NCBI RefSeq assembly: GCF_004784475.1
Contig: NZ_SRRT01000006.1
Location: 248,001-312,000 of the forward strand
Reading direction: 5' to 3'
Source of the DNA: Streptomyces bauhiniae
GTDB taxonomy: Bacteria; Actinomycetota; Actinomycetes; Streptomycetales; Streptomycetaceae
DNA length: 64,000 bases
Part shown: one piece after another, positions 1 through 64,000 of the stretch
Layout: each line of letters begins with the position of its first letter
Numbering within the stretch: the first letter of the stretch is position 1
Notes under the pieces: model-generated
Databases searched by the model: none
What the model was told of the DNA's origin: nothing
The model's input: the letters and a program-made list of their open reading frames with translations, nothing else
Translations under genes and position numbers: made by a program

Positions 1-422
1 GGCTTGATGTCCCGGTGGACGATGCCGCTGCGGTGGGCGTACTCCAGACCCTGGAGGATGCCGATGGTCATCTCCATCGACCGCTCGGGCAGCAGCTTGC
101 GCCCGGAGTGCAGCAGCTCACGGAGCGTGGAGCCGTCGACGTACTCCATCACGATGTACGGGATCGAGACCCCGTCGATGTAGTCCTCGCCCGTGTCGTA
201 GACCGCGACGATCGCGGGATGGTTGAGCGAGGCGGCAGACTGGGCCTCCCGGCGGAACCGGGCCTGGAAGGACGGATCACGCGCGAGGTCCGCGCGCAGC
301 GTCTTCACCGCCACGGTGCGGCCGAGGCGGGTGTCATGCGCGAGGTAGACCTCTGCCATGCCACCACGGCCGAGTACGTGGCCCAGCTCGTACCGGCCGC
401 CTAGGCGACGCGGCTCTTCCAT
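1..422 (-). CDS. pknB: PknB-type Ser/Thr protein kinase, N-terminal part (runs off left edge)
   Basis: Partial gene: 140 codons from an ATG at 422 leftward, cut at the window edge. The kinase N-lobe is visible: a glycine loop GRGGMAEVY near residue 19, the catalytic Lys in VAVKTL, the hinge IPYIVMEYVDG, and HRDIKP at the very edge. The order kinase-PBP-RodA-PP2C-FHA-FHA matches the mycobacterial pknB/pbpA/rodA/pstP/fhaB/fhaA cluster, so a membrane kinase with extracellular PASTA domains that controls growth and division is likely. The PASTA half is outside the window. No strong ribosome site is seen upstream of this ATG. The family call is firm; PknB versus PknA rests on context. Confidence 0.93.
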   Translation of the reverse strand, partial: MEEPRRLGGRYELGHVLGRGGMAEVYLAHDTRLGRTVAVKTLRADLARDPSFQARFRREAQSAASLNHPAIVAVYDTGEDYIDGVSIPYIVMEYVDGSTLRELLHSGRKLLPERSMEMTIGILQGLEYAHRSGIVHRDIK

Positions 423-538
423 AGCTACTTACCAGCCCTCTCCGTCGGTCCCGCCCGGCACGGGTGTGCGCGGCCGGAGCTTCCGTCCGGGCCTACCGTA
501 CCCGGCTCGCTCTGTGTGACCTGGCCAAGCCGGTAACC

Positions 539-557
539 CGATACCGGACCGGTATCG
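539..557. promoter_or_regulatory. Perfect 19-bp palindrome upstream of the kinase gene
   Basis: CGATACCGG-A-CCGGTATCG, two 9-bp arms around one base, sits in the 170-bp gap between the pbpA stop and the pknB start. It is 116 bp upstream of the kinase ATG. It could be a repressor operator for an internal pknB promoter. There is no T-run, so a terminator is less likely. Confidence 0.4.
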
Positions 558-592
558 CAACGTGCGGCGATGTGAAGGGCACGTGAGCGGGT

Positions 593-2068
593 TCACTTCT
601 TGGAGTTGATGACCGCCTCCATGACGCTCTTCGCGATCGGGGCGGCCAGGCCGCCACCGGAGATGTCGTCGCGCACCGCGTTGTCGTCCTCGATGACCAC
701 GGCGACGGCCACCGGGGAGCTGTGGTCGGGCAGCTTGGCGTAGGAGAGGAACCACGCGTACGGGTTCTCGCTGTTCTCCACACCGTGCTGCGCGGTACCG
801 GTCTTGCCGCCCACCGTCACGCCGTTGATCTGCGCGTTCTTACCGGTGCCGTCCTTGACGACGGTCTCCATCATCGACTGGAGGATCTGCGCGTTGCTGG
901 GCGAGAGCGGCTGGCTCATCTCCTGCGGCTCGCTCTTCTCCACCGGGTCCAGGTTGGAGGACTGCAGCGAGTCGACCATGTAGGGCTTCATCAGCTTGCC
1001 GTCGTTGGCGACCGCGGAGGCGACCATGGCCATCTGGAGCGGGGTGGCCGCGGTGTTGAACTGGCCGATGGAGGACAGCGCGGTCTGCGAGTCGTTCATG
1101 TTCTTCGAGAACACCGAGGCGTTGGCGCGGATCGGCGTGAACTGCTCTTCGTCGAAGCCGAACTTCTTCGCCTCGTCCAGCATCTTCTCGTTGCCGAGGT
1201 CGGCGCCGATCTTGCCGAAGACGGTGTTGCAGGAGTACTGGAGCGCGACCCGCATCGTCGCGTCCTTGCAGGGGATGTTGCCCTCGTTCTTCAGCTCGGT
1301 CTGCGTGCCGGGCATCACCCAGGGCAGCGGGCTGTCGGTCTTCTGGTCGGCCGAGGAGTACTTGCCGTTCTCCAGCGCCGCGGCGGCGGTGACCACCTTG
1401 AAGGTCGAGCCGGGCGGGTAGGTCTCGCGCAGCGCCCGGTTGAGCATCGGGTCGGAGGCGTCGCTCTTCTTCTGCAGCTTCGACCAGGCTGCCGCGTCGC
1501 TGTCACGGGAACCCGCGAAGGACGACGGGTCGTAGGAGGGGTACGAGGCCAGCGCGAGGATCTTGCCGGTGGAGGGCTCCAGCGCGACGACCGCTCCCTT
1601 GCCGCCCTGGTTCTTCAGCCCGGAGTACGCGGCCTTCTGCGCGGCGGAGTTGAGCGTGGTGACGACGTTGCCGCCCTGCTTGGGCTTGCCGGTCAGCATG
1701 TCCAGGGTGTTGCGGAAGAACAGCCGGTCGTCGTTGCCGGTGAGGATGCCGTCGTTGATCTTCTCGAGCTGGGTGCTGTCGAACGCCTGGGAGGAGTACC
1801 CGGTGACCGGCGCCCACATGGGCCCGTTCTTGTACGTGCGCTTGTACTTGTAGTCGCCGGCCTTGGTCTCCACGGAACCGGTTATCGGCTCGCCGTCCAC
1901 GATGATGTCGCCGCGCGGGGCGGCGTAGCGCTCGATGGCGACGCGGCGGTTGTCGCTCGCGGTACGCAGCTCGTCGGCCTTGAGGTACTGGAGCCAGTTG
2001 TCGCGGATCAGCAGGGCCAGCACGAGCAGTCCGCAGAAGATGGCGATGCGGCGCAGGGGCTTGTTCAC
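593..2068 (-). CDS. pbpA: Class B penicillin-binding protein (PbpA type transpeptidase)
   Basis: 491 aa from a GTG at 2068, preceded by GGAAAGG at suitable spacing; a longer open frame exists but its extra residues are not PBP-like. It has an N-terminal membrane anchor (about residues 8-22), then a non-catalytic region, then the transpeptidase domain. The active-site motifs are intact: STFK at 221-224 (nucleophile Ser221), SCN at 279-281 and KTG at 422-424. It cross-links peptidoglycan on the outer face of the membrane. Encoded just after rodA, its presumed glycosyltransferase partner, and before the kinase. Length and motifs fit the actinobacterial PbpA family. Confidence 0.95.
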   Translation of the reverse strand: MNKPLRRIAIFCGLLVLALLIRDNWLQYLKADELRTASDNRRVAIERYAAPRGDIIVDGEPITGSVETKAGDYKYKRTYKNGPMWAPVTGYSSQAFDSTQLEKINDGILTGNDDRLFFRNTLDMLTGKPKQGGNVVTTLNSAAQKAAYSGLKNQGGKGAVVALEPSTGKILALASYPSYDPSSFAGSRDSDAAAWSKLQKKSDASDPMLNRALRETYPPGSTFKVVTAAAALENGKYSSADQKTDSPLPWVMPGTQTELKNEGNIPCKDATMRVALQYSCNTVFGKIGADLGNEKMLDEAKKFGFDEEQFTPIRANASVFSKNMNDSQTALSSIGQFNTAATPLQMAMVASAVANDGKLMKPYMVDSLQSSNLDPVEKSEPQEMSQPLSPSNAQILQSMMETVVKDGTGKNAQINGVTVGGKTGTAQHGVENSENPYAWFLSYAKLPDHSSPVAVAVVIEDDNAVRDDISGGGLAAPIAKSVMEAVINSKK

Positions 2069-2198
2069 GTCCGGCCTTTCCACGAGCTGACAGGGGCGCC
2101 TGTCGCTTCGGTCTCTCGGTGTCGCTGGGGCTGGCCCCCGTCCTTGGCCGCCCACAGTCTAGAGGCACGGCCTGTGGACGCGGACGCTCCGGATGCCC

Positions 2199-2235
2199 GG
2201 CGACGGGACCCGCCCTGGGGTACGGTCCCGCCGCC
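2199..2235 (-). terminator. GC-rich hairpin in the rodA-pbpA spacer
   Basis: On the minus strand GGGACC and GGTCCC arms, extended by flanking GGCG/CGCC, form a stem in the 175-bp gap after the rodA stop. It could attenuate transcription between rodA and pbpA or stabilise the upstream message. There is no U-tract, so the function is uncertain. Confidence 0.3.
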
Positions 2236-2243
2236 CGCCGTGC

Positions 2244-3713
2244 TCACTGCGGGTCGGGCCCGGTGGTGCCGGGCCGCACGATCTGCGTCATCTCGGCGTC
2301 GGGGTTGGCGGCCGGGGTGGGTGCCGGGCGCCGGGCGGTGTCGCTGATGCGGATCAGGATGCCGATGAGCGCCCAGTTGGCGATGACGGACGAACCGCCG
2401 TACGCGAGGAAGGGCATCGTCATACCGGTCAGCGGGATGAGGCCCATCACACCGCCGGCGACGACGAACACCTGGAGGGCGAAGGCGCCGGAGAGGCCGA
2501 TGGCGAGCAGCTTGCCGAACGGGTCGCGGGCGGCCAGCGCGGTACGCACACCGCGCTCGGCGACCAGGCCGTAGATCAGCAGGATCGCCATGATGCCGGC
2601 GAGACCCAGCTCCTCGCCGTACGTGGCGAGGATGAAGTCGGAGTTGGCGGCGAAGCCGATCAGCTCGGAGTGGCCCTGGCCCCAGCCGGTGCCGAGGGTG
2701 CCGCCGGAGCCGAACGCCCAGAGCGCCTGCATGGCCTGCTCGGAGTGGATGATGCCGTCCTGGATGCCGGACCGGCTGGCCTTGAACTCGCCCATCGGGT
2801 CGAGCCACGCCTGGACACGGGTCTGCACGTGCGGCTCGAAGCTGGCGACGCCGACCGCGCCGGCCGCCGACATCAGCAGACCGAAGACGATCCAGCTCGT
2901 CCGCTCGGTGGCCACGTACAGCATGATCACGAACATGCCGAAGAACAGCAGCGAGGTACCGAGGTCGGTCTCGAAGACCAGGATCAGGATCGAGATGAAC
3001 CAGACGACCAGGATCGGGCCGAGGTCGCGGCCGCGCGGCAGGTAGAGACCCATGAAGCGGCGGCTGGCGAGCGCGAGCGCGTCCCGCTTGACCATCAGAT
3101 AGCCGGCGAAGAAGACCGCGAGCACGATCTTGGCGAACTCACCGGGCTGGATGGTGAAGCTGCCGATCTGAATCCAGATCTTGGCGCCGTAGACGTCCGC
3201 GCCGAGGCCGGGGACCAGGGGGAGCAGCAGCAGGAACAGCGCGACCACCATGGAGATGTAGGTGTAGCGCTGGAGCGTGCGGTGGTCCTTGAGGAAGATC
3301 AGCACGACCACGAAGAGCGCGATGCCCAGGGCCGTGTAGATGAGCTGGTTGGTCGCCTTGTCGCCGGCCGCGTGCATGGCCTGGAGCCGCTTCGACTGGT
3401 CCAGGCGCCAGATCGCCACCAGACCCAGCCCGTTGAGCAGGGTGGCCAGCGGCAGCAGCAGCGGGTCGGCGTACGGCGCGAACTTGCGCACCGCGAGGTG
3501 GGCGACGCCCGCCAGCAGGCCGAGGCCCAGGCCGTAGCCGAGCAGGCCCGCGGGGACCTGGTCGTTGAGGGCCAGGCCCACGTTGGCGTAGGCGAACACC
3601 GGGATGGCCACGGCGAAGATCAGCAGGGCCAGCTCGGTGTTGCGGCGGCTCGGCGCACCGATCGAGCCGATCGTGGACGTGTGGTGCGTCGGCGTGTTGG
3701 TAGTACTGCTCAT
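2244..3713 (-). CDS. rodA: FtsW/RodA/SpoVE (SEDS) peptidoglycan glycosyltransferase
   Basis: 489 aa, ATG at 3713. About ten or more hydrophobic segments span the protein, and the SEDS signatures are visible: the loop with KIWIQIGSFTIQPGEFAKI near residues 180-198, and GLIPLTGMTMPFLAYGGSS near the C-terminus. SEDS proteins polymerise lipid II and work with a class B PBP, here the next gene, pbpA. The stop is 175 bp before pbpA and the start is 27 bp after the PP2C stop, consistent with one operon. The choice of RodA over FtsW comes from the pknB-cluster context; a sporulation- or growth-specific role cannot be decided from sequence. Confidence 0.93.
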   Translation of the reverse strand: MSSTTNTPTHHTSTIGSIGAPSRRNTELALLIFAVAIPVFAYANVGLALNDQVPAGLLGYGLGLGLLAGVAHLAVRKFAPYADPLLLPLATLLNGLGLVAIWRLDQSKRLQAMHAAGDKATNQLIYTALGIALFVVVLIFLKDHRTLQRYTYISMVVALFLLLLPLVPGLGADVYGAKIWIQIGSFTIQPGEFAKIVLAVFFAGYLMVKRDALALASRRFMGLYLPRGRDLGPILVVWFISILILVFETDLGTSLLFFGMFVIMLYVATERTSWIVFGLLMSAAGAVGVASFEPHVQTRVQAWLDPMGEFKASRSGIQDGIIHSEQAMQALWAFGSGGTLGTGWGQGHSELIGFAANSDFILATYGEELGLAGIMAILLIYGLVAERGVRTALAARDPFGKLLAIGLSGAFALQVFVVAGGVMGLIPLTGMTMPFLAYGGSSVIANWALIGILIRISDTARRPAPTPAANPDAEMTQIVRPGTTGPDPQ

Positions 3714-3740
3714 CGTGTGACGGGGCCTCTCACGGCTTGC

Positions 3741-5294
3741 CTACTGCTTGCCGCACTGATCGGCGACCTTCTGCTCATCCTCGGAGAGGCTGGGGCCGGG
3801 CCGGGGAGTGGCGGACGCGGTCGGGGACTTCGAGGGCGACGCCGGCGACTTCGACCCGGAGGCCGAGGGGTCCGGCGAGGGGCTGGCCTTGGTGAAGGCG
3901 GTCTTGGTGGCACCGGTGGTGCCGCCGGTCGCGCCCTGGCCCGTCTTGGAGTTCTGCTGCTCGCGCTCGGCGGCGGTGCGCTCGGCCTGCTTGCGGCAGG
4001 CGGACGCCTGCACGGAGAGCGCCTGCACCTTGGAGCGGGCCTGGGACAGACCGCCCGCCACCACGATCGTGTTCTTGACCTGCTTCTGCTGGTACGACGG
4101 CAGGTACTTGAGTTCGATCTCGGGGTGGTCCTGCTGGACCTTGGACAGCGAGACCCAGGCGAGGTCCTGGCTGATGCCCCGGTAGACCGCGATGTGCTCG
4201 CCGTTGACCCCGACGTAGTACTGGGTCTGGGTCCAGCGCCAGCCGCCGTAGACGGCGCCGCCGATCACGGCGAGGGCCAGCGCGCTCCAGAGGGAACGCT
4301 TCAGCCAGCGGCGGCCCTTGCGGGGCTTGGTGAAGTCCTCCTCGGAGTACTCGCCGAAGCTGCCCTCGGGGGCGTATTCCTCGGTGTCACCGGAGGGCCC
4401 GCCGTGCCGCCCGCCGCCGGACTGCCTGCGGCCCTGGCGGCCGAGGTGCGAGGCGCGGCCGGCCGGGGTCTGCATGATGCCGTTGTCGTGGTTCAGGTGG
4501 TGCTGGTTCTCGGCCACGGCGCCGACCACGACCGGGGTGTCGGAGAGCTGCCCGGCGAGAGTGTCGCCGGTCTCCAGGTCGAGCACGTCGGCGACGATCA
4601 CCGTGATGTTGTCGGGGCCGCCGCCGCGCAGCGCGAGCTGGATCAGCTCCTGCACGGTCTCCTGCGGGCCCTGGTAGCTGGCGAGCGCCTCCTCCATCGT
4701 CTGGTGGGAGACGACACCGGAGAGCCCGTCGGAGCAGATCAGGTAGCGGTCGCCGGCGCGGACCTCGCGGATGGAGAGGTCGGGCTCGACGTGGTCGCCG
4801 CTGCCGAGGGCGCGCATCAGCAGGGCGCGCTGCGGGTGGGCGCCGGCCTCCTCCTCGGTGATCCGGCCCTCGTCGACCAGGCGCTGCACCCAGGTGTGGT
4901 CCTGGGTGATCTGGCTGAGCATGCCGTCGCGCAGCAGGTAGGCGCGCGAGTCGCCGACGTGCACGAGGCCGAGCCGCTGGCCGGTCCACAGCAGCGCGGT
5001 GAGGGTGGTCCCCATGCCTTCGAGCTGGGGGTCCTCCTCGACCATGGAGCGCAGTTGTTCGTTGGCGCGGCGCACGGCGGTGCCGAGCGAGGTGAGGATG
5101 TCGGAGCCGGGCACGTCGTCGTCGAGCGTGACCAGGGTGGAGATGACCTCCGAGGAGGCGACCTCACCGGCGGCCTGGCCGCCCATGCCGTCGGCGATGG
5201 CGAGCAGGCGCGGACCGGCGTAACCGGAGTCCTCGTTGCCCTCCCGGATCATGCCCTTGTGCGATCCGGCGGCGAAGCGCAGTGACAGGCTCAT
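3741..5294 (-). CDS. pstP: Membrane PP2C-family Ser/Thr phosphatase (PstP type)
   Basis: 517 aa. The chosen start is the ATG at 5294 behind GCGAGGTG; an upstream in-frame start would add 19 residues that do not look conserved. The PP2C domain covers about residues 1-240 with the metal-binding motifs NEDSGY (20-25), DGMGG (35-39), HVGDSRAYLLRDG (112-124), CSDGLSG (187-193) and GGPDNITVI (225-233). A basic linker, one membrane helix (about 334-352) and an extracytoplasmic region ending in a Ser/Pro/Lys-rich tail follow. It should dephosphorylate targets of the neighbouring kinase and the FHA-bound phosphoproteins. Confidence 0.94.
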   Translation of the reverse strand: MSLSLRFAAGSHKGMIREGNEDSGYAGPRLLAIADGMGGQAAGEVASSEVISTLVTLDDDVPGSDILTSLGTAVRRANEQLRSMVEEDPQLEGMGTTLTALLWTGQRLGLVHVGDSRAYLLRDGMLSQITQDHTWVQRLVDEGRITEEEAGAHPQRALLMRALGSGDHVEPDLSIREVRAGDRYLICSDGLSGVVSHQTMEEALASYQGPQETVQELIQLALRGGGPDNITVIVADVLDLETGDTLAGQLSDTPVVVGAVAENQHHLNHDNGIMQTPAGRASHLGRQGRRQSGGGRHGGPSGDTEEYAPEGSFGEYSEEDFTKPRKGRRWLKRSLWSALALAVIGGAVYGGWRWTQTQYYVGVNGEHIAVYRGISQDLAWVSLSKVQQDHPEIELKYLPSYQQKQVKNTIVVAGGLSQARSKVQALSVQASACRKQAERTAAEREQQNSKTGQGATGGTTGATKTAFTKASPSPDPSASGSKSPASPSKSPTASATPRPGPSLSEDEQKVADQCGKQ

Positions 5295-5435
5295 GCGCAC
5301 CTCGCCAGTCGGCTCCGGGTACAGCCGGTCGTGTCGAGCCACACTGCCCACCCTCCGGTCGGGAGCGCGCCGGGGACCGGATTGCGGTCCGCCGCCGCGT
5401 GCTCGCTCCGCTCGCGCTCATTCATTGGTGTAGCA

Positions 5436-5972
5436 CTACTTCCGCAGCTCGATGACGGTCTTGCCGATGCGGATCGCCCCGCCCAGCGGGACCGGCGTCG
5501 GGGTCGTCAGCCGGGACCGGTCCAGGTAGGTGCCGTTGGTGGAACCGAGGTCCTCCACGATCCACTGGCCGTCGCGGTCGGGGTAGATCCTGGCATGCCT
5601 GCTGGAGGCGTAGTCGTCGTCCAGCACGATCGTGGAGTCGTGCGCGCGGCCCAGGGTGATGGTCTGGCCCTGGAGCGCCACGGTGGTCCCGGCGAGGGTG
5701 CCCTCGGTGACGACGAGCTTGCTGGGCGCGTTGCGCCGCTGGCGGCCGCCGCCGCTCTGCTGGGCCCGCTGTCCGCGCTGGCCGCGCTGTTGCGGGGGCG
5801 CGGACTGCTGCCGGGCGGCGGCCTGCGGTCGCTGGGCCTCCCGGCGCGCTCCGCGCTGTGTGACACGCGTACCGAACAGATCGCTGCGGATGACCTGCAC
5901 GGCCACGATCACGAACAGCCACAGTACGGCCAGGAAACCCAGCCGCATGACCGTGAGGGTCAGCTCTGACAT
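5436..5972 (-). CDS. fhaB: Membrane-anchored FHA-domain protein (FhaB/FipA type)
   Basis: 178 aa, ATG at 5972. Residues about 9-29 form one membrane helix, followed by a Gln/Arg-rich linker and a C-terminal FHA domain (about 95-178) with GRAHDSTIVLDD, SSRHARI and GSTNGTYL. FHA domains bind phosphothreonine, so this protein probably brings kinase substrates to the wall machinery. The start lies only 10 bp after the fhaA stop. The 141-bp gap to the phosphatase gene is the largest inside this part of the operon. The mycobacterial equivalent is FhaB/FipA; that equivalence is inferred from the shared order. Confidence 0.9.
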   Translation of the reverse strand: MSELTLTVMRLGFLAVLWLFVIVAVQVIRSDLFGTRVTQRGARREAQRPQAAARQQSAPPQQRGQRGQRAQQSGGGRQRRNAPSKLVVTEGTLAGTTVALQGQTITLGRAHDSTIVLDDDYASSRHARIYPDRDGQWIVEDLGSTNGTYLDRSRLTTPTPVPLGGAIRIGKTVIELRK

Positions 5973-5982
5973 TGCCCCCGCT

Positions 5983-6837
5983 TCACCCTTCGGCTTGCCT
6001 ATAGATAACGGTGGTGCTGCCCACGACGATCCGCGAGCCGTCGCGGAGCGTAGCGCGGGTGGTGTGCTGCCCGTCCACCACGATGCCGTTGGTGGACCCG
6101 AGGTCCTGGATCGTCGAGGGCGTGCCGGTGCGGATCTCGCAGTGCCTGCGGGAGACGCCGGGGTCGTCGATCCGTACGTCCGCCTCGGTGCTGCGGCCCA
6201 TGACCAGGGTCGGGCGGGAGATCTGGTGGCGGGTGCCGTTGACCTCGATCCAGTACCGGGTCGCGGCGCCGCCCATCGGGGCGGCCGCGGGGCGCTGGGT
6301 GGCGGGCTGGGGGTAGCCGTAGCCGCCGGGCCGGGCGCCGGGGGGCGGCGCGGACGGCATCGGGGGGGCTCCGGCGGGCGGGTAGCCGTATCCGCCCTGG
6401 GGGGCCTGGGGTGCCGCGGGGCCCGGACCGCCGACGTGCGGGGCCTGGGGTTCCTGGCTGCTGGAGGAGGCGAGGGTGCGGCTGCGCACCCGGTACAGAC
6501 CGGTGTCCAGGTCGGGGGCCTTCTCCAGGGTGACCTTGATCGGCCCCATGAAGGTGTAGCGCTGCTGCTTGGCGTAGTCGCGCACCATTCCGGCCAGCTC
6601 GTCACCGAGCTGTCCGGAGTAGGGGCTGAGCCGCTCGTGGTCGGGCGTGCTCAGCTCCACGATGAAGTCGTTGGGCACGACGGTCCGGTCGCGGTTCCAG
6701 ATCGTCGCGTTGTTGTCGCACTCCCGCTGGAGCGCGCCGGCGATCTCCACCGGCTGGACCTCGGACTTGAACACCTTGGCGAAGGTGCCGTTGACCAGAC
6801 CTTCGAGACGCTGCTCGAATTTCTTCAGGACTCCCAT
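5983..6837 (-). CDS. fhaA: FhaA-like protein: DUF3662 domain plus C-terminal FHA domain
   Basis: 284 aa from the ATG at 6837, which has a near-perfect ribosome site (GGAGGAGG, about 6 bp away). The N-terminal DUF3662 region (about 1-120) contains RLEGLVNGTFAKVFKSEV and NDFIVELS. A Gly/Pro/Tyr-rich linker follows, then the FHA domain (about 200-284) with MGRSTEADVRIDD, SRRHCEI and GSTNGIVVDG. In mycobacteria FhaA interacts with the flippase MviN and the Pkn kinases. It is the first gene of the leftward cell-wall signalling operon; a much longer open frame upstream has no coding character. Confidence 0.92.
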   Translation of the reverse strand: MGVLKKFEQRLEGLVNGTFAKVFKSEVQPVEIAGALQRECDNNATIWNRDRTVVPNDFIVELSTPDHERLSPYSGQLGDELAGMVRDYAKQQRYTFMGPIKVTLEKAPDLDTGLYRVRSRTLASSSSQEPQAPHVGGPGPAAPQAPQGGYGYPPAGAPPMPSAPPPGARPGGYGYPQPATQRPAAAPMGGAATRYWIEVNGTRHQISRPTLVMGRSTEADVRIDDPGVSRRHCEIRTGTPSTIQDLGSTNGIVVDGQHTTRATLRDGSRIVVGSTTVIYRQAEG

Positions 6838-7276
6838 GGGGCACCTCCTCCGTCGCTGCCGTTCTGCCGTGCCGTGCTCGGCGCGGCAGCCTCGCCGGTA
6901 CTGCTCACTGATCGTATCTACGCGCCCGGCAATCAGCCGGTTCCCCCAGCGGACCCCCTTCGAACTCCTTCGGAGGAGGATCGTAGAGGTGGTCCCGGTC
7001 CAGTGTCCCGCACCCGGCGTCCGGTCCGGTCCCCCTGTGGATGAGATGGCCGGGACCGGTACGAGGTTGATACGTGAACAGCTTTGTCCACAGGGGCGGG
7101 GGTTGCGGGAGGTCCCGGCGGGGCCGCCGTGCGGTGCGGGTTCTCGGGCGCGGCGGGGCAGATGGCCTGGTGGGGGGCCTGGGGAAGGGATGTGATTCCA
7201 CCCCGTGCGCCGTGCTAATGTTCTGCATGTCGGAAGGGGCCAGCCCGCAAGGGCCGAACCGGAAGACACACCCAAT
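6838..7276. other. 439-bp intergenic region between fhaA and tRNA-Leu (divergent control region)
   Basis: No gene is seen. It must hold the promoters for the leftward fhaA operon and the rightward tRNA. Recognisable parts are one exact TTGTCCACA nonamer (7084-7092) and a facing near-match (7036-7044), whose flanks form a 10-bp inverted repeat CCCCTGTGGA/TCCACAGGGG. A TACGAT hexamer lies on the minus strand near 6913-6918, but I could not pair it with a convincing -35 box. Confidence 0.5.
7032..7096. promoter_or_regulatory. Pair of facing DnaA-box-like nonamers
   Basis: TTGTCCACA at 7084-7092 is an exact Streptomyces DnaA-box consensus. TGTGGATGA at 7036-7044 is a near match on the other strand. 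Their flanks give a 10-bp inverted repeat, CCCCTGTGGA (7032-7041) and TCCACAGGGG (7087-7096), 45 bp apart. DnaA binding is inferred. Confidence 0.45.
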
Positions 7277-7363
7277 GCGCGGGTGGCGGAATAGGCAGAC
7301 GCGCTGGATTCAGGTTCCAGTGCCCGAAAGGGCGTGGGGGTTCAACTCCCCCCTCGCGCACCA
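7277..7363 (+). tRNA. tRNA-Leu (anticodon CAG)
   Basis: An 87-nt class II tRNA. The acceptor stem GCGCGGG pairs with CTCGCGC (one G-U), with discriminator A and an encoded CCA. The anticodon arm CTGGA-TTCAGGT-TCCAG gives CAG. The variable arm is TGCCCGAAAGGGCG and the T arm is GGGGGTTCAACTCCCCC. Its place beside the FHA/PknB cluster is shared with other actinobacteria. Confidence 0.97.
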
Positions 7364-7368
7364 GTCCC

Positions 7369-7401
7369 AAGTGGGCGGCATCGTTCAGATGCCGCCCACT
7401 T
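7369..7401 (+). terminator. tRNA-Leu terminator
   Basis: A perfect 13-bp stem AAGTGGGCGGCAT / ATGCCGCCCACTT with a 7-nt loop, starting six bases after the tRNA 3' end. No long U-tract follows, as is usual in Streptomyces. I see no gene from here to 7552. Confidence 0.85.
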
Positions 7402-7552
7402 CGGCGTTTCCGGGGTCGCTCGGGGCTTGGGCCTGGGGGTGGCCGTCTGTGAGGAAGGTCTCAGGCGGCGGAAGCGTCGCGGGGGTCCCTTTCAACGGAG
7501 TTGGCGAAGAGTGCCCGGCGGCCGGGGCCATCTGCGCCGGACCGCCTCGGGG

Positions 7553-7957
7553 TTACGGGGTCCGCGGGGACTCGAGGTCCCGCAGGGCCTCTTCCAGCCA
7601 GGCGCGTTCCGCCCGCTGGGCCGCCCTGGCCATGACCAGCATCCCCTTGCGGTACGGGTCGGGCTCGTCGGCGATGCGTACCGGGGTCCCCGCGCGCGTG
7701 AAGAACCCGGCCGGCCGGGTCAGGAAGTCCAGGCGCCGGCGCAGTACCGCAGCCCGCCGCCCGGGGTCGGGCACCTGGCTGAGGAAGGCCAGCAGCGTGA
7801 AGAACGCGCCGCCGTCCGTGATCTCGCTCTCCTTCGGCTCGCTCAGCCTGCGCAGCAGCTCCGCCCGGCCGGACGGCGTGATCCGCAGCACCTGTCGCTG
7901 AGGAGCGCTGTCGCCGGGCTCCGCCTCCTTGACCGGGCCCTCGTCGAAAGGTGTGGC
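7553..7957 (-). pseudogene. Truncated PadR-family regulator remnant
   Basis: An open frame from GTG 7891 gives 112 aa (VLRITPSGRAELLRRL onward) ending at TAA 7553. It looks like the last part of the winged helix plus the helical C-terminal domain of a PadR-family repressor. The same frame stays readable upstream to about 7957 with the wing-like text DEGPVKEAEPGDSAPQRQVL, but the recognition-helix region expected before it is absent. That DNA is instead the start of the divergent MATE gene. So the DNA-binding half appears deleted and the remnant is probably non-functional. A short expressed protein cannot be excluded. Confidence 0.55.
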
Positions 7958-7959
7958 CG

Positions 7960-9444
7960 GTGTCTCCTGAGAGCAAGCGTCCGGCGCGAGCCGGCTTTGG
8001 TACTCCGGCCGCCGCCCGCCGGGCGCTGCTGGGGCTCGGTGTCCCCGTCTACTGCGAGCTGCTCTCCGGTGTAGTCGCCGGGATCATCGACACCCTCTGG
8101 GTGGCCCGCCTCGGAGCGGCCGCAGTGGGGGCTGTCGCCGTCGCGAGCACGCTGGAGAACGTGCTGCTCGGCGTGATCCTCATGGCCGGCACCGGCGCGA
8201 CGATCCTGATCGCGGAGGCTCTCGGGGCCGGGCGGCGCGGGGTGGTCCCGGTCGTGGTGCGGGCCGTCGCCCTTCTCTGGCTGGCTCTCTCCTTCCTCGT
8301 GGCCGTGGGCGGTTTCCTGCTCCGGGACCGGGTGGCCACGCTGCTCGTGGGCGGCGGCGGGGGCGACGTGCACCGGCTGGCCGTCGGCTTCCTCGCCGTC
8401 TCCTTCCCCGGCATGGCGGTCTTCTTCGCCCAGAACGTCGTCGACGGCCTCTTCAAGGGCACCGGCGACACCCGGACCCCGATGCGGATGGCGCTCCTGG
8501 CCAACGGTTGCGTGCTCGTGCTCGATCCGCTGCTGATCTACGGCGTCGGCGGCCTGCCCCGGCTGGGTGTGCAGGGCGCGGCGCTGGCCACGCTGGCGGG
8601 GCGGGCGGTGGCGCTGGCGGTGAGTCTCCTTCTTCTGCGGAGGGTGCTCGGGCGGGTGCGTGGCGATCAGGGTGCGGCGACCGGTCCGGGCGTGGCCGCC
8701 GTGCTGCGGCGCGTGCTGCGCATCGGGCTGCCGGTGTCCGGGGACTTCGTGCTGCGGATGGGCATGAGCGCGGCTCTCGTCGGCGTCGTGGCCGGATTCG
8801 GCGCGGGCCCGCTCGCCGCCTACGGGATCGGGGCCAAGGTCATGCTCCTGGTCACCATGGCCTGCTACGCCTTTAGGCAGGCCGCCGCCATCCTGACCGC
8901 GCGGACGTGGGCGCGGACGCGGGCCGGCGGGCCGAGCGCGGCGCGGCTGATCGGACGGCAGAGCCTGCTGCTCGCCTCAACGGCCGCTTTCGGCGCGGGA
9001 CTTCTCCTCGCGCTGGGCGGCCACCGGGTGATGCGGCTCTTCACCATCGACCCCGCCCTGGCCGACGCGGGAGCGGTCTTCTTCCGCTATCTGCTGCCCT
9101 ACCTGGTGCTGCTCGCCGGGGTGGTGGCGCTGGGCGGCGTGTTCACGGGCGCGGGGCGTACGCGGGCGCTGTTCACGGTCACCGCGCTCGGCGCGTGTGT
9201 CCCGATCCCGCTCGCCTACGGGCTGTCGGCCACCTGGCTGGGGGTGCAGGGGGTGTGGCTGTCGATGGTCCTGGCGACCGGGGCGCAGTACGGGGTGACG
9301 TGGGTCTTCTTCCGGCGGCTCACCGGGGAGGGGGCTCCTGATGGAGACGGTGCCCGTGACGCGGGAGGTGTGGAGGGGGCGGGAGAAACGGGCGGGCGCC
9401 GGGGTGCTGGTGCGGAAGGCGCCGTGGATGTCCACAAGTGGTGA
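7960..9444 (+). CDS. MATE-family multidrug/cation antiporter
   Basis: 494 aa from GTG 7960, which has GAAAGG 8 bp upstream; an in-frame GTG at 7951 is possible. Roughly twelve hydrophobic segments in two similar halves and MATE-like text (VPVYCELLSGVVAGIIDTLW, FKGTGDTRTPMR, VFTGAGRTRALF) identify an inner-membrane exporter driven by H+ or Na+. The C-terminus has a low-complexity Gly/Asp/Arg tail of about 45 residues. It diverges from the PadR remnant and its first codons overlap the area where the regulator's N-terminus should be. Substrate unknown. Confidence 0.88.
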   Translation: MSPESKRPARAGFGTPAAARRALLGLGVPVYCELLSGVVAGIIDTLWVARLGAAAVGAVAVASTLENVLLGVILMAGTGATILIAEALGAGRRGVVPVVVRAVALLWLALSFLVAVGGFLLRDRVATLLVGGGGGDVHRLAVGFLAVSFPGMAVFFAQNVVDGLFKGTGDTRTPMRMALLANGCVLVLDPLLIYGVGGLPRLGVQGAALATLAGRAVALAVSLLLLRRVLGRVRGDQGAATGPGVAAVLRRVLRIGLPVSGDFVLRMGMSAALVGVVAGFGAGPLAAYGIGAKVMLLVTMACYAFRQAAAILTARTWARTRAGGPSAARLIGRQSLLLASTAAFGAGLLLALGGHRVMRLFTIDPALADAGAVFFRYLLPYLVLLAGVVALGGVFTGAGRTRALFTVTALGACVPIPLAYGLSATWLGVQGVWLSMVLATGAQYGVTWVFFRRLTGEGAPDGDGARDAGGVEGAGETGGRRGAGAEGAVDVHKW

Positions 9445-9445
9445 G

Positions 9446-9454
9446 TTGTCCACA
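9446..9454 (+). promoter_or_regulatory. DnaA-box nonamer TTGTCCACA upstream of the DUF2252 gene
   Basis: Exact TTGTCCACA just after the MATE stop and 95 bp before the DUF2252 start; a near match ATGTCCACA lies at 9428-9436. It is one of five exact copies in the window, all intergenic. Confidence 0.45.
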
Positions 9455-9549
9455 GGGTCTGACGCGTTTCGGTCACCGCATGTACCTTCGGCACGAGTTG
9501 ATGTTCGAGACGCTCGTGCGGGGGCGTTCGGGGTGCGGGGGAGGCGGTC

Positions 9550-10974
9550 GTGGTGGCCGGAGGGGTGGAGTTGGCCGGGGTGCGGCCGGTGGGCAGGGTG
9601 CCGAGGCTGCGTGGGTTCGCGCAGTGGCCGCCGGCCGGGTCCGCCAAGCATCAGGGCAAGGCGCTGCGGGCCGACGTGCCCCGCGCTGCCCACCGGGACC
9701 TCCTGGTGGACGACGCGCGTCCGGACGCGCTGGCCGCGGTCGAGGAGTCCAACGCCGGGCGCCGGCCCGAGCTGACCCCGATACGGGTGGGCCGTATGGC
9801 CGCCTCCCCCTTCGCCTTCCTGCGCGGCTCGGCCGGCCTCATGGCCTACGACCTGGCCCGCACCCCGGTGACCGGCATAGGCGCCCAGCTCTGCGGCGAC
9901 GCCCACGCGGCCAACTTCGGCCTGTACGGGGACGCGCGCGGCGGTCTGGTCATCGACCTGAACGATTTCGACGAGACGGTGCACGGCCCCTGGGAGTGGG
10001 ACCTGAAACGGCTCGCCGCCTCCTTGGTGCTGGCCGGGCGCGAGGCGGGGGCCGACGAGGACACCTGTCACGCGGCCGCGCGGGACGCCGTGGGCGCGTA
10101 CCGGCGCACCATGCGGCTGCTGGCCAGGCTGCCCGCGCTGGACGCCTGGAACGCCATCGCGGACGAGGAACTCGTCTCGCACACCGATGCCCATGACCTG
10201 CTCGGCACCCTGGAGCGGGTCTCGGCGAAGGCGCGGGCCAACACCAGCGGCCGTTTCGCCGCGCGGTCGACCGAGGTGTGCGAGGACGGCGGGCGCCGCT
10301 TCGTGGACGCGCCCCCGGTGCTGCGCCGTGTCCCGGACGCCGAGGCCGCCGCCGTCGCCGCCTCGCTGGAGCCGTATCTGTCGACGCTCGGCGCGGACCG
10401 GCTGCCGCTGCTCGCGCGGTACGCGGTGCAGGACGTCGCCTTCCGGGTCGTCGGCACCGGCAGCGTGGGCACCCGGTCCTACGTCGTGCTGCTCCTGGAC
10501 CATCGCGGTGAGCCGCTCGTCCTCCAGGTGAAGGAGGCCCGGCCCTCCACGCTCGCCCCGCATCTGGCCACCGCGGGCTTCCCGGTGCCGCCCGCCGAGC
10601 ACGAGGGGCGGCGCGTGGTGCTGGGGCAGAAGCGGATGCAGGTGGTCAGCGACATATTGCTGGGCTGGACCACGGTGGACGAACGGGGCTACCAGGTACG
10701 GCAGTTCCGCAACCGCAAGGGCAGCGTCGACCCGGCCGCCCTCGCGCCGGACCAGGTGGACGACTACGGCCGGATGACCGGCGCCCTGCTGGCCCGCGCC
10801 CACTCCCACAGTGCCGACCCCCGGCTCATCGCCGGGTACTGCGGCAAGAACGAGGAACTGGACGACGCCGTGGCCGGCTTCGCCACCGCCTACGCCGACC
10901 TCACCGAGGCCGACCACGCGCGGCTGGTGGAGGCGGTGCGCTCCGGGCGGATCGCGGCCGAGACGGGGGTGTGA
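9550..10974 (+). CDS. DUF2252 family protein (kinase-like fold)
   Basis: 474 aa from GTG 9550 behind GGGGGAGG. Typical DUF2252 text is visible: SPFAFLRGSAGLMAYDLA, CGDAHAANFGLYGD near residues 116-129 (resembling the HGDxHxxN loop of aminoglycoside-kinase-like enzymes) and DLNDFDETVHGPWEWDLKRLAASL. The C-terminal GYCGKNEELDDAVAGFATAYADLTEADHARL is also family-like. The fold suggests phosphotransfer, but no substrate is known for the family. The next gene starts 64 bp downstream on the same strand. Confidence 0.88.
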   Translation: MVAGGVELAGVRPVGRVPRLRGFAQWPPAGSAKHQGKALRADVPRAAHRDLLVDDARPDALAAVEESNAGRRPELTPIRVGRMAASPFAFLRGSAGLMAYDLARTPVTGIGAQLCGDAHAANFGLYGDARGGLVIDLNDFDETVHGPWEWDLKRLAASLVLAGREAGADEDTCHAAARDAVGAYRRTMRLLARLPALDAWNAIADEELVSHTDAHDLLGTLERVSAKARANTSGRFAARSTEVCEDGGRRFVDAPPVLRRVPDAEAAAVAASLEPYLSTLGADRLPLLARYAVQDVAFRVVGTGSVGTRSYVVLLLDHRGEPLVLQVKEARPSTLAPHLATAGFPVPPAEHEGRRVVLGQKRMQVVSDILLGWTTVDERGYQVRQFRNRKGSVDPAALAPDQVDDYGRMTGALLARAHSHSADPRLIAGYCGKNEELDDAVAGFATAYADLTEADHARLVEAVRSGRIAAETGV

Positions 10975-11038
10975 GCGGGGATGCGGGGACTTGAGGCGCG
11001 GCCGCCGTGGCGGGGAAGAGGGTGCCCGGAGTGGTGAG

Positions 11039-11509
11039 ATGAAGTACGTCGAACTGCGCGGTGGCGGCAGCGAGGAGCCGGTGCTCGCCGATCCCCGCCC
11101 CTATCTCGCCCGGCTGCCGGGGATCGCCGCCGGACTGCCGCCCGGCGCCCGTGCCTTCGCGACCGACCCGGCGCACTACGACCCCGAGGCCAAGCGCTGT
11201 GTCCGCGACCTGCTGCCGACGCGGGTGAACCGCACGGCCGACGGTGACGTCGAGATCCGGTTCCGGCACAACTGTTTCCGGCATGAGGAGGACCTGCTGG
11301 TCCGCTACACCGGGGTGTCCGACTTCCAGTCGGACGTGCTGGACGTGTGCGATCCGGCCTCGCTGGGCGATGTGATCCTGGACGAGATCCTGCCGCTGCC
11401 GGGTGGCTGCACCCATGAGGTGGCCTGCCGTCCCGGCCGGCTGGTGGTGGCGTGCCGGGATCTGGTGGCCGAGTGGGTCCCGGCCGCTTGCCCGGAGACG
11501 GGTTCGTAG
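11039..11509 (+). CDS. Unrecognised 156-aa protein
   Basis: I do not recognise this family. The chosen ATG at 11039 lies behind GTGGTGAG, and codon use is typical of the neighbours. The protein is cytoplasmic by composition (no signal or membrane segment). A central part contains TRVNRTADGDVEIRFRHNCFRHEEDLLVRY, and three cysteines (CFRH, VCDPAS, GGCTHEVACRP) lie in the second half. These could be structural or metal-binding, but there is no clear zinc-finger spacing. It follows the DUF2252 gene on the same strand and may be co-transcribed. Confidence 0.65.
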   Translation: MKYVELRGGGSEEPVLADPRPYLARLPGIAAGLPPGARAFATDPAHYDPEAKRCVRDLLPTRVNRTADGDVEIRFRHNCFRHEEDLLVRYTGVSDFQSDVLDVCDPASLGDVILDEILPLPGGCTHEVACRPGRLVVACRDLVAEWVPAACPETGS

Positions 11510-11584
11510 GCGGGGATGCCGAGTTGGGGCGGTCGTTCGGTTCCGTCGCGGTGGGGCCTTGTGGGTGTGGCCTAGGCTGGTCGG

Positions 11585-12406
11585 GTGACGACCCCGGAAG
11601 CTGAGCAGACCGAGCAGTCCCAGTCGCCGCGGCCCGAGGAACGGCTGGAAAAGGCCGTCCGGGCCGCCGAGCAGGCGCTGATCGACTTCGAGATCGCCGT
11701 GGAGACCTTCCGCGTCGAGGTCGAGAACTTCGCCCGGCTGCACGAACAGCGGCTCGGCCCGCTGTACGCCCGCATCGAGGAGCTGGACGCCTCGATCGCC
11801 GAGGCGCGGGCCGCCCGTACCCAGGACCCCGAGGACATCCGGCGTGCCGCCGAGGCCCGCGCCAACCTGTCGCCCATTCCCGGCGTCGAGGAACTGCTGC
11901 ACGGCTGGATGGACGGCCAGGGGCTGTTCCCCGAGGCCACCGCGATGCTCACCGACCAGCCGGTACGGCCGCCGGAGCGGGTGCGGCCCAGCGAGGAGGT
12001 CCGCAAGCTCTACCGCGACCTCGCCCGCAAGGCCCACCCCGACCTCGCCCAGGAGAACGCCGAGTGCGCCCGCCGCGAGGAGTTCATCACCCGCGTCAAC
12101 GCGGCCTACGCCCGCGGTGACGAGGCCCTGCTGCGGGAACTCGCCGCGGAGTGGGCGGCCGGCCCGGTGCCGCCCGAGCGCCGACCCAGCCCCAGCGACG
12201 AGCTGTACGCCCGTCTGGAGTGGCTCGCCCAGCGCAAGGAACTCCTCACCCTGGTCGCCCGGGAACTGGAGAACGGCGCCATCGCGGGCATGCTCCGCCT
12301 CGCCCCGGACGACCCCGACAGCCTCCTCACCGAGATCGCCGAGCGCCTGCACGGCGACATCGCCCGCCGCGAGTCCGACCTCGCGGCGCTGCTGACGCAG
12401 GAGTGA
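11585..12406 (+). CDS. Coiled-coil protein with a J-domain-like segment
   Basis: 273 aa from GTG 11585. Residues about 15-90 are a charged heptad-rich helix likely to form a coiled coil. Residues about 135-180 read EEVRKLYRDLARKAHPDLAQENAECARREEFITRVNAAY, which matches helices II-III of a DnaJ domain including the HPD tripeptide. A second helical region completes the protein; the Gly/Phe and zinc regions of true DnaJ are absent. It may stimulate an Hsp70 at a specific site, but the partner is unknown and no dnaK is near. The rhodanese gene follows after 42 bp. Confidence 0.75.
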   Translation: MTTPEAEQTEQSQSPRPEERLEKAVRAAEQALIDFEIAVETFRVEVENFARLHEQRLGPLYARIEELDASIAEARAARTQDPEDIRRAAEARANLSPIPGVEELLHGWMDGQGLFPEATAMLTDQPVRPPERVRPSEEVRKLYRDLARKAHPDLAQENAECARREEFITRVNAAYARGDEALLRELAAEWAAGPVPPERRPSPSDELYARLEWLAQRKELLTLVARELENGAIAGMLRLAPDDPDSLLTEIAERLHGDIARRESDLAALLTQE

Positions 12407-12448
12407 GGCCCCGGCGTCGCGTGCGGCGCTTCGGGTAGCGTCGGGGGC

Positions 12449-12796
12449 ATGAGTTTCGGAGCTGGTGTGCCCACGGTCGAGGTCACGGACCTCAAGGACG
12501 GCGATTTCCTGCTGGACGTCCGCGAGGACGACGAGTGGCAGGCCGGTCATGCCGAGGGGGCGCTGCACATCCCGATCAGCGAGTTCGTCGCCCGCTACGG
12601 CGAGCTGACCGAAGCCGCCCCCCAGGACGGCCGCGTCAACGTCATCTGCCGCTCCGGCGGCCGATCCGCCCAGGTCACCATGTACCTCGTCCAGCAGGGC
12701 ATCGACGCGGTGAACGTCGACGGCGGCATGAAGCACTGGGAGGCCGCAGGGCGCCCGGTGGTGACGGACGCGGGGCAGGCCGGGGTTGTGATCTAG
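12449..12796 (+). CDS. Single-domain rhodanese-like sulfurtransferase
   Basis: 115 aa, one rhodanese domain. The active-site loop is CRSGGRS with Cys67, and the usual LLDVRE and AGHAEGALHIP motifs are present. Such proteins carry a persulfide on the Cys and pass sulfur to acceptors such as cyanide or thiols in vitro; the cellular substrate is unknown. It is cytoplasmic with no signal. It converges with the paa operon, with only 19 bp between the stops. Confidence 0.92.
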   Translation: MSFGAGVPTVEVTDLKDGDFLLDVREDDEWQAGHAEGALHIPISEFVARYGELTEAAPQDGRVNVICRSGGRSAQVTMYLVQQGIDAVNVDGGMKHWEAAGRPVVTDAGQAGVVI

Positions 12797-12815
12797 CGGC
12801 CGGCCCCCGGCCCGC

Positions 12816-13880
12816 TCACCGGTCGAAGTCCACCTCCACCTTCTCGGTCATGGGGTGGGACTGGCAGGCGAGGACGTAGCCGGCTTCGGTTTCTTCGGGT
12901 TCCAGGGCGAAGTTGCGGTCCATGCGGACTTCGCCGGTGACCAGGAAGGCGCGGCAGGTGCCGCAGACGCCGCCCTTGCAGGCGTAGGGGGCGTCGGGGC
13001 GGTTGCGGAGGACGGTGTCCAGGATGGACTCGCCCTGCTGGGCCGGCCAGTTGCCGCCGCGGCCGTCGAGGCGGGCGGTGACCGTGCTGTGGGCGGCCGC
13101 CGGGGCGGTGGTGGCCGGGGCGGTGCCGCCGTCCACGTGGAAGATCTCCTGGTGGATGCCGGAGCGGTCCACGCCGAGGCCGCGCAGGGCCCGTTCGGCG
13201 TCCTCCACCAGGCCGTAGGGGCCGCAGAGGAACCAGCCCTTGACCTGGTCCACCGGGAGCAGCGCGGGGAGCAGGCCGGTGAGCCTGTCCCGGTCGAGGC
13301 GGCCGGAGGGCAGGCCCGCCTGCTGTTCCTCGCGGGAGAGCACCGTCACCAACTGGAACCGCTCCGGGTAACGGTCCTTCAGGTCGGCCACGTCCTCCAG
13401 GAACATGGTCGACGCGGCCGTACGGTCGGCCCGGATCAGGCAGAACCGTGCGCCCGGCTCGCGGGCCAGCAGTGTGGCGGCGATCGACAGCACCGGGGTG
13501 ATGCCGCTGCCGCCGACGACGGCCGCGAAGAGACCCGGCGCCGGGTCCAGGGCGAAGCGCCCGGCCGGGGTCATCACCTCCAGTTCGTCCCCGGCCGCGA
13601 TCTCCTTGAACGCGTACGTCGAGAACGCGCCCCCGTCGACCAGCCGCACCCCCACCCGCAGCGTGCTCGGGCCGGGCCCGGCCGGGTCGGGGGCCGGGGA
13701 GCAGATCGAGTAGGTGCGGCGGATGTCCCCGCCGTCCACGCGTCGGCGCAGGGTGAGGTGCTGGCCCGGCTTGTGCCGGTACTCCTCGCGCAGCTCGGGC
13801 GGCACGGCGAAGGTGACGGCGACCGAGTCGTCGGTCAGCCGGTCGATCTCGGCCACCCGGAGCCGGTGGAAGCGTGCCAT
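12816..13880 (-). CDS. paaE: Phenylacetyl-CoA 1,2-epoxidase reductase subunit PaaE
   Basis: 354 aa from ATG 13880, which shares one base with the paaD stop (TGATG) and has AAGGAG 5 bp away. It has an FAD-binding barrel with RTYSICSP (55-62), an NAD(P)-binding domain with VGGSGITPV (122-130), and a C-terminal plant-type [2Fe-2S] ferredoxin domain with Cys301, 306, 309 and 339. It passes electrons from NADPH to the di-iron oxygenase PaaA. All cofactor residues are present and length is as expected. Last gene of paaABCDE. Confidence 0.95.
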   Translation of the reverse strand: MARFHRLRVAEIDRLTDDSVAVTFAVPPELREEYRHKPGQHLTLRRRVDGGDIRRTYSICSPAPDPAGPGPSTLRVGVRLVDGGAFSTYAFKEIAAGDELEVMTPAGRFALDPAPGLFAAVVGGSGITPVLSIAATLLAREPGARFCLIRADRTAASTMFLEDVADLKDRYPERFQLVTVLSREEQQAGLPSGRLDRDRLTGLLPALLPVDQVKGWFLCGPYGLVEDAERALRGLGVDRSGIHQEIFHVDGGTAPATTAPAAAHSTVTARLDGRGGNWPAQQGESILDTVLRNRPDAPYACKGGVCGTCRAFLVTGEVRMDRNFALEPEETEAGYVLACQSHPMTEKVEVDFDR

Positions 13881-14416
13881 CACAACTCCTTGAAGTGGTC
13901 GAAGGGTTCACGGCAGGCGAGACACCGGCGCAGCGCCTTGCAGGCCGTGGAGGAGAAGCGGCTCAGCAGCTCGGTGTCGGCGGAGTCGCAGTGGGGGCAG
14001 CGGATGGCCTCCGGCGCCGGGTCCCCGGCGTCGCCGGTGCGGGTCGGGCCCAGGGTGAGGGCGACCGGTCCCGCGGTGTGCTGGGTGCGCGGCGGGGCTA
14101 TGCCGGACTGCTGGAGCTTGCGGCGGCCCTCGGGGGTGATGTCGTCCGTGGACCAGGCCGGGGTGAGGACCGTGCGGACGGTCACCTCGCGCATGCCGTG
14201 GGCGCGCAGGACCTGCGCTATGTCCGCGCTCATCGTCTCCACCGCCGGGCAGCCCGTGTAGGTCGGGGTGAGGTCGACCTCGACCGCGTCGGCGCCGGTG
14301 AGGTGCACCGCGCGCACGACGCCCAGCTCGTGCAGGGTGAGCACGGGGAGTTCCGGGTCGGGCACCGAGCCGGCCAGCTCCAGCAGCTCGGTCTCCAGCG
14401 CGGTGGCGGTCACCAT
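13880..14416 (-). CDS. paaD: PaaD, epoxidase maturation protein (MIP18-like with zinc motif)
   Basis: 178 aa from ATG 14416, overlapping the paaC stop; GTG 14413 would make a 4-bp GTGA overlap instead. The N-terminal DUF59/MIP18-like domain has SVPDPELPVLTLHELGVVR and PTYTGCPAVETM. The C-terminal part has CPHCDSAD and CLACREPFDHFKEL, a four-cysteine zinc-type motif. PaaD is required for the epoxidase but is not part of the purified complex, and a role in Fe-S or di-iron assembly is likely. Confidence 0.92.
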   Translation of the reverse strand: MVTATALETELLELAGSVPDPELPVLTLHELGVVRAVHLTGADAVEVDLTPTYTGCPAVETMSADIAQVLRAHGMREVTVRTVLTPAWSTDDITPEGRRKLQQSGIAPPRTQHTAGPVALTLGPTRTGDAGDPAPEAIRCPHCDSADTELLSRFSSTACKALRRCLACREPFDHFKEL

Positions 14417-15129
14417 GACGCCCCCGGATGACTGCGGTGCAGGTGCTGCATCTCGGCGAGCATCCGCCCGAACGGCTCGGTGTGCAGGCCCTGCCGGCCC
14501 GCGCCCGCCACCCACGCGCCCGTACGGGGGCCCTCGGGCACGGTCAGGGTGGCGCGCCCGAGCACGTCGGTGACGGAGGCGAGCCAACTCGCCTCCAGGG
14601 CCGCCCAGTCGGCGTCCACGCCGGGGACCGGCTGGAACATCTCGCCGGTGAAGCGCCACAGCGCGTCGCAGGCCCGGCTCATCCGGTCGTGGCTGAGTTC
14701 GGTGCCGTCGCCGAGGCGCACGGTCCACTGCTCGGCGTGGTCGCGGTGGTAGGCGACCTCCTTGACCGCCTTGCCGGCCAGCGGCTGGAACGGGCCTTCG
14801 TGCGCGGCCAGTTCGGCGTACAGCAGGTGCTGGTAGGTGGAGAAGTAGAGCTGCCGGGCGATGGTGTGGGCGAAGTCGCCGTTGGGCTGCTCCACCAACT
14901 GGAGGTTGCGGAAGGCGCGTTCCTCGCGGAGGTAGGCCAGCTCGTCCTCGTCGCCGGTCATGGAGAGCAGCACGCGGGCCTGGCCGAGCAGGTCGAGCGC
15001 GATGTTGGCGAGGGCGACCTCCTCCTCCAGGACGGGGGCGTGTCCGGCCCACTCCCCGAGGCGGTGGGAGAGCACCAGGGCGTCGTCGCCGAGGGCCAGG
15101 GCCGCGGTGGTGGGGACGGTGGCGGTCAC
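14410..15129 (-). CDS. paaC: Phenylacetyl-CoA epoxidase structural subunit PaaC
   Basis: 239 aa from GTG 15129, which overlaps the paaB stop by 4 bp (GTGA). It is a ferritin-like helical protein with HRLGEWAGHAPVLEEEVALANIALDLLGQAR and an AYHRDHAEQW segment. PaaC is the non-catalytic partner that forms the A2C2 core with PaaA. It resembles PaaA in fold but lacks a complete di-iron ligand set in this family. Length is close to the typical 250 aa. Confidence 0.94.
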   Translation of the reverse strand: MTATVPTTAALALGDDALVLSHRLGEWAGHAPVLEEEVALANIALDLLGQARVLLSMTGDEDELAYLREERAFRNLQLVEQPNGDFAHTIARQLYFSTYQHLLYAELAAHEGPFQPLAGKAVKEVAYHRDHAEQWTVRLGDGTELSHDRMSRACDALWRFTGEMFQPVPGVDADWAALEASWLASVTDVLGRATLTVPEGPRTGAWVAGAGRQGLHTEPFGRMLAEMQHLHRSHPGASW

Positions 15130-15413
15130 AGGTGCTTCACCCCTTCCGGGATCTCGTAGAAGGTCGGGTGCCGGTAGGGCTTGTCGGCGGACGGCTCGAA
15201 GAACGGGTCCTTCTCGTCGGGCGAGGAGGCGGTGATGGCGGTGGCCGGGACGACCCAGATGGAGACGCCCTCGCCGCGCCGGGTGTAGAGGTCACGGGCG
15301 TTGCGCAGGGCCAGCTCCGCGTCGGGGGCGTGCAGGCTGCCGGCGTGGGTGTGGGAGAGGCCGCGGCGGGAGCGGACGAAGACCTCCCACAGGGGCCAGT
15401 CGGTGTGGGTCAT
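15126..15413 (-). CDS. paaB: Phenylacetyl-CoA epoxidase subunit PaaB
   Basis: 95 aa from ATG 15413, which overlaps the paaA stop as ATGA. The text [24 protein letters not shown] and [13 protein letters not shown] is diagnostic of PaaB, a small subunit that bridges A2C2 units of the epoxidase. Length matches the family (about 95 aa). Confidence 0.95.
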
Positions 15414-16429
15414 GCGCGCGTCGCTCCTGTCCAGCCGGTGCTCCCGGCGTGTTTGGCCGCGTGGGCGGCGGCCGCTTCCCTGACCCAGGCGCCCTCGTCG
15501 TGTGCGCGGCGGCGCTGGGTGATCCGCTGTTCGTTGCAGGGGCCGTTGCCCTTGAGTACTTCCTTGAACTCGGTCCAGTCGATGGCGCCGAAGTCGTGGT
15601 GCCCGCGCTCCTCGTTCCACTTCAGGTCCGGGTCGGGGAGGGTGAGGCCGAGGGACTCGGCCTGGGGGACGGCGATGTCGACGAAGCGCTGGCGCAGCTC
15701 GTCGTTGGAGTGGCGCTTGATCTTCCACTCCATGGACTGGGCCGAGTGCTGGGAGGAGTCGTCGGGCGGGCCGAACATCATCAGCGAGGGCCACCACCAG
15801 CGGTCGACCGCGTCCTGCGCCATGGCGTGCTGCTCGGGGGTGCCCTGGCTCAGGGCGAGCAGCAGCTCGTACCCCTGGCGCTGGTGGAAGGACTCCTCCT
15901 TGCAGATGCGGACCATCGCGCGGGCGTACGGGCCGTAGGAGCAGCGGCACAAGGGGACCTGGTTGGTGATGGCGGCGCCGTCCACCAGCCAGCCGATGGC
16001 GCCCACGTCGGCCCAGGTCAGGGTGGGGTAGTTGAAGATCGAGGAGTATTTCTGGCGGCCGCTGTGCAGCTTGTCGAGCAGCTCCTCGCGGCTGGTGCCG
16101 AGGGTTTCGGCGGCGCTGTAGAGATAGAGGCCGTGGCCCGCCTCGTCCTGGACCTTGGCCATCAGGATCGCCTTGCGGCGCAGGCTGGGGGCGCGGGTGA
16201 TCCAGTTCGCCTCGGGCTGCATGCCGATGATCTCGGAGTGCGCGTGCTGGGCGATCTGACGGACGAGGGTGGCGCGGTAGGCGTCCGGCATCCAGTCGCG
16301 TGGCTCGATGCGCTCCTCGGCGGCCACCGCCGTGTCGAAGGCGTGCTGGTGCGCCGCGGTGTCCGCGGTGGCGCCGGGTGCGCCGTCCGCGGGTGTGCGG
16401 TCCGTGCGAGGCGCGGCTGCTGTGGCCAT
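15410..16429 (-). CDS. paaA: Phenylacetyl-CoA epoxidase catalytic subunit PaaA
   Basis: 339 aa, ATG 16429 with AGGGGG 8 bp upstream. This is the di-iron oxygenase subunit. Family text includes [32 protein letters not shown] and [17 protein letters not shown], which supply the carboxylate and His ligands. It converts phenylacetyl-CoA to the 1,2-epoxide in the cytoplasm. It is first in the operon; all four junctions in paaABCDE overlap, implying translational coupling and fixed subunit ratios. paaF, G, J, K and I are not next to it. Confidence 0.96.
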
Positions 16430-16468
16430 GCGGTCCCCCTGACCTAGGACTCTGCCGGAAACACGCCC

Positions 16469-16497
16469 CGACCGATCGTTCGGTTCGTGCGTGTCAA
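16469..16497 (-). promoter_or_regulatory. Probable paaA promoter with operator in its spacer
   Basis: On the minus strand a consensus -35 TTGACA (16492-16497) is followed after 17 bp by a weak -10 position. The 14-bp palindrome described separately lies in the spacer and -10, so a bound repressor would block RNA polymerase. Confidence 0.5.
16471..16484. promoter_or_regulatory. TetR (PaaR-like) operator at paaA
   Basis: ACCGATCGTTCGGT; its reverse complement is identical to the site at paaN/paaH. It fits the core ACCGNNCGNNCGGT that I recall for corynebacterial PaaR. It is 41 bp upstream of the paaA start codon. Confidence 0.65.
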
Positions 16498-16530
16498 TGG
16501 TGTGCCGGGGCGTCGTCGGGTGTCAACCGC

Positions 16531-16539
16531 TGTGGACAA
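16531..16539 (-). promoter_or_regulatory. DnaA-box nonamer in the paaA upstream region
   Basis: TTGTCCACA on the minus strand, 46 bp upstream of the operator as seen from paaA. A relaxed copy TTTTCCACA follows at 16554-16562. Confidence 0.45.
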
Positions 16540-16716
16540 CGCGGCGGCGCACCTGTGGAAAACCCCCGTGGCCGGTCTGCGTTCCCCACGCTGCCATGCC
16601 GGTGTGCGGCGGCGGCCGAGGCCGGGCCCGGGGCTGCGCGGGGCAGGTGGGGCTGAGTACCGTTCCGTGCGGGTGCCAAGCGGAAGCAAAGGCGTCCGAG
16701 GACCAGGGGGCGCCCC

Positions 16717-17553
16717 GTGACGGGCGCGTCGATGCCGGAGCGGAAGCGGGACGGGGCGGGGATGGACGCGTACGACGAGGAGCCGGAGGCCCGGAGCGGG
16801 CCGGACGGCCCGGCCGGGGCGCGTCGCGCGGGCGGCCCCGGCACACCGGGCGAGGACACCGCCCCCCAGGGCACCGGAGGCGACGGCGCTGCGGAACCGA
16901 CGCCGCGCACCGGTCTCGCCGCCCTCTCCCCCCGCTACCGCCTCGTCGCGGGCGGCGCGCTGGCGGTCGTGGCCGCCGTCGCCGCCGTGCATCTCGGCAT
17001 GGTGTTCCTGAGCCTCGCCCCCGCCAACACCGTGAGCAAGCGGCACGCCAAGGCGGTGGAGGGGTGGGTGTACCCGGAGTTCGAGCAGAACTGGAAGCTG
17101 TTCGCGCCGAACCCGCTGCAGCAGAACGTCGCCGTACAGGTGCGCGCCCAGGTCCGGAGCGAAGGCGGTGACCTGCGCACCACCGGCTGGACCGACCTGT
17201 CGGCCGAGGACGGCGCCGCCATCGACGGCAACCTGCTGCCCAGCCACACCCAGCAGAACGAGCTGCGCCGCGCCTGGGACTTCCTCGGCACCACCCACGG
17301 CACCGACAACCGGCCCGTGGGCGTGCGCGGGGCGCTCTCCGAGCAGTACGTGCGCCGGATAGTGGTGCTGCGCCTGCGCCGGGACGAGGGTCTCGACCGC
17401 GCCGGAACCATCGAGCGCGTGCAAGTGCGCTCCCGTACCGTCAACGTGCCGCCGCCCGAGTGGAGCCGGGAGAAGGTCTCCACCAACCCCGCCTACCGGG
17501 TGCTGCCCTGGTGGACGGTGACCGGTGACGAGACCGAGGCGGGTGCCCGATGA
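16717..17553 (+). CDS. DUF5819-family membrane-anchored protein
   Basis: 278 aa from GTG 16717 with AGGGGG upstream. An acidic, disordered N-terminus (about 1-68) leads to one membrane helix (about 75-100). A likely extracytoplasmic domain follows with FEQNWKLFAPNPLQQNVAVQVRAQ, the hallmark of DUF5819. The stop overlaps the next start (ATGA), so it is translated together with the HTTM protein, a common pairing in actinobacteria. The WKLFAPNP segment also occurs in many HTTM-linked proteins. Biochemical role unknown. Confidence 0.85.
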   Translation: MTGASMPERKRDGAGMDAYDEEPEARSGPDGPAGARRAGGPGTPGEDTAPQGTGGDGAAEPTPRTGLAALSPRYRLVAGGALAVVAAVAAVHLGMVFLSLAPANTVSKRHAKAVEGWVYPEFEQNWKLFAPNPLQQNVAVQVRAQVRSEGGDLRTTGWTDLSAEDGAAIDGNLLPSHTQQNELRRAWDFLGTTHGTDNRPVGVRGALSEQYVRRIVVLRLRRDEGLDRAGTIERVQVRSRTVNVPPPEWSREKVSTNPAYRVLPWWTVTGDETEAGAR

Positions 17554-18776
17554 ACCGGCTCTCCCAGACCGTCGCCCAGACCTTCGCCCAGGGCGTCGAA
17601 CGCGTCACCGGCGCGGCCCTCGGCCCCTATCAGAGCGCCGTGATCCGGATCGGGTTCGCCGGGACCTGGCTGCTGTTCCTGCTGCGCGAGTTCCCGCACC
17701 GTCAGGAGCTGTACGGGCCGGCCGGGCCCTGGAGCTGGAACCTGGCTCATCAGCTCATCGCCGACAACCACGCCTTCACCGTGCTGATGTGGTCCGACAG
17801 CCGGCTCTGGTTCGAGCTCTGCTACCTCCTGGCGGTCCTGGCCAGTGCCGCGCTGCTGGTCGGCTGGCGCACCCGGACCGCCTCCGTGCTGTTCATGGTG
17901 GGCGTGCTGTCGCTCCAGAACCGCAGCGTGTTCATGGGCGACGGCGGCGACAACGTGCTGCATCTGATGTCCCTCTATCTGGTGTTCACCCGCTGCGGCC
18001 AGGTCTGGTCGCTGGACGCGCGCCGGGCCGGGCGCGCGGAGGCGGCACGCGCGCGTGGGGAGCGCGTTCCCGCCGACCGGGTGGGCCCGGTGCTGTGGGC
18101 ACTGTCCGGCGCGGTGCTGGTCACGGCCGCGGTGACGGGCCGGTTCGACGGCGGCCGGCTGGTGCCGGCGCTGCTGTGGGCGGCCTGGGCCGGGCTCGGC
18201 CTGTGGTGGGCGGCGGGCCGCCGGCCGCGGTCGCAGCAGCTCCGGATGCTGCTCGACGTGCTGGCGAACGTGCTGCACAACGCCGGTCTCGTCGTGATCA
18301 TGGCGGAGGCGTGCCTGATCTACGCCACGGCCGGCTGGTACAAGATCCAGGGCTCGCGCTGGCAGGACGGCACCGCCGTCTACTACCCGCTGCACCTCGA
18401 CTACTTCTCCCCCTGGCCCGCCCTCGCCGACCTGATGTCCGCCAGCGGCGTCCTCATGATGATCGTGACCTACGGGACGGTCATGGTGCAGGTCGCCTTC
18501 CCCTTCACCCTGTTCAACCGGCGGGTGAAGAACGTCCTGCTGGTGCTGATGATGACCGAGCACGCGGTGATCGCCGTCGTCCTCGGACTGCCCTTCTTCT
18601 CGCTGGCGATGATCACGGCGGACGCCGTCTTCCTGCCGACCGCCTTCCTGCTGCTCCTCGGCGGCTGGGCCGCACGCGCGCGTGGACGGCTGATACGGCG
18701 CGACGGGGCGGGCCGGGTGCCGCCGCCCCGCGTCCCGGAGGAGTCCACCGCGGGCCACGTAGGGTTCAGGGCATGA
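17550..18776 (+). CDS. HTTM-domain integral membrane protein (vitamin K carboxylase-like)
   Basis: 408 aa with multiple membrane helices. The text GPYQSAVIRIGFAGTWLLFLLREFPHRQELYGP and the central segment LIYATAGWYKIQGSRWQDGTAVYYPLHLDYFSPWP are typical of the HTTM (horizontally transferred transmembrane) family, related to vitamin K-dependent gamma-carboxylase. Bacterial members often have no proven carboxylase activity. It is coupled at both ends: ATGA with the DUF5819 gene and ATGA with the methyltransferase gene. A quinol-linked modification of a membrane or secreted partner is only a guess. Confidence 0.88.
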   Translation: MNRLSQTVAQTFAQGVERVTGAALGPYQSAVIRIGFAGTWLLFLLREFPHRQELYGPAGPWSWNLAHQLIADNHAFTVLMWSDSRLWFELCYLLAVLASAALLVGWRTRTASVLFMVGVLSLQNRSVFMGDGGDNVLHLMSLYLVFTRCGQVWSLDARRAGRAEAARARGERVPADRVGPVLWALSGAVLVTAAVTGRFDGGRLVPALLWAAWAGLGLWWAAGRRPRSQQLRMLLDVLANVLHNAGLVVIMAEACLIYATAGWYKIQGSRWQDGTAVYYPLHLDYFSPWPALADLMSASGVLMMIVTYGTVMVQVAFPFTLFNRRVKNVLLVLMMTEHAVIAVVLGLPFFSLAMITADAVFLPTAFLLLLGGWAARARGRLIRRDGAGRVPPPRVPEESTAGHVGFRA

Positions 18777-19513
18777 CCGACCCCCTGAACCGCTGGCGCG
18801 AGCGCGCCGGGGACGCCGTGCTGCTGGACGGCTTCCACGCCCTCAAGCACGCGCTGCGCTTCGGGGCCGAGGTGCCCGTGGCGGTCACCACCGACCGGGA
18901 GGCCACGCTGGCCCTCGCCGGTGAACTGGCCGGGGACGTCAGGGACCCGCTGGACGCCCTGCTGACGGAGGTGCCCCAGGCGGTCTACGCCTCCCTGGTG
19001 CCCCGCCCGCACCCGACCGGCGTGGCCGCGCTCGCCGTACGGCCGTCCCGCGAGGCCAACCTCAAGGCGCTGGCCCATCTGCCGCGCACCGCGCCCGTGG
19101 TGGTGCTGGACGAGCCGCGCAACCTCGGCAACGCGGGCGCGGTGATCCGGCTGGCCGCCGGGTTCGGCGCGACCGGGGTCGTCACCACCGGCACCCTCGA
19201 CCCCTGGCACCCCACCGTGGTGCGCGGTGGGGCGGGGCTGCACTTCGCCACCGCCGTGGAGCGCCTCGGTGTCGAGGAGCTGCCTGCCGGGCCGCTGTTC
19301 GCCCTCGACCCCGAGGGTGAGGACATCCGGCGGGTCGAGCTGCCCGACGACGCGGTATTGGCGTTCGGCTCGGAACGCAGCGGGCTCTCGGCGCCGCTGC
19401 GGGCCCGCGCCGACCGGCTGCTGGCGCTGCCCATGCGGCCGCAGGTCTCCAGCTACAACCTCGCCACCAGCGTGGCCATGACGCTGTACCACTGGAGCCT
19501 GCGCGCCGCCTGA
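18773..19513 (+). CDS. TrmH/SpoU-family RNA 2'-O-methyltransferase
   Basis: 246 aa from ATG 18773, overlapping the HTTM stop. The SPOUT motifs are present: NLGNAGAVIRLAAGFGA (motif 1, about 123-139), FGSERSGLS (motif 2) and SSYNLATSVAMTLY (motif 3, trefoil-knot SAM site). The N-terminal part is the short substrate-binding segment usual in this family. It should methylate a ribose in tRNA or rRNA; which site cannot be told. Its coupling to a membrane protein pair is unusual but may only reflect operon packing. It ends 8 bp from the converging paaN stop. Confidence 0.92.
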   Translation: MTDPLNRWRERAGDAVLLDGFHALKHALRFGAEVPVAVTTDREATLALAGELAGDVRDPLDALLTEVPQAVYASLVPRPHPTGVAALAVRPSREANLKALAHLPRTAPVVVLDEPRNLGNAGAVIRLAAGFGATGVVTTGTLDPWHPTVVRGGAGLHFATAVERLGVEELPAGPLFALDPEGEDIRRVELPDDAVLAFGSERSGLSAPLRARADRLLALPMRPQVSSYNLATSVAMTLYHWSLRAA

Positions 19514-19521
19514 GCCCCGCC

Positions 19522-21213
19522 TCACGCCTCCTTGCGGACCTCCACCACGCGGAAGCGGTTGGCCACGTAAGCGCCGTCGGTGAGGGCCGCGTTCGCCGCC
19601 GGGTTGCCGCCGGAGCCGTGGAAGTCGGAGAAGGCGGCTGTCTGGTTTACGTACACCCCGCCGGTCAGGTTCAGGGAGAGCTGGGCGGGCTCCTCCAGGC
19701 AGACCTCCTCGATGGCCCGCGCGACCTCCGGGTCGATGGTGTGCGCGCCGACCGTCATGGCACCCTGCTCGCGGATGGTGCGCCGCAGCAGGTCCACGGC
19801 GTCGGCGACCGAGTCGACGGCCACCGCGAAGGACACCGGGCCGAAGCATTCGCCGAGGTAGGCGGCCTCGTCGTCCGGCTTGGCGGCGTCCAGCTTCACG
19901 ATCACCGGGGTGCGTACGACCGCGTCCGGGAAGTCCGGGTTGGTGATTTCGCGGGAGGCCAGGGCGACTTCGCCGAGGTCGGCGGCGGCCTCCAGGCGGG
20001 CCTTCACGTCCGGGTTGACGATGGCGCCCAACAGGGCGCCCGCGCGGGCGTCGTCCCCGAGGAGGCCGTCGACGGCGCGGGCGAGGTCGGCGGTCACCTC
20101 GTCGAAGGACTTGTGGCCCTCATTGGTACTGATGCCCTCGCGCGGGATCAGCAGGTTCTGCGGGGTGGTGCACATCTGGCCGCTGTACAGGGAGAGCGAG
20201 AAGGCCAGGTTGGCCAGCATGCCCTGGTAGTCGTCGGTGGACTCCACGATCACCGTGTTGACGCCGGCCTTCTCCGTGTAGACCTGCGCCTGGCGGGCGT
20301 TGGCCTCCAGCCAGTCGCCGAAGGCGGTGGAGCCGGTGTAGTCGATGATGCGGATCTCGGGGCGGGTGGCGAGGGTCTTGGCGATGCCCTCGCCGGGCCG
20401 CTCGGCGGCCAGCGCCACCAGGTTGGGGTCGAACCCGGCCTCGGCCAGCACCTCGCGGGCCACCTGGACGGTGAGCGCGAGCGGCAGCACCGCGCGCGGG
20501 TGCGGCTTGACCACGACCGCGTTGCCGGTCGCCAGGGAGGCGAACAGGCCCGGATAGCCGTTCCACGTCGGGAAGGTGTTGCAGCCGATCATCAGGGCGA
20601 TGCCGCGGGGGACCGGCGTGAAGGTCTTGGTCAGGGTCAGCGGGTCGCGCTTGCCCTGCGGCTTGCTCCACTCCGCCGTCCGAGGAGTGCGGGTCTGCTC
20701 CGCGTACGCGTACGCCACCGCCTCCAGGCCGCGGTCCTGGGCGTGCGGGCCGCCCGCCTGGAACGCCATCATGAATGCCTGGCCGCTGGTGTGCATGACC
20801 GCGTGCGCGAACTCGTGCGTCCGGTCGCTGATCCGCTTCAGGATCTCCAGACAGACCGCCGCGCGGGCTTCCGGCCCCGCGTCGCGCCAGGCGGCCTGCC
20901 CGGCGCGCATCGCGGGGAGCAGGACGTCCAGGTCGGCGTGCGGGTAGCTCACGCCCAGCTCGATGCCGTACGGCGAGACCTCGCCGCCCACCCAGTCGTC
21001 CGTGCCGGGCTGGTCCAGGTCGAGACGGGTGCCGAGGAGCGCGTCGAAGGCGGCCTTTCCCGCGCCCGCGTCCAGGCTGCCGTGCTCGCCGTACGCCTTG
21101 GGGTGCTCGGGGTGCGGGGACCAGTACGCGCGGGTGCGGATCGCCTCAAGGGCCTGATCGAGGGTGGGGCGGTGCTGGGCGATCAGCTCGTGTGCGGTCG
21201 GTCGGGCGGTCAT
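19522..21213 (-). CDS. paaN: PaaN, aldehyde dehydrogenase of phenylacetate catabolism
   Basis: 563 aa from ATG 21213 with GAGGAG upstream. It is a long aldehyde dehydrogenase: Asn212 in GCNTFP, Glu314 in TEKAG and Cys348 in SGQMCTT are the expected catalytic residues. It resembles the actinobacterial PaaN that oxidises the ring-opened semialdehyde. Unlike E. coli PaaZ there is no C-terminal MaoC hydratase domain, so ring hydrolysis must be done by another protein. It diverges from paaH across 212 bp that hold the shared operator. Confidence 0.88.
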   Translation of the reverse strand: MTARPTAHELIAQHRPTLDQALEAIRTRAYWSPHPEHPKAYGEHGSLDAGAGKAAFDALLGTRLDLDQPGTDDWVGGEVSPYGIELGVSYPHADLDVLLPAMRAGQAAWRDAGPEARAAVCLEILKRISDRTHEFAHAVMHTSGQAFMMAFQAGGPHAQDRGLEAVAYAYAEQTRTPRTAEWSKPQGKRDPLTLTKTFTPVPRGIALMIGCNTFPTWNGYPGLFASLATGNAVVVKPHPRAVLPLALTVQVAREVLAEAGFDPNLVALAAERPGEGIAKTLATRPEIRIIDYTGSTAFGDWLEANARQAQVYTEKAGVNTVIVESTDDYQGMLANLAFSLSLYSGQMCTTPQNLLIPREGISTNEGHKSFDEVTADLARAVDGLLGDDARAGALLGAIVNPDVKARLEAAADLGEVALASREITNPDFPDAVVRTPVIVKLDAAKPDDEAAYLGECFGPVSFAVAVDSVADAVDLLRRTIREQGAMTVGAHTIDPEVARAIEEVCLEEPAQLSLNLTGGVYVNQTAAFSDFHGSGGNPAANAALTDGAYVANRFRVVEVRKEA

Positions 21214-21349
21214 CCGGGACCAACTCCTCGTCTGCGTGAACTCGTCGTCGAGCTCGTGACCTGGGGGTTTGGAGAGACGGCAGGGTTGCGGCGGGCGCGG
21301 CCCGCGGAGCCTTCCGCCGGACGGTGGTGGGCTGCGGGCGGTCAGGGCT

Positions 21350-21377
21350 AGAGTAACCGAACGATCGGTCGGGACAA
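21350..21377 (-). promoter_or_regulatory. Probable paaN promoter
   Basis: On the minus strand TTGTCC (21372-21377) and TACTCT (21350-21355) are separated by 16 bp. The 14-bp palindrome fills nearly the whole spacer, a classic arrangement for repression. Confidence 0.5.
21356..21369. promoter_or_regulatory. TetR (PaaR-like) operator between paaN and paaH
   Basis: ACCGAACGATCGGT, identical on the opposite strand to the paaA site. One site can serve both divergent genes; it lies 56 bp before the paaH ATG and 142 bp before the paaN ATG. Confidence 0.65.
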
Positions 21378-21393
21378 GGGGGTCCGCCGCATC

Positions 21394-21402
21394 TGTGGAC
21401 AA
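21394..21402 (-). promoter_or_regulatory. DnaA-box nonamer between paaN and paaH
   Basis: TGTGGACAA on the plus strand (TTGTCCACA on the minus), 24 bp from the operator and 23 bp before the paaH start codon. Confidence 0.45.
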
Positions 21403-21425
21403 CGTCGTGCGGGAGGATCGCGCAC

Positions 21426-22940
21426 ATGACAGCTATCGACCTCAGCAGCCCCGTGGCCGTGGTCGGCACCGGCACCATGGGCCAGGGCATCGCCCAGGTC
21501 GCGCTGACCGCCGGCCACCCCGTCCTGCTCCATGACGCGCTGCCCGGCCGGGCGCGGGAGGCCGCTGAGGCCATCGGCGCCCGCCTCGACCGGCTCGTGG
21601 CCAAGGGCCGGCTCGGCGCGGACGAACGGGACGCGGCGCGCGCCCGGCTCACCCCCGTCGAGCACCTCGGCGAACTGGCCGACTGCGCGCTGGTCGTGGA
21701 GGCCGTGCTGGAGCGGCTGGACGTCAAGCAGGAGCTGTTCCGCGAGCTGGAGGGGATCGTCTCTGCGGACTGCCTGCTCGCCACCAACACCTCCTCCCTG
21801 TCGGTGACCGCCGTCGGCGGCGCGCTCGCCTCCCCCGGCCGCTTCCTGGGCCTGCACTTCTTCAACCCGGCCCCGCTGCTGCCCCTGGTGGAGGTCGTCT
21901 CCGGGTACGCCACCGACGTCACGTCCGTCACGCGCGCGTACGAGACCGCCCGCGCCTGGGGGAAGACCCCGGTGGCCTGCGCGGACACCCCCGGCTTCAT
22001 CGTCAACCGGATCGCCCGGCCCTTCTACGCCGAGGCGTTCGCCGTGCTGGAGGCCCAGGGCGCCGACCCGGCCACCATCGACGCGGTGCTGCGCGAGAGC
22101 GGCGGCTTCCGCATGGGCGCCTTCGAACTGACCGACCTCATCGGGCAGGACGTCAACGAATCCGTCACCCACTCGGTGTGGAACTCCTTCTTCCAGGACG
22201 TCCGCTTCACCCCCTCGCTCGCCCAGCGCCGCCTGGTGGAGTCCGGCCGGCTCGGCCGCAAGAGCGGCCAGGGCTGGTTCGACTACGGCGAGGACGGCGA
22301 GCGCCCCGAGCCGCACACCGCCGAGAAGGAGAAGCCGCCGGCGCACGTCACCGTCGAGGGCGACCTCGGCCCGGCCGCCGGACTGCTCCCGCTGATCCGC
22401 GAGGCGGGAATCCTCGTCCACGAGGAGGACGAGGACCAGGGCAGCCGGCTGGCCCTGCCGAGCGGCGGCCAACTGGTCCTCGCCGACGGCCAGACCGCCG
22501 TGGAGTTCCGGGACGTCGTCTACTTCGACCTCGCCCTCGACTACCGCGCCGCCACCCGGATCGCGCTCTCCGCCTCCCAGGACACCTCGTCGCGCACCCT
22601 CGCCGAGGCCATCGGCCTCTTCCAGGCGCTCGGCAAGGACGTCAGCGTCATCGGGGACGTGCCCGGCATGATCGTCGCCCGCACGGTGGCCCGGATCGTC
22701 GACCTCGCGCACGACGCCGTCGCCAAGGGCGTGGCCACCGAGGAGGACATCGACACCGCGATGCGCCTGGGCGTCAACTACCCGCTCGGGCCCTTCGAGT
22801 GGAGCCGCAGGCTCGGCCGGAGCTGGGCCTACGAGCTGCTGGACGACCTGCATCTGCGCGACCCCTCCGGCCGGTACGCGCCGTCCCTCGCGCTCTACCG
22901 CCACGCGTACGCCACCGACAAGCGGGAGGGCACCTCATGA
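21426..22940 (+). CDS. paaH: 3-hydroxyacyl-CoA dehydrogenase (PaaH-like), duplicated C-terminal domain
   Basis: 504 aa, ATG 21426 after GGGAGG. The N-terminal Rossmann domain has VVGTGTMGQGIAQVALTAGHPVLLHD (about 9-34), followed by LGLHFFNPAPLLPLVEVV with the catalytic His, then the helical dimerisation domain GFIVNRIARPFYAEA. A second such domain follows in the C-terminal half (IGDVPGMIVARTVARIVD). This long PaaH/PaaC type oxidises 3-hydroxyadipyl-CoA to 3-oxoadipyl-CoA. Its stop overlaps the TetR start (ATGA). Confidence 0.9.
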   Translation: MTAIDLSSPVAVVGTGTMGQGIAQVALTAGHPVLLHDALPGRAREAAEAIGARLDRLVAKGRLGADERDAARARLTPVEHLGELADCALVVEAVLERLDVKQELFRELEGIVSADCLLATNTSSLSVTAVGGALASPGRFLGLHFFNPAPLLPLVEVVSGYATDVTSVTRAYETARAWGKTPVACADTPGFIVNRIARPFYAEAFAVLEAQGADPATIDAVLRESGGFRMGAFELTDLIGQDVNESVTHSVWNSFFQDVRFTPSLAQRRLVESGRLGRKSGQGWFDYGEDGERPEPHTAEKEKPPAHVTVEGDLGPAAGLLPLIREAGILVHEEDEDQGSRLALPSGGQLVLADGQTAVEFRDVVYFDLALDYRAATRIALSASQDTSSRTLAEAIGLFQALGKDVSVIGDVPGMIVARTVARIVDLAHDAVAKGVATEEDIDTAMRLGVNYPLGPFEWSRRLGRSWAYELLDDLHLRDPSGRYAPSLALYRHAYATDKREGTS

Positions 22941-23524
22941 CCACCGCCAAGCGCGACACGTACACCCCCGAGACCCTGCTCTCGGTCGCCGTGGGGGTGT
23001 TCAACGAGCGCGGCTACGACGGCACCTCCATGGAGCACCTCTCCAGAGCCGCGGGCATCTCCAAGTCCTCGATCTACCACCACGTCAGCGGCAAGGAGGA
23101 GCTGCTGCGCCGGGCCGTCAGCCGCGCGCTGGACGGTCTCTTCGCCATCCTCGACGAGGAGCACGCGCGCGTGGGACGGCCGGTGGACCGGCTGGAGCAC
23201 GTCGTACGGCGCATGGTCGAGGTGCTCATAGCCGAGCTGCCCTATGTGACGCTGCTGCTGCGCGTCCGGGGCAACACCGAGGCGGAGCGGTGGGCGCTGG
23301 ACCGGCGCCGGGACTTCGACCACCGGGTGGCCGACCTGCTGCGGGCGGCCGCCGAGGACGGGGACGTACGGGGGGACGTGGAGGTCCGGCTGGCGACCCG
23401 GCTGGTCTTCGGAATGATCAACTCCATCGTGGAGTGGTACCGGCCCGAGACAAGGGGGGCCAGCGGGCGCGAGGTGGCCGACGCGGTGGTGCGGCTGGTC
23501 TTCGCGGGGCTGCGCGAGGAGTAG
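22937..23524 (+). CDS. paaR: TetR-family regulator, probable PaaR
   Basis: 195 aa from ATG 22937. The N-terminal helix-turn-helix reads MEHLSRAAGISKSSIYHHVSGKEELL (about 31-56). The C-terminal ligand domain has LPYVTLLLRVRGNTEAERWALDRRRDFDHR. Its coupling to paaH and the palindromes at paaA and paaN/paaH make it the likely repressor of phenylacetate catabolism, released by an acyl-CoA such as phenylacetyl-CoA. The ligand and binding site are inferred from C. glutamicum PaaR, not shown here. Confidence 0.82.
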   Translation: MTTAKRDTYTPETLLSVAVGVFNERGYDGTSMEHLSRAAGISKSSIYHHVSGKEELLRRAVSRALDGLFAILDEEHARVGRPVDRLEHVVRRMVEVLIAELPYVTLLLRVRGNTEAERWALDRRRDFDHRVADLLRAAAEDGDVRGDVEVRLATRLVFGMINSIVEWYRPETRGASGREVADAVVRLVFAGLREE

Positions 23525-23549
23525 GGAGCGCGCGCCGAAGACGGGGCGG

Positions 23550-24047
23550 TCACGCGTCCGGCTCCAGGTCCTCCTCCTCGAACACCAGCAGCGTGCGGGT
23601 GCCGAGCACCTCGGGGATCGACTGGAGCCGGGTGAGCACCAGCTCGCGCAGCGCCCTGTTGTCCGGCGTGTGCACCAGCAGCAGCACGTCGAAGTCGCCG
23701 CCGACCAGCGCCATGTGGGACGCGCCAGGCAGGCGGCGAAGCTGTTCGCGGACGGTGCGCCAGGTGTTCTGGACGATGTTCAGCGTGATGTACGCCGAGG
23801 TGCCGTGGCCGGCCCGCTCGTGGTCGACCCGGGCGCCGAAGCCACGGATCACCCCGTCCTCGACCAGCCGGTTGATCCGCGCGTAGGCGTTGGCGCGGGA
23901 GACGTGGACCCGCTCGGCGACCGACCGTATGGAGGCGCGGCCGTCCGCCTGGAGGATCTTGAGGATGTCCTGATCTATGGCATCCAGCGGGCGGGGCGGG
24001 GGTGCGCCATGCGCCGCCACCGCCTGGGCCATTTGTTCAGGTGTCAT
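23550..24047 (-). CDS. bkdR: Lrp/AsnC-family regulator (BkdR-like)
   Basis: 165 aa from ATG 24047; an ATG at 24062 would add five residues and cannot be excluded. It has an N-terminal winged helix (LDAIDQDILKILQADGRASIRSVAERVHVSRANAYARINRL) and a C-terminal RAM/AsnC effector domain with LVGGDFDVLLLVHTPDN. It diverges from the branched-chain keto acid dehydrogenase operon, the usual position of BkdR, which senses branched-chain amino or keto acids. The upstream region carries a 9-bp inverted repeat that may be its own operator. Confidence 0.87.
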   Translation of the reverse strand: MTPEQMAQAVAAHGAPPPRPLDAIDQDILKILQADGRASIRSVAERVHVSRANAYARINRLVEDGVIRGFGARVDHERAGHGTSAYITLNIVQNTWRTVREQLRRLPGASHMALVGGDFDVLLLVHTPDNRALRELVLTRLQSIPEVLGTRTLLVFEEEDLEPDA

Positions 24048-24087
24048 GTCCCCCCGCTTCATCGCCGTGGACGTCCTGCATTCATTC

Positions 24088-24119
24088 CAGGCTGTGCAAA
24101 ACCGTTTGTCCACAGCCTG
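24088..24119. promoter_or_regulatory. 9-bp inverted repeat between bkdR and the bkd operon
   Basis: CAGGCTGTG (24088-24096) and CACAGCCTG (24111-24119), spaced by 14 bp, centred 57 bp upstream of the bkdR ATG. The right half contains the exact nonamer TTGTCCACA (24106-24114). This could be an Lrp-type operator for BkdR autoregulation, overlapping a DnaA box. Confidence 0.5.
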
Positions 24120-24148
24120 AGGGGGCCAGTAGCCAAAATGCGCCGACG

Positions 24149-24162
24149 ACCGAACAATCGGT
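24149..24162. promoter_or_regulatory. PaaR-like operator at the first bkd operon
   Basis: ACCGAACAATCGGT differs at one base from the paa sites (CGATCGGT becomes CAATCGGT). It is 60 bp before the E1-alpha ATG. A weak -10 TAGGTG starts at its last base. Confidence 0.55.
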
Positions 24163-24222
24163 AGGTGAGACGGGTCACAGCCGACCCGCCTCTCGTAGCC
24201 GCTCCCACGAGGAGGTGCCGTC

Positions 24223-25368
24223 ATGACGGTCATGGAGCAGCGGGGCGCGTACCGGCCATCGCCGCCGCCCGCCTGGCAGCCCCGCACGGACCCCGCGCCG
24301 CTGCTGCCCGACGCCGAGCCCTATCGCGTCCTCGGCACCGACACGGCCGCCAAGGCCGACCCGGATCTGCTGCGCCGGCTCTACGCCCAGGTGGTCCGCG
24401 GCCGCCGCTACAACACGCAGGCGACCGCGCTCACCAAGCAGGGCCGGCTCGCCGTGTACCCCTCCAGCACCGGACAGGAGGCGAGCGAGGTCGCCGCCGC
24501 TCTGGCTTTGGAGGAGCGTGACTGGCTCTTCCCGAGCTACCGCGACACCCTCGCCGTGGTCGCCCGGGGTGTCGACCCGGTAGAGACGCTCACCCTGCTG
24601 CGCGGCGACTGGCACACCGGCTACGACCCGCACACCCACCGCGTGGCCCCGCTCAGCACTCCGCTCGCCACCCAGTTGCCGCATGCCGTGGGCCTCGCGC
24701 ACGCCGCGCGGCTCAAGGGGGACGACGTGGTCGCGCTCGCCATGGTCGGCGACGGCGGCACCAGCGAGGGCGACTTCCACGAGGCGCTGAACTTCGCCGC
24801 CGTCTGGCAGGCCCCGGTCGTCTTCCTCGTACAAAACAACGGCTTCGCCATCTCCGTCCCGCTCGCCAAGCAGACCGCCGCCCCCTCCCTCGCCCACAAG
24901 GCGGTCGGCTACGGCATGCCGGGCCGCCTGGTCGACGGCAACGACGCGGTCGCGGTGTACGAGGTGCTCAGCGACGCGGTACGGCGCGCCCGCGCGGGCG
25001 GCGGCCCGACCCTGGTCGAGGCGGTGACCTACCGGGTGGAGGCACACACCAACGCCGACGACGCGACCCGCTACCGCGAGGACGACGAGGTCGAGGCGTG
25101 GCGGCGGCACGACCCGGTCCAGCTCCTGGAGCGCGAGCTGACCGCGCGCGGGCTGCTCGACGAGGCGGCGATCGACGCGGTCCGGCAGGACGCCGAGGCG
25201 ATGGCCGCCGACCTGCGCGAACGCATGAACCAGGACCCCCGGCTCGACCCGATGGACCTCTTCGACCACGTGTACGCCGAGCCCACCGCGCAGCTCCGCG
25301 AGCAGCGCGCGCTGCTCGGGACCGAGCTGGCCGCCGAACAGGACGACCAGGAAGGCGACCCGCGATGA
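24223..25368 (+). CDS. bkdF: Branched-chain 2-keto acid dehydrogenase E1 alpha subunit (copy 1)
   Basis: 381 aa, ATG 24223 with GAGGAGGTG 6 bp away. The thiamine diphosphate motif starts GDGGTSEGDFHEALNF at 176-191 and ends at the paired Asn 205-206. It is the decarboxylating subunit for keto acids of Val, Leu and Ile. It makes acyl-CoA that also primes branched fatty acids and polyketides in streptomycetes. Coupled to E1 beta by ATGA. The symbol follows S. avermitilis usage; the assignment to bkdF rather than bkdA is by regulator context and uncertain. Confidence 0.92.
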   Translation: MTVMEQRGAYRPSPPPAWQPRTDPAPLLPDAEPYRVLGTDTAAKADPDLLRRLYAQVVRGRRYNTQATALTKQGRLAVYPSSTGQEASEVAAALALEERDWLFPSYRDTLAVVARGVDPVETLTLLRGDWHTGYDPHTHRVAPLSTPLATQLPHAVGLAHAARLKGDDVVALAMVGDGGTSEGDFHEALNFAAVWQAPVVFLVQNNGFAISVPLAKQTAAPSLAHKAVGYGMPGRLVDGNDAVAVYEVLSDAVRRARAGGGPTLVEAVTYRVEAHTNADDATRYREDDEVEAWRRHDPVQLLERELTARGLLDEAAIDAVRQDAEAMAADLRERMNQDPRLDPMDLFDHVYAEPTAQLREQRALLGTELAAEQDDQEGDPR

Positions 25369-26369
25369 CCACCGTGGCCGTCAAGCCCGCCACCATGGCG
25401 CAGGCCCTCACCCGCGCGATGCGCGACGCGATGGCCGCCGACCCCGCCGTCCATGTCATGGGCGAGGACGTCGGCACCCTCGGCGGTGTCTTCCGGGTCA
25501 CCGACGGCCTCGCCGCCGAGTTCGGCGAGGACCGGTGCACGGACACCCCGCTGGCCGAGGCGGGCATCCTCGGCGCCGCCGTGGGCATGGCCATGTACGG
25601 CCTCAGGCCCGTGGTGGAGATGCAGTTCGACGCGTTCGCCTACCCGGCGTTCGAGCAGTTGGTCAGCCATGTCTCCCGGATGCGCAACCGCACGCGGGGC
25701 CGCATGCCCCTGCCGATCACGGTCCGTATCCCCTACGGCGGCGGCATCGGCGGCGTCGAGCACCACAGCGACTCCTCCGAGGCGTACTACATGGCCACCC
25801 CCGGCCTGCACGTCGTCACCCCGGCCACCGTCGCCGATGCCTACGGGCTGCTGCGGCAGGCCATCGCCTCCGACGACCCCGTGGTGTTCCTGGAGCCCAA
25901 GCGGCTCTACTGGTCCAAGGACACCTGGAACGCCGACCACCCCACCGAGGTGGAGCCCATCGGGCGCGCGGTCGTCCGGCGCCCCGGCACCAGCGCCACC
26001 CTGATCACCTACGGGCCGTCCCTGCCGGTCTGCATGGAGGCCGCCGAGGCCGCCCGCGCGGAGGGCTGGGACCTGGAGGTCGTCGACCTGCGCTCGCTGG
26101 TTCCCTTCGACGACGAGACGGTCTGCGCCTCCGTACGGCGCACCGGACGCGCGGTCGTCGTGCACGAGTCCACCGGGTTCGGCGGTCCCGGCGGCGAGAT
26201 CGCGGCCCGGATCACCGAGCGCTGCTTCCACCATCTGGAGGCACCGGTGCTGCGCGTGGCCGGGTTCGACCTGCCCTACCCGCCGCCGATGCTGGAGCGG
26301 CACCACCTGCCCGGTGTCGACCGCGTACTGGACGCGGTGGCCCGCCTGCAGTGGGAGGCGGAGAACTGA
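25365..26369 (+). CDS. bkdG: Branched-chain 2-keto acid dehydrogenase E1 beta subunit (copy 1)
   Basis: 334 aa from ATG 25365 overlapping the E1 alpha stop. Family text includes VMGEDVGTLGGVFRVTDGL, DTPLAEAGILGAAVGMAMYG and RIPYGGGIGGVEHHSDSSEAYY. It forms the heterotetramer with E1 alpha and completes the thiamine site. The stop shares one base with the E2 start (TGATG). Very similar to the second copy at 39.9-40.9 kb, including conserved length and motifs. Confidence 0.93.
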   Translation: MTTVAVKPATMAQALTRAMRDAMAADPAVHVMGEDVGTLGGVFRVTDGLAAEFGEDRCTDTPLAEAGILGAAVGMAMYGLRPVVEMQFDAFAYPAFEQLVSHVSRMRNRTRGRMPLPITVRIPYGGGIGGVEHHSDSSEAYYMATPGLHVVTPATVADAYGLLRQAIASDDPVVFLEPKRLYWSKDTWNADHPTEVEPIGRAVVRRPGTSATLITYGPSLPVCMEAAEAARAEGWDLEVVDLRSLVPFDDETVCASVRRTGRAVVVHESTGFGGPGGEIAARITERCFHHLEAPVLRVAGFDLPYPPPMLERHHLPGVDRVLDAVARLQWEAEN

Positions 26370-27703
26370 TGGCCCAGGTACTGGAGTTCAAGCTGCCCGA
26401 CCTCGGCGAGGGACTCACCGAGGCGGAGATCGTGCGCTGGCTGGTGGCCGTCGGTGACGTGGTCGCCGTCGACCAGCCGGTCGTGGAGGTCGAGACGGCC
26501 AAGGCGATGGTGGAGGTCCCCTGCCCCTACGGCGGCGTGGTCACCGCCCGCTACGGCGAGGAGGGCACCGAACTGCCCGTGGGCGCACCCCTGATCACCG
26601 TCGCGGTCGGCTCCCCCGACGCCGTCGGACCGGCCGGAGAACCCGCCGCCGAGGCCGAGGGCTCCGGCAACGTCCTGGTCGGCTACGGCACCCAGGCCCC
26701 CGCCCGCCGCCGACGCCGGGTACGCACCCAGCTCACCGCGGCCAACGGCACCGCACCGGCCGCGCCTGCGCCGGCCCCGGCACCCGCACCCCCCGCGCCG
26801 ACCGCACCGGAGCCCCCCGCCCCCCAGGGCGGCCCCGTCCCCGTCATCTCCCCCCTCGTCCGCAAGCTCGCCCGTGACAACGGCGTCGACCTGCACGCCC
26901 TGCGCGGCACCGGCCCGGACGGCCTCATCCTGCGCGCGGACGTCGAAGCGGCCCTCCGCGTCGAAGCCCCGGCACCCCCCACCACCGCGGCCCCCACTCC
27001 CACCGCCCACCCCGAAGGCACCCGCATCCCCCTCAAGGGCGTGCGCGGGGCCGTCGCCGAGAAGCTGAGCCGCAGCCGCCGGGAGATCCCGGACGCCACC
27101 TGCTGGGTCGACGCCGACGCGACCGAACTCCTGCGCGCGCGGGCCGCGATGAACGCGGCCGGGGCTCCGAAGATCTCCCTGGTCGCTCTGCTCGCCCGTA
27201 TCTGCGCCGCCGCCCTCGCCCGGTTCCCGGAGCTGAACTCCTACGTCGACACCGAGGCCCGCGAGGTCGTCCAACTGCCCGGCGTGCACCTGGGGTTCGC
27301 CGCGCAGACCGAGCGCGGGCTGGTCGTGCCCGTCGTCCGGGACGCGCACACGCGGGACGCCGAGTCGCTGACCGCCGAGTTCGCCCGGCTCACCGAGGCC
27401 GCCCGCGCCGGACGGCTGACGCCGGGGGAACTCACCGGCGGCACCTTCACGCTGAACAACTACGGCGTCTTCGGGGTCGATGGCTCCACCCCGATCATCA
27501 ACCACCCCGAGGCCGCCATGCTCGGCGTCGGCCGTATCGTCCCCAAGCCGTGGGTGCACGAGGGCGAACTGGCCGTGCGCCAGGTCGTGCAGCTCTCGCT
27601 CACCTTCGACCACCGGGTCTGCGACGGCGGCACGGCGGGCGGCTTCCTGAGGTACGTGGCGGACTGCGTGGAACAGCCGGCCGTACTGCTGCGCACCGTG
27701 TGA
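26369..27703 (+). CDS. bkdH: Branched-chain 2-keto acid dehydrogenase E2, dihydrolipoyl acyltransferase (copy 1)
   Basis: 444 aa. One lipoyl domain (about 1-80, lipoyl Lys45 in ETAKAMVEV), an Ala/Pro-rich hinge, a peripheral subunit-binding domain (SPLVRKLARDNGVDLHALRGTG), a second Ala/Pro linker and the catalytic domain with HRVCDGG (His415, Asp419). It transfers the acyl group to CoA. No E3 is encoded here, as usual in Streptomyces, where lipoamide dehydrogenase is shared. A strong hairpin terminates the operon. Confidence 0.94.
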   Translation: MAQVLEFKLPDLGEGLTEAEIVRWLVAVGDVVAVDQPVVEVETAKAMVEVPCPYGGVVTARYGEEGTELPVGAPLITVAVGSPDAVGPAGEPAAEAEGSGNVLVGYGTQAPARRRRRVRTQLTAANGTAPAAPAPAPAPAPPAPTAPEPPAPQGGPVPVISPLVRKLARDNGVDLHALRGTGPDGLILRADVEAALRVEAPAPPTTAAPTPTAHPEGTRIPLKGVRGAVAEKLSRSRREIPDATCWVDADATELLRARAAMNAAGAPKISLVALLARICAAALARFPELNSYVDTEAREVVQLPGVHLGFAAQTERGLVVPVVRDAHTRDAESLTAEFARLTEAARAGRLTPGELTGGTFTLNNYGVFGVDGSTPIINHPEAAMLGVGRIVPKPWVHEGELAVRQVVQLSLTFDHRVCDGGTAGGFLRYVADCVEQPAVLLRTV

Positions 27704-27721
27704 GCCCGCCCGACTGAGCCC

Positions 27722-27746
27722 CGCCGCCCGGTTCCGCCGGGCGGCG
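27722..27746 (+). terminator. Terminator after the first bkd operon
   Basis: A 10-bp perfect stem CGCCGCCCGG / CCGGGCGGCG with a TTCCG loop, 19 bp after the E2 stop. Confidence 0.75.
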
Positions 27747-27782
27747 TCCGCCGCCGGGGGGCCCACCAGCCATACTCGAAGG

Positions 27783-28712
27783 GTGACCGACAACGCCCCG
27801 GCCGGCCCCCCGCCGGCCGCATCCCCCGAGTCCAGCGGGTCCGGCCCGGCGGCCGGTGCCCCGTACGATGCCGTCGTGCTGGCCGGAGGCGGGGCGCGGC
27901 GGCTCGGCGGGGCCGACAAGCCCGGTGTCCAGGTCGGCGGCCGGGCGCTGCTCGACCGGGTACTGGCGGCCTGTGCCGACGCGGCCACCACCGTCGTCGT
28001 GGCCGACCCCCGTGCCACCGCCCGGCCGGTGCGCTGGGCGCGGGAGGAGCCGGCCGGTGGCGGACCCGTCGCCGCGCTCGACGCGGGGCTGCGGCTCACC
28101 ACGGCCGAGTACGCGGTGGTGCTCTCCGCCGACCTGCCGTTCCTCGGCGCGGACACCGTGCACCGGCTGCTGGCCGCCCTGCGGGACGGCGATGCCGACG
28201 GGGCGATGCTCACCGACGACGACGGCCGCGACCAGCCGCTGGTGGCCGCGTACCGCACCGCCTCCCTGCGCGCCGCCCTCGCGGACCTCGCGACCGAGCA
28301 CGGCGGCCTGACCGGGCTGCCCCTGCGCCGCCTGACCGGCTCCCTGCGCCTCACCCGGCTCACCGACCCCCTCGCCTCCTTCGACTGCGACACCTGGGAA
28401 GACATCGCCCACGCCAGGGCACGGATCAGGGAGCATGGGCACGTGCTGAACGAATGGATCACCGCAGTCAAGAACGAGCTGGGCATCGAGCTCGACGTCG
28501 ACACCCGCGTCCTCCTGGACGCCGCCCGCGACGTCGCGCATGGTGTGGCCCGCCCCGCCGCCCCGCTCACCACCTTCCTCATCGGCTACGCCGCCGCCCA
28601 GGGCAAGGGCGACGCCGAGTCCGTCGCCGAGGCGTCCGCCAAGGTCGCCGACCTGGCCAACCGCTGGGAAGCCGAGCACAGCGGGGGCGGGTCCGCCCCG
28701 GACGCCGGATGA
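27783..28712 (+). CDS. MobA-like nucleotidyltransferase fused to a DUF6457 domain
   Basis: 309 aa from GTG 27783. Residues about 28-215 are a MobA/GT-A nucleotidyltransferase with LAGGGARRLGGADKP, LSADLPFLG (metal-binding Asp) and FDCDTWEDIAHAR. Residues about 218-305 form a separate small helical domain (LNEWITAVKNELGIELDVDTRVLLDAARDVAHGVARPAAPLTTFLIGYAA), DUF6457 by recollection, which in some actinobacteria is a stand-alone protein. MobA attaches GMP to molybdopterin. The fusion and the overlapping moeA support a molybdenum-cofactor role. Confidence 0.85.
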   Translation: MTDNAPAGPPPAASPESSGSGPAAGAPYDAVVLAGGGARRLGGADKPGVQVGGRALLDRVLAACADAATTVVVADPRATARPVRWAREEPAGGGPVAALDAGLRLTTAEYAVVLSADLPFLGADTVHRLLAALRDGDADGAMLTDDDGRDQPLVAAYRTASLRAALADLATEHGGLTGLPLRRLTGSLRLTRLTDPLASFDCDTWEDIAHARARIREHGHVLNEWITAVKNELGIELDVDTRVLLDAARDVAHGVARPAAPLTTFLIGYAAAQGKGDAESVAEASAKVADLANRWEAEHSGGGSAPDAG

Positions 28713-30097
28713 CCCCCTCCGGCACCCACGCGGGACCGCACGCCGGGCGCGGCGACGCCGACGACCTCGACGTGGAAGAAGCCCTGGCGCTCGTCCGCGC
28801 ACCCAAGAGCGACCGGACCGATCGCGCCGACCAGACCGGGCGGACGGCCCCCGCGCCCGCCCGCCCGTCCGGGCCCGAGCACCCCCACCCCCACCACGAC
28901 GCCACCCCCTGGCCCGAAGCCCGCGACCTCGCCGCCCGAGCCGTCCGCGACGCCACCCGGCGCCCCCACGTCTCCGTCGCCCTGAGTGACGCCCTCGGCC
29001 TGGTCCTCGCCGCCCCCCTGGACGCCCTCAGCGACCTCCCCTCCTTCGACACCTCCGCGATGGACGGCTGGGCCGTCGCCGGCCCCGGCCCCTGGCAGAT
29101 CCGCGACGGCGGAGTGCTCGCCGGACACGCGCCCCCCGAGCCCCTCACCGACGGGGAGGCGGTCCGGATCGCCACCGGCGCCCGCGTCCCCGCCGGTGTC
29201 ACCGCCGTCCTGCGCAGCGAGCACGGCCGCACCGGCCCCCAGGACCGCCTGCACGCCACCACGGAGATGAGCCACGGCCAGGACATCCGCCCGCGCGGCC
29301 AGGAATGCCGGCGCGGCGACCAGTTGCTGCCCACCGGCACCCTGGTCACCCCGGCCGTCCTGGGCCTCGCCGCGGCTGCCGGGTACGACACCCTCACCGT
29401 CGTCCCGCGCCCGCGCGTCGAGGTCCTCGTCCTCGGCGACGAACTCCTCACCGAGGGGCTGCCGCACGACGGGCTGATCCGGGACGCGCTCGGCCCGATG
29501 CTGGCGCCCTGGCTGCGCACGCTGGGCGCCGAGGTCATCGCCGTCCGCAGGCTCGGCGACGACGCCAAGGCGTTGCGCAGGGCGATCACCACCTCCCGCG
29601 CCGACCTGATCGTCACCACCGGGGGCACCGCCGCCGGACCCGTGGACCACGTCCACCCCACGCTGGAGCGGATCGGCGCCGAACTCCTCGTCGACGGCGT
29701 CGCGGTGCGCCCCGGTCACCCCATGCTGCTGGCCCGTACCAAGGCGGACCAGCACCTCGTCGGGCTGCCCGGCAACCCGCTCGCGGCCGTCTCCGGGCTG
29801 CTCACGCTGGCCGAGCCGCTGCTGCGGGCGCTGGCCGCCCACCCGGCGCCCGAGCCGTACCGGATGCCGCTGAGGGAAGCGGTGCAGGGGCACGCGCAGG
29901 ACACCCGGCTCGTTCCCGTGGTGCTGCGCGGGGAGCGGGCCGTACCCCTGCACTACAGCGGGCCCGCCATGCTGCGCGGGATCGCCACCGCCGACGCGCT
30001 GGCCGTCGTCCCGCCGGGCGGGGCGGCGCAGGGTGCGGAGATGGAACTGCTGGACCTGCCGTGGGACACGGCCGGAATCGGGGTGTGTTTCACGTGA
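28709..30097 (+). CDS. moeA: MoeA molybdopterin molybdotransferase
   Basis: 462 aa from ATG 28709 (ATGA overlap with the previous gene). A variable acidic N-terminus (about 1-65) is followed by MoeA domains with FDTSAMDGWAVAG, VRIATGARVPAGVTAVLRSE, the MPT-binding loop VVTTGGTAAGPVDHVH and LPGNPLAAVSGLLTL. It inserts molybdate into adenylylated molybdopterin. Near the C-terminus the parS site overlaps the stop codon. Confidence 0.92.
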   Translation: MTPSGTHAGPHAGRGDADDLDVEEALALVRAPKSDRTDRADQTGRTAPAPARPSGPEHPHPHHDATPWPEARDLAARAVRDATRRPHVSVALSDALGLVLAAPLDALSDLPSFDTSAMDGWAVAGPGPWQIRDGGVLAGHAPPEPLTDGEAVRIATGARVPAGVTAVLRSEHGRTGPQDRLHATTEMSHGQDIRPRGQECRRGDQLLPTGTLVTPAVLGLAAAAGYDTLTVVPRPRVEVLVLGDELLTEGLPHDGLIRDALGPMLAPWLRTLGAEVIAVRRLGDDAKALRRAITTSRADLIVTTGGTAAGPVDHVHPTLERIGAELLVDGVAVRPGHPMLLARTKADQHLVGLPGNPLAAVSGLLTLAEPLLRALAAHPAPEPYRMPLREAVQGHAQDTRLVPVVLRGERAVPLHYSGPAMLRGIATADALAVVPPGGAAQGAEMELLDLPWDTAGIGVCFT

Positions 30098-30100
30098 AAC
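30087..30100. promoter_or_regulatory. parS site (ParB binding), perfect consensus
   Basis: GTTTCACGTGAAAC, the exact Streptomyces parS palindrome. It spans the last codons and stop of moeA and the start codon of the channel gene. In Streptomyces parS sites cluster around oriC and load ParB for chromosome segregation. Confidence 0.93.
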
Positions 30101-31191
30101 TTCCGGGCCATGACGCCATAGCCCGCCAGGCCGGCGAACATCTGGTGCCCTCGCGGGTGAAGCTGCCGAGGAAGGCGGTGGAACGCCCCATACGCCAGGT
30201 CGCCAAGCGCCTGGTGATGGCGCTGGTGGTGCTGGTCGCCACCGCGTGCGTCGTCTACGCCGACCGCAGCGGCTACCGCGACAACTCCGACGGTCCCGTC
30301 GACCTGCTCGACGCGTTCTACTACGCGACGGTCACCCTCTCCACCACCGGATACGGCGACATCACCCCGGTCAGCGACGGTGCCCGGCTCATCAACATCC
30401 TCGTCATCACCCCGCTGCGCGTGCTCTTCCTGATCATCCTGGTCGGCACCACGCTGGAGGTCCTCACCGAACGCACCCGTGAGGAATGGCGTCTCAATCG
30501 CTGGAGGTCCACCTTGCGCGACCACACCGTGGTCATCGGCTTCGGCACGAAGGGGCGTTCGGCGATCCAGACCGTCTGCGCGACCGGGCTGAAGAAGGAA
30601 CAGGTCGTCGTGGTCGACCCCAGTTCCAAGGCGATCGAGGCGGCCACCGCCGAGGGCTACGCGGGCGTCACCGGCGACGCGACCCGCAGCGAGGTGCTGC
30701 GGCGCGCGGAGGTGCACAAGGCGCGGCAGATCATCATCGCCCCGCAGCGCGACGACACCGCCGTGCTGGTCGCCCTGACGGCGCGCCAGCTCAACCGGGG
30801 CGCCAAGATCGTCGCCGCCGTCCGCGAGGAGGAGAACGCCCCGCTGCTCAAGCAGTCCGGCGCCGACGCGGTCATCACCAGCTCCGGAGCGGCGGGCCGG
30901 CTGCTCGGTCTCTCCGTGCTCAGCCCCGCCGCCGGCATGGTGATGGAGGACCTGATCCAGCAGGGCAGCGGCCTGGACATCGTGGACCGCCCGGTGGTTC
31001 GCGCCGAGGTGGGCCGCACCCCACGCGACACGGAGGACCTCGTGGTCAGCGTCGTACGCGGGCACCGGGTGCTGGGTTACGACGACCCGGCCATCGGGGA
31101 GTTGCAGCTCACCGACCGGCTGATCACCATCGTGAGGGCCAGTCCCACCGAGCATGTCGCCCCGCACGCGCGTCCACTGCCGGGCGACTGA
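30094..31191 (+). CDS. Two-helix potassium channel with RCK (TrkA-N) domain
   Basis: 365 aa from GTG 30094 (GTGA overlap with moeA). TM1 is about 39-55, the pore carries the K+ selectivity filter TTGYGD at 84-89, and TM2 is about 98-121. A cytoplasmic RCK domain follows with VVIGFGTKGRSAIQTV (about 146-161), a Rossmann nucleotide site, and a TrkA-C-like end. It resembles MthK/Kch channels gated by ligand binding to RCK. No obvious ribosome site is present because the parS palindrome occupies it, so expression probably depends on coupling. Confidence 0.93.
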   Translation: MKLPGHDAIARQAGEHLVPSRVKLPRKAVERPIRQVAKRLVMALVVLVATACVVYADRSGYRDNSDGPVDLLDAFYYATVTLSTTGYGDITPVSDGARLINILVITPLRVLFLIILVGTTLEVLTERTREEWRLNRWRSTLRDHTVVIGFGTKGRSAIQTVCATGLKKEQVVVVDPSSKAIEAATAEGYAGVTGDATRSEVLRRAEVHKARQIIIAPQRDDTAVLVALTARQLNRGAKIVAAVREEENAPLLKQSGADAVITSSGAAGRLLGLSVLSPAAGMVMEDLIQQGSGLDIVDRPVVRAEVGRTPRDTEDLVVSVVRGHRVLGYDDPAIGELQLTDRLITIVRASPTEHVAPHARPLPGD

Positions 31192-31237
31192 GCGGGCCGT
31201 CAGGCCCGTGGCGCGGTCGGGGAGTAGCGTCGCGGGC

Positions 31238-32218
31238 ATGCATGCGATCACGATTTCCGAACCCGGCGGGCCCGAGAACCTGACCTGGACCGAGGTGCCC
31301 GATCCGGTGCCCGGCGAGGGCGAGGTGCTGGTCGAGGTGGTGGCCAGCGCCGTCAACCGGGCCGACATCATGCAGCGTCAGGGCCATTACGACCCGCCGC
31401 CCGGCGCCTCCGCCTACCCCGGTCTGGAGTGTTCCGGCCGGATCGCCGCGCTCGGTCCCGGTGTCTCCGGCTGGTCCGTCGGCGACGAGGTGTGCGCGCT
31501 GCTCGCGGGCGGCGGTTACGCGCAGAAGGTCGTCATCCCGGCCGGGCAACTGCTGCCGGTTCCCGAGGGCATCGACCTCAAGCAGGCGGCCGCGCTGCCC
31601 GAGGTGGCCTGCACGGTCTGGTCCAACGTCTTCATGCTGGCCCACCTCCGGCCCGGCGAACTGCTGCTGGTGCACGGTGGTTCCAGCGGCATCGGCACCA
31701 TGGCGATCCAGCTTGCCAAGGCCATCGGGGCGCGGGTCGCCGTGACCGCCGGAACCAAGGAGAAGCTGGACTTCTGCGCCGAGCTGGGCGCGGACATCCT
31801 GATCAACTACCGCGACCAGGACTTCGTCGCCGAGATCGAGCGGGCCACGGACGGCAAGGGCGCCGACGTCATCCTCGACAACATGGGCGCCAAGTACCTG
31901 GGCCGCAACGTGGAGACGCTGGCCGTCAACGGGCGCCTGATGATCATCGGGATGCAGGGCGGCACCAAGGGCGAGCTGAACATCGGCCTGCTGCTGGGCA
32001 AGCGCGGCGCGGTCAGCGCGACCTCGCTGCGGGCCCGCCCGCTGAGCGAGAAGGCGGCCATCGTGGCGGCCGTACGCGAGCACGTCTGGCCGCTGATCGC
32101 GTCGGGCGTCGTACGTCCCGTCGTCGACCGCGAGGTGCCGATGACGGACGCGGCCGAGGGGCACCGGGTGGTGGAGGGCAGCGGGCACATCGGCAAGGTG
32201 CTGCTGGTCGCGCCGTAA
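31238..32218 (+). CDS. NAD(P)H:quinone oxidoreductase (zinc-independent MDR family)
   Basis: 326 aa from ATG 31238. The MDR fold is clear: SAVNRADIMQRQGHYDPPPG, YPGLECSGRIAALG, and the coenzyme site VHGGSSGIGTMAIQLAKAIGARV (about 143-165). The zinc-ligand cysteines of alcohol dehydrogenases are absent. It matches the PIG3/QorA type that reduces quinones with NADPH. It stands alone, converging with the next gene with a gap of only 16 bp. Confidence 0.9.
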   Translation: MHAITISEPGGPENLTWTEVPDPVPGEGEVLVEVVASAVNRADIMQRQGHYDPPPGASAYPGLECSGRIAALGPGVSGWSVGDEVCALLAGGGYAQKVVIPAGQLLPVPEGIDLKQAAALPEVACTVWSNVFMLAHLRPGELLLVHGGSSGIGTMAIQLAKAIGARVAVTAGTKEKLDFCAELGADILINYRDQDFVAEIERATDGKGADVILDNMGAKYLGRNVETLAVNGRLMIIGMQGGTKGELNIGLLLGKRGAVSATSLRARPLSEKAAIVAAVREHVWPLIASGVVRPVVDREVPMTDAAEGHRVVEGSGHIGKVLLVAP

Positions 32219-32234
32219 GCCCCCGAAGCGGCCC

Positions 32235-32768
32235 TCAGTTTCGGCGCAGGCGCAGGCCCAGCCGGGCAAGCGCCAGGCCGAGGCCCAGCAGGACCAGGCC
32301 GCTGCCCAGGGGGAGGATGCGCGGCGCGCGTGCCGTGGTGCCCTCCCCCTGGCGTACGGCGGCGGGCCGCGAGGCCGGGGCCGAGGCGGCGGTCGGCGTG
32401 GGGGCGGCGGGGCTGTCGGCAGTCTCCGGCTCCTCCGGGTAGGCGGCCTCCGGGGTGGCGGGCGTGGCGCTGCCCGACGGGTCCTGGGCCGGGTCGGGCG
32501 CCTCGGGACGGCCCGGCCGCATCCGCCCCTCCCCGCCCCGGCTCCCGGCCCGCGCGGGCTTGGAGACGGTCGGGGACGGCGAGGCGGTGTCGGCGGCGTT
32601 CCGGGCCCGCACGGCGGGGGCGGAGGAGCGGCCGGAGGGGCTGGGCGAACCCGGCGGGGCGCTCTCCGCGCCGTACGCGGTCGCGGCGCCGCACAGCGGC
32701 GCGGCCGTCGCCGCCAGGACGAGCAGCACCCGCACCAGGCGGAGCGTGAGTCGCAGCCATGGAGTCAC
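32235..32768 (-). CDS. Secreted Pro/Ala/Ser-rich protein with C-terminal membrane anchor
   Basis: 177 aa from GTG 32768. It has an N-terminal signal peptide (LRLVRVLLVLAATAAPLCGAATAYGA), a long disordered Pro/Ser/Ala/Glu middle, and a C-terminal hydrophobic stretch with a basic tail (LVLLGLGLALARLGLRLRRN). This is the layout of a wall- or membrane-anchored stalk. The residues before the helix, ILPLG, are not a canonical sortase LPXTG/LAXTG motif. I do not recognise a family; the low-complexity middle gives no function. Confidence 0.6.
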   Translation of the reverse strand: MTPWLRLTLRLVRVLLVLAATAAPLCGAATAYGAESAPPGSPSPSGRSSAPAVRARNAADTASPSPTVSKPARAGSRGGEGRMRPGRPEAPDPAQDPSGSATPATPEAAYPEEPETADSPAAPTPTAASAPASRPAAVRQGEGTTARAPRILPLGSGLVLLGLGLALARLGLRLRRN

Positions 32769-32916
32769 GTCGGTGACCTCCGGGGGAATGCCGGGAAACG
32801 CCGGGGAAGAAGGAATCCAGCCTCACATCTCGTGGCGCACCCGGCATTTTGGGCTGGGCCGTCGGGGGCGGGATGCCGGATCACGGGCGCGTGGGCGGGT
32901 GCGAGAGAATGACGGC

Positions 32917-33456
32917 ATGGAGATGCCGAGGAACGAACGGTCGCCCGAGAACCCCCAGATCCTCGTCGTGGGCCAGGACGGGATGGCGCTCGGTGGCGGC
33001 ACGGACGAGGGCTCCCGCGAGATCCCGGTGACGGACCAGGTGGAGCAGCCGGCGAAGGTCATGCGGATCGGCAGCATGATCAAGCAGTTGCTGGAGGAGG
33101 TGCGCGCCGCTCCTCTGGACGAGGCGAGCCGGGTCCGGCTGAAGGAGATCCACGCCAGCTCGGTCAAGGAGCTGGAGGACGGTCTCGCGCCGGAGCTGGT
33201 GGCGGAGCTGGAGCGGCTGTCGCTGCCCTTCACCGACGACGCGACACCGAGCGACGCCGAGCTGCGGATCGCCCAGGCCCAGTTGGTCGGCTGGCTGGAG
33301 GGCCTCTTCCATGGCATCCAGACCACGCTGTTCGCCCAGCAGATGGCCGCCCGCGCCCAGTTGGAGCAGATGCGCCGCGCGCTCCCGCCGGGCAGTGTCC
33401 CGGAGGGCCCCGAGGAGCAGCACACCGGCGGCCGCTCGGGCGGGCCGTACCTGTAG
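32917..33456 (+). CDS. bpa: Bacterial proteasome activator Bpa/PafE
   Basis: 179 aa from ATG 32917. The core TDQVEQPAKVMRIGSMIKQLLEEVRAAPLDEASRVRLKEIH and AELRIAQAQLVGWLEGLFHGIQT is nearly the same as mycobacterial Bpa/PafE (DUF2587). That protein forms an ATP-independent ring that opens the 20S proteasome for unfolded or damaged proteins. The C-terminus is GGPYL, with the penultimate Tyr of the gate-opening tail kept (GQYL in mycobacteria). No proteasome genes are in the window. A strong bidirectional hairpin separates it from the kinase. Confidence 0.93.
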   Translation: MEMPRNERSPENPQILVVGQDGMALGGGTDEGSREIPVTDQVEQPAKVMRIGSMIKQLLEEVRAAPLDEASRVRLKEIHASSVKELEDGLAPELVAELERLSLPFTDDATPSDAELRIAQAQLVGWLEGLFHGIQTTLFAQQMAARAQLEQMRRALPPGSVPEGPEEQHTGGRSGGPYL

Positions 33457-33467
33457 ACCCGGAACGT

Positions 33468-33506
33468 GAGAAGGGCCCGGCGGAAGCACTCCGCCGGGCC
33501 CTTCTC
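33468..33506. terminator. Bidirectional terminator between bpa and the kinase gene
   Basis: A 17-bp perfect stem GAGAAGGGCCCGGCGGA / TCCGCCGGGCCCTTCTC with a 5-nt loop, between converging genes. Confidence 0.88.
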
Positions 33507-33515
33507 GTACGTCAC

Positions 33516-35120
33516 CTACTGCGGCGGCTCGCCCGTGGAGACGTTCAGCGAGACCTCGCCCATGTTCTTCGGGTCGACGTCCGTGCCCGGCGCGGGGAAC
33601 TGGTCGAGGACCGTGCCGTCGCCCCAGGTGTTGTTGTCTTCCTTCTTCACCTTGTACTGCCAGCTCGCGGCCTGGAAGCACGCCTTCACGGAGTCGATGT
33701 TCTTGTACCGGAAGTCGGGCAGCCGGATCTTCTTCTCGTCGTTGTACGACTCCTGCGGCTCGGTGCACTCGGTGTCGTCGATCGTGCGGGAGGTGTCCGG
33801 GCCCCGGTAGCCGGAGCCGTGCGTGGACGCGGAGGCGCTGGGGGACCCGTCGCCTCCATGGGCCTGGTCGGCACTGTCGTCCCTGATCAGCGCGATCAGC
33901 AGGCCCGCGATCAGCACCGCGGCCACCGCGACCGAGCCGATGAGGACCGGCTTGCGGCTCCGGCCGCCCCCGGAGGACGGCACCGCCGTCACCGGCTGGG
34001 CCCCGTAGGCGGGCGCGGGCTGCCGGCCGTACGCGGGCGGAGTCGGGTAGCCGCCCTGCTGCGGGTAGCCGTAGGACGGGGGCGGGGTGCCGTAGGGGTT
34101 CGGCGTCGGCTGGTACGGCTGCTGCACCTGGCCGGGGTGGGGCTGCGGGGCCGTGTGGCCGATCGGCGGGAACACCGCCGAGCCCACGCCCGAGCCGCTC
34201 TGCGCCGGACCCGCGCCCGGCACGATGCTCGGCGCCGCCTGCTGGAGCGAGGCGGCCACCCGCAGGCACTCCTCGCGCATCGCCTCGGCGGTGGGGAAGC
34301 GTTCGTTGGGGTTCTTCTTCAGCGCGCGGGCCACCAGGGCGTCCACCGCCGGGGGCAGCGCGCGGTTGATCGAGGAGGGCGCGACCGGCTCCTCCTGGAC
34401 GTGCGCGTACGCGATGGCCAGCGGGGAGTCCGCGTCGAACGGCAGCCGTCCGGTGACGAGCTGGAACAGCATGATGCCGACCGAGTACAGGTCGGAGCGG
34501 GCGTCCACCCCGCGGCCGAGGGCCTGCTCGGGGGAGAGGTACTGCGGGGTGCCGACCACCATGCCGGTCTGCGTCATCGAGGTGACCCCGGACTGCATGG
34601 CCCGCGCGATGCCGAAGTCCATCACCTTGACCACACCGCGCTTGGTGGTCATCACGTTGCCCGGCTTGATGTCCCGGTGGACCAGCCCCTTCTCGTGGCT
34701 GATCTCCAGCGCGGCCAGCACGTCCGCGGTGATCTTCAGCGCCTTGTCGGCGGGCATCGCGCCGAACTGCCGTACGTCGTCGGCGAGCACGGAGCCGAGC
34801 GGGCGGCCCTCCACGTACTCCATGACGATGTAGGGCATGCCGTCCGCTTCGTCCTCGCCGGTGTCGAAGACGGAGACGATGTTGGTGTGCGTGAGCTTGG
34901 CCACGGCCTGGGCCTCGCGGCGGAACCGCTCGCGGAACGCCTGCTCCCGGCCCAGCTCGGTGTGCAGGGTCTTGATGGCCACCTGGCGGTCCAGCACCGC
35001 GTCGTGGGCCAGGTGCACGGCGGCCATGCCGCCCTCGCCGAGCAGGTCCTGGAGCCGGTAACGGCCACCGGCCAGTGCCCGCCCCGTGTACCGGCCGCCC
35101 TGTGCGCCGTCCTGGCTCAT
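33516..35120 (-). CDS. Membrane Ser/Thr protein kinase with a PASTA-like extracellular domain
   Basis: 534 aa, ATG 35120. Kinase domain about 21-285: glycine loop GEGGMAAVH, Lys50, HRDIKPGN (148-155), DFG 168-170 and GTPQYLSPEQA. A Pro/Gln/Tyr/Gly-rich juxtamembrane linker (about 300-385), one TM helix (391-412) and a C-terminal domain (about 455-534) follow. The last has DFRYKNIDSVKACFQAASWQYKVKKED and VLDQFPAPGTDVDPKNMGEVSLNVS, which reads as one PASTA repeat. It probably senses a wall or extracellular ligand. A second kinase is divergently encoded 359 bp away; the pair matches, by recollection, SCO3821/SCO3820. Confidence 0.92.
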   Translation of the reverse strand: MSQDGAQGGRYTGRALAGGRYRLQDLLGEGGMAAVHLAHDAVLDRQVAIKTLHTELGREQAFRERFRREAQAVAKLTHTNIVSVFDTGEDEADGMPYIVMEYVEGRPLGSVLADDVRQFGAMPADKALKITADVLAALEISHEKGLVHRDIKPGNVMTTKRGVVKVMDFGIARAMQSGVTSMTQTGMVVGTPQYLSPEQALGRGVDARSDLYSVGIMLFQLVTGRLPFDADSPLAIAYAHVQEEPVAPSSINRALPPAVDALVARALKKNPNERFPTAEAMREECLRVAASLQQAAPSIVPGAGPAQSGSGVGSAVFPPIGHTAPQPHPGQVQQPYQPTPNPYGTPPPSYGYPQQGGYPTPPAYGRQPAPAYGAQPVTAVPSSGGGRSRKPVLIGSVAVAAVLIAGLLIALIRDDSADQAHGGDGSPSASASTHGSGYRGPDTSRTIDDTECTEPQESYNDEKKIRLPDFRYKNIDSVKACFQAASWQYKVKKEDNNTWGDGTVLDQFPAPGTDVDPKNMGEVSLNVSTGEPPQ

Positions 35121-35479
35121 CGTTCCGTGTCCCCCACTGGCCCGTCGGAGCCGTCATCGACCGGACCCGCGCCGCGTGGCACACGTCTTGATCGAATGTG
35201 TCATTCCCGGCCAAGTCTGCCCGAGGGCACGGACACGTCAAGCCCGGTGCCCGTTCCGTGACCGTACGCGAAAGAAGCGTCGCGCAAGCGTTACAGCAGG
35301 CGTACGACCGGTGCACGGAATTTGCACGAGGGCCTGTGCTGCGGGTTTCATGGCCGGTCCGTCCTGGGCCCGTCCCGGTGCCGGATCGGGACCGGCGGCC
35401 ACCGGCGAGGCTGTAGCGTGGCCGACGGAGTCCGTATCAACACCGCGCGCACCGCGGGCAGAAACGACGGCGAGGACCG
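35121..35479. other. 359-bp divergent control region between two kinase genes
   Basis: No gene seen. It must hold both kinase promoters. For the leftward gene a candidate is TTGACG-17-AGACTT. For the rightward gene a possible -10 TAGCGT lies at 35414-35419 without a good -35 box. Confidence 0.4.
35213..35241 (-). promoter_or_regulatory. Candidate promoter of the leftward kinase gene
   Basis: On the minus strand TTGACG (35236-35241) and AGACTT (35213-35218) with a 17-bp spacer, about 93 bp upstream of the ATG. Confidence 0.35.
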
Positions 35480-37111
35480 ATGGCACAGACGCACGGCGCC
35501 CAAGGCCCGTCCGACCCCGAGGCGGCGGCCGGCGGCGGCATGGCGGAGGCGCCGGAGAACTGGGGCAACGGCGGGCTCGTCGGCGACGGCCGCTACCGGC
35601 TCACCCACCGGCTCGGCCGGGGCGGCATGGCCGAGGTGTTCGCGGCCGAGGACGTCCGGCTCGGCCGTACGGTCGCGGTCAAGCTGCTGCGCGCCGACCT
35701 CGCCGAGGACCCCACCTCCAAGGCCCGCTTCACGCGCGAGGCCCAGTCGGTGGCCGGACTCAACCACCACTCGATCGTCGCCGTGTACGACTCCGGCGAG
35801 GACCAGGTGGGCGGCCAGGCCGTGCCGTACATCGTGATGGAGCTGGTCGAGGGCCGCACCATCCGCGAGCTGCTGGTCGACGCGGACGCGCCGGGCCCCG
35901 AGCAGGCCCTCATCATCGTCTCCGGCGTGCTGGACGCGCTCGCCTACTCGCACCAGCACGGCATCGTGCACCGTGACATCAAGCCCGCCAACGTCATCAT
36001 CACCGACAACGGCGCGGTCAAGGTGATGGACTTCGGCATCGCCCGCGCCCTGCACGGCGCCTCCACGACGATGACCCAGACCGGCATGGTCATGGGCACC
36101 CCGCAGTACCTCTCCCCGGAGCAGGCGCTCGGCAAGGCCGTCGACCACCGCTCCGACCTGTACGCCACCGGCTGCCTGCTCTACGAACTCCTCGCGCTGC
36201 GTCCCCCCTTCACCGGTGAGACCCCGCTGTCGGTGGTCTACCAGCACGTCCAGGACATGCCGGTGCCGCCCTCGCAGGTCACCGCGGGCTGCCCGCCCGA
36301 GCTGGACGGCCTGGTCATGCGCTCCCTCGCCAAGGAGCCGGACGACCGCTTCCAGACGGCCGAGGAGATGCGCGGCCTGATCCAGTACGGCCTGCAGATG
36401 CTGTACGACCAGGGCGCCCACTCCGGCACCTGGAACACCGGCCCGGTGGACGCCACGGCGGGCGCGCCGACGCCGCCCGGCGGCTACGCGGGCACCACCG
36501 TGATGCCCCAGTCCGGCGGCTACGGCGGCGGCACCACGCAGATTCCGCAGCCGATCCTGCCGGGCGGTTACGGGGGCGGCGACGACGGCGGCTTCGAGGG
36601 CCACGGCAACAAGGGCAGCGGCCGGGGCAAGCTCCTGGTGCTGGCCGCGCTCGCCGTGGTGGCGGTCGTGGCCGGTGTCGCGCTCGCGCTGAACAACACC
36701 GGCGGCGACGAGGGCAAGGGCACCAAGCCGACCCCGACGCACTCGCAGACGCACAAGGACGACAAGGCGTCCGAGACGCCGACCGACGACACCACCAAGG
36801 AGCCGACGGACGACCCGGCCACCCAGGGCGGTTCGGGCTGGAACAACGGCTCCGACTACACCCCGTCCTACCGGACGACCGACCCCGGCACCGCCGAGCC
36901 GACGGACGAGCCGACCGACCAGCAGACCTCCGATCAGCCGAGCGCCCCGCAGACCTCGCCGCCCGCCACGGGCGACGCGTCCGGCGGCGGCGGTACGGAC
37001 GCGGGCACCACGGCCGGTCCGGGCGGCAACGAGACGGGCGGCACGACCGACGGCGGTGCGGCCGCCGGTGCGGCGGCCGGGGCGGACGCGGGCGGCGCCG
37101 ACGGCACTTGA
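35480..37111 (+). CDS. Membrane Ser/Thr protein kinase with Thr/Gly-rich extracellular tail
   Basis: 543 aa, ATG 35480. Kinase domain about 38-310 with GRGGMAEVF, Lys68, HRDIKPANV (164-172), DFG 184-186 and GTPQYLSPEQA. A Gly/Tyr/Gln-rich linker leads to one TM helix (KLLVLAALAVVAVVAGVALAL, near 375-396). The remaining 150 residues are Thr/Pro/Asp- then Gly/Ala-rich with no PASTA repeat, so any sensing must differ from its divergent neighbour. Catalytic residues are complete. Confidence 0.92.
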   Translation: MAQTHGAQGPSDPEAAAGGGMAEAPENWGNGGLVGDGRYRLTHRLGRGGMAEVFAAEDVRLGRTVAVKLLRADLAEDPTSKARFTREAQSVAGLNHHSIVAVYDSGEDQVGGQAVPYIVMELVEGRTIRELLVDADAPGPEQALIIVSGVLDALAYSHQHGIVHRDIKPANVIITDNGAVKVMDFGIARALHGASTTMTQTGMVMGTPQYLSPEQALGKAVDHRSDLYATGCLLYELLALRPPFTGETPLSVVYQHVQDMPVPPSQVTAGCPPELDGLVMRSLAKEPDDRFQTAEEMRGLIQYGLQMLYDQGAHSGTWNTGPVDATAGAPTPPGGYAGTTVMPQSGGYGGGTTQIPQPILPGGYGGGDDGGFEGHGNKGSGRGKLLVLAALAVVAVVAGVALALNNTGGDEGKGTKPTPTHSQTHKDDKASETPTDDTTKEPTDDPATQGGSGWNNGSDYTPSYRTTDPGTAEPTDEPTDQQTSDQPSAPQTSPPATGDASGGGGTDAGTTAGPGGNETGGTTDGGAAAGAAAGADAGGADGT

Positions 37112-37160
37112 AGGCCGACCCCGCCGGCCCCTGGAACGGGCCCGGACGGGCCGGCCGGCG

Positions 37161-37185
37161 GCTGACCGCTCTCTGGGCGGTCAGC
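37161..37185. terminator. Hairpin between converging kinase and phosphotransferase genes
   Basis: A 9-bp stem GCTGACCGC / GCGGTCAGC that overlaps the phosphotransferase stop codon. Upstream GGCC-rich repeats could extend the structure. Confidence 0.45.
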
Positions 37186-38224
37186 TCGTGAAGGCGTCGC
37201 AGACCGCGTCGTACTCCCGTGTCCACCACACCGCGAGCGCGGAGGCGGCCGGGAACTGGCGGTCGGCGCGGGTGTCACCGCGCTCGTAGTGCCAGCGCAG
37301 CATCCAGAAGTCGTTCAGGCGCTCCCACCACACCCGGTGCACGGCCGCCGCCAGCTCCGAGGGGGTGGCCCGCGCCGCGCGCCGGTACGCCCGCGCGTAC
37401 GCCCGCGCCTTGGGCAGATCCAGCATCCCCGCGGGCCGTACGAAGAAGATCGCGGCGGCGCGTACGGCCTCCTCGGCGCGGGGCTGCACGCCGAGCCGGT
37501 CCCAGTCGACGATGGCGGCCGGGGTGCCGCCCCGGTAGAGCAGGTTGAACGGGTGGAAGTCGCCGTGCACCCAGCCCACCGGGCCGCCGCGCGGCGGCCG
37601 GCGGTGGGTGTGCTGCTCCAGCAGCGACCGGCGTTCCAGCAGGCGGTGGCGGGCCAGGTCGTCGAAGGCGTCGGCCGGCCTGTGGCGGTGGACGTGGCCC
37701 AGCAGGTCGTCGATGAGGGTGAAAGTGTCGGCCGGGTCGGCGCTCTCCACCGGGTGCGGGCCGGTGGCCGGACGGGTGCGCCCCTTGGGCGGCATCACGC
37801 GCTCCAGGCAGGCGTGCACGGCGCCCAGCAGCGCGCCCAGGCGCGCGCTCTCGGAGCGGGTGAGCTGGCCGCCGTGCAGATGCCCGCCCTCGATCCAGGG
37901 GTGCAGGGCGTAGGCGTGCCCGCCGACGACCGCGACCGTACGGCCCTCGCGGTGGGTGAGCGGCGGGACGGCCGGGACGCCGACCTCGGCGAGGCGCTGG
38001 GTGGCCCGATGGCGGCGCTCGATGGCGTCGGGGTCGGCGGTGTCGGGGTCGAAGTGGTGCTTGAGGAAGTACCGGCCCCGCGTGGTGCGCACCCGGAAGC
38101 CCCGGTTGAGCAGCCCCTGGTCGACCGGTTCGCAGGCGAGGGCCGTACCGGCTCCGTACAGGGGTAACAAGGTGCCGAGCGGGGGCGCGTGGGGCACGAC
38201 GGGTGGTACACGAAGGCGCTGCAC
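37181..38224 (-). CDS. Aminoglycoside phosphotransferase-family (APH/ChoK) kinase
   Basis: 347 aa from GTG 38224. The phosphotransferase fold is seen in GLLNRGFRVRTTRGRYFLKHH (N-lobe Lys), WVHGDFHPFNLLY (catalytic loop, about 217-229) and AIVDWDRLG (the metal-binding DxD-type loop). The family phosphorylates small molecules such as aminoglycosides, choline, homoserine or sugars. This one has no obvious resistance-gene context, so a metabolic or maintenance role is as likely. Faces the kinase gene tail to tail. Confidence 0.85.
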   Translation of the reverse strand: MQRLRVPPVVPHAPPLGTLLPLYGAGTALACEPVDQGLLNRGFRVRTTRGRYFLKHHFDPDTADPDAIERRHRATQRLAEVGVPAVPPLTHREGRTVAVVGGHAYALHPWIEGGHLHGGQLTRSESARLGALLGAVHACLERVMPPKGRTRPATGPHPVESADPADTFTLIDDLLGHVHRHRPADAFDDLARHRLLERRSLLEQHTHRRPPRGGPVGWVHGDFHPFNLLYRGGTPAAIVDWDRLGVQPRAEEAVRAAAIFFVRPAGMLDLPKARAYARAYRRAARATPSELAAAVHRVWWERLNDFWMLRWHYERGDTRADRQFPAASALAVWWTREYDAVCDAFTS

Positions 38225-38490
38225 GCGCCGATGCTAGGGCACGAAAAGCCCCCGTGAGCTGGGGGTTGTCACAGGCAGTCTTCGGCGGTCGCATTCGGTC
38301 ACCCGGAGTGCCCCGGTGAACGTCCCGGTGTCCTTCGAAGCGCAATTCGCGCGCGGCGCGAAAGAAATCCCCGGCCGTCCCCGGTGACGCGCCGGGACTC
38401 TTCCTTTGAGCTGGGTGCGCGGGATAACGTGCCGTTGCTCCGGCCTCCTGCAAGGCTGTGACCAGCAAACTTCCGGGCCTCGTCGATTTA

Positions 38491-38504
38491 CTTGGAAATC
38501 CAAG
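38491..38504. promoter_or_regulatory. Palindrome CTTGGAAATCCAAG upstream of the second bkd operon
   Basis: CTTGGA and TCCAAG arms with a two-base centre, about 25 bp upstream of the candidate -35 box, in an unusually AT-rich patch. It may be an activator or repressor site. Confidence 0.35.
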
Positions 38505-38527
38505 CAAAATCGCAGGTCAGGTGGGGT

Positions 38528-38557
38528 TTCACAGAAATGTGGAGCACTGGGTAACGT
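38528..38557 (+). promoter_or_regulatory. Candidate promoter of the second bkd operon
   Basis: TTCACA and TAACGT spaced by 18 bp, the best housekeeping-type pair in the 505-bp gap. Confidence 0.35.
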
Positions 38558-38729
38558 TAAAAGCCGCAGGCGCTCGCCGGGGCACCTGTCACGCCTGTTC
38601 CCGGCCGAGCGGCACCCACCCCGTGCCCGGTGGTCGAGAAGAGGTGGCCGCTCCCCCCGGCTCCGACCGAGCAAGGGGGACCCCAGGCTCACCGGCAACC
38701 CCGTGGGCCGGAACGACGGAGGAGCACAC

Positions 38730-39920
38730 GTGACCGTGGAGAGCAGTGCCGCGCGCAAGCCGCGACGCAGCGCCGCAGGCAAGGCCGGTACCGCCGGTAC
38801 CGGGCGCAGCACCCGCAGCACCGCGAAGCAGGGCACCGAGCCGGAGCTGGTGCAGCTTCTGACGCCGGAGGGCAAGCGGGTCAAGAACGCCGAGTTCGAC
38901 GCCTACGTCGCCGGCATCACCCCCGACGAGCTGCGCGGTCTGTACCGCGACATGGTGCTCACCCGCCGCTTCGACGCGGAGGCGACCGCCCTGCAGCGCC
39001 AGGGCGAGCTGGGCCTGTGGGCCTCGCTGCTCGGCCAGGAGGCCGCCCAGATCGGCTCCGGCCGCGCCACCCGCGAGGACGACTACGTCTTCCCGACCTA
39101 CCGCGAGCACGGCGTCGCCTGGTGCCGCGGGGTCGACCCGACCAACCTGCTCGGCATGTTCCGCGGCGTGAACAACGGCGGCTGGGACCCCAACGGCAAC
39201 AACTTCCACCTCTACACGATCGTCATCGGCTCGCAGACGCTGCACGCCACCGGCTACGCGATGGGCGTGGCCAAGGACGGCGCCGACTCGGCCGTGATCG
39301 CCTACTTCGGCGACGGCGCGTCCAGCCAGGGCGACGTAGCGGAGTCGTTCACCTTCTCGGCGGTCTACAACGCCCCGGTGGTGTTCTTCTGCCAGAACAA
39401 CCAGTGGGCGATCTCCGAGCCCACCGAGAAGCAGACCCGCGTCCCGCTCTACCAGCGCGCCCAGGGCTACGGCTTCCCCGGCGTCCGGGTCGACGGCAAC
39501 GACGTGCTGGCCTGCCTCGCCGTGACCCGCTGGGCGCTGGAGCGCGCCCGCAACGGCGAGGGCCCGACCCTGGTCGAGGCGTTCACCTACCGGATGGGCG
39601 CCCACACCACCTCCGACGACCCCACGCGCTACCGGCACGACGACGAGCGTGTCGCCTGGGAGGCGAAGGACCCGATCCTGCGTCTGCGCGCCTACCTGGA
39701 GTCCTCAAACCACGCGGACGAGGGATTTTTCGCGGAACTGGAGGACGAGTCCGAGGCGTTGGGCAAGCGAGTGCGGGAAGCGGTCCGCGCCATGCCGGAC
39801 CCGGACCGCTTCGCCATCTTCGAGAACGTGTACGCGGACGGGCACGCGCTCGTCGACGAGGAGCGCGCCCAGTTCGCCGCCTACCAGGCGTCGTTCACGG
39901 ACGCCGAGGGGGGCAACTGA
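38730..39920 (+). CDS. bkdA: Branched-chain 2-keto acid dehydrogenase E1 alpha subunit (copy 2)
   Basis: 396 aa from GTG 38730 with GGAGGAG 6 bp away. A basic, Ala/Thr-rich N-terminal extension (about 35 residues) precedes the E1 domain. The thiamine motif is GDGASSQGDVAESFTF (194-209), ending at Asn223-224. It has RMGAHTTSDDPTRYR, the region of the regulatory loop in the mammalian enzyme. It is the copy without an adjacent Lrp regulator. The E1 beta start is 1 bp after its stop. Confidence 0.93.
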   Translation: MTVESSAARKPRRSAAGKAGTAGTGRSTRSTAKQGTEPELVQLLTPEGKRVKNAEFDAYVAGITPDELRGLYRDMVLTRRFDAEATALQRQGELGLWASLLGQEAAQIGSGRATREDDYVFPTYREHGVAWCRGVDPTNLLGMFRGVNNGGWDPNGNNFHLYTIVIGSQTLHATGYAMGVAKDGADSAVIAYFGDGASSQGDVAESFTFSAVYNAPVVFFCQNNQWAISEPTEKQTRVPLYQRAQGYGFPGVRVDGNDVLACLAVTRWALERARNGEGPTLVEAFTYRMGAHTTSDDPTRYRHDDERVAWEAKDPILRLRAYLESSNHADEGFFAELEDESEALGKRVREAVRAMPDPDRFAIFENVYADGHALVDEERAQFAAYQASFTDAEGGN

Positions 39921-39921
39921 C

Positions 39922-40899
39922 ATGGCGGAGAAAATGGCTCTGGCCAAGGCGATCAACGAATCGCTGCGGCGCGCGCTGGAGACCGACCCCAAGGTCCTGG
40001 TCATGGGCGAGGACGTCGGCAAGCTCGGCGGCGTCTTCCGGGTGACCGACGGCCTCCAGAAGGACTTCGGCGAGGAGCGGGTCATCGACACCCCGCTCGC
40101 CGAGTCCGGCATCGTGGGCACCGCGATCGGCCTGGCCCTGCGCGGCTACCGCCCGGTGGTCGAGATCCAGTTCGACGGCTTCGTCTTCCCGGCGTACGAC
40201 CAGATCGTCACCCAGCTCGCGAAGATGCACGCCCGCTCGCTGGGCAAGGTCAAGATGCCCGTCGTCATCCGCATCCCCTACGGCGGCGGCATCGGCGCGG
40301 TCGAGCACCACTCCGAGTCCCCCGAGGCGCTGTTCGCGCACGTGGCGGGCCTGAAGGTGGTCAGCCCGTCCAACTCCTCGGACGCCTACTGGATGATGCA
40401 GCAGGCCATCCAGAGCGACGACCCGGTGATCTACTTCGAGCCCAAGCGGCGCTACTGGGACAAGGGCGAGGTCGACCCCGAGCTGATCCCCGGCCCGCTG
40501 CACAGGGCGAGCGTGGTCCGCGAGGGCACCGACCTGACGCTGGCCGCCTACGGGCCGATGGTCAAGCTGTGTCAGCAGGTGGCCGACGCGGCCGCCGAGG
40601 AGGGCAAGTCCCTGGAGGTGCTCGACCTCCGCTCGGTCTCCCCGCTGGACTTCGACACCATCCAGACCTCGGTCGAGAAGACCCGCCGTCTGGTGGTCGT
40701 CCACGAGGCGCCGGTGTTCCTCGGCTCCGGCGCGGAGATCGCCGCGCGGATCACCGAGCGGTGCTTCTACCACCTGGAGGCTCCGGTGCTCCGGGTCGGC
40801 GGCTATCACGCCCCGTACCCGCCGGCGCGCCTGGAGGACGAGTATCTGCCGGGCCTGGACCGGGTGCTCGACGCCGTCGACCGCGCCCTTGCGTACTGA
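39922..40899 (+). CDS. bkdB: Branched-chain 2-keto acid dehydrogenase E1 beta subunit (copy 2)
   Basis: 325 aa, ATG 39922. The same signature blocks as copy 1 are present: VMGEDVGKLGGVFRVTDGL, DTPLAESGIVGTAIGLALRG and RIPYGGGIGAVEHHSESPEALF. It pairs with the preceding E1 alpha. The divergence between the two copies is moderate across the whole length, which suggests an old duplication rather than a recent one. Confidence 0.93.
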   Translation: MAEKMALAKAINESLRRALETDPKVLVMGEDVGKLGGVFRVTDGLQKDFGEERVIDTPLAESGIVGTAIGLALRGYRPVVEIQFDGFVFPAYDQIVTQLAKMHARSLGKVKMPVVIRIPYGGGIGAVEHHSESPEALFAHVAGLKVVSPSNSSDAYWMMQQAIQSDDPVIYFEPKRRYWDKGEVDPELIPGPLHRASVVREGTDLTLAAYGPMVKLCQQVADAAAEEGKSLEVLDLRSVSPLDFDTIQTSVEKTRRLVVVHEAPVFLGSGAEIAARITERCFYHLEAPVLRVGGYHAPYPPARLEDEYLPGLDRVLDAVDRALAY

Positions 40900-40909
40900 G
40901 GAAGGTTTC

Positions 40910-42295
40910 GTGACGACGATGACGGAAGCTTCCGTGCGCGAGTTCAAGATGCCGGACGTGGGCGAGGGGCTCACCGAGGCCGAGATCCTCAAGTGGTACG
41001 TGCAGGTCGGGGACACGGTCACCGACGGCCAGGTGGTGTGCGAGGTCGAGACCGCCAAGGCGGCCGTCGAACTCCCCATCCCCTACGACGGGGTGGTGCG
41101 CGAGCTGCGCTTCGCCGAGGGCACGACGGTCGATGTGGGTACGGCGATCATCGCGGTCGACGTGTCGGGCGGGGCCGCCTCCGAGCCGGCGCCGGCCGAG
41201 CCCGCTCCCGCCGCTGACGAGGCCGAGCCGCAGGGTCGTACGCCGGTGCTGGTGGGGTACGGCGTGGCCGCCTCCTCCACCAAGCGGCGTCCCCGCAAGG
41301 GGCCCGAGGTGGCGGTGGCCGCCGCGCAGGCGGTGCAGGCCGAGCTGAACGGGCACGGCGCCGCCGCTCCCGCCCCCGCTCCGGTCAAGGAGCGCCCGCT
41401 GGCCAAGCCGCCGGTGCGCAAGCTGGCCAAGGACCTGGGCGTCGACCTGGCGCGGGTCACCCCGTCCGGGCCGGACGGCATCATCACGCGTGAGGACGTG
41501 CACGCGGCGGTGGCCCCGGCGGAGCCGGTGGTGGAAGCGCCGGCCCCGGCCGCTGTGCCCGCTCCCGCGCCCGCCGTGGCGGGGTACGACTCCGCGCGGG
41601 AGACGCGTATCCCGGTCAAGGGGGTCCGCAAGGCGACCGCGCAGGCGATGATCGGCTCGGCGTTCACGGCGCCGCACGTCACGGAGTTCGTGACGGTGGA
41701 CGTGACGCGGACGATGAAGCTGGTCGAGGAGCTGAAGCAGGACAAGGAGTTCCAGGGGCTGCGGGTGAACCCGCTGCTGCTGATCGCCAAGGCCCTGCTG
41801 GTCGCGATCAAGCGCAACCCCGAGGTCAACGCGTCCTGGGACGAGGCGGCCCAGGAGATCGTGCTCAAGCACTACGTCAACCTGGGCATCGCGGCGGCGA
41901 CTCCGCGCGGGCTGATCGTGCCCAACATCAAGGACGCGCAGGACAAGACGCTCCCGCAGTTGTCCGCGGCGCTGGGCGAGTTGGTGAGCACGGCCCGCGA
42001 GGGCAAGACGTCCCCGGCGGCGATGCAGGGCGGCACGGTGACCATCACCAACGTCGGCGTCTTCGGCGTCGACACCGGTACGCCGATCCTCAACCCCGGC
42101 GAGTCCGCGATCCTCGCCGTCGGCGCGATCAAGCTCCAGCCGTGGGTCCACAAGGGCAAGGTCAAGCCCCGCCAGGTCACCACCCTCGCCCTCAGCTTCG
42201 ACCACCGCCTGGTCGACGGCGAACTCGGCTCCAAGGTCCTGGCAGATGTGGCGGCAATTCTCGAACAGCCGAAGCGGTTGCTCTCCTGGGCGTAG
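40910..42295 (+). CDS. bkdC: Branched-chain 2-keto acid dehydrogenase E2 (copy 2)
   Basis: 461 aa from GTG 40910 behind GAGGAAGG; an ATG at 40919 is a weaker choice. Lipoyl domain with Lys50 in ETAKAAVEL, a Lys/Pro/Ala linker, a subunit-binding domain (PPVRKLAKDLGVDLARVTPSGPDG), another Ala/Pro linker and the acyltransferase domain with HRLVDGE (His432). It completes the second complex, again without E3. It ends just before a striking long hairpin. Confidence 0.94.
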   Translation: MTTMTEASVREFKMPDVGEGLTEAEILKWYVQVGDTVTDGQVVCEVETAKAAVELPIPYDGVVRELRFAEGTTVDVGTAIIAVDVSGGAASEPAPAEPAPAADEAEPQGRTPVLVGYGVAASSTKRRPRKGPEVAVAAAQAVQAELNGHGAAAPAPAPVKERPLAKPPVRKLAKDLGVDLARVTPSGPDGIITREDVHAAVAPAEPVVEAPAPAAVPAPAPAVAGYDSARETRIPVKGVRKATAQAMIGSAFTAPHVTEFVTVDVTRTMKLVEELKQDKEFQGLRVNPLLLIAKALLVAIKRNPEVNASWDEAAQEIVLKHYVNLGIAAATPRGLIVPNIKDAQDKTLPQLSAALGELVSTAREGKTSPAAMQGGTVTITNVGVFGVDTGTPILNPGESAILAVGAIKLQPWVHKGKVKPRQVTTLALSFDHRLVDGELGSKVLADVAAILEQPKRLLSWA

Positions 42296-42313
42296 TAGGC
42301 CCTTTTGACCTGC

Positions 42314-42358
42314 AGAAATGCTGAGACCCTAACCTCCAGTTAGGGTCTCAGCATTTCT
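42314..42358. terminator. 20-bp perfect hairpin shared by bkdC and the BRO gene; copy of an intragenic sequence
   Basis: Arms AGAAATGCTGAGACCCTAAC and its exact complement, loop of 5. It can end transcription of both converging genes. Its core (GCTGAGAC...CTCCAGT...GTCTC) repeats in the BRO coding sequence at 43050-43103. Confidence 0.8.
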
Positions 42359-42380
42359 CGTTCATCTCTCACGCGCTTTC

Positions 42381-43271
42381 TCAAACGGTGTTCAGCACAT
42401 ACACCGGCGCCCCGCCCTCGGCTCCACCCCGCGACCGAATGCAGGCGTGCCGCCGCAACATCCGCAGACATTCATTGCCCCGCCGCACGGTCAATCCGGT
42501 CCGTGCCGCGATCGACTCGAGCGGCTCCCGCAACTCGCCCTTCTCCACGAGCACCGGCGCGATGACGACGGCCACCGTCCACACGTCCTCGGTCACGGAC
42601 AACCGCTCCCGCCAGCCGGCCAGTAGGGAGGCGGTGGCGGCGGGTCCTCCGACAGGGATGGCCGGGCGGAGGCTGAACCCATCGATCCGGTCCGCAATAC
42701 GCACCATCGCCTCGGCCATGGCTGTCTGCGCGGTGAGCATCTCCCTTTGCAGCGCGAGGGATTGACGCTGTACGCCCGCCAACTCCTCGTCCAGCTTGAG
42801 GTTGTGCGCCTCCAGCCGGACGATGGCCTCCGCGACCTGCTCCGGCATGGCGTAGGCGACCGGAGCCCCCGGCCCGAGGGGCTGCACCTCGGCCTCCTCC
42901 AGTGCGTAGAACCCCTCCCGCTGGACCGTCTCGATGACCTCCGCGACCCACTGCTTGAAAGGCGCGCAGGCGGGCTTGGTGCAGGCGTTGACGAGGAGGA
43001 TGAGACCTTGGAGATCAATGATCTGCAAGTCTCGGCGCCACCCCCTACCTGCGGGAACGCTGAGACTGTGACTTCCAGTCACAGTCTCGAGAAACTCTCG
43101 ATGGGCCTCCGGGACGTGATCGAGAAGGGCCTTACGGGTCGTGGTGTAACCCAACTTCTTGCAGACGTCCGCCGCCGGGAACCAGTGCGTCCCGTCCGGC
43201 ATCGTCAGCCTCCGTACGCGGTCTCCGGTCGCCGCGTAGACGAAGTCGCTGATGTCGATCGCCTCGTTCAT
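42381..43271 (-). CDS. BRO-family (Bro-N) DNA-binding protein
   Basis: 296 aa from ATG 43271 with GGAGGTGG upstream. The N-terminal Bro-N domain (about 8-120) has RRLTMPDGTHWFPAADVCKKLGYTTTRKALLDHV and LILLVNACTKPACAPFKQWVAEVIETVQREGFYALEE. The middle (about 140-190) is a likely coiled coil. The C-terminus (about 225-290) looks like a winged helix (LREPLESIAARTGLTVRRGNECLRMLRRH). Such proteins are phage antirepressors or element-borne regulators. No phage genes surround it. Codons 57-74 carry a perfect hairpin that recurs downstream. Confidence 0.82.
   Translation of the reverse strand: MNEAIDISDFVYAATGDRVRRLTMPDGTHWFPAADVCKKLGYTTTRKALLDHVPEAHREFLETVTGSHSLSVPAGRGWRRDLQIIDLQGLILLVNACTKPACAPFKQWVAEVIETVQREGFYALEEAEVQPLGPGAPVAYAMPEQVAEAIVRLEAHNLKLDEELAGVQRQSLALQREMLTAQTAMAEAMVRIADRIDGFSLRPAIPVGGPAATASLLAGWRERLSVTEDVWTVAVVIAPVLVEKGELREPLESIAARTGLTVRRGNECLRMLRRHACIRSRGGAEGGAPVYVLNTV
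43050..43103. repeat. Intragenic copy of the hairpin repeat in the BRO gene
   Basis: Minus strand GAGACTGTGACT-GGA-AGTCACAGTCTC with flanks, encoding roughly ETVTGSHSLSVPAG (residues 62-75). Aligned by eye to 42307-42360 it matches about 40 of 53 positions plus one gap, and both copies stay perfectly self-complementary despite differing stems. Confidence 0.8.
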
Positions 43272-43422
43272 ATGAACCACCTCCGCCGTGGAACGTAGGG
43301 CCCGGCAAACGGCATATGCCAGTTGACAACTGGGATGTTCACGATTGCGAGGGAAGATCGGTTGTTTCCCCGACTTCGGGGTGCTGATCCCGGTATAGGG
43401 AAGGTGAGTTGAGGCAACGCAA

Positions 43423-43462
43423 AGGGCCCGCCCCCGCGGAGTGAACCGGTTGGGCGGGCCCT
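43423..43462 (-). terminator. Terminator after the DD-carboxypeptidase gene
   Basis: An 11-bp stem AGGGCCCGCCC / GGGCGGGCCCT with an 18-nt loop, beginning 15 bp after the stop. Confidence 0.7.
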
Positions 43463-43477
43463 GGAGTGCTGCGGGGC

Positions 43478-44374
43478 TTACTTGGTGAAGCCGTAGTTCA
43501 GGATCTTCGTCGCGTCCGTGCCGCGCTGGTTGACGGAGGACGACGCGAGGACCGTGCCGATGACCGTCTTGCCGTTGCGGGTGGCGGCGAAGACGAGGCA
43601 GTACTTGGCCTCGGGGCCGGAGCCGGTCTTGACGCCGATGGTGCCGCTGTAGCTGCTGAGCAGCGTGTTGGTGTTGGTCCACGCCTTCATCGTGCGCGTG
43701 CTGCCGGTCTTGGTGACCGTCTTCGCCGTGTACGACTTGGTCTTGACGATCGCCCGGAAGTTGGCGTTCTTCATCGCGCTGCTGGCGATCTTCGTCAGGT
43801 CGCGCGGGGTCGAGTAGTTCGAGCCCTTGCCGATGCCGTCGAAGGAATCGAAGTGCGTGTTCTTCAGGTTGAGGGCCTTCGCGGCGGAGTTCATCTTGCC
43901 GAGGAAGGAGTTCACCCGCGCGGTGTGCGTGCTGCCCGAGCCGTACTTGTCCGCGAGGACGTACGCGGCGTCGCAGCCCGACGGCAGCATCAGCCCGTAC
44001 AGGAGCTGGCGGACGGTGACCTTGTCGCCGACGATCAGGCCGGCCGAGGACGCGTTGTTGGCGACGATGTAGTCGCTGGCGCCCTTGGGGATGGTGACCT
44101 TGGTGTCCAGGTTCAGGTTCGGCTGCGCCAGCACGACCTTCGCGGTCATGATCTTGGTGGTCGAACCCGTGGAGCGCCGGGTGTCCGCGGCCTTGGTGTA
44201 CAGCGAAGCGCCGGTGGAGTTGTTCATCGCGTAGCCGCCCGCGGCCACGATCGACGGCGCGGAAGCGGCCTGCGCGGGCGCTGCGGTGAGGGCACTCGTG
44301 GTGAGCAGCGCGCCGGACGCGACGGCGACGGCGGCGGCCCTGCGGAGGGAGGAGCCCTTGATGCCGGTAATCAA
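43478..44374 (-). CDS. dacA: D-alanyl-D-alanine carboxypeptidase (S11, DacA type)
   Basis: 298 aa, apparently from TTG 44374 with CGAGGT 9 bp upstream; no better ATG or GTG precedes the signal peptide. The signal ends near AQA (about residue 36). Catalytic motifs: STTK 71-74, SGC 132-134 (the Streptomyces form of SxN) and KTG near residue 248. It trims the terminal D-Ala of peptidoglycan stem peptides outside the cell. It lacks the C-terminal membrane anchor of many DacA proteins, so it may be secreted or wall-associated. Confidence 0.92.
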   Translation of the reverse strand: MITGIKGSSLRRAAAVAVASGALLTTSALTAAPAQAASAPSIVAAGGYAMNNSTGASLYTKAADTRRSTGSTTKIMTAKVVLAQPNLNLDTKVTIPKGASDYIVANNASSAGLIVGDKVTVRQLLYGLMLPSGCDAAYVLADKYGSGSTHTARVNSFLGKMNSAAKALNLKNTHFDSFDGIGKGSNYSTPRDLTKIASSAMKNANFRAIVKTKSYTAKTVTKTGSTRTMKAWTNTNTLLSSYSGTIGVKTGSGPEAKYCLVFAATRNGKTVIGTVLASSSVNQRGTDATKILNYGFTK

Positions 44375-44586
44375 AGCGAAATACCTCGATTGTCTGAAAT
44401 GCCCTGGGAATGCGACCTAGTTGAGGTGCCCTGAAAGGAGGGCCGCACCTGTGTGACAAGTGAACGGCCCCCATGGTTGCACTCCTGGGGAAGGAAAGTT
44501 CCGGCGCTCCGCTGACGCCCCCTCGGCCGGGTCCGCATGCTGGACCGCGCTGTCCCACCCCCGGCTGTTGTATCTATCCTGTGGGC

Positions 44587-45237
44587 ATGCAAACGGCCAC
44601 CAGGCAGCCACCCGCCGCCGACCGCGTCTACACCCACGTCAAGCAGGGCGTCCTCGACCGCCGGTACGAGGGCGGCACCCTGCTCACCGAGGGCGAGCTG
44701 GCCGAGGCGGTGGGGGTGTCCCGTACCCCCGTCCGCGAGGCGCTGCTGCGGCTGGAGGCCGAGGGGCTGATCCGGCTGTACCCGAAGAAGGGCGCGCTGG
44801 TGCTGCCGGTCTCGGCGCAGGAGATCGCCGACGTGGTGGAGACCCGGCTGCTGGTCGAGGAGCACGCCGCCCGTAAGGCCGTTCCCGCGCCGCCCGCCCT
44901 GCTGGACCGGCTCGCCGAGCTGCTCCAGCGGCAGCGGGAGCAGGCCGCGGCGGGCGACTTCGCGGCCGCCGCCGTCACCGACCGCTGCTTCCACGCCGAG
45001 ATCGTGCGCAGCGGCGGGAACGAGATCCTGTCCCGCCTCTACGACCAGCTCCGCGACCGTCAGCTCCGGATGGGCGTCGCGGTGATGCACTCCCACCCCG
45101 ACCGGATCGCCAAGACCCTCACCGAGCACGCCGAGATCCTGGACGCGCTGCGCGCCGGGGACGCGGAGGCGGCGGTCGGGCTGGTGCACCGGCACGTCGG
45201 CTGGTTCTCCGGGCTGGCGCGCGGGGAGGTCCGATGA
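44587..45237 (+). CDS. GntR/FadR-subfamily regulator
   Basis: 216 aa from ATG 44587; a GTG two codons earlier is possible and there is no clear ribosome site, so it may be leaderless. The winged helix is LLTEGELAEAVGVSRTPVREALLRLEAEGLIRLYPKKGALV (about 32-72). The helical FCD domain has RCFHAEIVRSGGN and a later His (LTEHAEILDALRAGD), metal- or ligand-binding positions in FadR-type proteins. Its stop overlaps the MFS start (ATGA), so it likely controls this transporter. Confidence 0.9.
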   Translation: MQTATRQPPAADRVYTHVKQGVLDRRYEGGTLLTEGELAEAVGVSRTPVREALLRLEAEGLIRLYPKKGALVLPVSAQEIADVVETRLLVEEHAARKAVPAPPALLDRLAELLQRQREQAAAGDFAAAAVTDRCFHAEIVRSGGNEILSRLYDQLRDRQLRMGVAVMHSHPDRIAKTLTEHAEILDALRAGDAEAAVGLVHRHVGWFSGLARGEVR

Positions 45238-46538
45238 GCCGGGCCACGACCACCCTGCCGGGTGACCCTCCGGGCGGCCGCCGGGCCGTCGCCGTGTGGT
45301 CCATCGGCGTCGCGGTCTACTTCGTCGCCGTCATCTTCCGCACCTCGCTCGGCGTGGCCGGCCTGGACGCGGCGGACCGCTTCCATGTGAACGCCTCCGC
45401 GCTGTCGACGTTCTCGATCCTCCAGTTGCTCGTGTACGCGGGCATGCAGATACCCGTCGGCCTGCTGGTCGACCGGCTCGGCACGAAGAAGGTGCTGTGC
45501 CTGGGCGCGGTGCTGTTCACGGCCGGACAGCTCGGCTTCGCCTTCTCGCCTTCGTACGGCACCGCACTAGCGTCCCGCGCGCTGCTGGGCTGTGGGGACG
45601 CGATGACGTTCATCAGCGTGCTGCGGCTCGGTACCCGGTGGTTCCCGGCCCGGCGCGGGCCCTTCGTCGCGCAGCTCGCCGGGCTGGTCGGCATGGCGGG
45701 CAACCTTGTCTCCACCCTGGTGCTGGCCCGGCTGCTGCACGGGCTCGGCTGGACCCCGGCGTTCGCGGGCAGCGCGCTCGCGGGTGCGGTCGTACTGGTG
45801 CTGACCCTGTTGTTCCTCAAGGACCACCCCGAGGGCCATGAGCCGGAGCCCTTCCCGCACCAGGGTGCCGCGTATGTGCGCCGGCAGATCGCGGAGGCGT
45901 GGCGGGAACCCGGTACCCGGCTGGGGATGTGGGTGCACTTCACCACGCAGTTCCCGGCGATGGTCTTCCTGCTGCTCTGGGGGCTGCCGTTCCTGGTGCA
46001 GGCGCAGGGGCTCAGCCGGGCCGGCGCGGGTGAGCTGCTCACCCTGGTCGTGCTCTCCAACATGGTGATCGGGCTCGTCTACGGCCAGGTCGTCGCCCGG
46101 CACCACGCGGCCCGGCTCCCGCTGGCCCTCGGTACGGTCGCCGCGACGGCCGTCATGTGGGCGCTGACCCTCGCCTGGCCGGGCGCGCACGCGCCGATGG
46201 CGCTGCTGGTGGTGCTGTGCGTGGTGCTGGGTGCCTGCGGCCCCGCCTCCATGCTCGGCTTCGACTTCGCCCGCCCCGCCAACCCGCCCGAGCGTCAGGG
46301 CACCGCCTCCGGCATCACCAACATGGGCGGTTTCATCGCCTCCATGACCACCCTCTTCGCCATCGGCGTCCTGTTGGACGCCACCGACGACGACTACTCC
46401 GTGGCCTTCAGCGCCGTCTTCGTCCTCCAGACCCTCGGCCTCACCCAGATCCTCCGCCTCCGCACCCGCGCCGCCCGCCGGGAACGGGAACGGTTGGTCG
46501 CGAGCAGGGTGGAGACAGTGCACGTCCCGGCGGCGTAG
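45234..46538 (+). CDS. MFS transporter
   Basis: 434 aa with about twelve membrane helices. The MFS loop 2-3 signature reads VDRLGTKKVLCLGAVLF (about 78-94), and a central cytoplasmic loop has LKDHPEGHEPEPFPHQG. It looks like a nitrate/sugar-phosphate-like or metabolite MFS protein; the substrate is not deducible. Coupled to the GntR gene, which suggests induction by the transported compound. Confidence 0.9.
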   Translation: MSRATTTLPGDPPGGRRAVAVWSIGVAVYFVAVIFRTSLGVAGLDAADRFHVNASALSTFSILQLLVYAGMQIPVGLLVDRLGTKKVLCLGAVLFTAGQLGFAFSPSYGTALASRALLGCGDAMTFISVLRLGTRWFPARRGPFVAQLAGLVGMAGNLVSTLVLARLLHGLGWTPAFAGSALAGAVVLVLTLLFLKDHPEGHEPEPFPHQGAAYVRRQIAEAWREPGTRLGMWVHFTTQFPAMVFLLLWGLPFLVQAQGLSRAGAGELLTLVVLSNMVIGLVYGQVVARHHAARLPLALGTVAATAVMWALTLAWPGAHAPMALLVVLCVVLGACGPASMLGFDFARPANPPERQGTASGITNMGGFIASMTTLFAIGVLLDATDDDYSVAFSAVFVLQTLGLTQILRLRTRAARRERERLVASRVETVHVPAA

Positions 46539-46545
46539 CCGACTC

Positions 46546-47271
46546 TCAGCGCAGGACCGGTACCAGCGTCAGGTACGCCATCCCCAGGACCCCTCGGTAG
46601 CTCATCCACTGGGCGCGGTGGCGGTCCAGGCGGTTGCGGGTCTCGGTCGCGGCCGGGTTGGCGGCCAGCCAGACCTCCTGGGCGGCCTGGTAACCCGATT
46701 CGAAGTGCTCCCACTCCGAGAGAGTCGCTGTTTCTGTCCATTCCGGGCGGAAGCCCGAGGCGACGGCGAGGTCGAGGAGTTCAGCAAGGCTGAGGTGGTC
46801 GGAGGTCGCGGCGCCGGGCCACATTCCCGCAAGCTCGGCCTCCGTGGGCCGGCGGTCCCAGATGCCCTCGCCCAGGAGGACCCGGCCCCCGTCGGTCACC
46901 AGCCTCCGCAGCGAGCGCAGGGCTTCCGCCGTGGGGCAGTCGGCGTCGGACAGGGCCTGGCTTGCCCCCACGCACAGGACCAGGTCAGCGGGGCCATGGG
47001 CCGTGTCGCGGGCGGACTCCGCCAGGAAGTCGACCCGTCCCGTCAGGCCCCGCTCCTCCGCCGAGCGGCGGCCCCGGGCGAGGTCGGCTTCATTGAGGTC
47101 GACGCCCGTGCCCCGCGCCTCCGGCACCGCCTCCAGCACGCGGAGCAACAACTCGCCCCAGCCGCAGCCGATGTCGAGGACGGTGTGGGGGCGGTTCGCG
47201 GAGAGGCGGTCGACGATCGCGTCGGCGCGGGCGGAGGAGAGCGGGCCGTGGAAGGTGAGCCGGGTGGTCAT
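46546..47271 (-). CDS. SAM-dependent methyltransferase (class I)
   Basis: 241 aa, ATG 47271. Motif I is TVLDIGCGWGELLLRVLEAV (about 30-49), followed by GVDLNEADLARGR (motif II acidic residue) and LVLCVGASQALSD. The C-terminal region is aromatic and helical (SEWEHFESGYQAAQEVWLAAN). It resembles small-molecule methyltransferases near UbiE. Substrate unknown. It converges with the MFS gene with a 7-bp gap. Confidence 0.85.
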   Translation of the reverse strand: MTTRLTFHGPLSSARADAIVDRLSANRPHTVLDIGCGWGELLLRVLEAVPEARGTGVDLNEADLARGRRSAEERGLTGRVDFLAESARDTAHGPADLVLCVGASQALSDADCPTAEALRSLRRLVTDGGRVLLGEGIWDRRPTEAELAGMWPGAATSDHLSLAELLDLAVASGFRPEWTETATLSEWEHFESGYQAAQEVWLAANPAATETRNRLDRHRAQWMSYRGVLGMAYLTLVPVLR

Positions 47272-47338
47272 GGCGGGGACGGTAACCGCGGCCCGCCCCA
47301 CCGGCACCCGATTAAAGAGTCGGCGCCCGGTTAAAACG

Positions 47339-48163
47339 TCACGGCGTCACCGCGAAGTTCCGCAGGATCGCCGCCGTCAGCTCCGGATCGCCCTCGGTCT
47401 TGATGCGATCGCCCGCCGCCTCCGCACCGATCCGCCCGCAGGCCAGCCGGAAGTACGTCTCCCAGTCCATGCTGAAGCTCGCGGCGGGCCCCAGCGCGGG
47501 TGCCGTCTCCAGCGTGCCCCGGCCCTGGATGTCGACGCGGATCGTGCGCAGGAACTCCACCGGCCCGTGCACGTCGAAGACGATCGCCGAACTGCGCGGC
47601 GCCTGGGCCTCCTTGGCGACCACCTTGGGCAGCCCGGCCAGCAGCAGGTCACGGGCGACCAGCGCGCCGGGCGAGTCGAGGTTGCCCGGACGCCCGAGGG
47701 CGGTGCGCAGATCCTGCTCGTGCACCCAGACGTCGAACGCCCGCATCCGCATGGCGAGTTCGAGGGTGATCTCCTTGCCCATCGGCCCCCGGACCAGGGT
47801 GTCGGGCTGCCGGGACTCGTTGCGGATCTGCCGGTTGCGCCGGATGACCGTGTACTCCAGCTCCGACGTCATCTCCGGCGCCGTGTGATGGCGGCGTACA
47901 TCGACCTGCATCTCCATGTACCGCTGCGCCTCGTTGGTGACATGGAAGAGGTCGCGGGGCAGCGTGTGGATCGGCCGGGGGTCGCCGAGCATCTCGCAGT
48001 CCAGCCCGATGACATGGGAGACCACGTCCCGCACCGACCAGCCGGGGCACGGCGTACGCCGGTTCCACTCGGCCTCGGCCAGCGGGTTCACCAGCTCGGA
48101 TATCGCGTCGATCGAGTGGTTCCAGGCGTCGGCGTAGGGCTGGAGGGTGGGATGCAGACTCAC
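47339..48163 (-). CDS. Maleylpyruvate isomerase-family, mycothiol-dependent enzyme
   Basis: 274 aa from GTG 48163 with GAGGGG upstream. The N-terminal DinB/MDMPI four-helix domain has RTPCPGWSVRDVVSHVIGLD, where the His is a metal ligand, and AMRMRAFDVWVHEQDLR, the second ligand pair. A C-terminal SCP2-like domain follows. Members use mycothiol, the actinobacterial thiol, for isomerisation or conjugation. The substrate here is unknown; detoxification is plausible. Confidence 0.85.
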   Translation of the reverse strand: MSLHPTLQPYADAWNHSIDAISELVNPLAEAEWNRRTPCPGWSVRDVVSHVIGLDCEMLGDPRPIHTLPRDLFHVTNEAQRYMEMQVDVRRHHTAPEMTSELEYTVIRRNRQIRNESRQPDTLVRGPMGKEITLELAMRMRAFDVWVHEQDLRTALGRPGNLDSPGALVARDLLLAGLPKVVAKEAQAPRSSAIVFDVHGPVEFLRTIRVDIQGRGTLETAPALGPAASFSMDWETYFRLACGRIGAEAAGDRIKTEGDPELTAAILRNFAVTP

Positions 48164-48362
48164 GGAACAGGACCCCTCGGCGGTCGGTACACGGGCAGAA
48201 TCGGCGGCTGCACTGGGCGGGTGTCTGGAAACTCCCCCACGCTCTCGGCTTGCGCGAGGAGGGGGGACCCCCAAGTTACGCTGCTCCGATACCCCCCGGC
48301 AGTGCTTTCGTGTGACGATCGTAGGCCCGTGGGAACGACTCGAATGCCAGGACGGTGGTAGT

Positions 48363-49157
48363 GTGCGCGCCTCGCTGATCCAGATCCGTGTGGACGAGGG
48401 CGAATCCGTGGCCGGACGGCGCCTGCGCGCGGCGGGTCTCGTACGCGCCGAGGCCGATGCGGACCTCGTGGTGCTGCCCGAGCTGTGGACCACCGGCGCG
48501 TTCGCCTACGAAACGTTCGCCACCGAGGCCGAGCCGCTCCAGGGCCCCACCCACGACGCGATGGCGAGCGCGGCCAAGGACGCGGGCGTCTGGCTGCACG
48601 CCGGGTCGATCCCGGAGCGCGACCCCGACGGCACCCTCTACAACACCGCGCTCGTCTACTCCCCCTCCGGTGAACTCGCCGCCGCCTACCGGAAGATCCA
48701 CCGCTTCGGCTTCGACCAGGGCGAGGCCGTGCTGATGGGCGCCGGGCGCGCACCCGTCACCGTCCCGCTGCCGGAGACCACCGTCGGCCTCGCCACCTGC
48801 TACGACCTCCGCTTCCCCGAGCTCTTCCGCACCCTCACCGACGCCGGCGCCGAGACCCTGGTGGTCTCCGCGGGCTGGCCCGAGCGCCGCCGCGCCCACT
48901 GGACGCTGCTGGCCCAGGCACGCGCGGTGGAGAACCAGGCGTACGTCCTCGCGTGTGGAACGGCCGGTACGCACGCCGGAGTTCCCCAGGCGGGTCACTC
49001 GATCGTGGTGGACCCGTGGGGCGAGGTGCTGGCCGAGGCGGGCCCGGACGAGGAGGTGCTCCGGGTGGAGTTCGACCCGGCGAGGGTCCCGGCGACCCGT
49101 GAGCAGTTCCCGGCGCTGAAGGACCGCGTCCTCGGCCTGGAACCGCCCCGCCGCTGA
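48363..49157 (+). CDS. Carbon-nitrogen hydrolase (nitrilase superfamily)
   Basis: 264 aa from GTG 48363. The catalytic triad is intact: Glu40 (LPELWTTG), Lys111 (RKIHRFGF) and Cys146 (ATCYDLRFPELF). The length and text fit the omega-amidase or deaminated-glutathione amidase branch rather than true nitrilases. It hydrolyses a carboxamide in the cytoplasm. It stands alone, divergent from the mycothiol-dependent enzyme across 199 bp. Confidence 0.9.
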   Translation: MRASLIQIRVDEGESVAGRRLRAAGLVRAEADADLVVLPELWTTGAFAYETFATEAEPLQGPTHDAMASAAKDAGVWLHAGSIPERDPDGTLYNTALVYSPSGELAAAYRKIHRFGFDQGEAVLMGAGRAPVTVPLPETTVGLATCYDLRFPELFRTLTDAGAETLVVSAGWPERRRAHWTLLAQARAVENQAYVLACGTAGTHAGVPQAGHSIVVDPWGEVLAEAGPDEEVLRVEFDPARVPATREQFPALKDRVLGLEPPRR

Positions 49158-49188
49158 GCCCCGGCCGCTGGACCTCGGCCGATGGGCC

Positions 49189-49683
49189 TCAGTCGTCCTC
49201 CCGCTCCTTCTCCGCCAGGTGGATCACGCACACCGCCACCGCGATGAGCAGCGCCGGGTCGGCGTCGTCCCGTACGACGTCGACCCCGTAGGTGTCGCGG
49301 ACGGTGAGCCAGCGGCGGGAGATCACCGCGAGGAGTTCGCCCTGGTACTCGACGGCGAACTCGCGGTCCAGGATCTTGCCGCTGATGTCGAGTTCGGTGC
49401 CGTCGACCAGGTCGACGCGGTAGTGGTTGCGCAGCAGGGAGAGCCGCTTGCGGCGGACGGTGGCGAGATCCTCGCCGTCCCGCTGGATCACCATGGTGTC
49501 GCGCAGGGCGAACATCTTCTGGTGGATGTCGATCAGGACATTGCCCGCGGTGTCCTTCAGCTCGAAGGTGTCCCGCAGCCGCATGGCCTTGCCGTCGACG
49601 AGGAAGACCTTGCGGCCGTCCGCGTCCTCGATCCAGTAGTCGTCGCCGATGCCCAGCAGCCGGTCGCGCACGAGGAGTCTCAT
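49189..49683 (-). CDS. LURP-one-related (YxjI/tubby-like) protein
   Basis: 164 aa, ATG 49683. A beta-rich tubby-like barrel is indicated by VRDRLLGIGDDYWIEDADGRKVFLVDGKAMRLRDTFELKD and FALRDTMVIQRDGE. The family is widespread and may bind membrane phosphoinositide-like lipids; its function in bacteria is not settled. It lies 32 bp downstream of the AraC-type gene on the same strand and may be co-transcribed. Confidence 0.87.
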   Translation of the reverse strand: MRLLVRDRLLGIGDDYWIEDADGRKVFLVDGKAMRLRDTFELKDTAGNVLIDIHQKMFALRDTMVIQRDGEDLATVRRKRLSLLRNHYRVDLVDGTELDISGKILDREFAVEYQGELLAVISRRWLTVRDTYGVDVVRDDADPALLIAVAVCVIHLAEKEREDD

Positions 49684-49715
49684 GTCTGAAGCGCTTCCCC
49701 GGCGGGAGACGTTCC

Positions 49716-50705
49716 TCACCGCGGGACGGGTCCGAACCGCTTGCGGTAGTCGGAGGGGCTCAGTCCGGTCTCCCGGCGCAGTCGCGCCCGCAGGTTGGCC
49801 GCGGTGCCCAGTCCCGAGCGGGCGGCGACCACGTCCAGCCGGGTCTCCCCACGCTCGATCAGCCGGCAGGCCAGCGCCACCCGTTCGCCGGTGAGCCAGG
49901 CCAGCGGGGTGGTGCCGAGGCGTTCGCGGAAGCGGCGGTGCAGGGTGGCGGGGGAGACGGCCGCGCGGGCGGCGAGGTCGGCCACGGTGAGCGGTTCGCC
50001 GAGCCGTTCCTGCGCCCAGGCGAGCAGCGGGCCGAGCGAGCCGTCGGGCACCTCGGGCAGCGGACGTTCCACGAACTGCCGCTGTCCGCCGTCCCGGTGG
50101 GCGGCGAAGACCAGGCGCCGGGAGACCGCGTTGGCGATCTCGGCGCCGTGGTCCCGCCGCCACAGGTACAGCCCGAGGTCGAGCGCGGCCGCGCTGCCGG
50201 AGGCGGAGAGCACGTCCCCGTCGTCGACGAAGAGCACGTCCGGCTCCAGCAGCACCTTCGGGTGCAGCCGCCGGAAGGTCTCGGCCCACCGCCAGTGGGT
50301 GGCGGCCCGGCGCCCGTCGAGCAGCCCGGCCTCGGCGAGCGCGAAGGTGCCGGTGCAGAAGCTGACGATCCGGGTGCCCCGCGCGTGCGCGCGCCGGATC
50401 GCCTCCCGTACGGGGGCCTCGCGCGGGACCACGTTGTCCGGGCGGCCCGGCACGATCAGGGTGTCCGCGCCGTCCACCGCGTCAAGACCGGCCAGGCCGG
50501 TCAGGGTGAGGAAGCCGTGGTTCATCCGCACCTCGCGGGTCGGCGCGCACACCGTGACCCCGTACAGCGGGGCGGGAAGGCCCAGTTCGGGGCGGGGCAG
50601 GCCGAACAGCTCGGTGGCGACACCGACCTCGAACGGGTTGGTGCCGGCGTCCACCAGAACGGCGACCTGGTGGGTGCGCGGCACATGCGAGGATTCTTGC
50701 GCCAT
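49716..50705 (-). CDS. GlxA-type AraC-family regulator (DJ-1/PfpI + AraC HTH)
   Basis: 329 aa from ATG 50705 behind AGGA. The N-terminal DJ-1/PfpI-like domain (about 12-185) includes IVSFCTGTFALAEAGLLDGRRAATHW, keeping the nucleophile-elbow Cys although such regulators are not proteases. The C-terminal AraC domain (about 215-325) carries two helix-turn-helix units (LTVADLAARAAVSPATLHRRFRERLG and LDVVAARSGLGTAANLRARLRRETG). It diverges from the cupin gene, a likely target. Confidence 0.9.
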   Translation of the reverse strand: MAQESSHVPRTHQVAVLVDAGTNPFEVGVATELFGLPRPELGLPAPLYGVTVCAPTREVRMNHGFLTLTGLAGLDAVDGADTLIVPGRPDNVVPREAPVREAIRRAHARGTRIVSFCTGTFALAEAGLLDGRRAATHWRWAETFRRLHPKVLLEPDVLFVDDGDVLSASGSAAALDLGLYLWRRDHGAEIANAVSRRLVFAAHRDGGQRQFVERPLPEVPDGSLGPLLAWAQERLGEPLTVADLAARAAVSPATLHRRFRERLGTTPLAWLTGERVALACRLIERGETRLDVVAARSGLGTAANLRARLRRETGLSPSDYRKRFGPVPR

Positions 50706-50757
50706 ATGCAATTCCTAGCACTCGTGTGGTCGGCCCACACACCCCACGATGGAACAC

Positions 50758-51153
50758 ATGGCAACCGAACAGCCCCGCTCCCTCCCCGACGTCCTCGCCT
50801 CCTTCCACGACCGGTGGAGCCCCCGCATCGTTGCGTCGGTCAACGACTACGACGTGCGCGTGGCCAAGGTCGAGGGCGAGCACCTCTGGCACGCGCACGA
50901 CGACACCGACGAGTTCTTCCTCGTCCTGACCGGCGAACTCCACATCGCGCTGCGCGAGCCGGCCGGTGAGCGCACGGTCGTCCTGCGTCAGGGCTCGGTC
51001 TTCACCGTCCCGCGCGGCACCGAGCACAAGCCGTACGCGCCGGTGCCCACCGAGATCCTGATGCTGGAACCCACCGGCACCCTGAGTGTGGGCGACCGAC
51101 ACGAAGACGTCCCGGACCATGTGGACGCCACCACCGGGCACACCCTGGACTGA
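50758..51153 (+). CDS. Small cupin-domain protein
   Basis: 131 aa. ATG 50758 is preferred because GGAA precedes it; an in-frame ATG lies at 50749. The cupin barrel has WHAHDDTDEFFLVLTGELHI (two His and Glu ligands) and GSVFTVPRGTEHKPYAP (third His). It may bind a metal and a small ligand. It is divergent from the GlxA-like regulator with only 52 bp between, so the two probably share control elements. Confidence 0.88.
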   Translation: MATEQPRSLPDVLASFHDRWSPRIVASVNDYDVRVAKVEGEHLWHAHDDTDEFFLVLTGELHIALREPAGERTVVLRQGSVFTVPRGTEHKPYAPVPTEILMLEPTGTLSVGDRHEDVPDHVDATTGHTLD

Positions 51154-51184
51154 GCCCCGCCCCTCCGGGTGGCACCCTTGAAGC

Positions 51185-53023
51185 ATGAACGACTCCGCTT
51201 CTCGACGTGTCCGTGTCCGCGCTCCCGAGCTGGTCGGCAAGGGCGGCTGGCTGAACACCGGCGATCAGCAGTACACCCTGGCCGACCTGCGAGGACGCAT
51301 CGTCATCCTCGACTTCTGGACGTTCTGCTGCATCAACTGCCTGCACGTCCTGGACGAGCTGCGGGAGCTGGAGGAGCGGCACCGGGACACGGTGGTCGTG
51401 GTCGGCGTGCACTCCCCGAAGTTCGTGCACGAGGCCGAGCACCAGGCGGTCGTGGACGCGGTCGAGCGGTACGGCGTGGAGCACCCCGTACTGGACGACC
51501 CGGAGCTGGCCACCTGGAAGCAGTACGCGGTACGCGCCTGGCCGACGCTCGTGGTGATCGACCCGGAGGGGTACGTGGTCGCCCAGCACGCCGGTGAGGG
51601 GCATGTGCACGCCATCGAGCGGCTGGTGGAGGAGCTGGAGGCCGAGCACGAGGCCAAGGGCACCCTGCGCCGGGGCGACGGCCCCTATGTGGCGCCGGAG
51701 CCGGAGCCGACCGTGCTGCGCTTCCCCGGCAAGGCGCTGCTGCTGCCCTCGGGGAACTTCCTGGTCAGCGACACCACCCGGCACCAGTTGGTCGAGCTGG
51801 CCGAGGACGGCGAGAGCGTCGTACGCCGGATCGGCACCGGTGAGCGCGGCTTCGCGGACGGCTCGACCGAGGAGGCGTCCTTCAACGAGCCGCAGGGTCT
51901 CGCGCTGCTGGACGACAGCTCCGTGGTCGTCGCCGACACCGTGAACCACGCCCTGCGCCGCCTGGACCTCGCCTCCGGCGCGGTCACCACCCTGGCCGGC
52001 ACCGGCAGGCAGTGGATGCAGGGCGCCCCCACCTCGGGACCGGCCCGCGAGGTCGCGCTGTCCTCACCGTGGGACGTGGCCCTCTTCGGCGGCACGGTGT
52101 GGATCGCCATGGCGGGCGTGCACCAGCTCTGGACGTACGACCCGGAGGCGGGGACCGTCCAGGTCGCGGCCGGTACCACCAACGAGGGTCTGGTGGACGG
52201 GCCCGGCGCCGAGGCGTGGTTCGCGCAGCCCTCCGGGCTCGCGGCGACGGAGGAGCGGCTGTGGCTCGCGGACTCCGAGACCTCCGCGCTGCGCTGGGTG
52301 GACCTCGACGGCGCCGTGCACACCGCCGTCGGCACCGGTCTGTTCGACTTCGGCCACCGGGACGGCGAGGCCGGGCAGGCGCTGCTCCAGCACCCGCTGG
52401 GCGTCACCGCGCTGCCGGACGGCTCGGTCGCGATCGCGGACACCTACAACCACGCGCTGCGCCGCTTCGACCCCGCCACCGGCGAGGTCACCACGCTTGC
52501 CACCGATCTGCGGGAGCCCAGTGACGCGGTGCTGGTCGGCGACGACATCGTGGTGGTGGAGTCCGCCCGCCACCGGCTGACCCGGCTGCGGCTGCCCGAG
52601 GAGGCGGTCCGCGTGGAGGCGGTCGCCCACCGCACGCAGCGCGCGGCCACCGAGGTGGCCCCGGGCCGGCTGCGGCTGGACGTGATCTTCCAGGCGCCCG
52701 CAGGCCAGAAGCTGGACACCCGCTACGGCCCCTCGACCCGGCTGCTGGTCTCCGCGACCCCGCCCGAGCTGCTGCTCAAGGGCGAGGGCGCGGACAGCGA
52801 CCTGAGCCGGGAGCTGGAGCTGGACCCGGCCGTCACCGAGGGCGTGCTGCACGTCTCCGCGATGGCCGCATCCTGCGACGACGACCCCGCGAACGAGTAC
52901 CCGGCCTGCCATGTGCACCAGCAGGACTGGGGTGTTCCGGTGCGCCTCGTCGCGGGCGCGGCGGACCGGCTGCCTTTGGTGCTTGCGGGCCTGGATGAGG
53001 GCGCCGCGGGCGACGGAAGCTGA
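51185..53023 (+). CDS. Thioredoxin-like domain fused to NHL-repeat beta-propeller
   Basis: 612 aa. Residues about 1-160 are a thioredoxin/TlpA-like fold with FWTFCCINC, where Cys49 and Cys52 form the CxxC redox pair. Residues about 175-480 contain NHL repeats such as GFADGSTEEASFNEPQGLALLDDSSVVVADTVNHALRRLDLASG. A C-terminal beta domain follows. The architecture is that of NHLRC2, whose biochemical role is unclear. No signal peptide, so it appears cytoplasmic. Ends one base from the converging small membrane gene. Confidence 0.92.
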   Translation: MNDSASRRVRVRAPELVGKGGWLNTGDQQYTLADLRGRIVILDFWTFCCINCLHVLDELRELEERHRDTVVVVGVHSPKFVHEAEHQAVVDAVERYGVEHPVLDDPELATWKQYAVRAWPTLVVIDPEGYVVAQHAGEGHVHAIERLVEELEAEHEAKGTLRRGDGPYVAPEPEPTVLRFPGKALLLPSGNFLVSDTTRHQLVELAEDGESVVRRIGTGERGFADGSTEEASFNEPQGLALLDDSSVVVADTVNHALRRLDLASGAVTTLAGTGRQWMQGAPTSGPAREVALSSPWDVALFGGTVWIAMAGVHQLWTYDPEAGTVQVAAGTTNEGLVDGPGAEAWFAQPSGLAATEERLWLADSETSALRWVDLDGAVHTAVGTGLFDFGHRDGEAGQALLQHPLGVTALPDGSVAIADTYNHALRRFDPATGEVTTLATDLREPSDAVLVGDDIVVVESARHRLTRLRLPEEAVRVEAVAHRTQRAATEVAPGRLRLDVIFQAPAGQKLDTRYGPSTRLLVSATPPELLLKGEGADSDLSRELELDPAVTEGVLHVSAMAASCDDDPANEYPACHVHQQDWGVPVRLVAGAADRLPLVLAGLDEGAAGDGS

Positions 53024-53024
53024 A

Positions 53025-53270
53025 TCAGACGCCGTAGCCGTCCGAGTAGCCGTCGCGCGGTGCGGGCCGCTCCTCCTCCACCACCCGGGTGGGCGGGACG
53101 ACCACGCGGCGGCGCCGGGCGATGCCGCTGAAGGTCGCCAGGCCGATGAGGCCGGCGGCCATGAAGATGACGCCGACCAGGTCGAGGTTGACGCCGCTCA
53201 TGTGCCAGTCGGTGGCAAATGTGAGGATCGCTCCCACGGCTATGAGGATGATGCATCCGCCGAGGCCCAT
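53025..53270 (-). CDS. Small two-helix membrane protein (DUF6458-like)
   Basis: 81 aa, ATG 53270 with GCAGGA upstream. Two hydrophobic helices (about 4-20 and 29-48) are followed by a basic then acidic tail (RRRRVVVPPTRVVEEERP). The GLGGCIILIAVGAILTFA start and GVNLDLVGVIFMAAGLIGL match a small actinobacterial membrane family I recall as DUF6458. No enzyme motif; function unknown. Confidence 0.75.
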   Translation of the reverse strand: MGLGGCIILIAVGAILTFATDWHMSGVNLDLVGVIFMAAGLIGLATFSGIARRRRVVVPPTRVVEEERPAPRDGYSDGYGV

Positions 53271-53364
53271 GAGATCCTGCCTCCCCTAATAGGTTCCGGA
53301 ATCTCCGGTCCCGTTCGGCGGGTACCCCCCATCCGGCCGGTTAGCCACCCAACCCCGTTGTCGA

Positions 53365-54675
53365 CTACGCCTCCAGAAAGGCCGTCAGGGCCTCGGCGAG
53401 GAGGAACGGGTCGTCGGCGCCGCAGAGTTCGCGCGCGCTGTGCATGGAGAGGATCGCCACGCCGATGTCCACGGTGCTGATGCCGTGGCGGGCGGCGGTG
53501 ATGGGGCCGATGGTGGTGCCGCAGGGCATCGAGTTGTTCGAGACGAACGTCTGGAACGGCACCCCGGCCCGCTCGCACGCGGCGGCGAACACCGCGCGGC
53601 CCGAACCGTCCGTGGCGTAGCGGTTGTTGACGTTCACCTTGAGGATCGGGCCGCCGTTGATCCGCGGGTGGTGCGTGGGGTCGTGCCGCTCCGCGTAGTT
53701 GGGGTGCACGGCGTGCCCGGTGTCGGAGGAGAGGCAGACGGTGCCCGCGAAGGCACGGGCGCGGTCCTCGTAGGAGCCGCCGCGCGCGAACACCGAGCGC
53801 TCCAGCACGCTGCCGAGCAGCGGGCCGTCGGCACCGGTGTCGGACTGGGAGCCGTTCTCCTCGTGGTCGAAGGCGGCCAGGACGGGGATGTGAGGGAGAG
53901 ACTCCCCGGAGGTGGCGGCGGCGATCAGCGCGGCCGTACCGGCGTGCACGGAGAGCAGGTTGTCCATCCGGGGCCCGGCGACCAGCTCGCGGTCCCGGCC
54001 CAGGTAGGCGGGCGCCTCGACGGGGTATGTCATGAGGTCCCAGCCCGCGACCGAACCGGGCTCGAGACCGGCCTCCTCCTCCAGGAAGGCGATCAGGTCA
54101 CCCTCGTGGACATCGTTCCCGAGGCCCCAGACGGGCTGGAGGTGGCGCTGCTTGTCGAGCTTGAGGCCGTCCACGGAGACCGAGCGGTCCAGGTGGATGG
54201 CGAGCTGCGGCACCCGCAGCAGCGGACGGTCGATGTCGGCCAGGACCGAGGTGCCGTCGCGCAGGGTGAGCCGGCCGGCCAGGCCCAGGTCGCGGTCGAG
54301 CCAGGAGTTCATCAGCGGGCCGCCGTAGATCTCCACCGCGACCTGGCGCCAGCCGTGCGCCCCGCTGTCCGGCTCGGGCTTGACCCGGAGGTTCGGGGAG
54401 TCGGTGTGCGCGCCGACGATACGGAACGGGGTGTGCGGGGTGGCGCCCTCGGGGACGTACCAGGCGATGACCGCGCCGCCGCGCAGCACATACCGTCCCC
54501 CGCTGCCCGTGCCCGCGGGGGTGTCCCACGCCTCGGTCTCGGTGACCCGGGTGAAGCCTGCCTCTTCCAGCCGCGCGGCGACGTTCGCCACGGCGTGGTA
54601 CGGCGTCGGGCTCGCCGCCAGGAAGGCCATCAGGTCGTCGGTGTGGCCGCGGTCGAAACGGGACGGTGCGCTCAT
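53365..54675 (-). CDS. apeB: M18-family aminopeptidase
   Basis: 436 aa, ATG 54675. M18 zinc-peptidase signatures: GAHTDSPNLRVKP (His and Asp metal ligands, about 89-101), FDHEENGSQSDTGADG (catalytic Glu pair), and the final SMPCGTTIGPITAARHGISTVDIGVAILSMHSARE with the last His ligand. Removes N-terminal, preferably acidic or neutral, residues from peptides; a cytoplasmic dodecamer in the family. Length typical (about 430 aa). Confidence 0.95.
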   Translation of the reverse strand: MSAPSRFDRGHTDDLMAFLAASPTPYHAVANVAARLEEAGFTRVTETEAWDTPAGTGSGGRYVLRGGAVIAWYVPEGATPHTPFRIVGAHTDSPNLRVKPEPDSGAHGWRQVAVEIYGGPLMNSWLDRDLGLAGRLTLRDGTSVLADIDRPLLRVPQLAIHLDRSVSVDGLKLDKQRHLQPVWGLGNDVHEGDLIAFLEEEAGLEPGSVAGWDLMTYPVEAPAYLGRDRELVAGPRMDNLLSVHAGTAALIAAATSGESLPHIPVLAAFDHEENGSQSDTGADGPLLGSVLERSVFARGGSYEDRARAFAGTVCLSSDTGHAVHPNYAERHDPTHHPRINGGPILKVNVNNRYATDGSGRAVFAAACERAGVPFQTFVSNNSMPCGTTIGPITAARHGISTVDIGVAILSMHSARELCGADDPFLLAEALTAFLEA

Positions 54676-54695
54676 GGCGTTTACCTTAACGACGA

Positions 54696-54735
54696 GCGCG
54701 GGCCCGCTCTCCGGAAGGAGGAAGCGGGCCCGCGC
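54696..54735 (-). terminator. Terminator of the acyl-CoA dehydrogenase gene
   Basis: A 13-bp stem GCGCGGGCCCGCT / AGCGGGCCCGCGC, starting 27 bp after the dehydrogenase stop and just before apeB. Confidence 0.8.
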
Positions 54736-54761
54736 CGGGGGTCTTTACGTATGGATGAGGA

Positions 54762-56588
54762 CTAGAACGCGGCCTCGTCCAGCTCCATCAGGTCCAGGTC
54801 GACACCGGAGGCGACCTTGCGGGCCAGGGTGACGCCGGGCAGGACGTTGGCCGCGAAGAACTTCGCCGCCGCGATCTTGCCGGTGTAGAACGCCTTGTCC
54901 TTCGCCGAGGCCGTCTCCAGCTTCTCGGCGGCGACGGCGGCGCCGCGCAGCAGCAGGTAGCCGACGATCACGTCACCGGAGGCCATCAGCAGGCGGGTGG
55001 TGTTGAGGCCCACCTTGTAGATGTTCTTGACGTCCTGCTCGGTGGCCGCGAGGTCGGTCAGCATCAGGCCGACGATCGCCTCCAGCTCCACGGCCGCCTT
55101 GGCCAGGTGCTCGCGGGCGCCCGCCAGCTCCTCGCCGCCGGTGGCCAGCGCCAGGAACTTCTTGATGTCCTCGGCCAGACCGTTCAGCGCGGCACCCTGG
55201 TTGCGGACGATCTTCCGGAAGAAGAAGTCCTGGCCCTGGATCGCGGTGGTGCCCTCGTAGAGGGTGTCGATCTTGGCGTCGCGGATGTACTGCTCGATCG
55301 GGTACTCCTGGAGGAACCCGGAGCCGCCGAAGGTCTGGAGCGACTGCGCGAGCTGCTCGTAGCCCTTCTCGGAGCCGTAGCCCTTCACGATCGGCAGGAG
55401 CAGGTCGTTCAGCGCGTGCTCGGCGGAGGTGTCCTCACCGTTCGCCTCCTTGACCGCGATGGTGTCCTGGACGGACGCCGTGTGCAGCACCAGGGCGCGC
55501 ATGCCCTCCGCGTACGCCTTCTGCGTCATCAGCGAGCGGCGCACGTCGGGGTGGTGGGTGATGGTGACCTTGGGCGCCTTCTTGTCCATGAAGTTGGCGA
55601 GGTCGGGACCCTGGACGCGCTCCTTGGCGTACTCCAGCGCGTTGAGGTAGCCGGTCGACAGGGTCGAGATGGCCTTCGTGCCGACCATCATGCGGGCGAA
55701 CTCGATGATGCGGAACATCTGGCGGATGCCGTCGTGCTTGTCGCCGATCAGCCAGCCCACGGCGGGGTGGCGGTCGCCGAACGTCATCTCGCAGGTGTTG
55801 GACGCCTTGAGGCCCATCTTGTGCTCGACGTTGGTGGCGTAGACGCCGTTGCGCTCGCCCAGCTCGCCGGTCTCGCCGTCGAAGTGGTACTTCGGCACGA
55901 GGAAGAGGGAGAGGCCCTTGGTGCCGGGGCCGGCACCCTCGGGGCGGGCGAGGACGTAGTGGAGGATGTTCTCCTCCATGTCGTGCTCACCGGAGGTGAT
56001 GAAGCGCTTCACGCCCTCGATGTGCCAGGAGCCGTCCTCCTGCTGCACGGCCTTGGTGCGGCCGGCGCCCACGTCCGAGCCGGCGTCCGGCTCGGTGAGG
56101 ACCATGGTGGAACCCCAGGTCTTCTCGACCGCGATCTTCGCCCACTGCTTCTGCTCCTCGGTGCCCTCCTCGAAGAGGATGCGCGCGAACGCCGGGCCGG
56201 AGGAGTACATCCAGATGGCCGGGTTGGCGCCGAGCACCAGTTCCGCGTACGCCCAGATCAGGGACGGCGGGGTGTTGGTGCCGCCGATCTCCTCGGGCAG
56301 GCCGAGCCGCCAGTACTCCGAGTCCATGAAGGACTTGTAGCTCTTCTTGAAGGAGGCCGGGACCGGCGCGGTGTTGGTCTCGGGGTCGAAGACCGGGGGG
56401 TTGCGGTCGGCGTCCACGAAGGACTCCGCCAGCTCGTTCTCCGAGAGACGGGTCAGCTCCGCGAGGACGGACTTCGCGGTGTCGGTGTCCATCTCCTCGA
56501 ACGGGCCGGTGCCGTAGAGCTTCTCGCGGCCGAGGACTTCGAAGAGGTTGAACTCGATGTCGCGCAGGTTGGACTTGTAGTGCCCCAT
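54762..56588 (-). CDS. Long acyl-CoA dehydrogenase
   Basis: 608 aa, ATG 56588 with GGAG 6 bp upstream. The domains of an FAD acyl-CoA dehydrogenase are clear: [19 protein letters not shown] and RFITSGEHD (FAD/substrate sites), [22 protein letters not shown], and the catalytic Glu region [18 protein letters not shown]-terminal extension (about 170 residues) marks the longer FadE5-like subfamily. It performs the first step of beta-oxidation. Its promoter carries a TACC-CGTC-GGTA operator-like sequence. Confidence 0.94.
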
Positions 56589-56658
56589 GGTGACTCCATC
56601 ACGGACTCGGCGAGGCACTGACTCCTCGCGGCTGATCACGTACCAACAAGTGGCTACG

Positions 56659-56688
56659 ATGATGCTACCCGTCGGTAATAAGACGCAA
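56659..56688 (-). promoter_or_regulatory. Acyl-CoA dehydrogenase promoter with operator-like TACCCGTCGGTA
   Basis: Minus strand TTGCGT (56683-56688) and CATCAT (56659-56664), 18 bp apart. The dyad TACC-CGTC-GGTA (56666-56677) fills the spacer, suggesting control by a TetR-type fatty acid regulator. Confidence 0.4.
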
Positions 56689-56851
56689 CCCCGGCGGGTG
56701 TGAGAAGCCTCTACCGCCCCCGCGCTCTCCGCCGTGCCTCCCCGTGCGCCCGCCCGGTCGGGTGACTCCCCGCTTCCGTGGCGAGCACTCCAAGTGACGT
56801 GCTGTGTACTCTCCGTCGCGATTCCTACCCTCTCTGTGCTCGGAGGCACAC

Positions 56852-57280
56852 GTGCGACGACTTCTGACCAGGTTCGGCGGCCTCGCGGCGGCGGCGATGC
56901 TGACGGTCGGACTGGCCCATCCCTCGCAGGCGGCGGACCCGGCGTACTTCGAATTCACGGACGCGACCCGTCAGACGGCGGTCGTGCGGATCGACGACCC
57001 GGCCAAGATCGCTCACGCGCGGCAACTGCTCAGCGGCGGGACGACCGACCGTCCCCACCTCTTCGGACGGATCGTCAAGCGCGAGGCTCCGTACAACCCG
57101 AGGTGGAGTTTCCACTACGACCCCTCGACGGTCGACTTCTTCGACGTGGCCATCGAGGTCTGCGACGCCCCCCTCCCCTATGTCGAGGACCACCTCGACG
57201 AGGCGGGCGGCGCCTTCCTGCCGGGGTTGTTCTGGTGTCCCTGGACTTCCCGTCTCACGCGGGAGGTTCCGGCTCCGTAG
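56852..57280 (+). CDS. Secreted BP74-like protein
   Basis: 142 aa from GTG 56852 with CGGAGG 6 bp away. A signal peptide ends near SQAA (about residue 28). The mature part has [44 protein letters not shown] and [40 protein letters not shown]. This matches, by recollection, the calmodulin-binding protein BP74 N-terminal domain known from Dictyostelium and common in streptomycetes. Two Cys could form a disulfide. Function in bacteria unknown. Confidence 0.78.
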
Positions 57281-57316
57281 GTCACACGGGCGGGGCGGCT
57301 CGGTACTCTTGCGCGC

Positions 57317-57787
57317 ATGTACGGCTACGACCAGAACGTGGGCGCCCAGCAGCAGTACGTGCCGCCGCAGCAGCAGCCGGGTGGTGTCGGCGGGTACGGC
57401 CAGCAGCCGCCGCTCTACCCGGAGCCGTCCGCGCCCTCGCTGGCGGACGCGGTGCGCGCCTTCACCACCGGGCAGATGCCCGCCGAGGACTTCCAGCAGG
57501 TCTTCGCCACGTCCAAGGTGTACTGCCCGCGCGGCGACACCCCCGGCTTCCTCGCCCTGCACAACACCCAGCAGCCGGTGATCCCGATGTTCACCTCGCT
57601 CAAGGAGCTGCGCCGGTACGCGGGCAAGGAGTCCAAGTACTTCGTGATCACCGGCGCCGAGGTGATCGACCTGCTCCCCACCGGCTACGGCTTCGTGGTC
57701 GACATGGAGGGCGAGCACCGGATGGTGTTCGACGCCAAGGCGGTGGAGCAGATGGTCGACTTCGCGATGCGCCGGATGTACGGCTAG
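57317..57787 (+). CDS. SseB-family protein
   Basis: 156 aa, ATG 57317. A Gln/Pro/Gly-rich N-terminus (about 1-38) precedes an SseB-like domain with TTGQMPAEDFQQVFATSKVYCPRGDTPGFLALHN and PMFTSLKELRRYAG. Actinobacterial members have been linked to type VII secretion neighbourhoods, but no such genes are here. A strong terminator follows. Confidence 0.85.
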   Translation: MYGYDQNVGAQQQYVPPQQQPGGVGGYGQQPPLYPEPSAPSLADAVRAFTTGQMPAEDFQQVFATSKVYCPRGDTPGFLALHNTQQPVIPMFTSLKELRRYAGKESKYFVITGAEVIDLLPTGYGFVVDMEGEHRMVFDAKAVEQMVDFAMRRMYG

Positions 57788-57805
57788 CCCCAGCTCATCG
57801 GTTCA

Positions 57806-57835
57806 GAGGCCCGGAGGGAATTACCTCCGGGCCTC
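57806..57835 (+). terminator. Terminator after the SseB-family gene
   Basis: A 12-bp stem GAGGCCCGGAGG / CCTCCGGGCCTC with a 6-nt loop, 18 bp after the stop. Confidence 0.85.
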
Positions 57836-57855
57836 CTGTGTTGTGGCTGGCGGAA

Positions 57856-57876
57856 AGTTCAACGCTCAACTAAACT
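57856..57876. promoter_or_regulatory. AT-rich repeated motif upstream of the pirin gene
   Basis: Two TTCAAC/CTCAAC-like half-sites followed by TAAACT, 24 bp before the pirin start. It resembles redox-sensing MarR/HxlR operators and could overlap a -10 box; the pattern is imperfect. Confidence 0.3.
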
Positions 57877-57899
57877 GGGTCCACAAGGAGGTACCGACC

Positions 57900-58877
57900 A
57901 TGCCTGCAGTGACCGTCGAGAACCCGTTGACGCTGCCCCGTGTGACCGCGTCCGCCGACGCCGTGTCGCGTCCGGTGCTCACCGTGACGACCGCGCCGAG
58001 CGGCTTCGAGGGCGAGGGGTTCCCGGTGCGCCGCGCCTTCGCCGGGATCAACTACCGCCACCTCGACCCGTTCATCATGATGGACCAGATGGGCGAGGTG
58101 GAGTACGCGCCGGGCGAGCCCAAGGGCACCCCCTGGCACCCGCACCGCGGCTTCGAGACCGTCACCTACATCATCGACGGCATCTTCGACCACCAGGACT
58201 CCAACGGCGGTGGCGGCACCATCACCAACGGCGACACCCAGTGGATGACCGCCGGCTCGGGCCTGCTGCACATCGAGGCCCCGCCGGAGCACCTGGTCAT
58301 GTCGGGCGGTCTCTTCCACGGGCTCCAGCTCTGGGTGAACCTCCCCGCCAAGGACAAGATGATGGCGCCCCGCTACCAGGACATCCGGGGCGGCAGCGTC
58401 CAGTTGCTCACCACTCCCGACGGCGGCGCGCTGCTGCGGGTCATCGCCGGTGAGCTGGACGGGCACGCGGGTCCCGGCATCACCCACACGCCGATCACCA
58501 TGATCCACGCGACGGTGGCGCCGGGCGCCGAGATCACCCTGCCGTGGCGCGAGGACTTCAACGGCCTCGCCTACGTCCTCGCCGGGCGCGGCTCGGTGGG
58601 CGCGGAGCGCCGTCCGGTGCGCACCGGGCAGACCGCGGTCTTCGGCGCCGGGTCCGCGCTGACCGTCCGCGCGGACGAGAAGCAGGACTCCCACACCCCG
58701 GACCTCGAGGTCGTCCTCCTCGGCGGACAGCCCATCCGCGAGCCCATGGCCCACTACGGCCCGTTCGTCATGAACACCAAGGACCAGCTCATGCAGGCCT
58801 TCGAGGACTTCCAGAAGGGCCGCCTGGGCACGGTGCCGGCGGTGCACGGCATGACGGAGAAGGGCCCGCAGGGCTGA
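57900..58877 (+). CDS. Pirin-family bicupin protein
   Basis: 325 aa from ATG 57900 with AAGGAGG upstream. The pirin metal site is intact in HLDPFIMMDQMG and PWHPHRGFETVTYIIDGIFDHQDS (His ligands), continuing to HIEAPPEH. A second cupin and a C-terminal segment PIREPMAHYGPFVMNT complete the family. Some pirins are quercetinases, and others modulate pyruvate dehydrogenase or acyl-CoA dehydrogenase activity in bacteria. Which applies cannot be told. Confidence 0.93.
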   Translation: MPAVTVENPLTLPRVTASADAVSRPVLTVTTAPSGFEGEGFPVRRAFAGINYRHLDPFIMMDQMGEVEYAPGEPKGTPWHPHRGFETVTYIIDGIFDHQDSNGGGGTITNGDTQWMTAGSGLLHIEAPPEHLVMSGGLFHGLQLWVNLPAKDKMMAPRYQDIRGGSVQLLTTPDGGALLRVIAGELDGHAGPGITHTPITMIHATVAPGAEITLPWREDFNGLAYVLAGRGSVGAERRPVRTGQTAVFGAGSALTVRADEKQDSHTPDLEVVLLGGQPIREPMAHYGPFVMNTKDQLMQAFEDFQKGRLGTVPAVHGMTEKGPQG

Positions 58878-58942
58878 CGGGGATCTGTTCGCCCACCACT
58901 CGGCCGACAGTTTCGGGTGGTGGGTGGGCATAGGCCGGGGGT

Positions 58943-58964
58943 CCAGGGGGCGGGAGCCCCCTGG
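58943..58964 (+). terminator. Hairpin after the pirin gene
   Basis: A perfect 9-bp stem CCAGGGGGC / GCCCCCTGG with a 4-nt loop, 65 bp after the pirin stop. A looser CCCACCAC/GTGGTGGG stem precedes it. Confidence 0.6.
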
Positions 58965-59048
58965 GACGGCATCCCCGGCACCGGTTCACTCACCCACCCG
59001 GCCCGCCACAGCAGGGCACCCGAACCCACGGCGTGCTCCGCTGGGAGC

Positions 59049-60092
59049 GTGCCGCTTCTCCCCGTACCCGTGCGCCGCTTCGCCGCCTGGTGTGCCGTGC
59101 TGCTCCTGGCGGCAGCCCTCGGCTGGGTCGGCATCCGCCTGTGCGGAGAGCTGCGCACCGCCGTAACCCCCGTACTGCTCGCCCTCCTCGGCACCGCCCT
59201 GCTGGGCCCCCTGTACCGCTGGCTGCTCAAGATGAAGCTGAACGCCAGCCTCGCCGCCGCCCTGACCTGCGTGGCCGTCGTGGCGGTCGTCGGCGGAGCG
59301 GTCTACATCGTGGTCGCCGCCCTCGTGGACACCGGCGACGAGATCGTGGCCTCCCTCCGCGAGGCGGCCAAGGCAGTCGCCAGGCACTTCGGCGCCGCCG
59401 GCACCGGCCTGGACGACCTGGCCGGCAACGCCCGCGAGCTGCTGGGCAAGTTCGGCGGCACCGCCGTATCCAACGTCATCAGCGGCGTCAGCGTGGTCGG
59501 CGAGTCCGTAGCCATCGCCGTACTCGCCCTGCTGCTCGTCTTTTTCTTCCTGCGCGACTCCCAGCGGGCCCTGCGCTCCCTGCGCGGCCTCGCCCCCGCC
59601 GGTACCGCCGACGTCGTGGAGGCCATGGCGCGCCGGGCCTTCGAGGCGGTCGAGGGGTTCATGCGCGGGACGACGATCATCGCGCTCATCGACGCCGTCT
59701 GCATCACCGTCGGCCTGCTGATCCTGCGCGTACCCGGCGCGGTGGGCCTCGGCGCGCTCGTGTTCGTCGCCGCCTACATCCCCTACCTCGGCGCCTTCCT
59801 CTCCGGCGCGGTCGCCGTCCTGGTCGCCCTCGCTGACCGGGGTTTCGTGATCGCGCTGTGGGCGCTCGGGGTGGTGCTCGCGGTCCAGGTGCTGGAGGGG
59901 CACGTACTCCAGCCGGCCATCCAGAGCCGCACCGTACAGATGCACCCGGCGGTGGTGATGCTGACGATCACCGCGGGCGCCTCCGTCGCGGGCATCCTCG
60001 GCATGCTCCTCGCCGTCCCCCTGACCGCGGCCGTCTTCGGCGTCGTCCAGGAACTCCGCGAGCGCTACGGCACCCCGCACGAGCAGCCCTAG
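59049..60092 (+). CDS. AI-2E transporter/PerM-family permease
   Basis: 347 aa from GTG 59049 with GGGAGC upstream. It has about seven to eight membrane helices. Family text: FRLRDSQRALRSL-like FFFLRDSQRALRSL, AYIPYLGAFLSGAVAVLVAL and HVLQPAIQSRTVQMHPAVVMLTITAG. The family includes TqsA (autoinducer-2 export) and Na+/H+ antiporters, so the real substrate is open. Tail-to-tail overlap with the phosphatase gene: the two stop codons share bases. Confidence 0.88.
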   Translation: MPLLPVPVRRFAAWCAVLLLAAALGWVGIRLCGELRTAVTPVLLALLGTALLGPLYRWLLKMKLNASLAAALTCVAVVAVVGGAVYIVVAALVDTGDEIVASLREAAKAVARHFGAAGTGLDDLAGNARELLGKFGGTAVSNVISGVSVVGESVAIAVLALLLVFFFLRDSQRALRSLRGLAPAGTADVVEAMARRAFEAVEGFMRGTTIIALIDAVCITVGLLILRVPGAVGLGALVFVAAYIPYLGAFLSGAVAVLVALADRGFVIALWALGVVLAVQVLEGHVLQPAIQSRTVQMHPAVVMLTITAGASVAGILGMLLAVPLTAAVFGVVQELRERYGTPHEQP

Positions 60093-62278
60093 ATCCCGAT
60101 CTCGTCCCCTTCTTCCTCCCCGGGGCGCTCGTACAGCTCGAACCAGATGCTCTTGCCCTCGCCGCGCGGCTCGACCCCCCAGGCGTCGGCGAGCATCTCG
60201 ATCAGCATCAGGCCGCGTCCGGAGGAGGCCAGTTCGCCGGGGCGGCGCTTGTGCGGGAGGTCGTCGCCGCCGTCGGTGACCTGGACGCGCAGCCGGCGGT
60301 GGTCGTGCTCGCCGAAGATCTCCGCGAGCAGCAGCGCGTCGGCGTCGGTGTGCACCAGCACGTTGGTGATCATCTCGGAGACCAGCAGCACCGCCGCGTC
60401 CACCTGCTCGGCCGGGGTCCAGTCGTGCAGCAGCTCGCGCAGGTGCTGGCGGGCCTCCGCGATCCGTTCCGGCTCGTCCTGCGCCACCGACAGCAGCGTG
60501 CTGCGCACCCGGGTCCGGGCCGTGGCCGCCGGGCCGCTGAGCCCCCAGCTCTCCCCGGTGCGGAACAGCAGCAGCACCGCGATGTCGTCCTCGCGGCGGT
60601 CGGTCAGCGGGCCGGTGGTGTGGTGCGAGGAGGGCCCGTGCACCCCCTGCACCAGCGCGTCCGCCAGCCCCTCCAGACCGTTCTCGCGCTCCGACTCCTT
60701 GGCGCCGAACTCCTCCAGGATCGCCCGGATGCGCCGCCAGCCGCTCTCCATGTCGTGGCCGCCGGTCTCGATCAGACCGTCGGTGCACAGCATCATCGTC
60801 TCGCCCGGCTCCAGCGTGAACCGGGTCGTCGGATAGTCCCCGTCCGGGTCCACGCCCAGCGGCAGCCCGCCCGCGGTCGGCCGGAGCACCACCGTGCCGT
60901 CGGGCAGCCGGATCACCGGCTCCGGGTGCCCGGCGCGGGCCACCTCGAGGCGCCCGGTCGCCGGGTCGGCCTCCGCGTACAGGCAGGTCGCGAAGCGCAG
61001 GTCGGTCATGTGCTCGTCGTGCGTGATCCCGTGCAGAAAGCGGGAGGCGCGGGAGAGCACCGCGTCCGGGCGGTGCCCCTCGGCGGCGTACGCCCGCAGC
61101 GCGATCCGGAGCTGGCCCATCAGGCCCGCCGCCCGTACGTCGTGCCCCTGCACGTCCCCGATGACCAGCGCGAACCTGCCGCCCTGGGCCGTGGTCGGGG
61201 AGACCCCGCCGGGCAGCGGGATCATGTCGTACCAGTCGCCGCCCACCTGGAGACCGCCGCCGGTCGGGATGTAGCGCGCGGCCACACCCATGCCGGGGAT
61301 CTCCGGGAGCAGCGAGGGCATCATCGACCGCTGGAGCCCCTCGGACAGCTCCCGCTGGGTCTCCGCGTCGCTCGCCCGCGTCAGCGCCTGGGCCAGCATC
61401 CGGGCGACCGTGGTCAGCACCGCCCGCTCGTCGGGGGTGAACGCCACCCGGTCGCTGAACGCCGCCATCCACGCGCCCCGCGTCCGCCCGCCCAGCGTCA
61501 GCGGCAGAAAGGCCCACGAGCAGCGCCCGAACCGCTCGGCCAGCGGCCAGGTGGTCGGATACCGGTCCCGGTACTCGCCGGGCGTGGAGAGATAGACCGC
61601 CTGGCCGGTACGGACCACCTCGGCGGCCGGATAGTCCGTGGTCAGCGGCATCTGGGTGAAGGGGCCGTCGTCGCCGGGGAGGTAGCCGTGGTGGCCGATG
61701 ATCGTCAGCCGGTCGCCCTCCACCCCGAACACCGCGAGCCCGTCCGGGGAGAAGCCCGGCATGGACAGCGTGGCCGCGACCCGCAGCACCTCCGCCGTCG
61801 ACCGGGCCTCGGCCAGCGCCCGGCCCGCGTCCAGCAGGAACGCCTCGCGGGAGCGCCGCCAGTCGCCGGTGATCGCGCTGCGCGCCGAGGACGTGCCCGG
61901 CGCCGGCTCGATGACCTCCTGAAGGGTGCCGACCAGTTCGTACGCCCGTTTTTCGCGGTCGTAGGCAGGCTTGGAGCGGCTGCGCACCACCCGGACGGTA
62001 CGGCCCTCCGCGTCCACCACCCGGATACGCACCTCGGCGAGCGTGCCGCGGGCCACGGCGAGCGGGATGACGCCGGTGATCTCGTGCCAGTCGGAGGGGT
62101 GCATCCGGGCACGGGCCTGGTTCTCGGTGAGGGTGGTGGGACGGGCCGGCAGGCCCAGCAGCCGCGCCGCCTCCGCGTCCACGGTGACCAGCTCCGTGGC
62201 CGTGTCCCACTGCCAGATCCCCGTGGCGAGGGAGACGAGGACATCCCCCAGGGACGGCAGTGGCTCACCTGTGCGCAT
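60089..62278 (-). CDS. PAS-GAF-SpoIIE phosphatase with C-terminal HATPase domain
   Basis: 729 aa, ATG 62278. Order: PAS domain (about 10-115, HPSDWHEITGVIPLAV), GAF domain (about 140-310), SpoIIE/PP2C phosphatase (about 330-560, GGDWYDMIPLPGG, VIGDVQGHDVRAAGLMGQLR, CTDGLIE), then a GHKL ATPase fold (about 590-720, VSEMITNVLVHTDAD and SSGRGLMLIEMLADAWG). It is a multi-input partner-switching regulator: the phosphatase part acts on anti-anti-sigma factors and the HATPase part resembles RsbW anti-sigma kinases. Streptomycetes have dozens; the target sigma factor is unknown. Confidence 0.93.
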   Translation of the reverse strand: MRTGEPLPSLGDVLVSLATGIWQWDTATELVTVDAEAARLLGLPARPTTLTENQARARMHPSDWHEITGVIPLAVARGTLAEVRIRVVDAEGRTVRVVRSRSKPAYDREKRAYELVGTLQEVIEPAPGTSSARSAITGDWRRSREAFLLDAGRALAEARSTAEVLRVAATLSMPGFSPDGLAVFGVEGDRLTIIGHHGYLPGDDGPFTQMPLTTDYPAAEVVRTGQAVYLSTPGEYRDRYPTTWPLAERFGRCSWAFLPLTLGGRTRGAWMAAFSDRVAFTPDERAVLTTVARMLAQALTRASDAETQRELSEGLQRSMMPSLLPEIPGMGVAARYIPTGGGLQVGGDWYDMIPLPGGVSPTTAQGGRFALVIGDVQGHDVRAAGLMGQLRIALRAYAAEGHRPDAVLSRASRFLHGITHDEHMTDLRFATCLYAEADPATGRLEVARAGHPEPVIRLPDGTVVLRPTAGGLPLGVDPDGDYPTTRFTLEPGETMMLCTDGLIETGGHDMESGWRRIRAILEEFGAKESERENGLEGLADALVQGVHGPSSHHTTGPLTDRREDDIAVLLLFRTGESWGLSGPAATARTRVRSTLLSVAQDEPERIAEARQHLRELLHDWTPAEQVDAAVLLVSEMITNVLVHTDADALLLAEIFGEHDHRRLRVQVTDGGDDLPHKRRPGELASSGRGLMLIEMLADAWGVEPRGEGKSIWFELYERPGEEEGDEIGI

Positions 62279-62454
62279 TGCCCCACTTTAAGAAGGTCGT
62301 CCCCACTACTGCCACCCTGGTTCGGCCGGTGGTAATGGTGGGGAGGCGATCATGGGGTGCCCGGTACCCTTGATGGGTCCGGGCCCCGTGCCCGTTCTGG
62401 CCGGGGAGAGCACAGTCCCGGCGAAGAACCCCCAACGAAGGACGATGAACGACG

Positions 62455-64000
62455 ATGCATCGGTACAGGTCCCACACCTGCGGCCAGCTCCGCGCCTCCG
62501 ACGTCGGTACCGACGTCCGGCTGAGTGGCTGGCTGCACAATCGGCGCGACCTGGGCGGCATCCTCTTCATCGATCTGCGTGACCACTACGGCATCACGCA
62601 GCTCGTGGCCCGTCCCGGTACCCCCGCGTACGAGGCGCTGGACTCCATCACCAAGGAGTCCACGGTCCGCATCGACGGCCGCGTTGTTTCACGTGGAACC
62701 GAGAACGTGAACCCCGAGCTGCCCACCGGCGAGATCGAGGTCGAGGTCGCGGAGGTCGAGCTGCTGGGCGCCGCCGCCCCGCTGCCCTTCACGATCAACG
62801 CCGAGGACGGGGTCAACGAGGAGCGGCGCCTGGAGTACCGCTTCCTGGACCTGCGCCGTGAGCGGATGCACCGCAACATCATGCTGCGCACGGCGGTCAT
62901 CTCCGCCATGCGGCAGAAGATGTCCGCGATGGGCTTCAACGAGATGGCCACGCCGATCCTGTCCGCCACCTCCCCCGAGGGCGCCCGCGACTACGTCGTG
63001 CCCTCGCGCGTCCACGCGGGCCGGTTCTACGCCCTGCCGCAGGCGCCGCAGCAGTTCAAGCAGTTGCTGATGATCTCCGGCTTCGACCGGTACTTCCAGA
63101 TCGCGCCCTGCTTCCGTGACGAGGACGCGCGTGCCGACCGCTCGCCGGGTGAGTTCTACCAGCTCGACGTCGAGATGAGCTTCGTCGAGCAGGAGGACGT
63201 CTTCCAGCCGATCGAGAAGCTCATGACCGAGCTGTTCGAGGAGTTCGGCGGCGGCCGCCACGTCACCTCGCCGTTCCCGCGCATCCCGTTCCGCGAGGCG
63301 ATGCTCAAGTACGGCTCCGACAAGCCGGACCTGCGCGCCAAGCTGGAGCTCGTGGACATCACCGATGTCTTCGAGGGCTCGGCGTTCAAGGCGTTCGCGG
63401 GCAAGCATGTGCGGGCGCTGCCGGTGCCGGACGTCGCGGGCCAGAGCCGCAAGTTCTTCGACGGCCTCGGCGAGTTCGCCGTCTCGCAGGGTGCTCAGGG
63501 CCTGGCCTGGGTGCGCGTCGGCGAGGACGGTTCGCTGACCGGCCCGATCGCCAAGTTCCTCACCGAGGACAATGTCGCCGAGCTGACCAAGCGCCTGTCG
63601 CTGGCCCCCGGCCACGCGGTGTTCTTCGGCGCGGGCGAGTTCGACGAGGTCTCCAAGATCATGGGCGCGGTGCGCGTCGAGGCGGCCAAGCGGGCGGACC
63701 AGTTCGAGGACGGCGTCTTCCGGTTCTGCTGGATCGTCGACTTCCCGATGTACGAGCGGGACGAGGAGACGGGGAAGCTCGACTTCTCCCACAACCCGTT
63801 CTCGATGCCGCAGGGCGGCCTGGAGGCCCTGGAGACCCAGGACCCGCTGGACATCCTGGGCTGGCAGTACGACATCGTCTGCAACGGTGTGGAGCTGTCC
63901 TCCGGCGCCATCCGGAACCATGAGCCGGACATCATGCTCAAGGCGTTCGAGATCGCGGGCTACGACCGGGACACGGTCGAGGACAAGTTCGCCGGCATGC
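62455..64000 (+). CDS. aspS: Aspartyl-tRNA synthetase, N-terminal part (runs off right edge)
   Basis: 515 codons visible from ATG 62455, open to the window end. N-terminal OB-fold anticodon-binding domain (CGQLRASDVGTDVRLSGWLHNRRDLGGILFIDLRD), class II motif 1 (AMRQKMSAMGFNEMATPILSATSPEGARDYV), motif 2 (FRDEDARADRSPGEFYQLDVEMSF), and a bacterial-type GAD insertion (about residues 290-430). It charges tRNA-Asp, perhaps also tRNA-Asn if GatCAB is used. The codons near 62686-62699 hold a parS-like palindrome. Motif 3 is beyond the edge. Confidence 0.96.
   Translation, partial: MHRYRSHTCGQLRASDVGTDVRLSGWLHNRRDLGGILFIDLRDHYGITQLVARPGTPAYEALDSITKESTVRIDGRVVSRGTENVNPELPTGEIEVEVAEVELLGAAAPLPFTINAEDGVNEERRLEYRFLDLRRERMHRNIMLRTAVISAMRQKMSAMGFNEMATPILSATSPEGARDYVVPSRVHAGRFYALPQAPQQFKQLLMISGFDRYFQIAPCFRDEDARADRSPGEFYQLDVEMSFVEQEDVFQPIEKLMTELFEEFGGGRHVTSPFPRIPFREAMLKYGSDKPDLRAKLELVDITDVFEGSAFKAFAGKHVRALPVPDVAGQSRKFFDGLGEFAVSQGAQGLAWVRVGEDGSLTGPIAKFLTEDNVAELTKRLSLAPGHAVFFGAGEFDEVSKIMGAVRVEAAKRADQFEDGVFRFCWIVDFPMYERDEETGKLDFSHNPFSMPQGGLEALETQDPLDILGWQYDIVCNGVELSSGAIRNHEPDIMLKAFEIAGYDRDTVEDKFAGM
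62686..62699. promoter_or_regulatory. parS site inside aspS (one mismatch)
   Basis: GTTTCACGTGGAAC differs by one base from the consensus GTTTCACGTGAAAC. Single-mismatch parS sites are normal in Streptomyces. It lies within codons for VVSRGTE of the OB-fold domain. Confidence 0.8.

Follow-up and report, generated by a model that had tools for sequence, protein, structure and literature searches.

Within the window, the 64,000-nucleotide stretch of the Streptomyces bauhiniae genome analysed here, a BRO gene carries a palindrome inside its coding sequence and a similar one beyond its stop codon. What would keep a perfect inverted repeat inside a protein-coding gene, and is its counterpart after the stop codon there for the same reason? 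The initial annotation had described a hairpin within codons 57–74 that is repeated, with one gap, after the stop, and both hairpins are indeed present in the sequence. The features concerned are the following.

42381–43271, minus strand: BRO gene, 296 amino acids, with an N-terminal Bro-N domain (PF02498), a long middle helix and a C-terminal part
43122–43148, minus strand: codons 42–50 (YTTTRKALL), second helix of a predicted helix-turn-helix, from the structural model and covariation
43062–43088, minus strand: in-gene palindrome GAGACTGTGACT-GGA-AGTCACAGTCTC, codons 62–70, proposed binding site of the encoded protein
42314–42358, minus strand: 3′ palindrome with 20-bp arms and a 5-nt loop, 22 nt past the BRO stop codon
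42307–42360, minus strand: stretch of about 54 bp homologous to BRO codons 57–74 (relic or copy), ending in GCAGGTC

The BRO gene and its two palindromes

The encoded protein matches the PF02498 profile over residues 19–113 with an E-value of 6.5e-17 and 62.4 bits, exceeding the cut-off of 25.6, and is thus a member of the Bro-N family. Up to E 1 no second Pfam family was found in it, and with Bro-N as the sole family the gene does not class as a KilAC-type phage antirepressor. The gene is chromosomal; searches of phage and plasmid records with it returned three weak phage matches and no plasmid. An AlphaFold model of the protein, low in overall confidence (mean pLDDT 70.8, pTM 0.40), places helices at residues 33–40 and 45–52 in an apparent helix-turn-helix, residues 44–50 being the start of the second helix, and gives pLDDT below 50 to residues 63–78, which span most of the palindrome codons. 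In the model of a phage Bro-N protein, also of low confidence (pTM 0.39), the palindrome codes for strand 52–59 of a beta-hairpin. Searches for a solved structure related to Bro-N gave no PDB fold match at E 0.001 and no Bro-N match by sequence.

The in-gene palindrome is perfect, with 12-bp arms and a 3-nt loop. Ungapped alignment of 42308–42349 with 43047–43088 gives 76% identity, and once one gap is allowed the whole of 42307–42360 matches codons 57–74, such that the shared stretch of about 54 bp includes the flank GCAGGT. The resemblance of the two palindromes is more than chance. A search of the whole genome for further copies of the motif with up to two mismatches, the check suggested in the initial annotation, returned both BRO places and only one unrelated place, with 2 mismatches. 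With a looser motif in 56 other genomes, 24 of the 27 match rows fell in a BRO gene, a fragment of one or a 3′ copy, and 3 lay elsewhere. Because the motif sits almost only at BRO genes in these 57 genomes, without genome-wide multiplicity, the footprint of a dispersed mobile palindrome (REP or RPE kind), one of the origins first considered, is unsupported and was rejected.

Distribution of the in-gene palindrome in Streptomyces and phages

Matches to the BRO protein were found in 56 of 199 and 131 of 392 genomes of the genus; these matches, 80 further loci and individually fetched stretches gave 198 distinct coding sequences for comparison. Each gene was compared with 100 recodings that keep the same protein and follow the gene's own codon usage. 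A hairpin reached by at most five of the 100 recodings is carried by 123 of the 156 Streptomyces genes with at least 42% identity, and this result, together with the near confinement of the motif to BRO loci, places the hairpin beyond chance. The best hairpin of the region tops all others of the gene in 84 of 93 genes at 60% identity or more, in 39 of 67 at 42–60% and in 9 of 33 more distant relatives. Where the segment takes another form, in one case with four extra residues, a different palindrome occupies the position, its arms reaching 20 bp in L136, and a Streptomyces subfamily of about 36% identity (e.g., L138, L139 and L141) has no significant palindrome there. Compensating changes preserve the in-gene palindrome in Streptomyces relatives. 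Two loci, L024 and L025, combine the arms of the window gene with the reverse complement of the usual loop, which may be a trace left by template switching. A second inverted repeat, over the middle-helix codons of a few genes, was ascribed to common codons for LE..NLQ and set aside.

Phage Bro-N antirepressor genes, too, contain a palindrome in frame at this position, of other sequence, such as GGGTACGCA-n5-TGCGTACCC. Of 403 viral genes, 36 lacked the anchor motif and 227 were near-duplicates; their removal left 140 non-redundant ones. Within the 20 codons preceding the [SN]ExGLY motif, 73 of 139 beat the synonymous-codon null and 66 have no significant palindrome, against 2–8 genes beating the null in each of nine other segments of the same genes (n 82–140). 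The palindrome is therefore local, unexplained by the protein sequence and wider than Streptomyces. Codons that are exactly reverse-complementary occupy two positions in 51 of 76 canonical phage genes, compared with a mean of 9.8 and a maximum of 19 in 1000 shuffles. As for further copies elsewhere in the genomes of four phages, that of Tyrion has none, that of BearBQ has one place with 3 mismatches, and that of JBD68 has five places with 2–3 mismatches among the best six listed, plus two exact half-sites elsewhere; phage Jacopo has no palindrome. One Bro-N protein matched 1139 of 50,697 phage records.

Covariation of the half-site with the putative reading helix

Four residues of the second helix covary with bases of the half-site, namely residue 44 with base 9, residue 46 with base 7, residue 47 with base 11 and residue 50 with base 6. 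Among 255 protein columns, residue 44 was the best for base 9 and residue 50 the best for base 6; a palindrome-encoded residue came first for each of bases 7 and 11, followed by residues 46 and 47. The 89 distinct Streptomyces pairs of residue 44 and base 9 comprise N–A (45), T–G (26), H–G (9), N–C (4), S–C (2), H–A (1), R–G (1) and E–C (1). In the left arm, base 9 falls at the silent third position of a valine codon, which is GTA in 61 of 65 genes with N44 (GTC in the other 4), GTG in all 32 with T44, GTG in 10 and GTA in 1 with H44, GTC in 3 with S44 and GTG in 1 with R44; overall, GTA accounts for 244 of the 3576 valine codons of these genes. Base 7 is C in an arm of all 9 Q46 genes and of 2 of the 113 others, and base 11 is G in an arm of all 25 Q47 genes and of 5 of the 97 others. 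The Q46 change is found in the left arm only (7 of 7 distinct rows), which breaks the symmetry.

On a phylogenetic tree built without the palindrome region, the link between residue 44 and base 9 had nine supported independent pairs, on average 8.3 of them changing the same way and none the opposite way (median p 0.008). The 47–11 link (p 0.25) and the 46–7 link (p 0.5) cannot reach significance on the tree because only three and two such pairs are available, respectively. The phage set of 79 canonical genes was reduced to 65 by leaving out the 14 in which fewer than 5 of 7 bases pair; among these 65, distance between half-sites correlated with distance between the upstream helices (correlation 0.43, partial 0.45; 0 of 300 permutations), and no correlation was found for the segments directly downstream (0.08 and 0.07) or for one lying further upstream (0.07). 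All seven top-ranking columns for the phage half-site lie inside the helix. By these measures the inverted repeat follows the reading helix of its protein, as a cognate in-gene site would.

Helix-to-site pairs across families and in fresh genes

Cross-family counts were made on 329 genes minus 67 without a hairpin of score 6. GTCG accompanies all 19 NxRD helices (6 phage, 12 R-type and 1 distant Streptomyces) and 11 of 243 other palindromes; GTAAC accompanies all 38 NxRK helices (2 phage) and 28 of 224 others; and GTGAC accompanies 27 of 28 TxRK helices and 11 of 234 others. NxRQ is without a single partner: all 24 E-type genes carry TAAG and none of the 12 R-type genes does, CTA being found in most of the latter. 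The helix-to-site code is thus real yet context-dependent. GTCT was dropped as a mark of NxRQ, since 86 of 224 other palindromes have it. The second BRO gene of the window's genome (L006, G000:C13:102394-103317) has the helix NTRQ and the left half-site GCGTCTA, as expected for that form, and a decayed right arm.

The rules for prediction were fixed in writing before any fresh locus was retrieved. From 42 fresh Streptomyces loci, 2 unparsable ones and 17 at least 97% identical to earlier loci were left out. In the 15 fresh E-type genes, which fall below 97% identity to earlier ones yet are not independent of them because their nearest earlier relatives are 84–97% identical, residue 44 predicted base 9 of the right arm in 13 of 15, and the other rules held for K47 (9/9), Q47 (2/2) and R46 (10/10). 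In the two misses the right arm fails and the predicted base is present in the left arm. Both fresh R-type NxRD genes (L841 and L849) have GTCG. A palindrome was present in 26 of 37 fresh non-redundant viral genes, with GTCG in 8 of 8 of those with an NxRD helix and in 5 of the 18 others, four of them likewise with D at that position; a further three fresh viral NxRD genes lack a palindrome. Two rules that were also scored on fresh viral genes, for NxRM and NxRQ, lay outside the written predictions. The fresh loci contained no Q46 gene, and the fresh phage genes no NxRK or TxRK helix.

The 3′ palindrome and BRO relics

A 3′ copy was found in at least 8 of 198 distinct loci, a lower bound because flank length differs between loci. 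The refuting condition named in the initial annotation, that homologues lack either copy, therefore holds for the 3′ copy, while the in-gene palindrome is widespread. The window's 3′ palindrome occupies the place of the hairpin usually found 3′ of the gene in most relatives, CGCAA..TTGCG, of which 74 distinct cases with many G–U pairs occur among 165 genes. In the 3′ flanks of many Streptomyces BRO genes (e.g., L017, L024 and L034) this hairpin has a constant apex of CGCAA, 5–8 nt and TTGCG, with outer arms that vary; it was discarded as a BRO-specific element, given similar hairpins at some other loci. In L042, L046, L050 and L058 the 3′ copy lies beyond the usual CGCAA hairpin, and in the window, L007, L036 and L092 the CGCAA hairpin is missing and the 3′ copy has 17–20 paired bases per arm.

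Bases 7, 9 and 11 of the 3′ copy never all fit the neighbouring helix in the species with the replaced hairpin (0 of 4). In the window, the 3′ copy has CTAAC beside a T44 R46 helix; in L007 and L092 it has GTGAC beside N44; and in L036 base 9 fits, with base 11 a misfitting G beside K47. The initial annotation had offered two operators for the BRO protein as one option. For the in-gene copy this option is supported because the half-site goes with the BRO reading-helix residues, whereas an operator in each of the two copies was rejected, the 3′ copy being mismatched to the neighbouring helix. We infer that the 3′ palindrome is a relic of another BRO allele or copy, perhaps kept in the window's small clade as a terminator for two convergent genes.

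Decayed BRO pieces lie near intact BRO genes at −183 (L061), −978 (L097), −1301 (L052), −360 and −227 (L191) and −405 (L026) from the BRO start, those of L061 and L097 being scarcely more than the palindrome. Given these pieces beside intact genes, there is repeated turnover of BRO genes at one spot. L042, L050 and L058 have a third palindrome of the same core, with GAAGGGC-like added arms, about 130 nt past the BRO stop and before the next gene.

A candidate cognate site and alternative explanations

Counted over 82 distinct Streptomyces sites, the ten stem columns include, among 820 pairs, 756 that are Watson–Crick, 8 that are G–U and 7 that are A–C; the four core columns of 85 phage genes have 5 G–U and 7 A–C. 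The comparison hairpin, that found 3′ of the stop in many relatives, has 54 G–U against 10 A–C in 74 distinct cases, a count that leans on one column (38 of the 54) and becomes 16 against 9 without it. Having no excess of G–U over A–C, the in-gene palindrome is therefore symmetric for both strands, like a protein site in double-stranded DNA, and it behaves as a DNA element, not RNA. Neither hairpin has an Rfam match up to E 5, and a structured RNA element was rejected on both grounds.

The in-gene palindrome is probably the cognate site at which the gene's own Bro-N protein binds double-stranded DNA, a reading drawn from sequence comparison. The computed support consists of one fixed place in the domain, pairing beyond protein constraint, no wobble bias, and a covariation with the helix that predicts fresh genes. 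As stated in part of PMC4257102, the Bro domain is the DNA-binding part of corynephage P1201 ANT8. The BRO protein would bind the palindrome physically as a dimer, each monomer reading one of the two half-sites through its helix of residues 42–50. The site starts about 12 codons downstream of the helix codons, at the first strand, or the loop, of the Bro-N beta-hairpin, a region that may tolerate the protein changes forced by complementarity. Sitting about 190 bp into the gene, a bound dimer could act as a road-block to transcription, resulting in negative autoregulation, which we consider slightly less likely than not as the use of the site. The half-site is not enriched in promoter regions (2 found against 6.9 expected in 123 upstream regions), unlike a usual operator, and an operator in the promoter was therefore rejected. 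GTGAC-N5-GTCAC occurs at 13 places in the window's genome, the BRO site and 12 others, compared with 1 for the backward control pattern; thus the BRO gene need not be the sole target, and others are possible.

Several other explanations were weighed against this cognate site. The initial annotation had also listed RNA-level control, that is, a hairpin in the BRO message acting in processing, pausing or translational control. The sequence is able to fold in RNA, and the different 3′ hairpin of most relatives looks RNA-like, but the mispair counts of the in-gene stem (G–U against A–C of 8 to 7 in Streptomyces and 5 to 7 in phages) disfavour such a role beside those of the comparison hairpin (54 to 10, or 16 to 9 without its dominant column), and an RNA stem would not track the reading helix; we consider it highly improbable. 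Co-evolution within the protein, the helix contacting the beta-strand encoded by the palindrome and the DNA having no part, would agree with the adjacency of helix and strand along the chain in the models and with the high rank of the palindrome-coded residues 64, 67 and 68. It is barely credible, however, in view of the silent third bases that track the helix (GTA with N44 and GTG with T44, both valine) and the reverse-complementary codon pairs in 51 of 76 genes. Nor is an exchange of helix and palindrome as one cassette by recombination, so that they travel jointly without recognition, more than remotely likely: an equally near segment on the other side of the palindrome is unlinked (0.08 against 0.43), and orthologues show single residue changes paired with single base changes, although neighbouring BRO genes frequently show duplication and decay and the NxRD–GTCG pair in distant genes could be a cassette transfer.

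The palindrome might also persist without function through mutational upkeep, in which template switching during replication recopies one arm onto the other. Such switching can create, repair and keep perfect hairpin stems (in part of PMC8794818) and can homogenize arms and invert spacers (in part of PMC8604942); the reversed loop of L024 and L025, the few wobble intermediates and the still good palindrome in some decayed BRO relics (L061 and L097) agree with it. Upkeep alone, however, predicts neither that the palindrome tracks the helix across distant families and even at a silent base nor that it keeps one fixed place in the domain, and we judge it improbable as the whole explanation; template switching may nevertheless be the route by which both arms change together. 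The remaining alternative is a self-immunity or self-recognition site like aba of bstA, in which the protein would act on competing DNA and its own in-gene site would switch it off or mark the replicon. This explanation shares its core with the cognate-site reading, the palindrome still being the protein's own site. The aba element, as described in part of PMC8585504, lies within its own gene, appears DNA-based and is homologue-specific, and the Bro-N site is likewise in the gene, DNA-like and cognate, with promoters lacking the half-site. By the same partial account, though, aba sits at the gene start with direct CCCGCC repeats and not an inverted repeat, and the window gene is chromosomal, with three weak phage records and no plasmid found; self-immunity is thus an unlikely use here. 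The data support the site being the protein's own and do not separate autoregulation from aba-like self-immunity.

A wider model of the cognate site, which we offer as speculative and rather doubtful, would take Bro-N genes as self-contained recognition cassettes in chromosomes and phages, with helix and site within about 35 codons. Template switching would rewrite both arms in one event, so that specificity and target change together, and cognate pairs would turn over fast, leaving the relics beside Streptomyces BRO genes as a graveyard of past specificities. The site would then serve aba-like self-recognition between competing phages or alleles, beyond autoregulation, and the natural pairs would amount to a recognition code.

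Significance and comparison with known systems

Bro-N is a widespread phage and viral domain, and to our knowledge the targets of Bro-N proteins are largely unknown. Should every gene contain the site of its own protein, the target bound by a Bro-N protein would be readable from its gene. The natural pairs would likewise provide a recognition code for a domain without a solved structure found here, and what phage antirepressors and chromosomal BRO genes do could be tested directly by recoding a few silent bases. A survey of open-licence papers found no description of a Bro-N in-gene site of this kind.

Operators inside genes are known, such as lacO2 in lacZ and galOI in galE. Like these, the Bro-N site would be a protein site in a coding sequence, probably repressing by road-block; unlike them, it adjoins the reading-helix codons of the same protein at a fixed, family-wide place, and the two change together. 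Rickettsia palindromic elements are inverted repeats inside open reading frames. The mitochondria of Nematomorpha have coding palindromes, inverted repeats in open reading frames of which both arms code (in part of PMC6649704). The palindromes of both groups are numerous or dispersed, whereas the Bro-N site occupies one place in one family and tracks its own helix. With the Bro-N/KilAC phage antirepressors (PF02498), many of whose genes have the palindrome, the window protein has the Bro-N domain in common; it differs in being chromosomally encoded and in having no second Pfam match up to E 1.

The nearest tested precedent found, by analogy, would be aba of bstA, a cognate in-gene DNA element of a phage helix-turn-helix protein. 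BstA is a prophage protein with a KilA-N-like N-terminal domain, and the 63-bp aba spans the start of bstA, needs two direct CCCGCC repeats, appears to be DNA-based and gives self-immunity in tests (all in part of PMC8585504). Both systems thus combine a phage-type protein with an in-gene DNA element that is cognate to each homologue, a property that computation likewise assigns to the Bro-N site. Unlike aba, which extends across the start codon, the Bro-N site is formed by an inverted repeat over codons 62–70, in the middle of the DNA-binding domain, with a candidate function.
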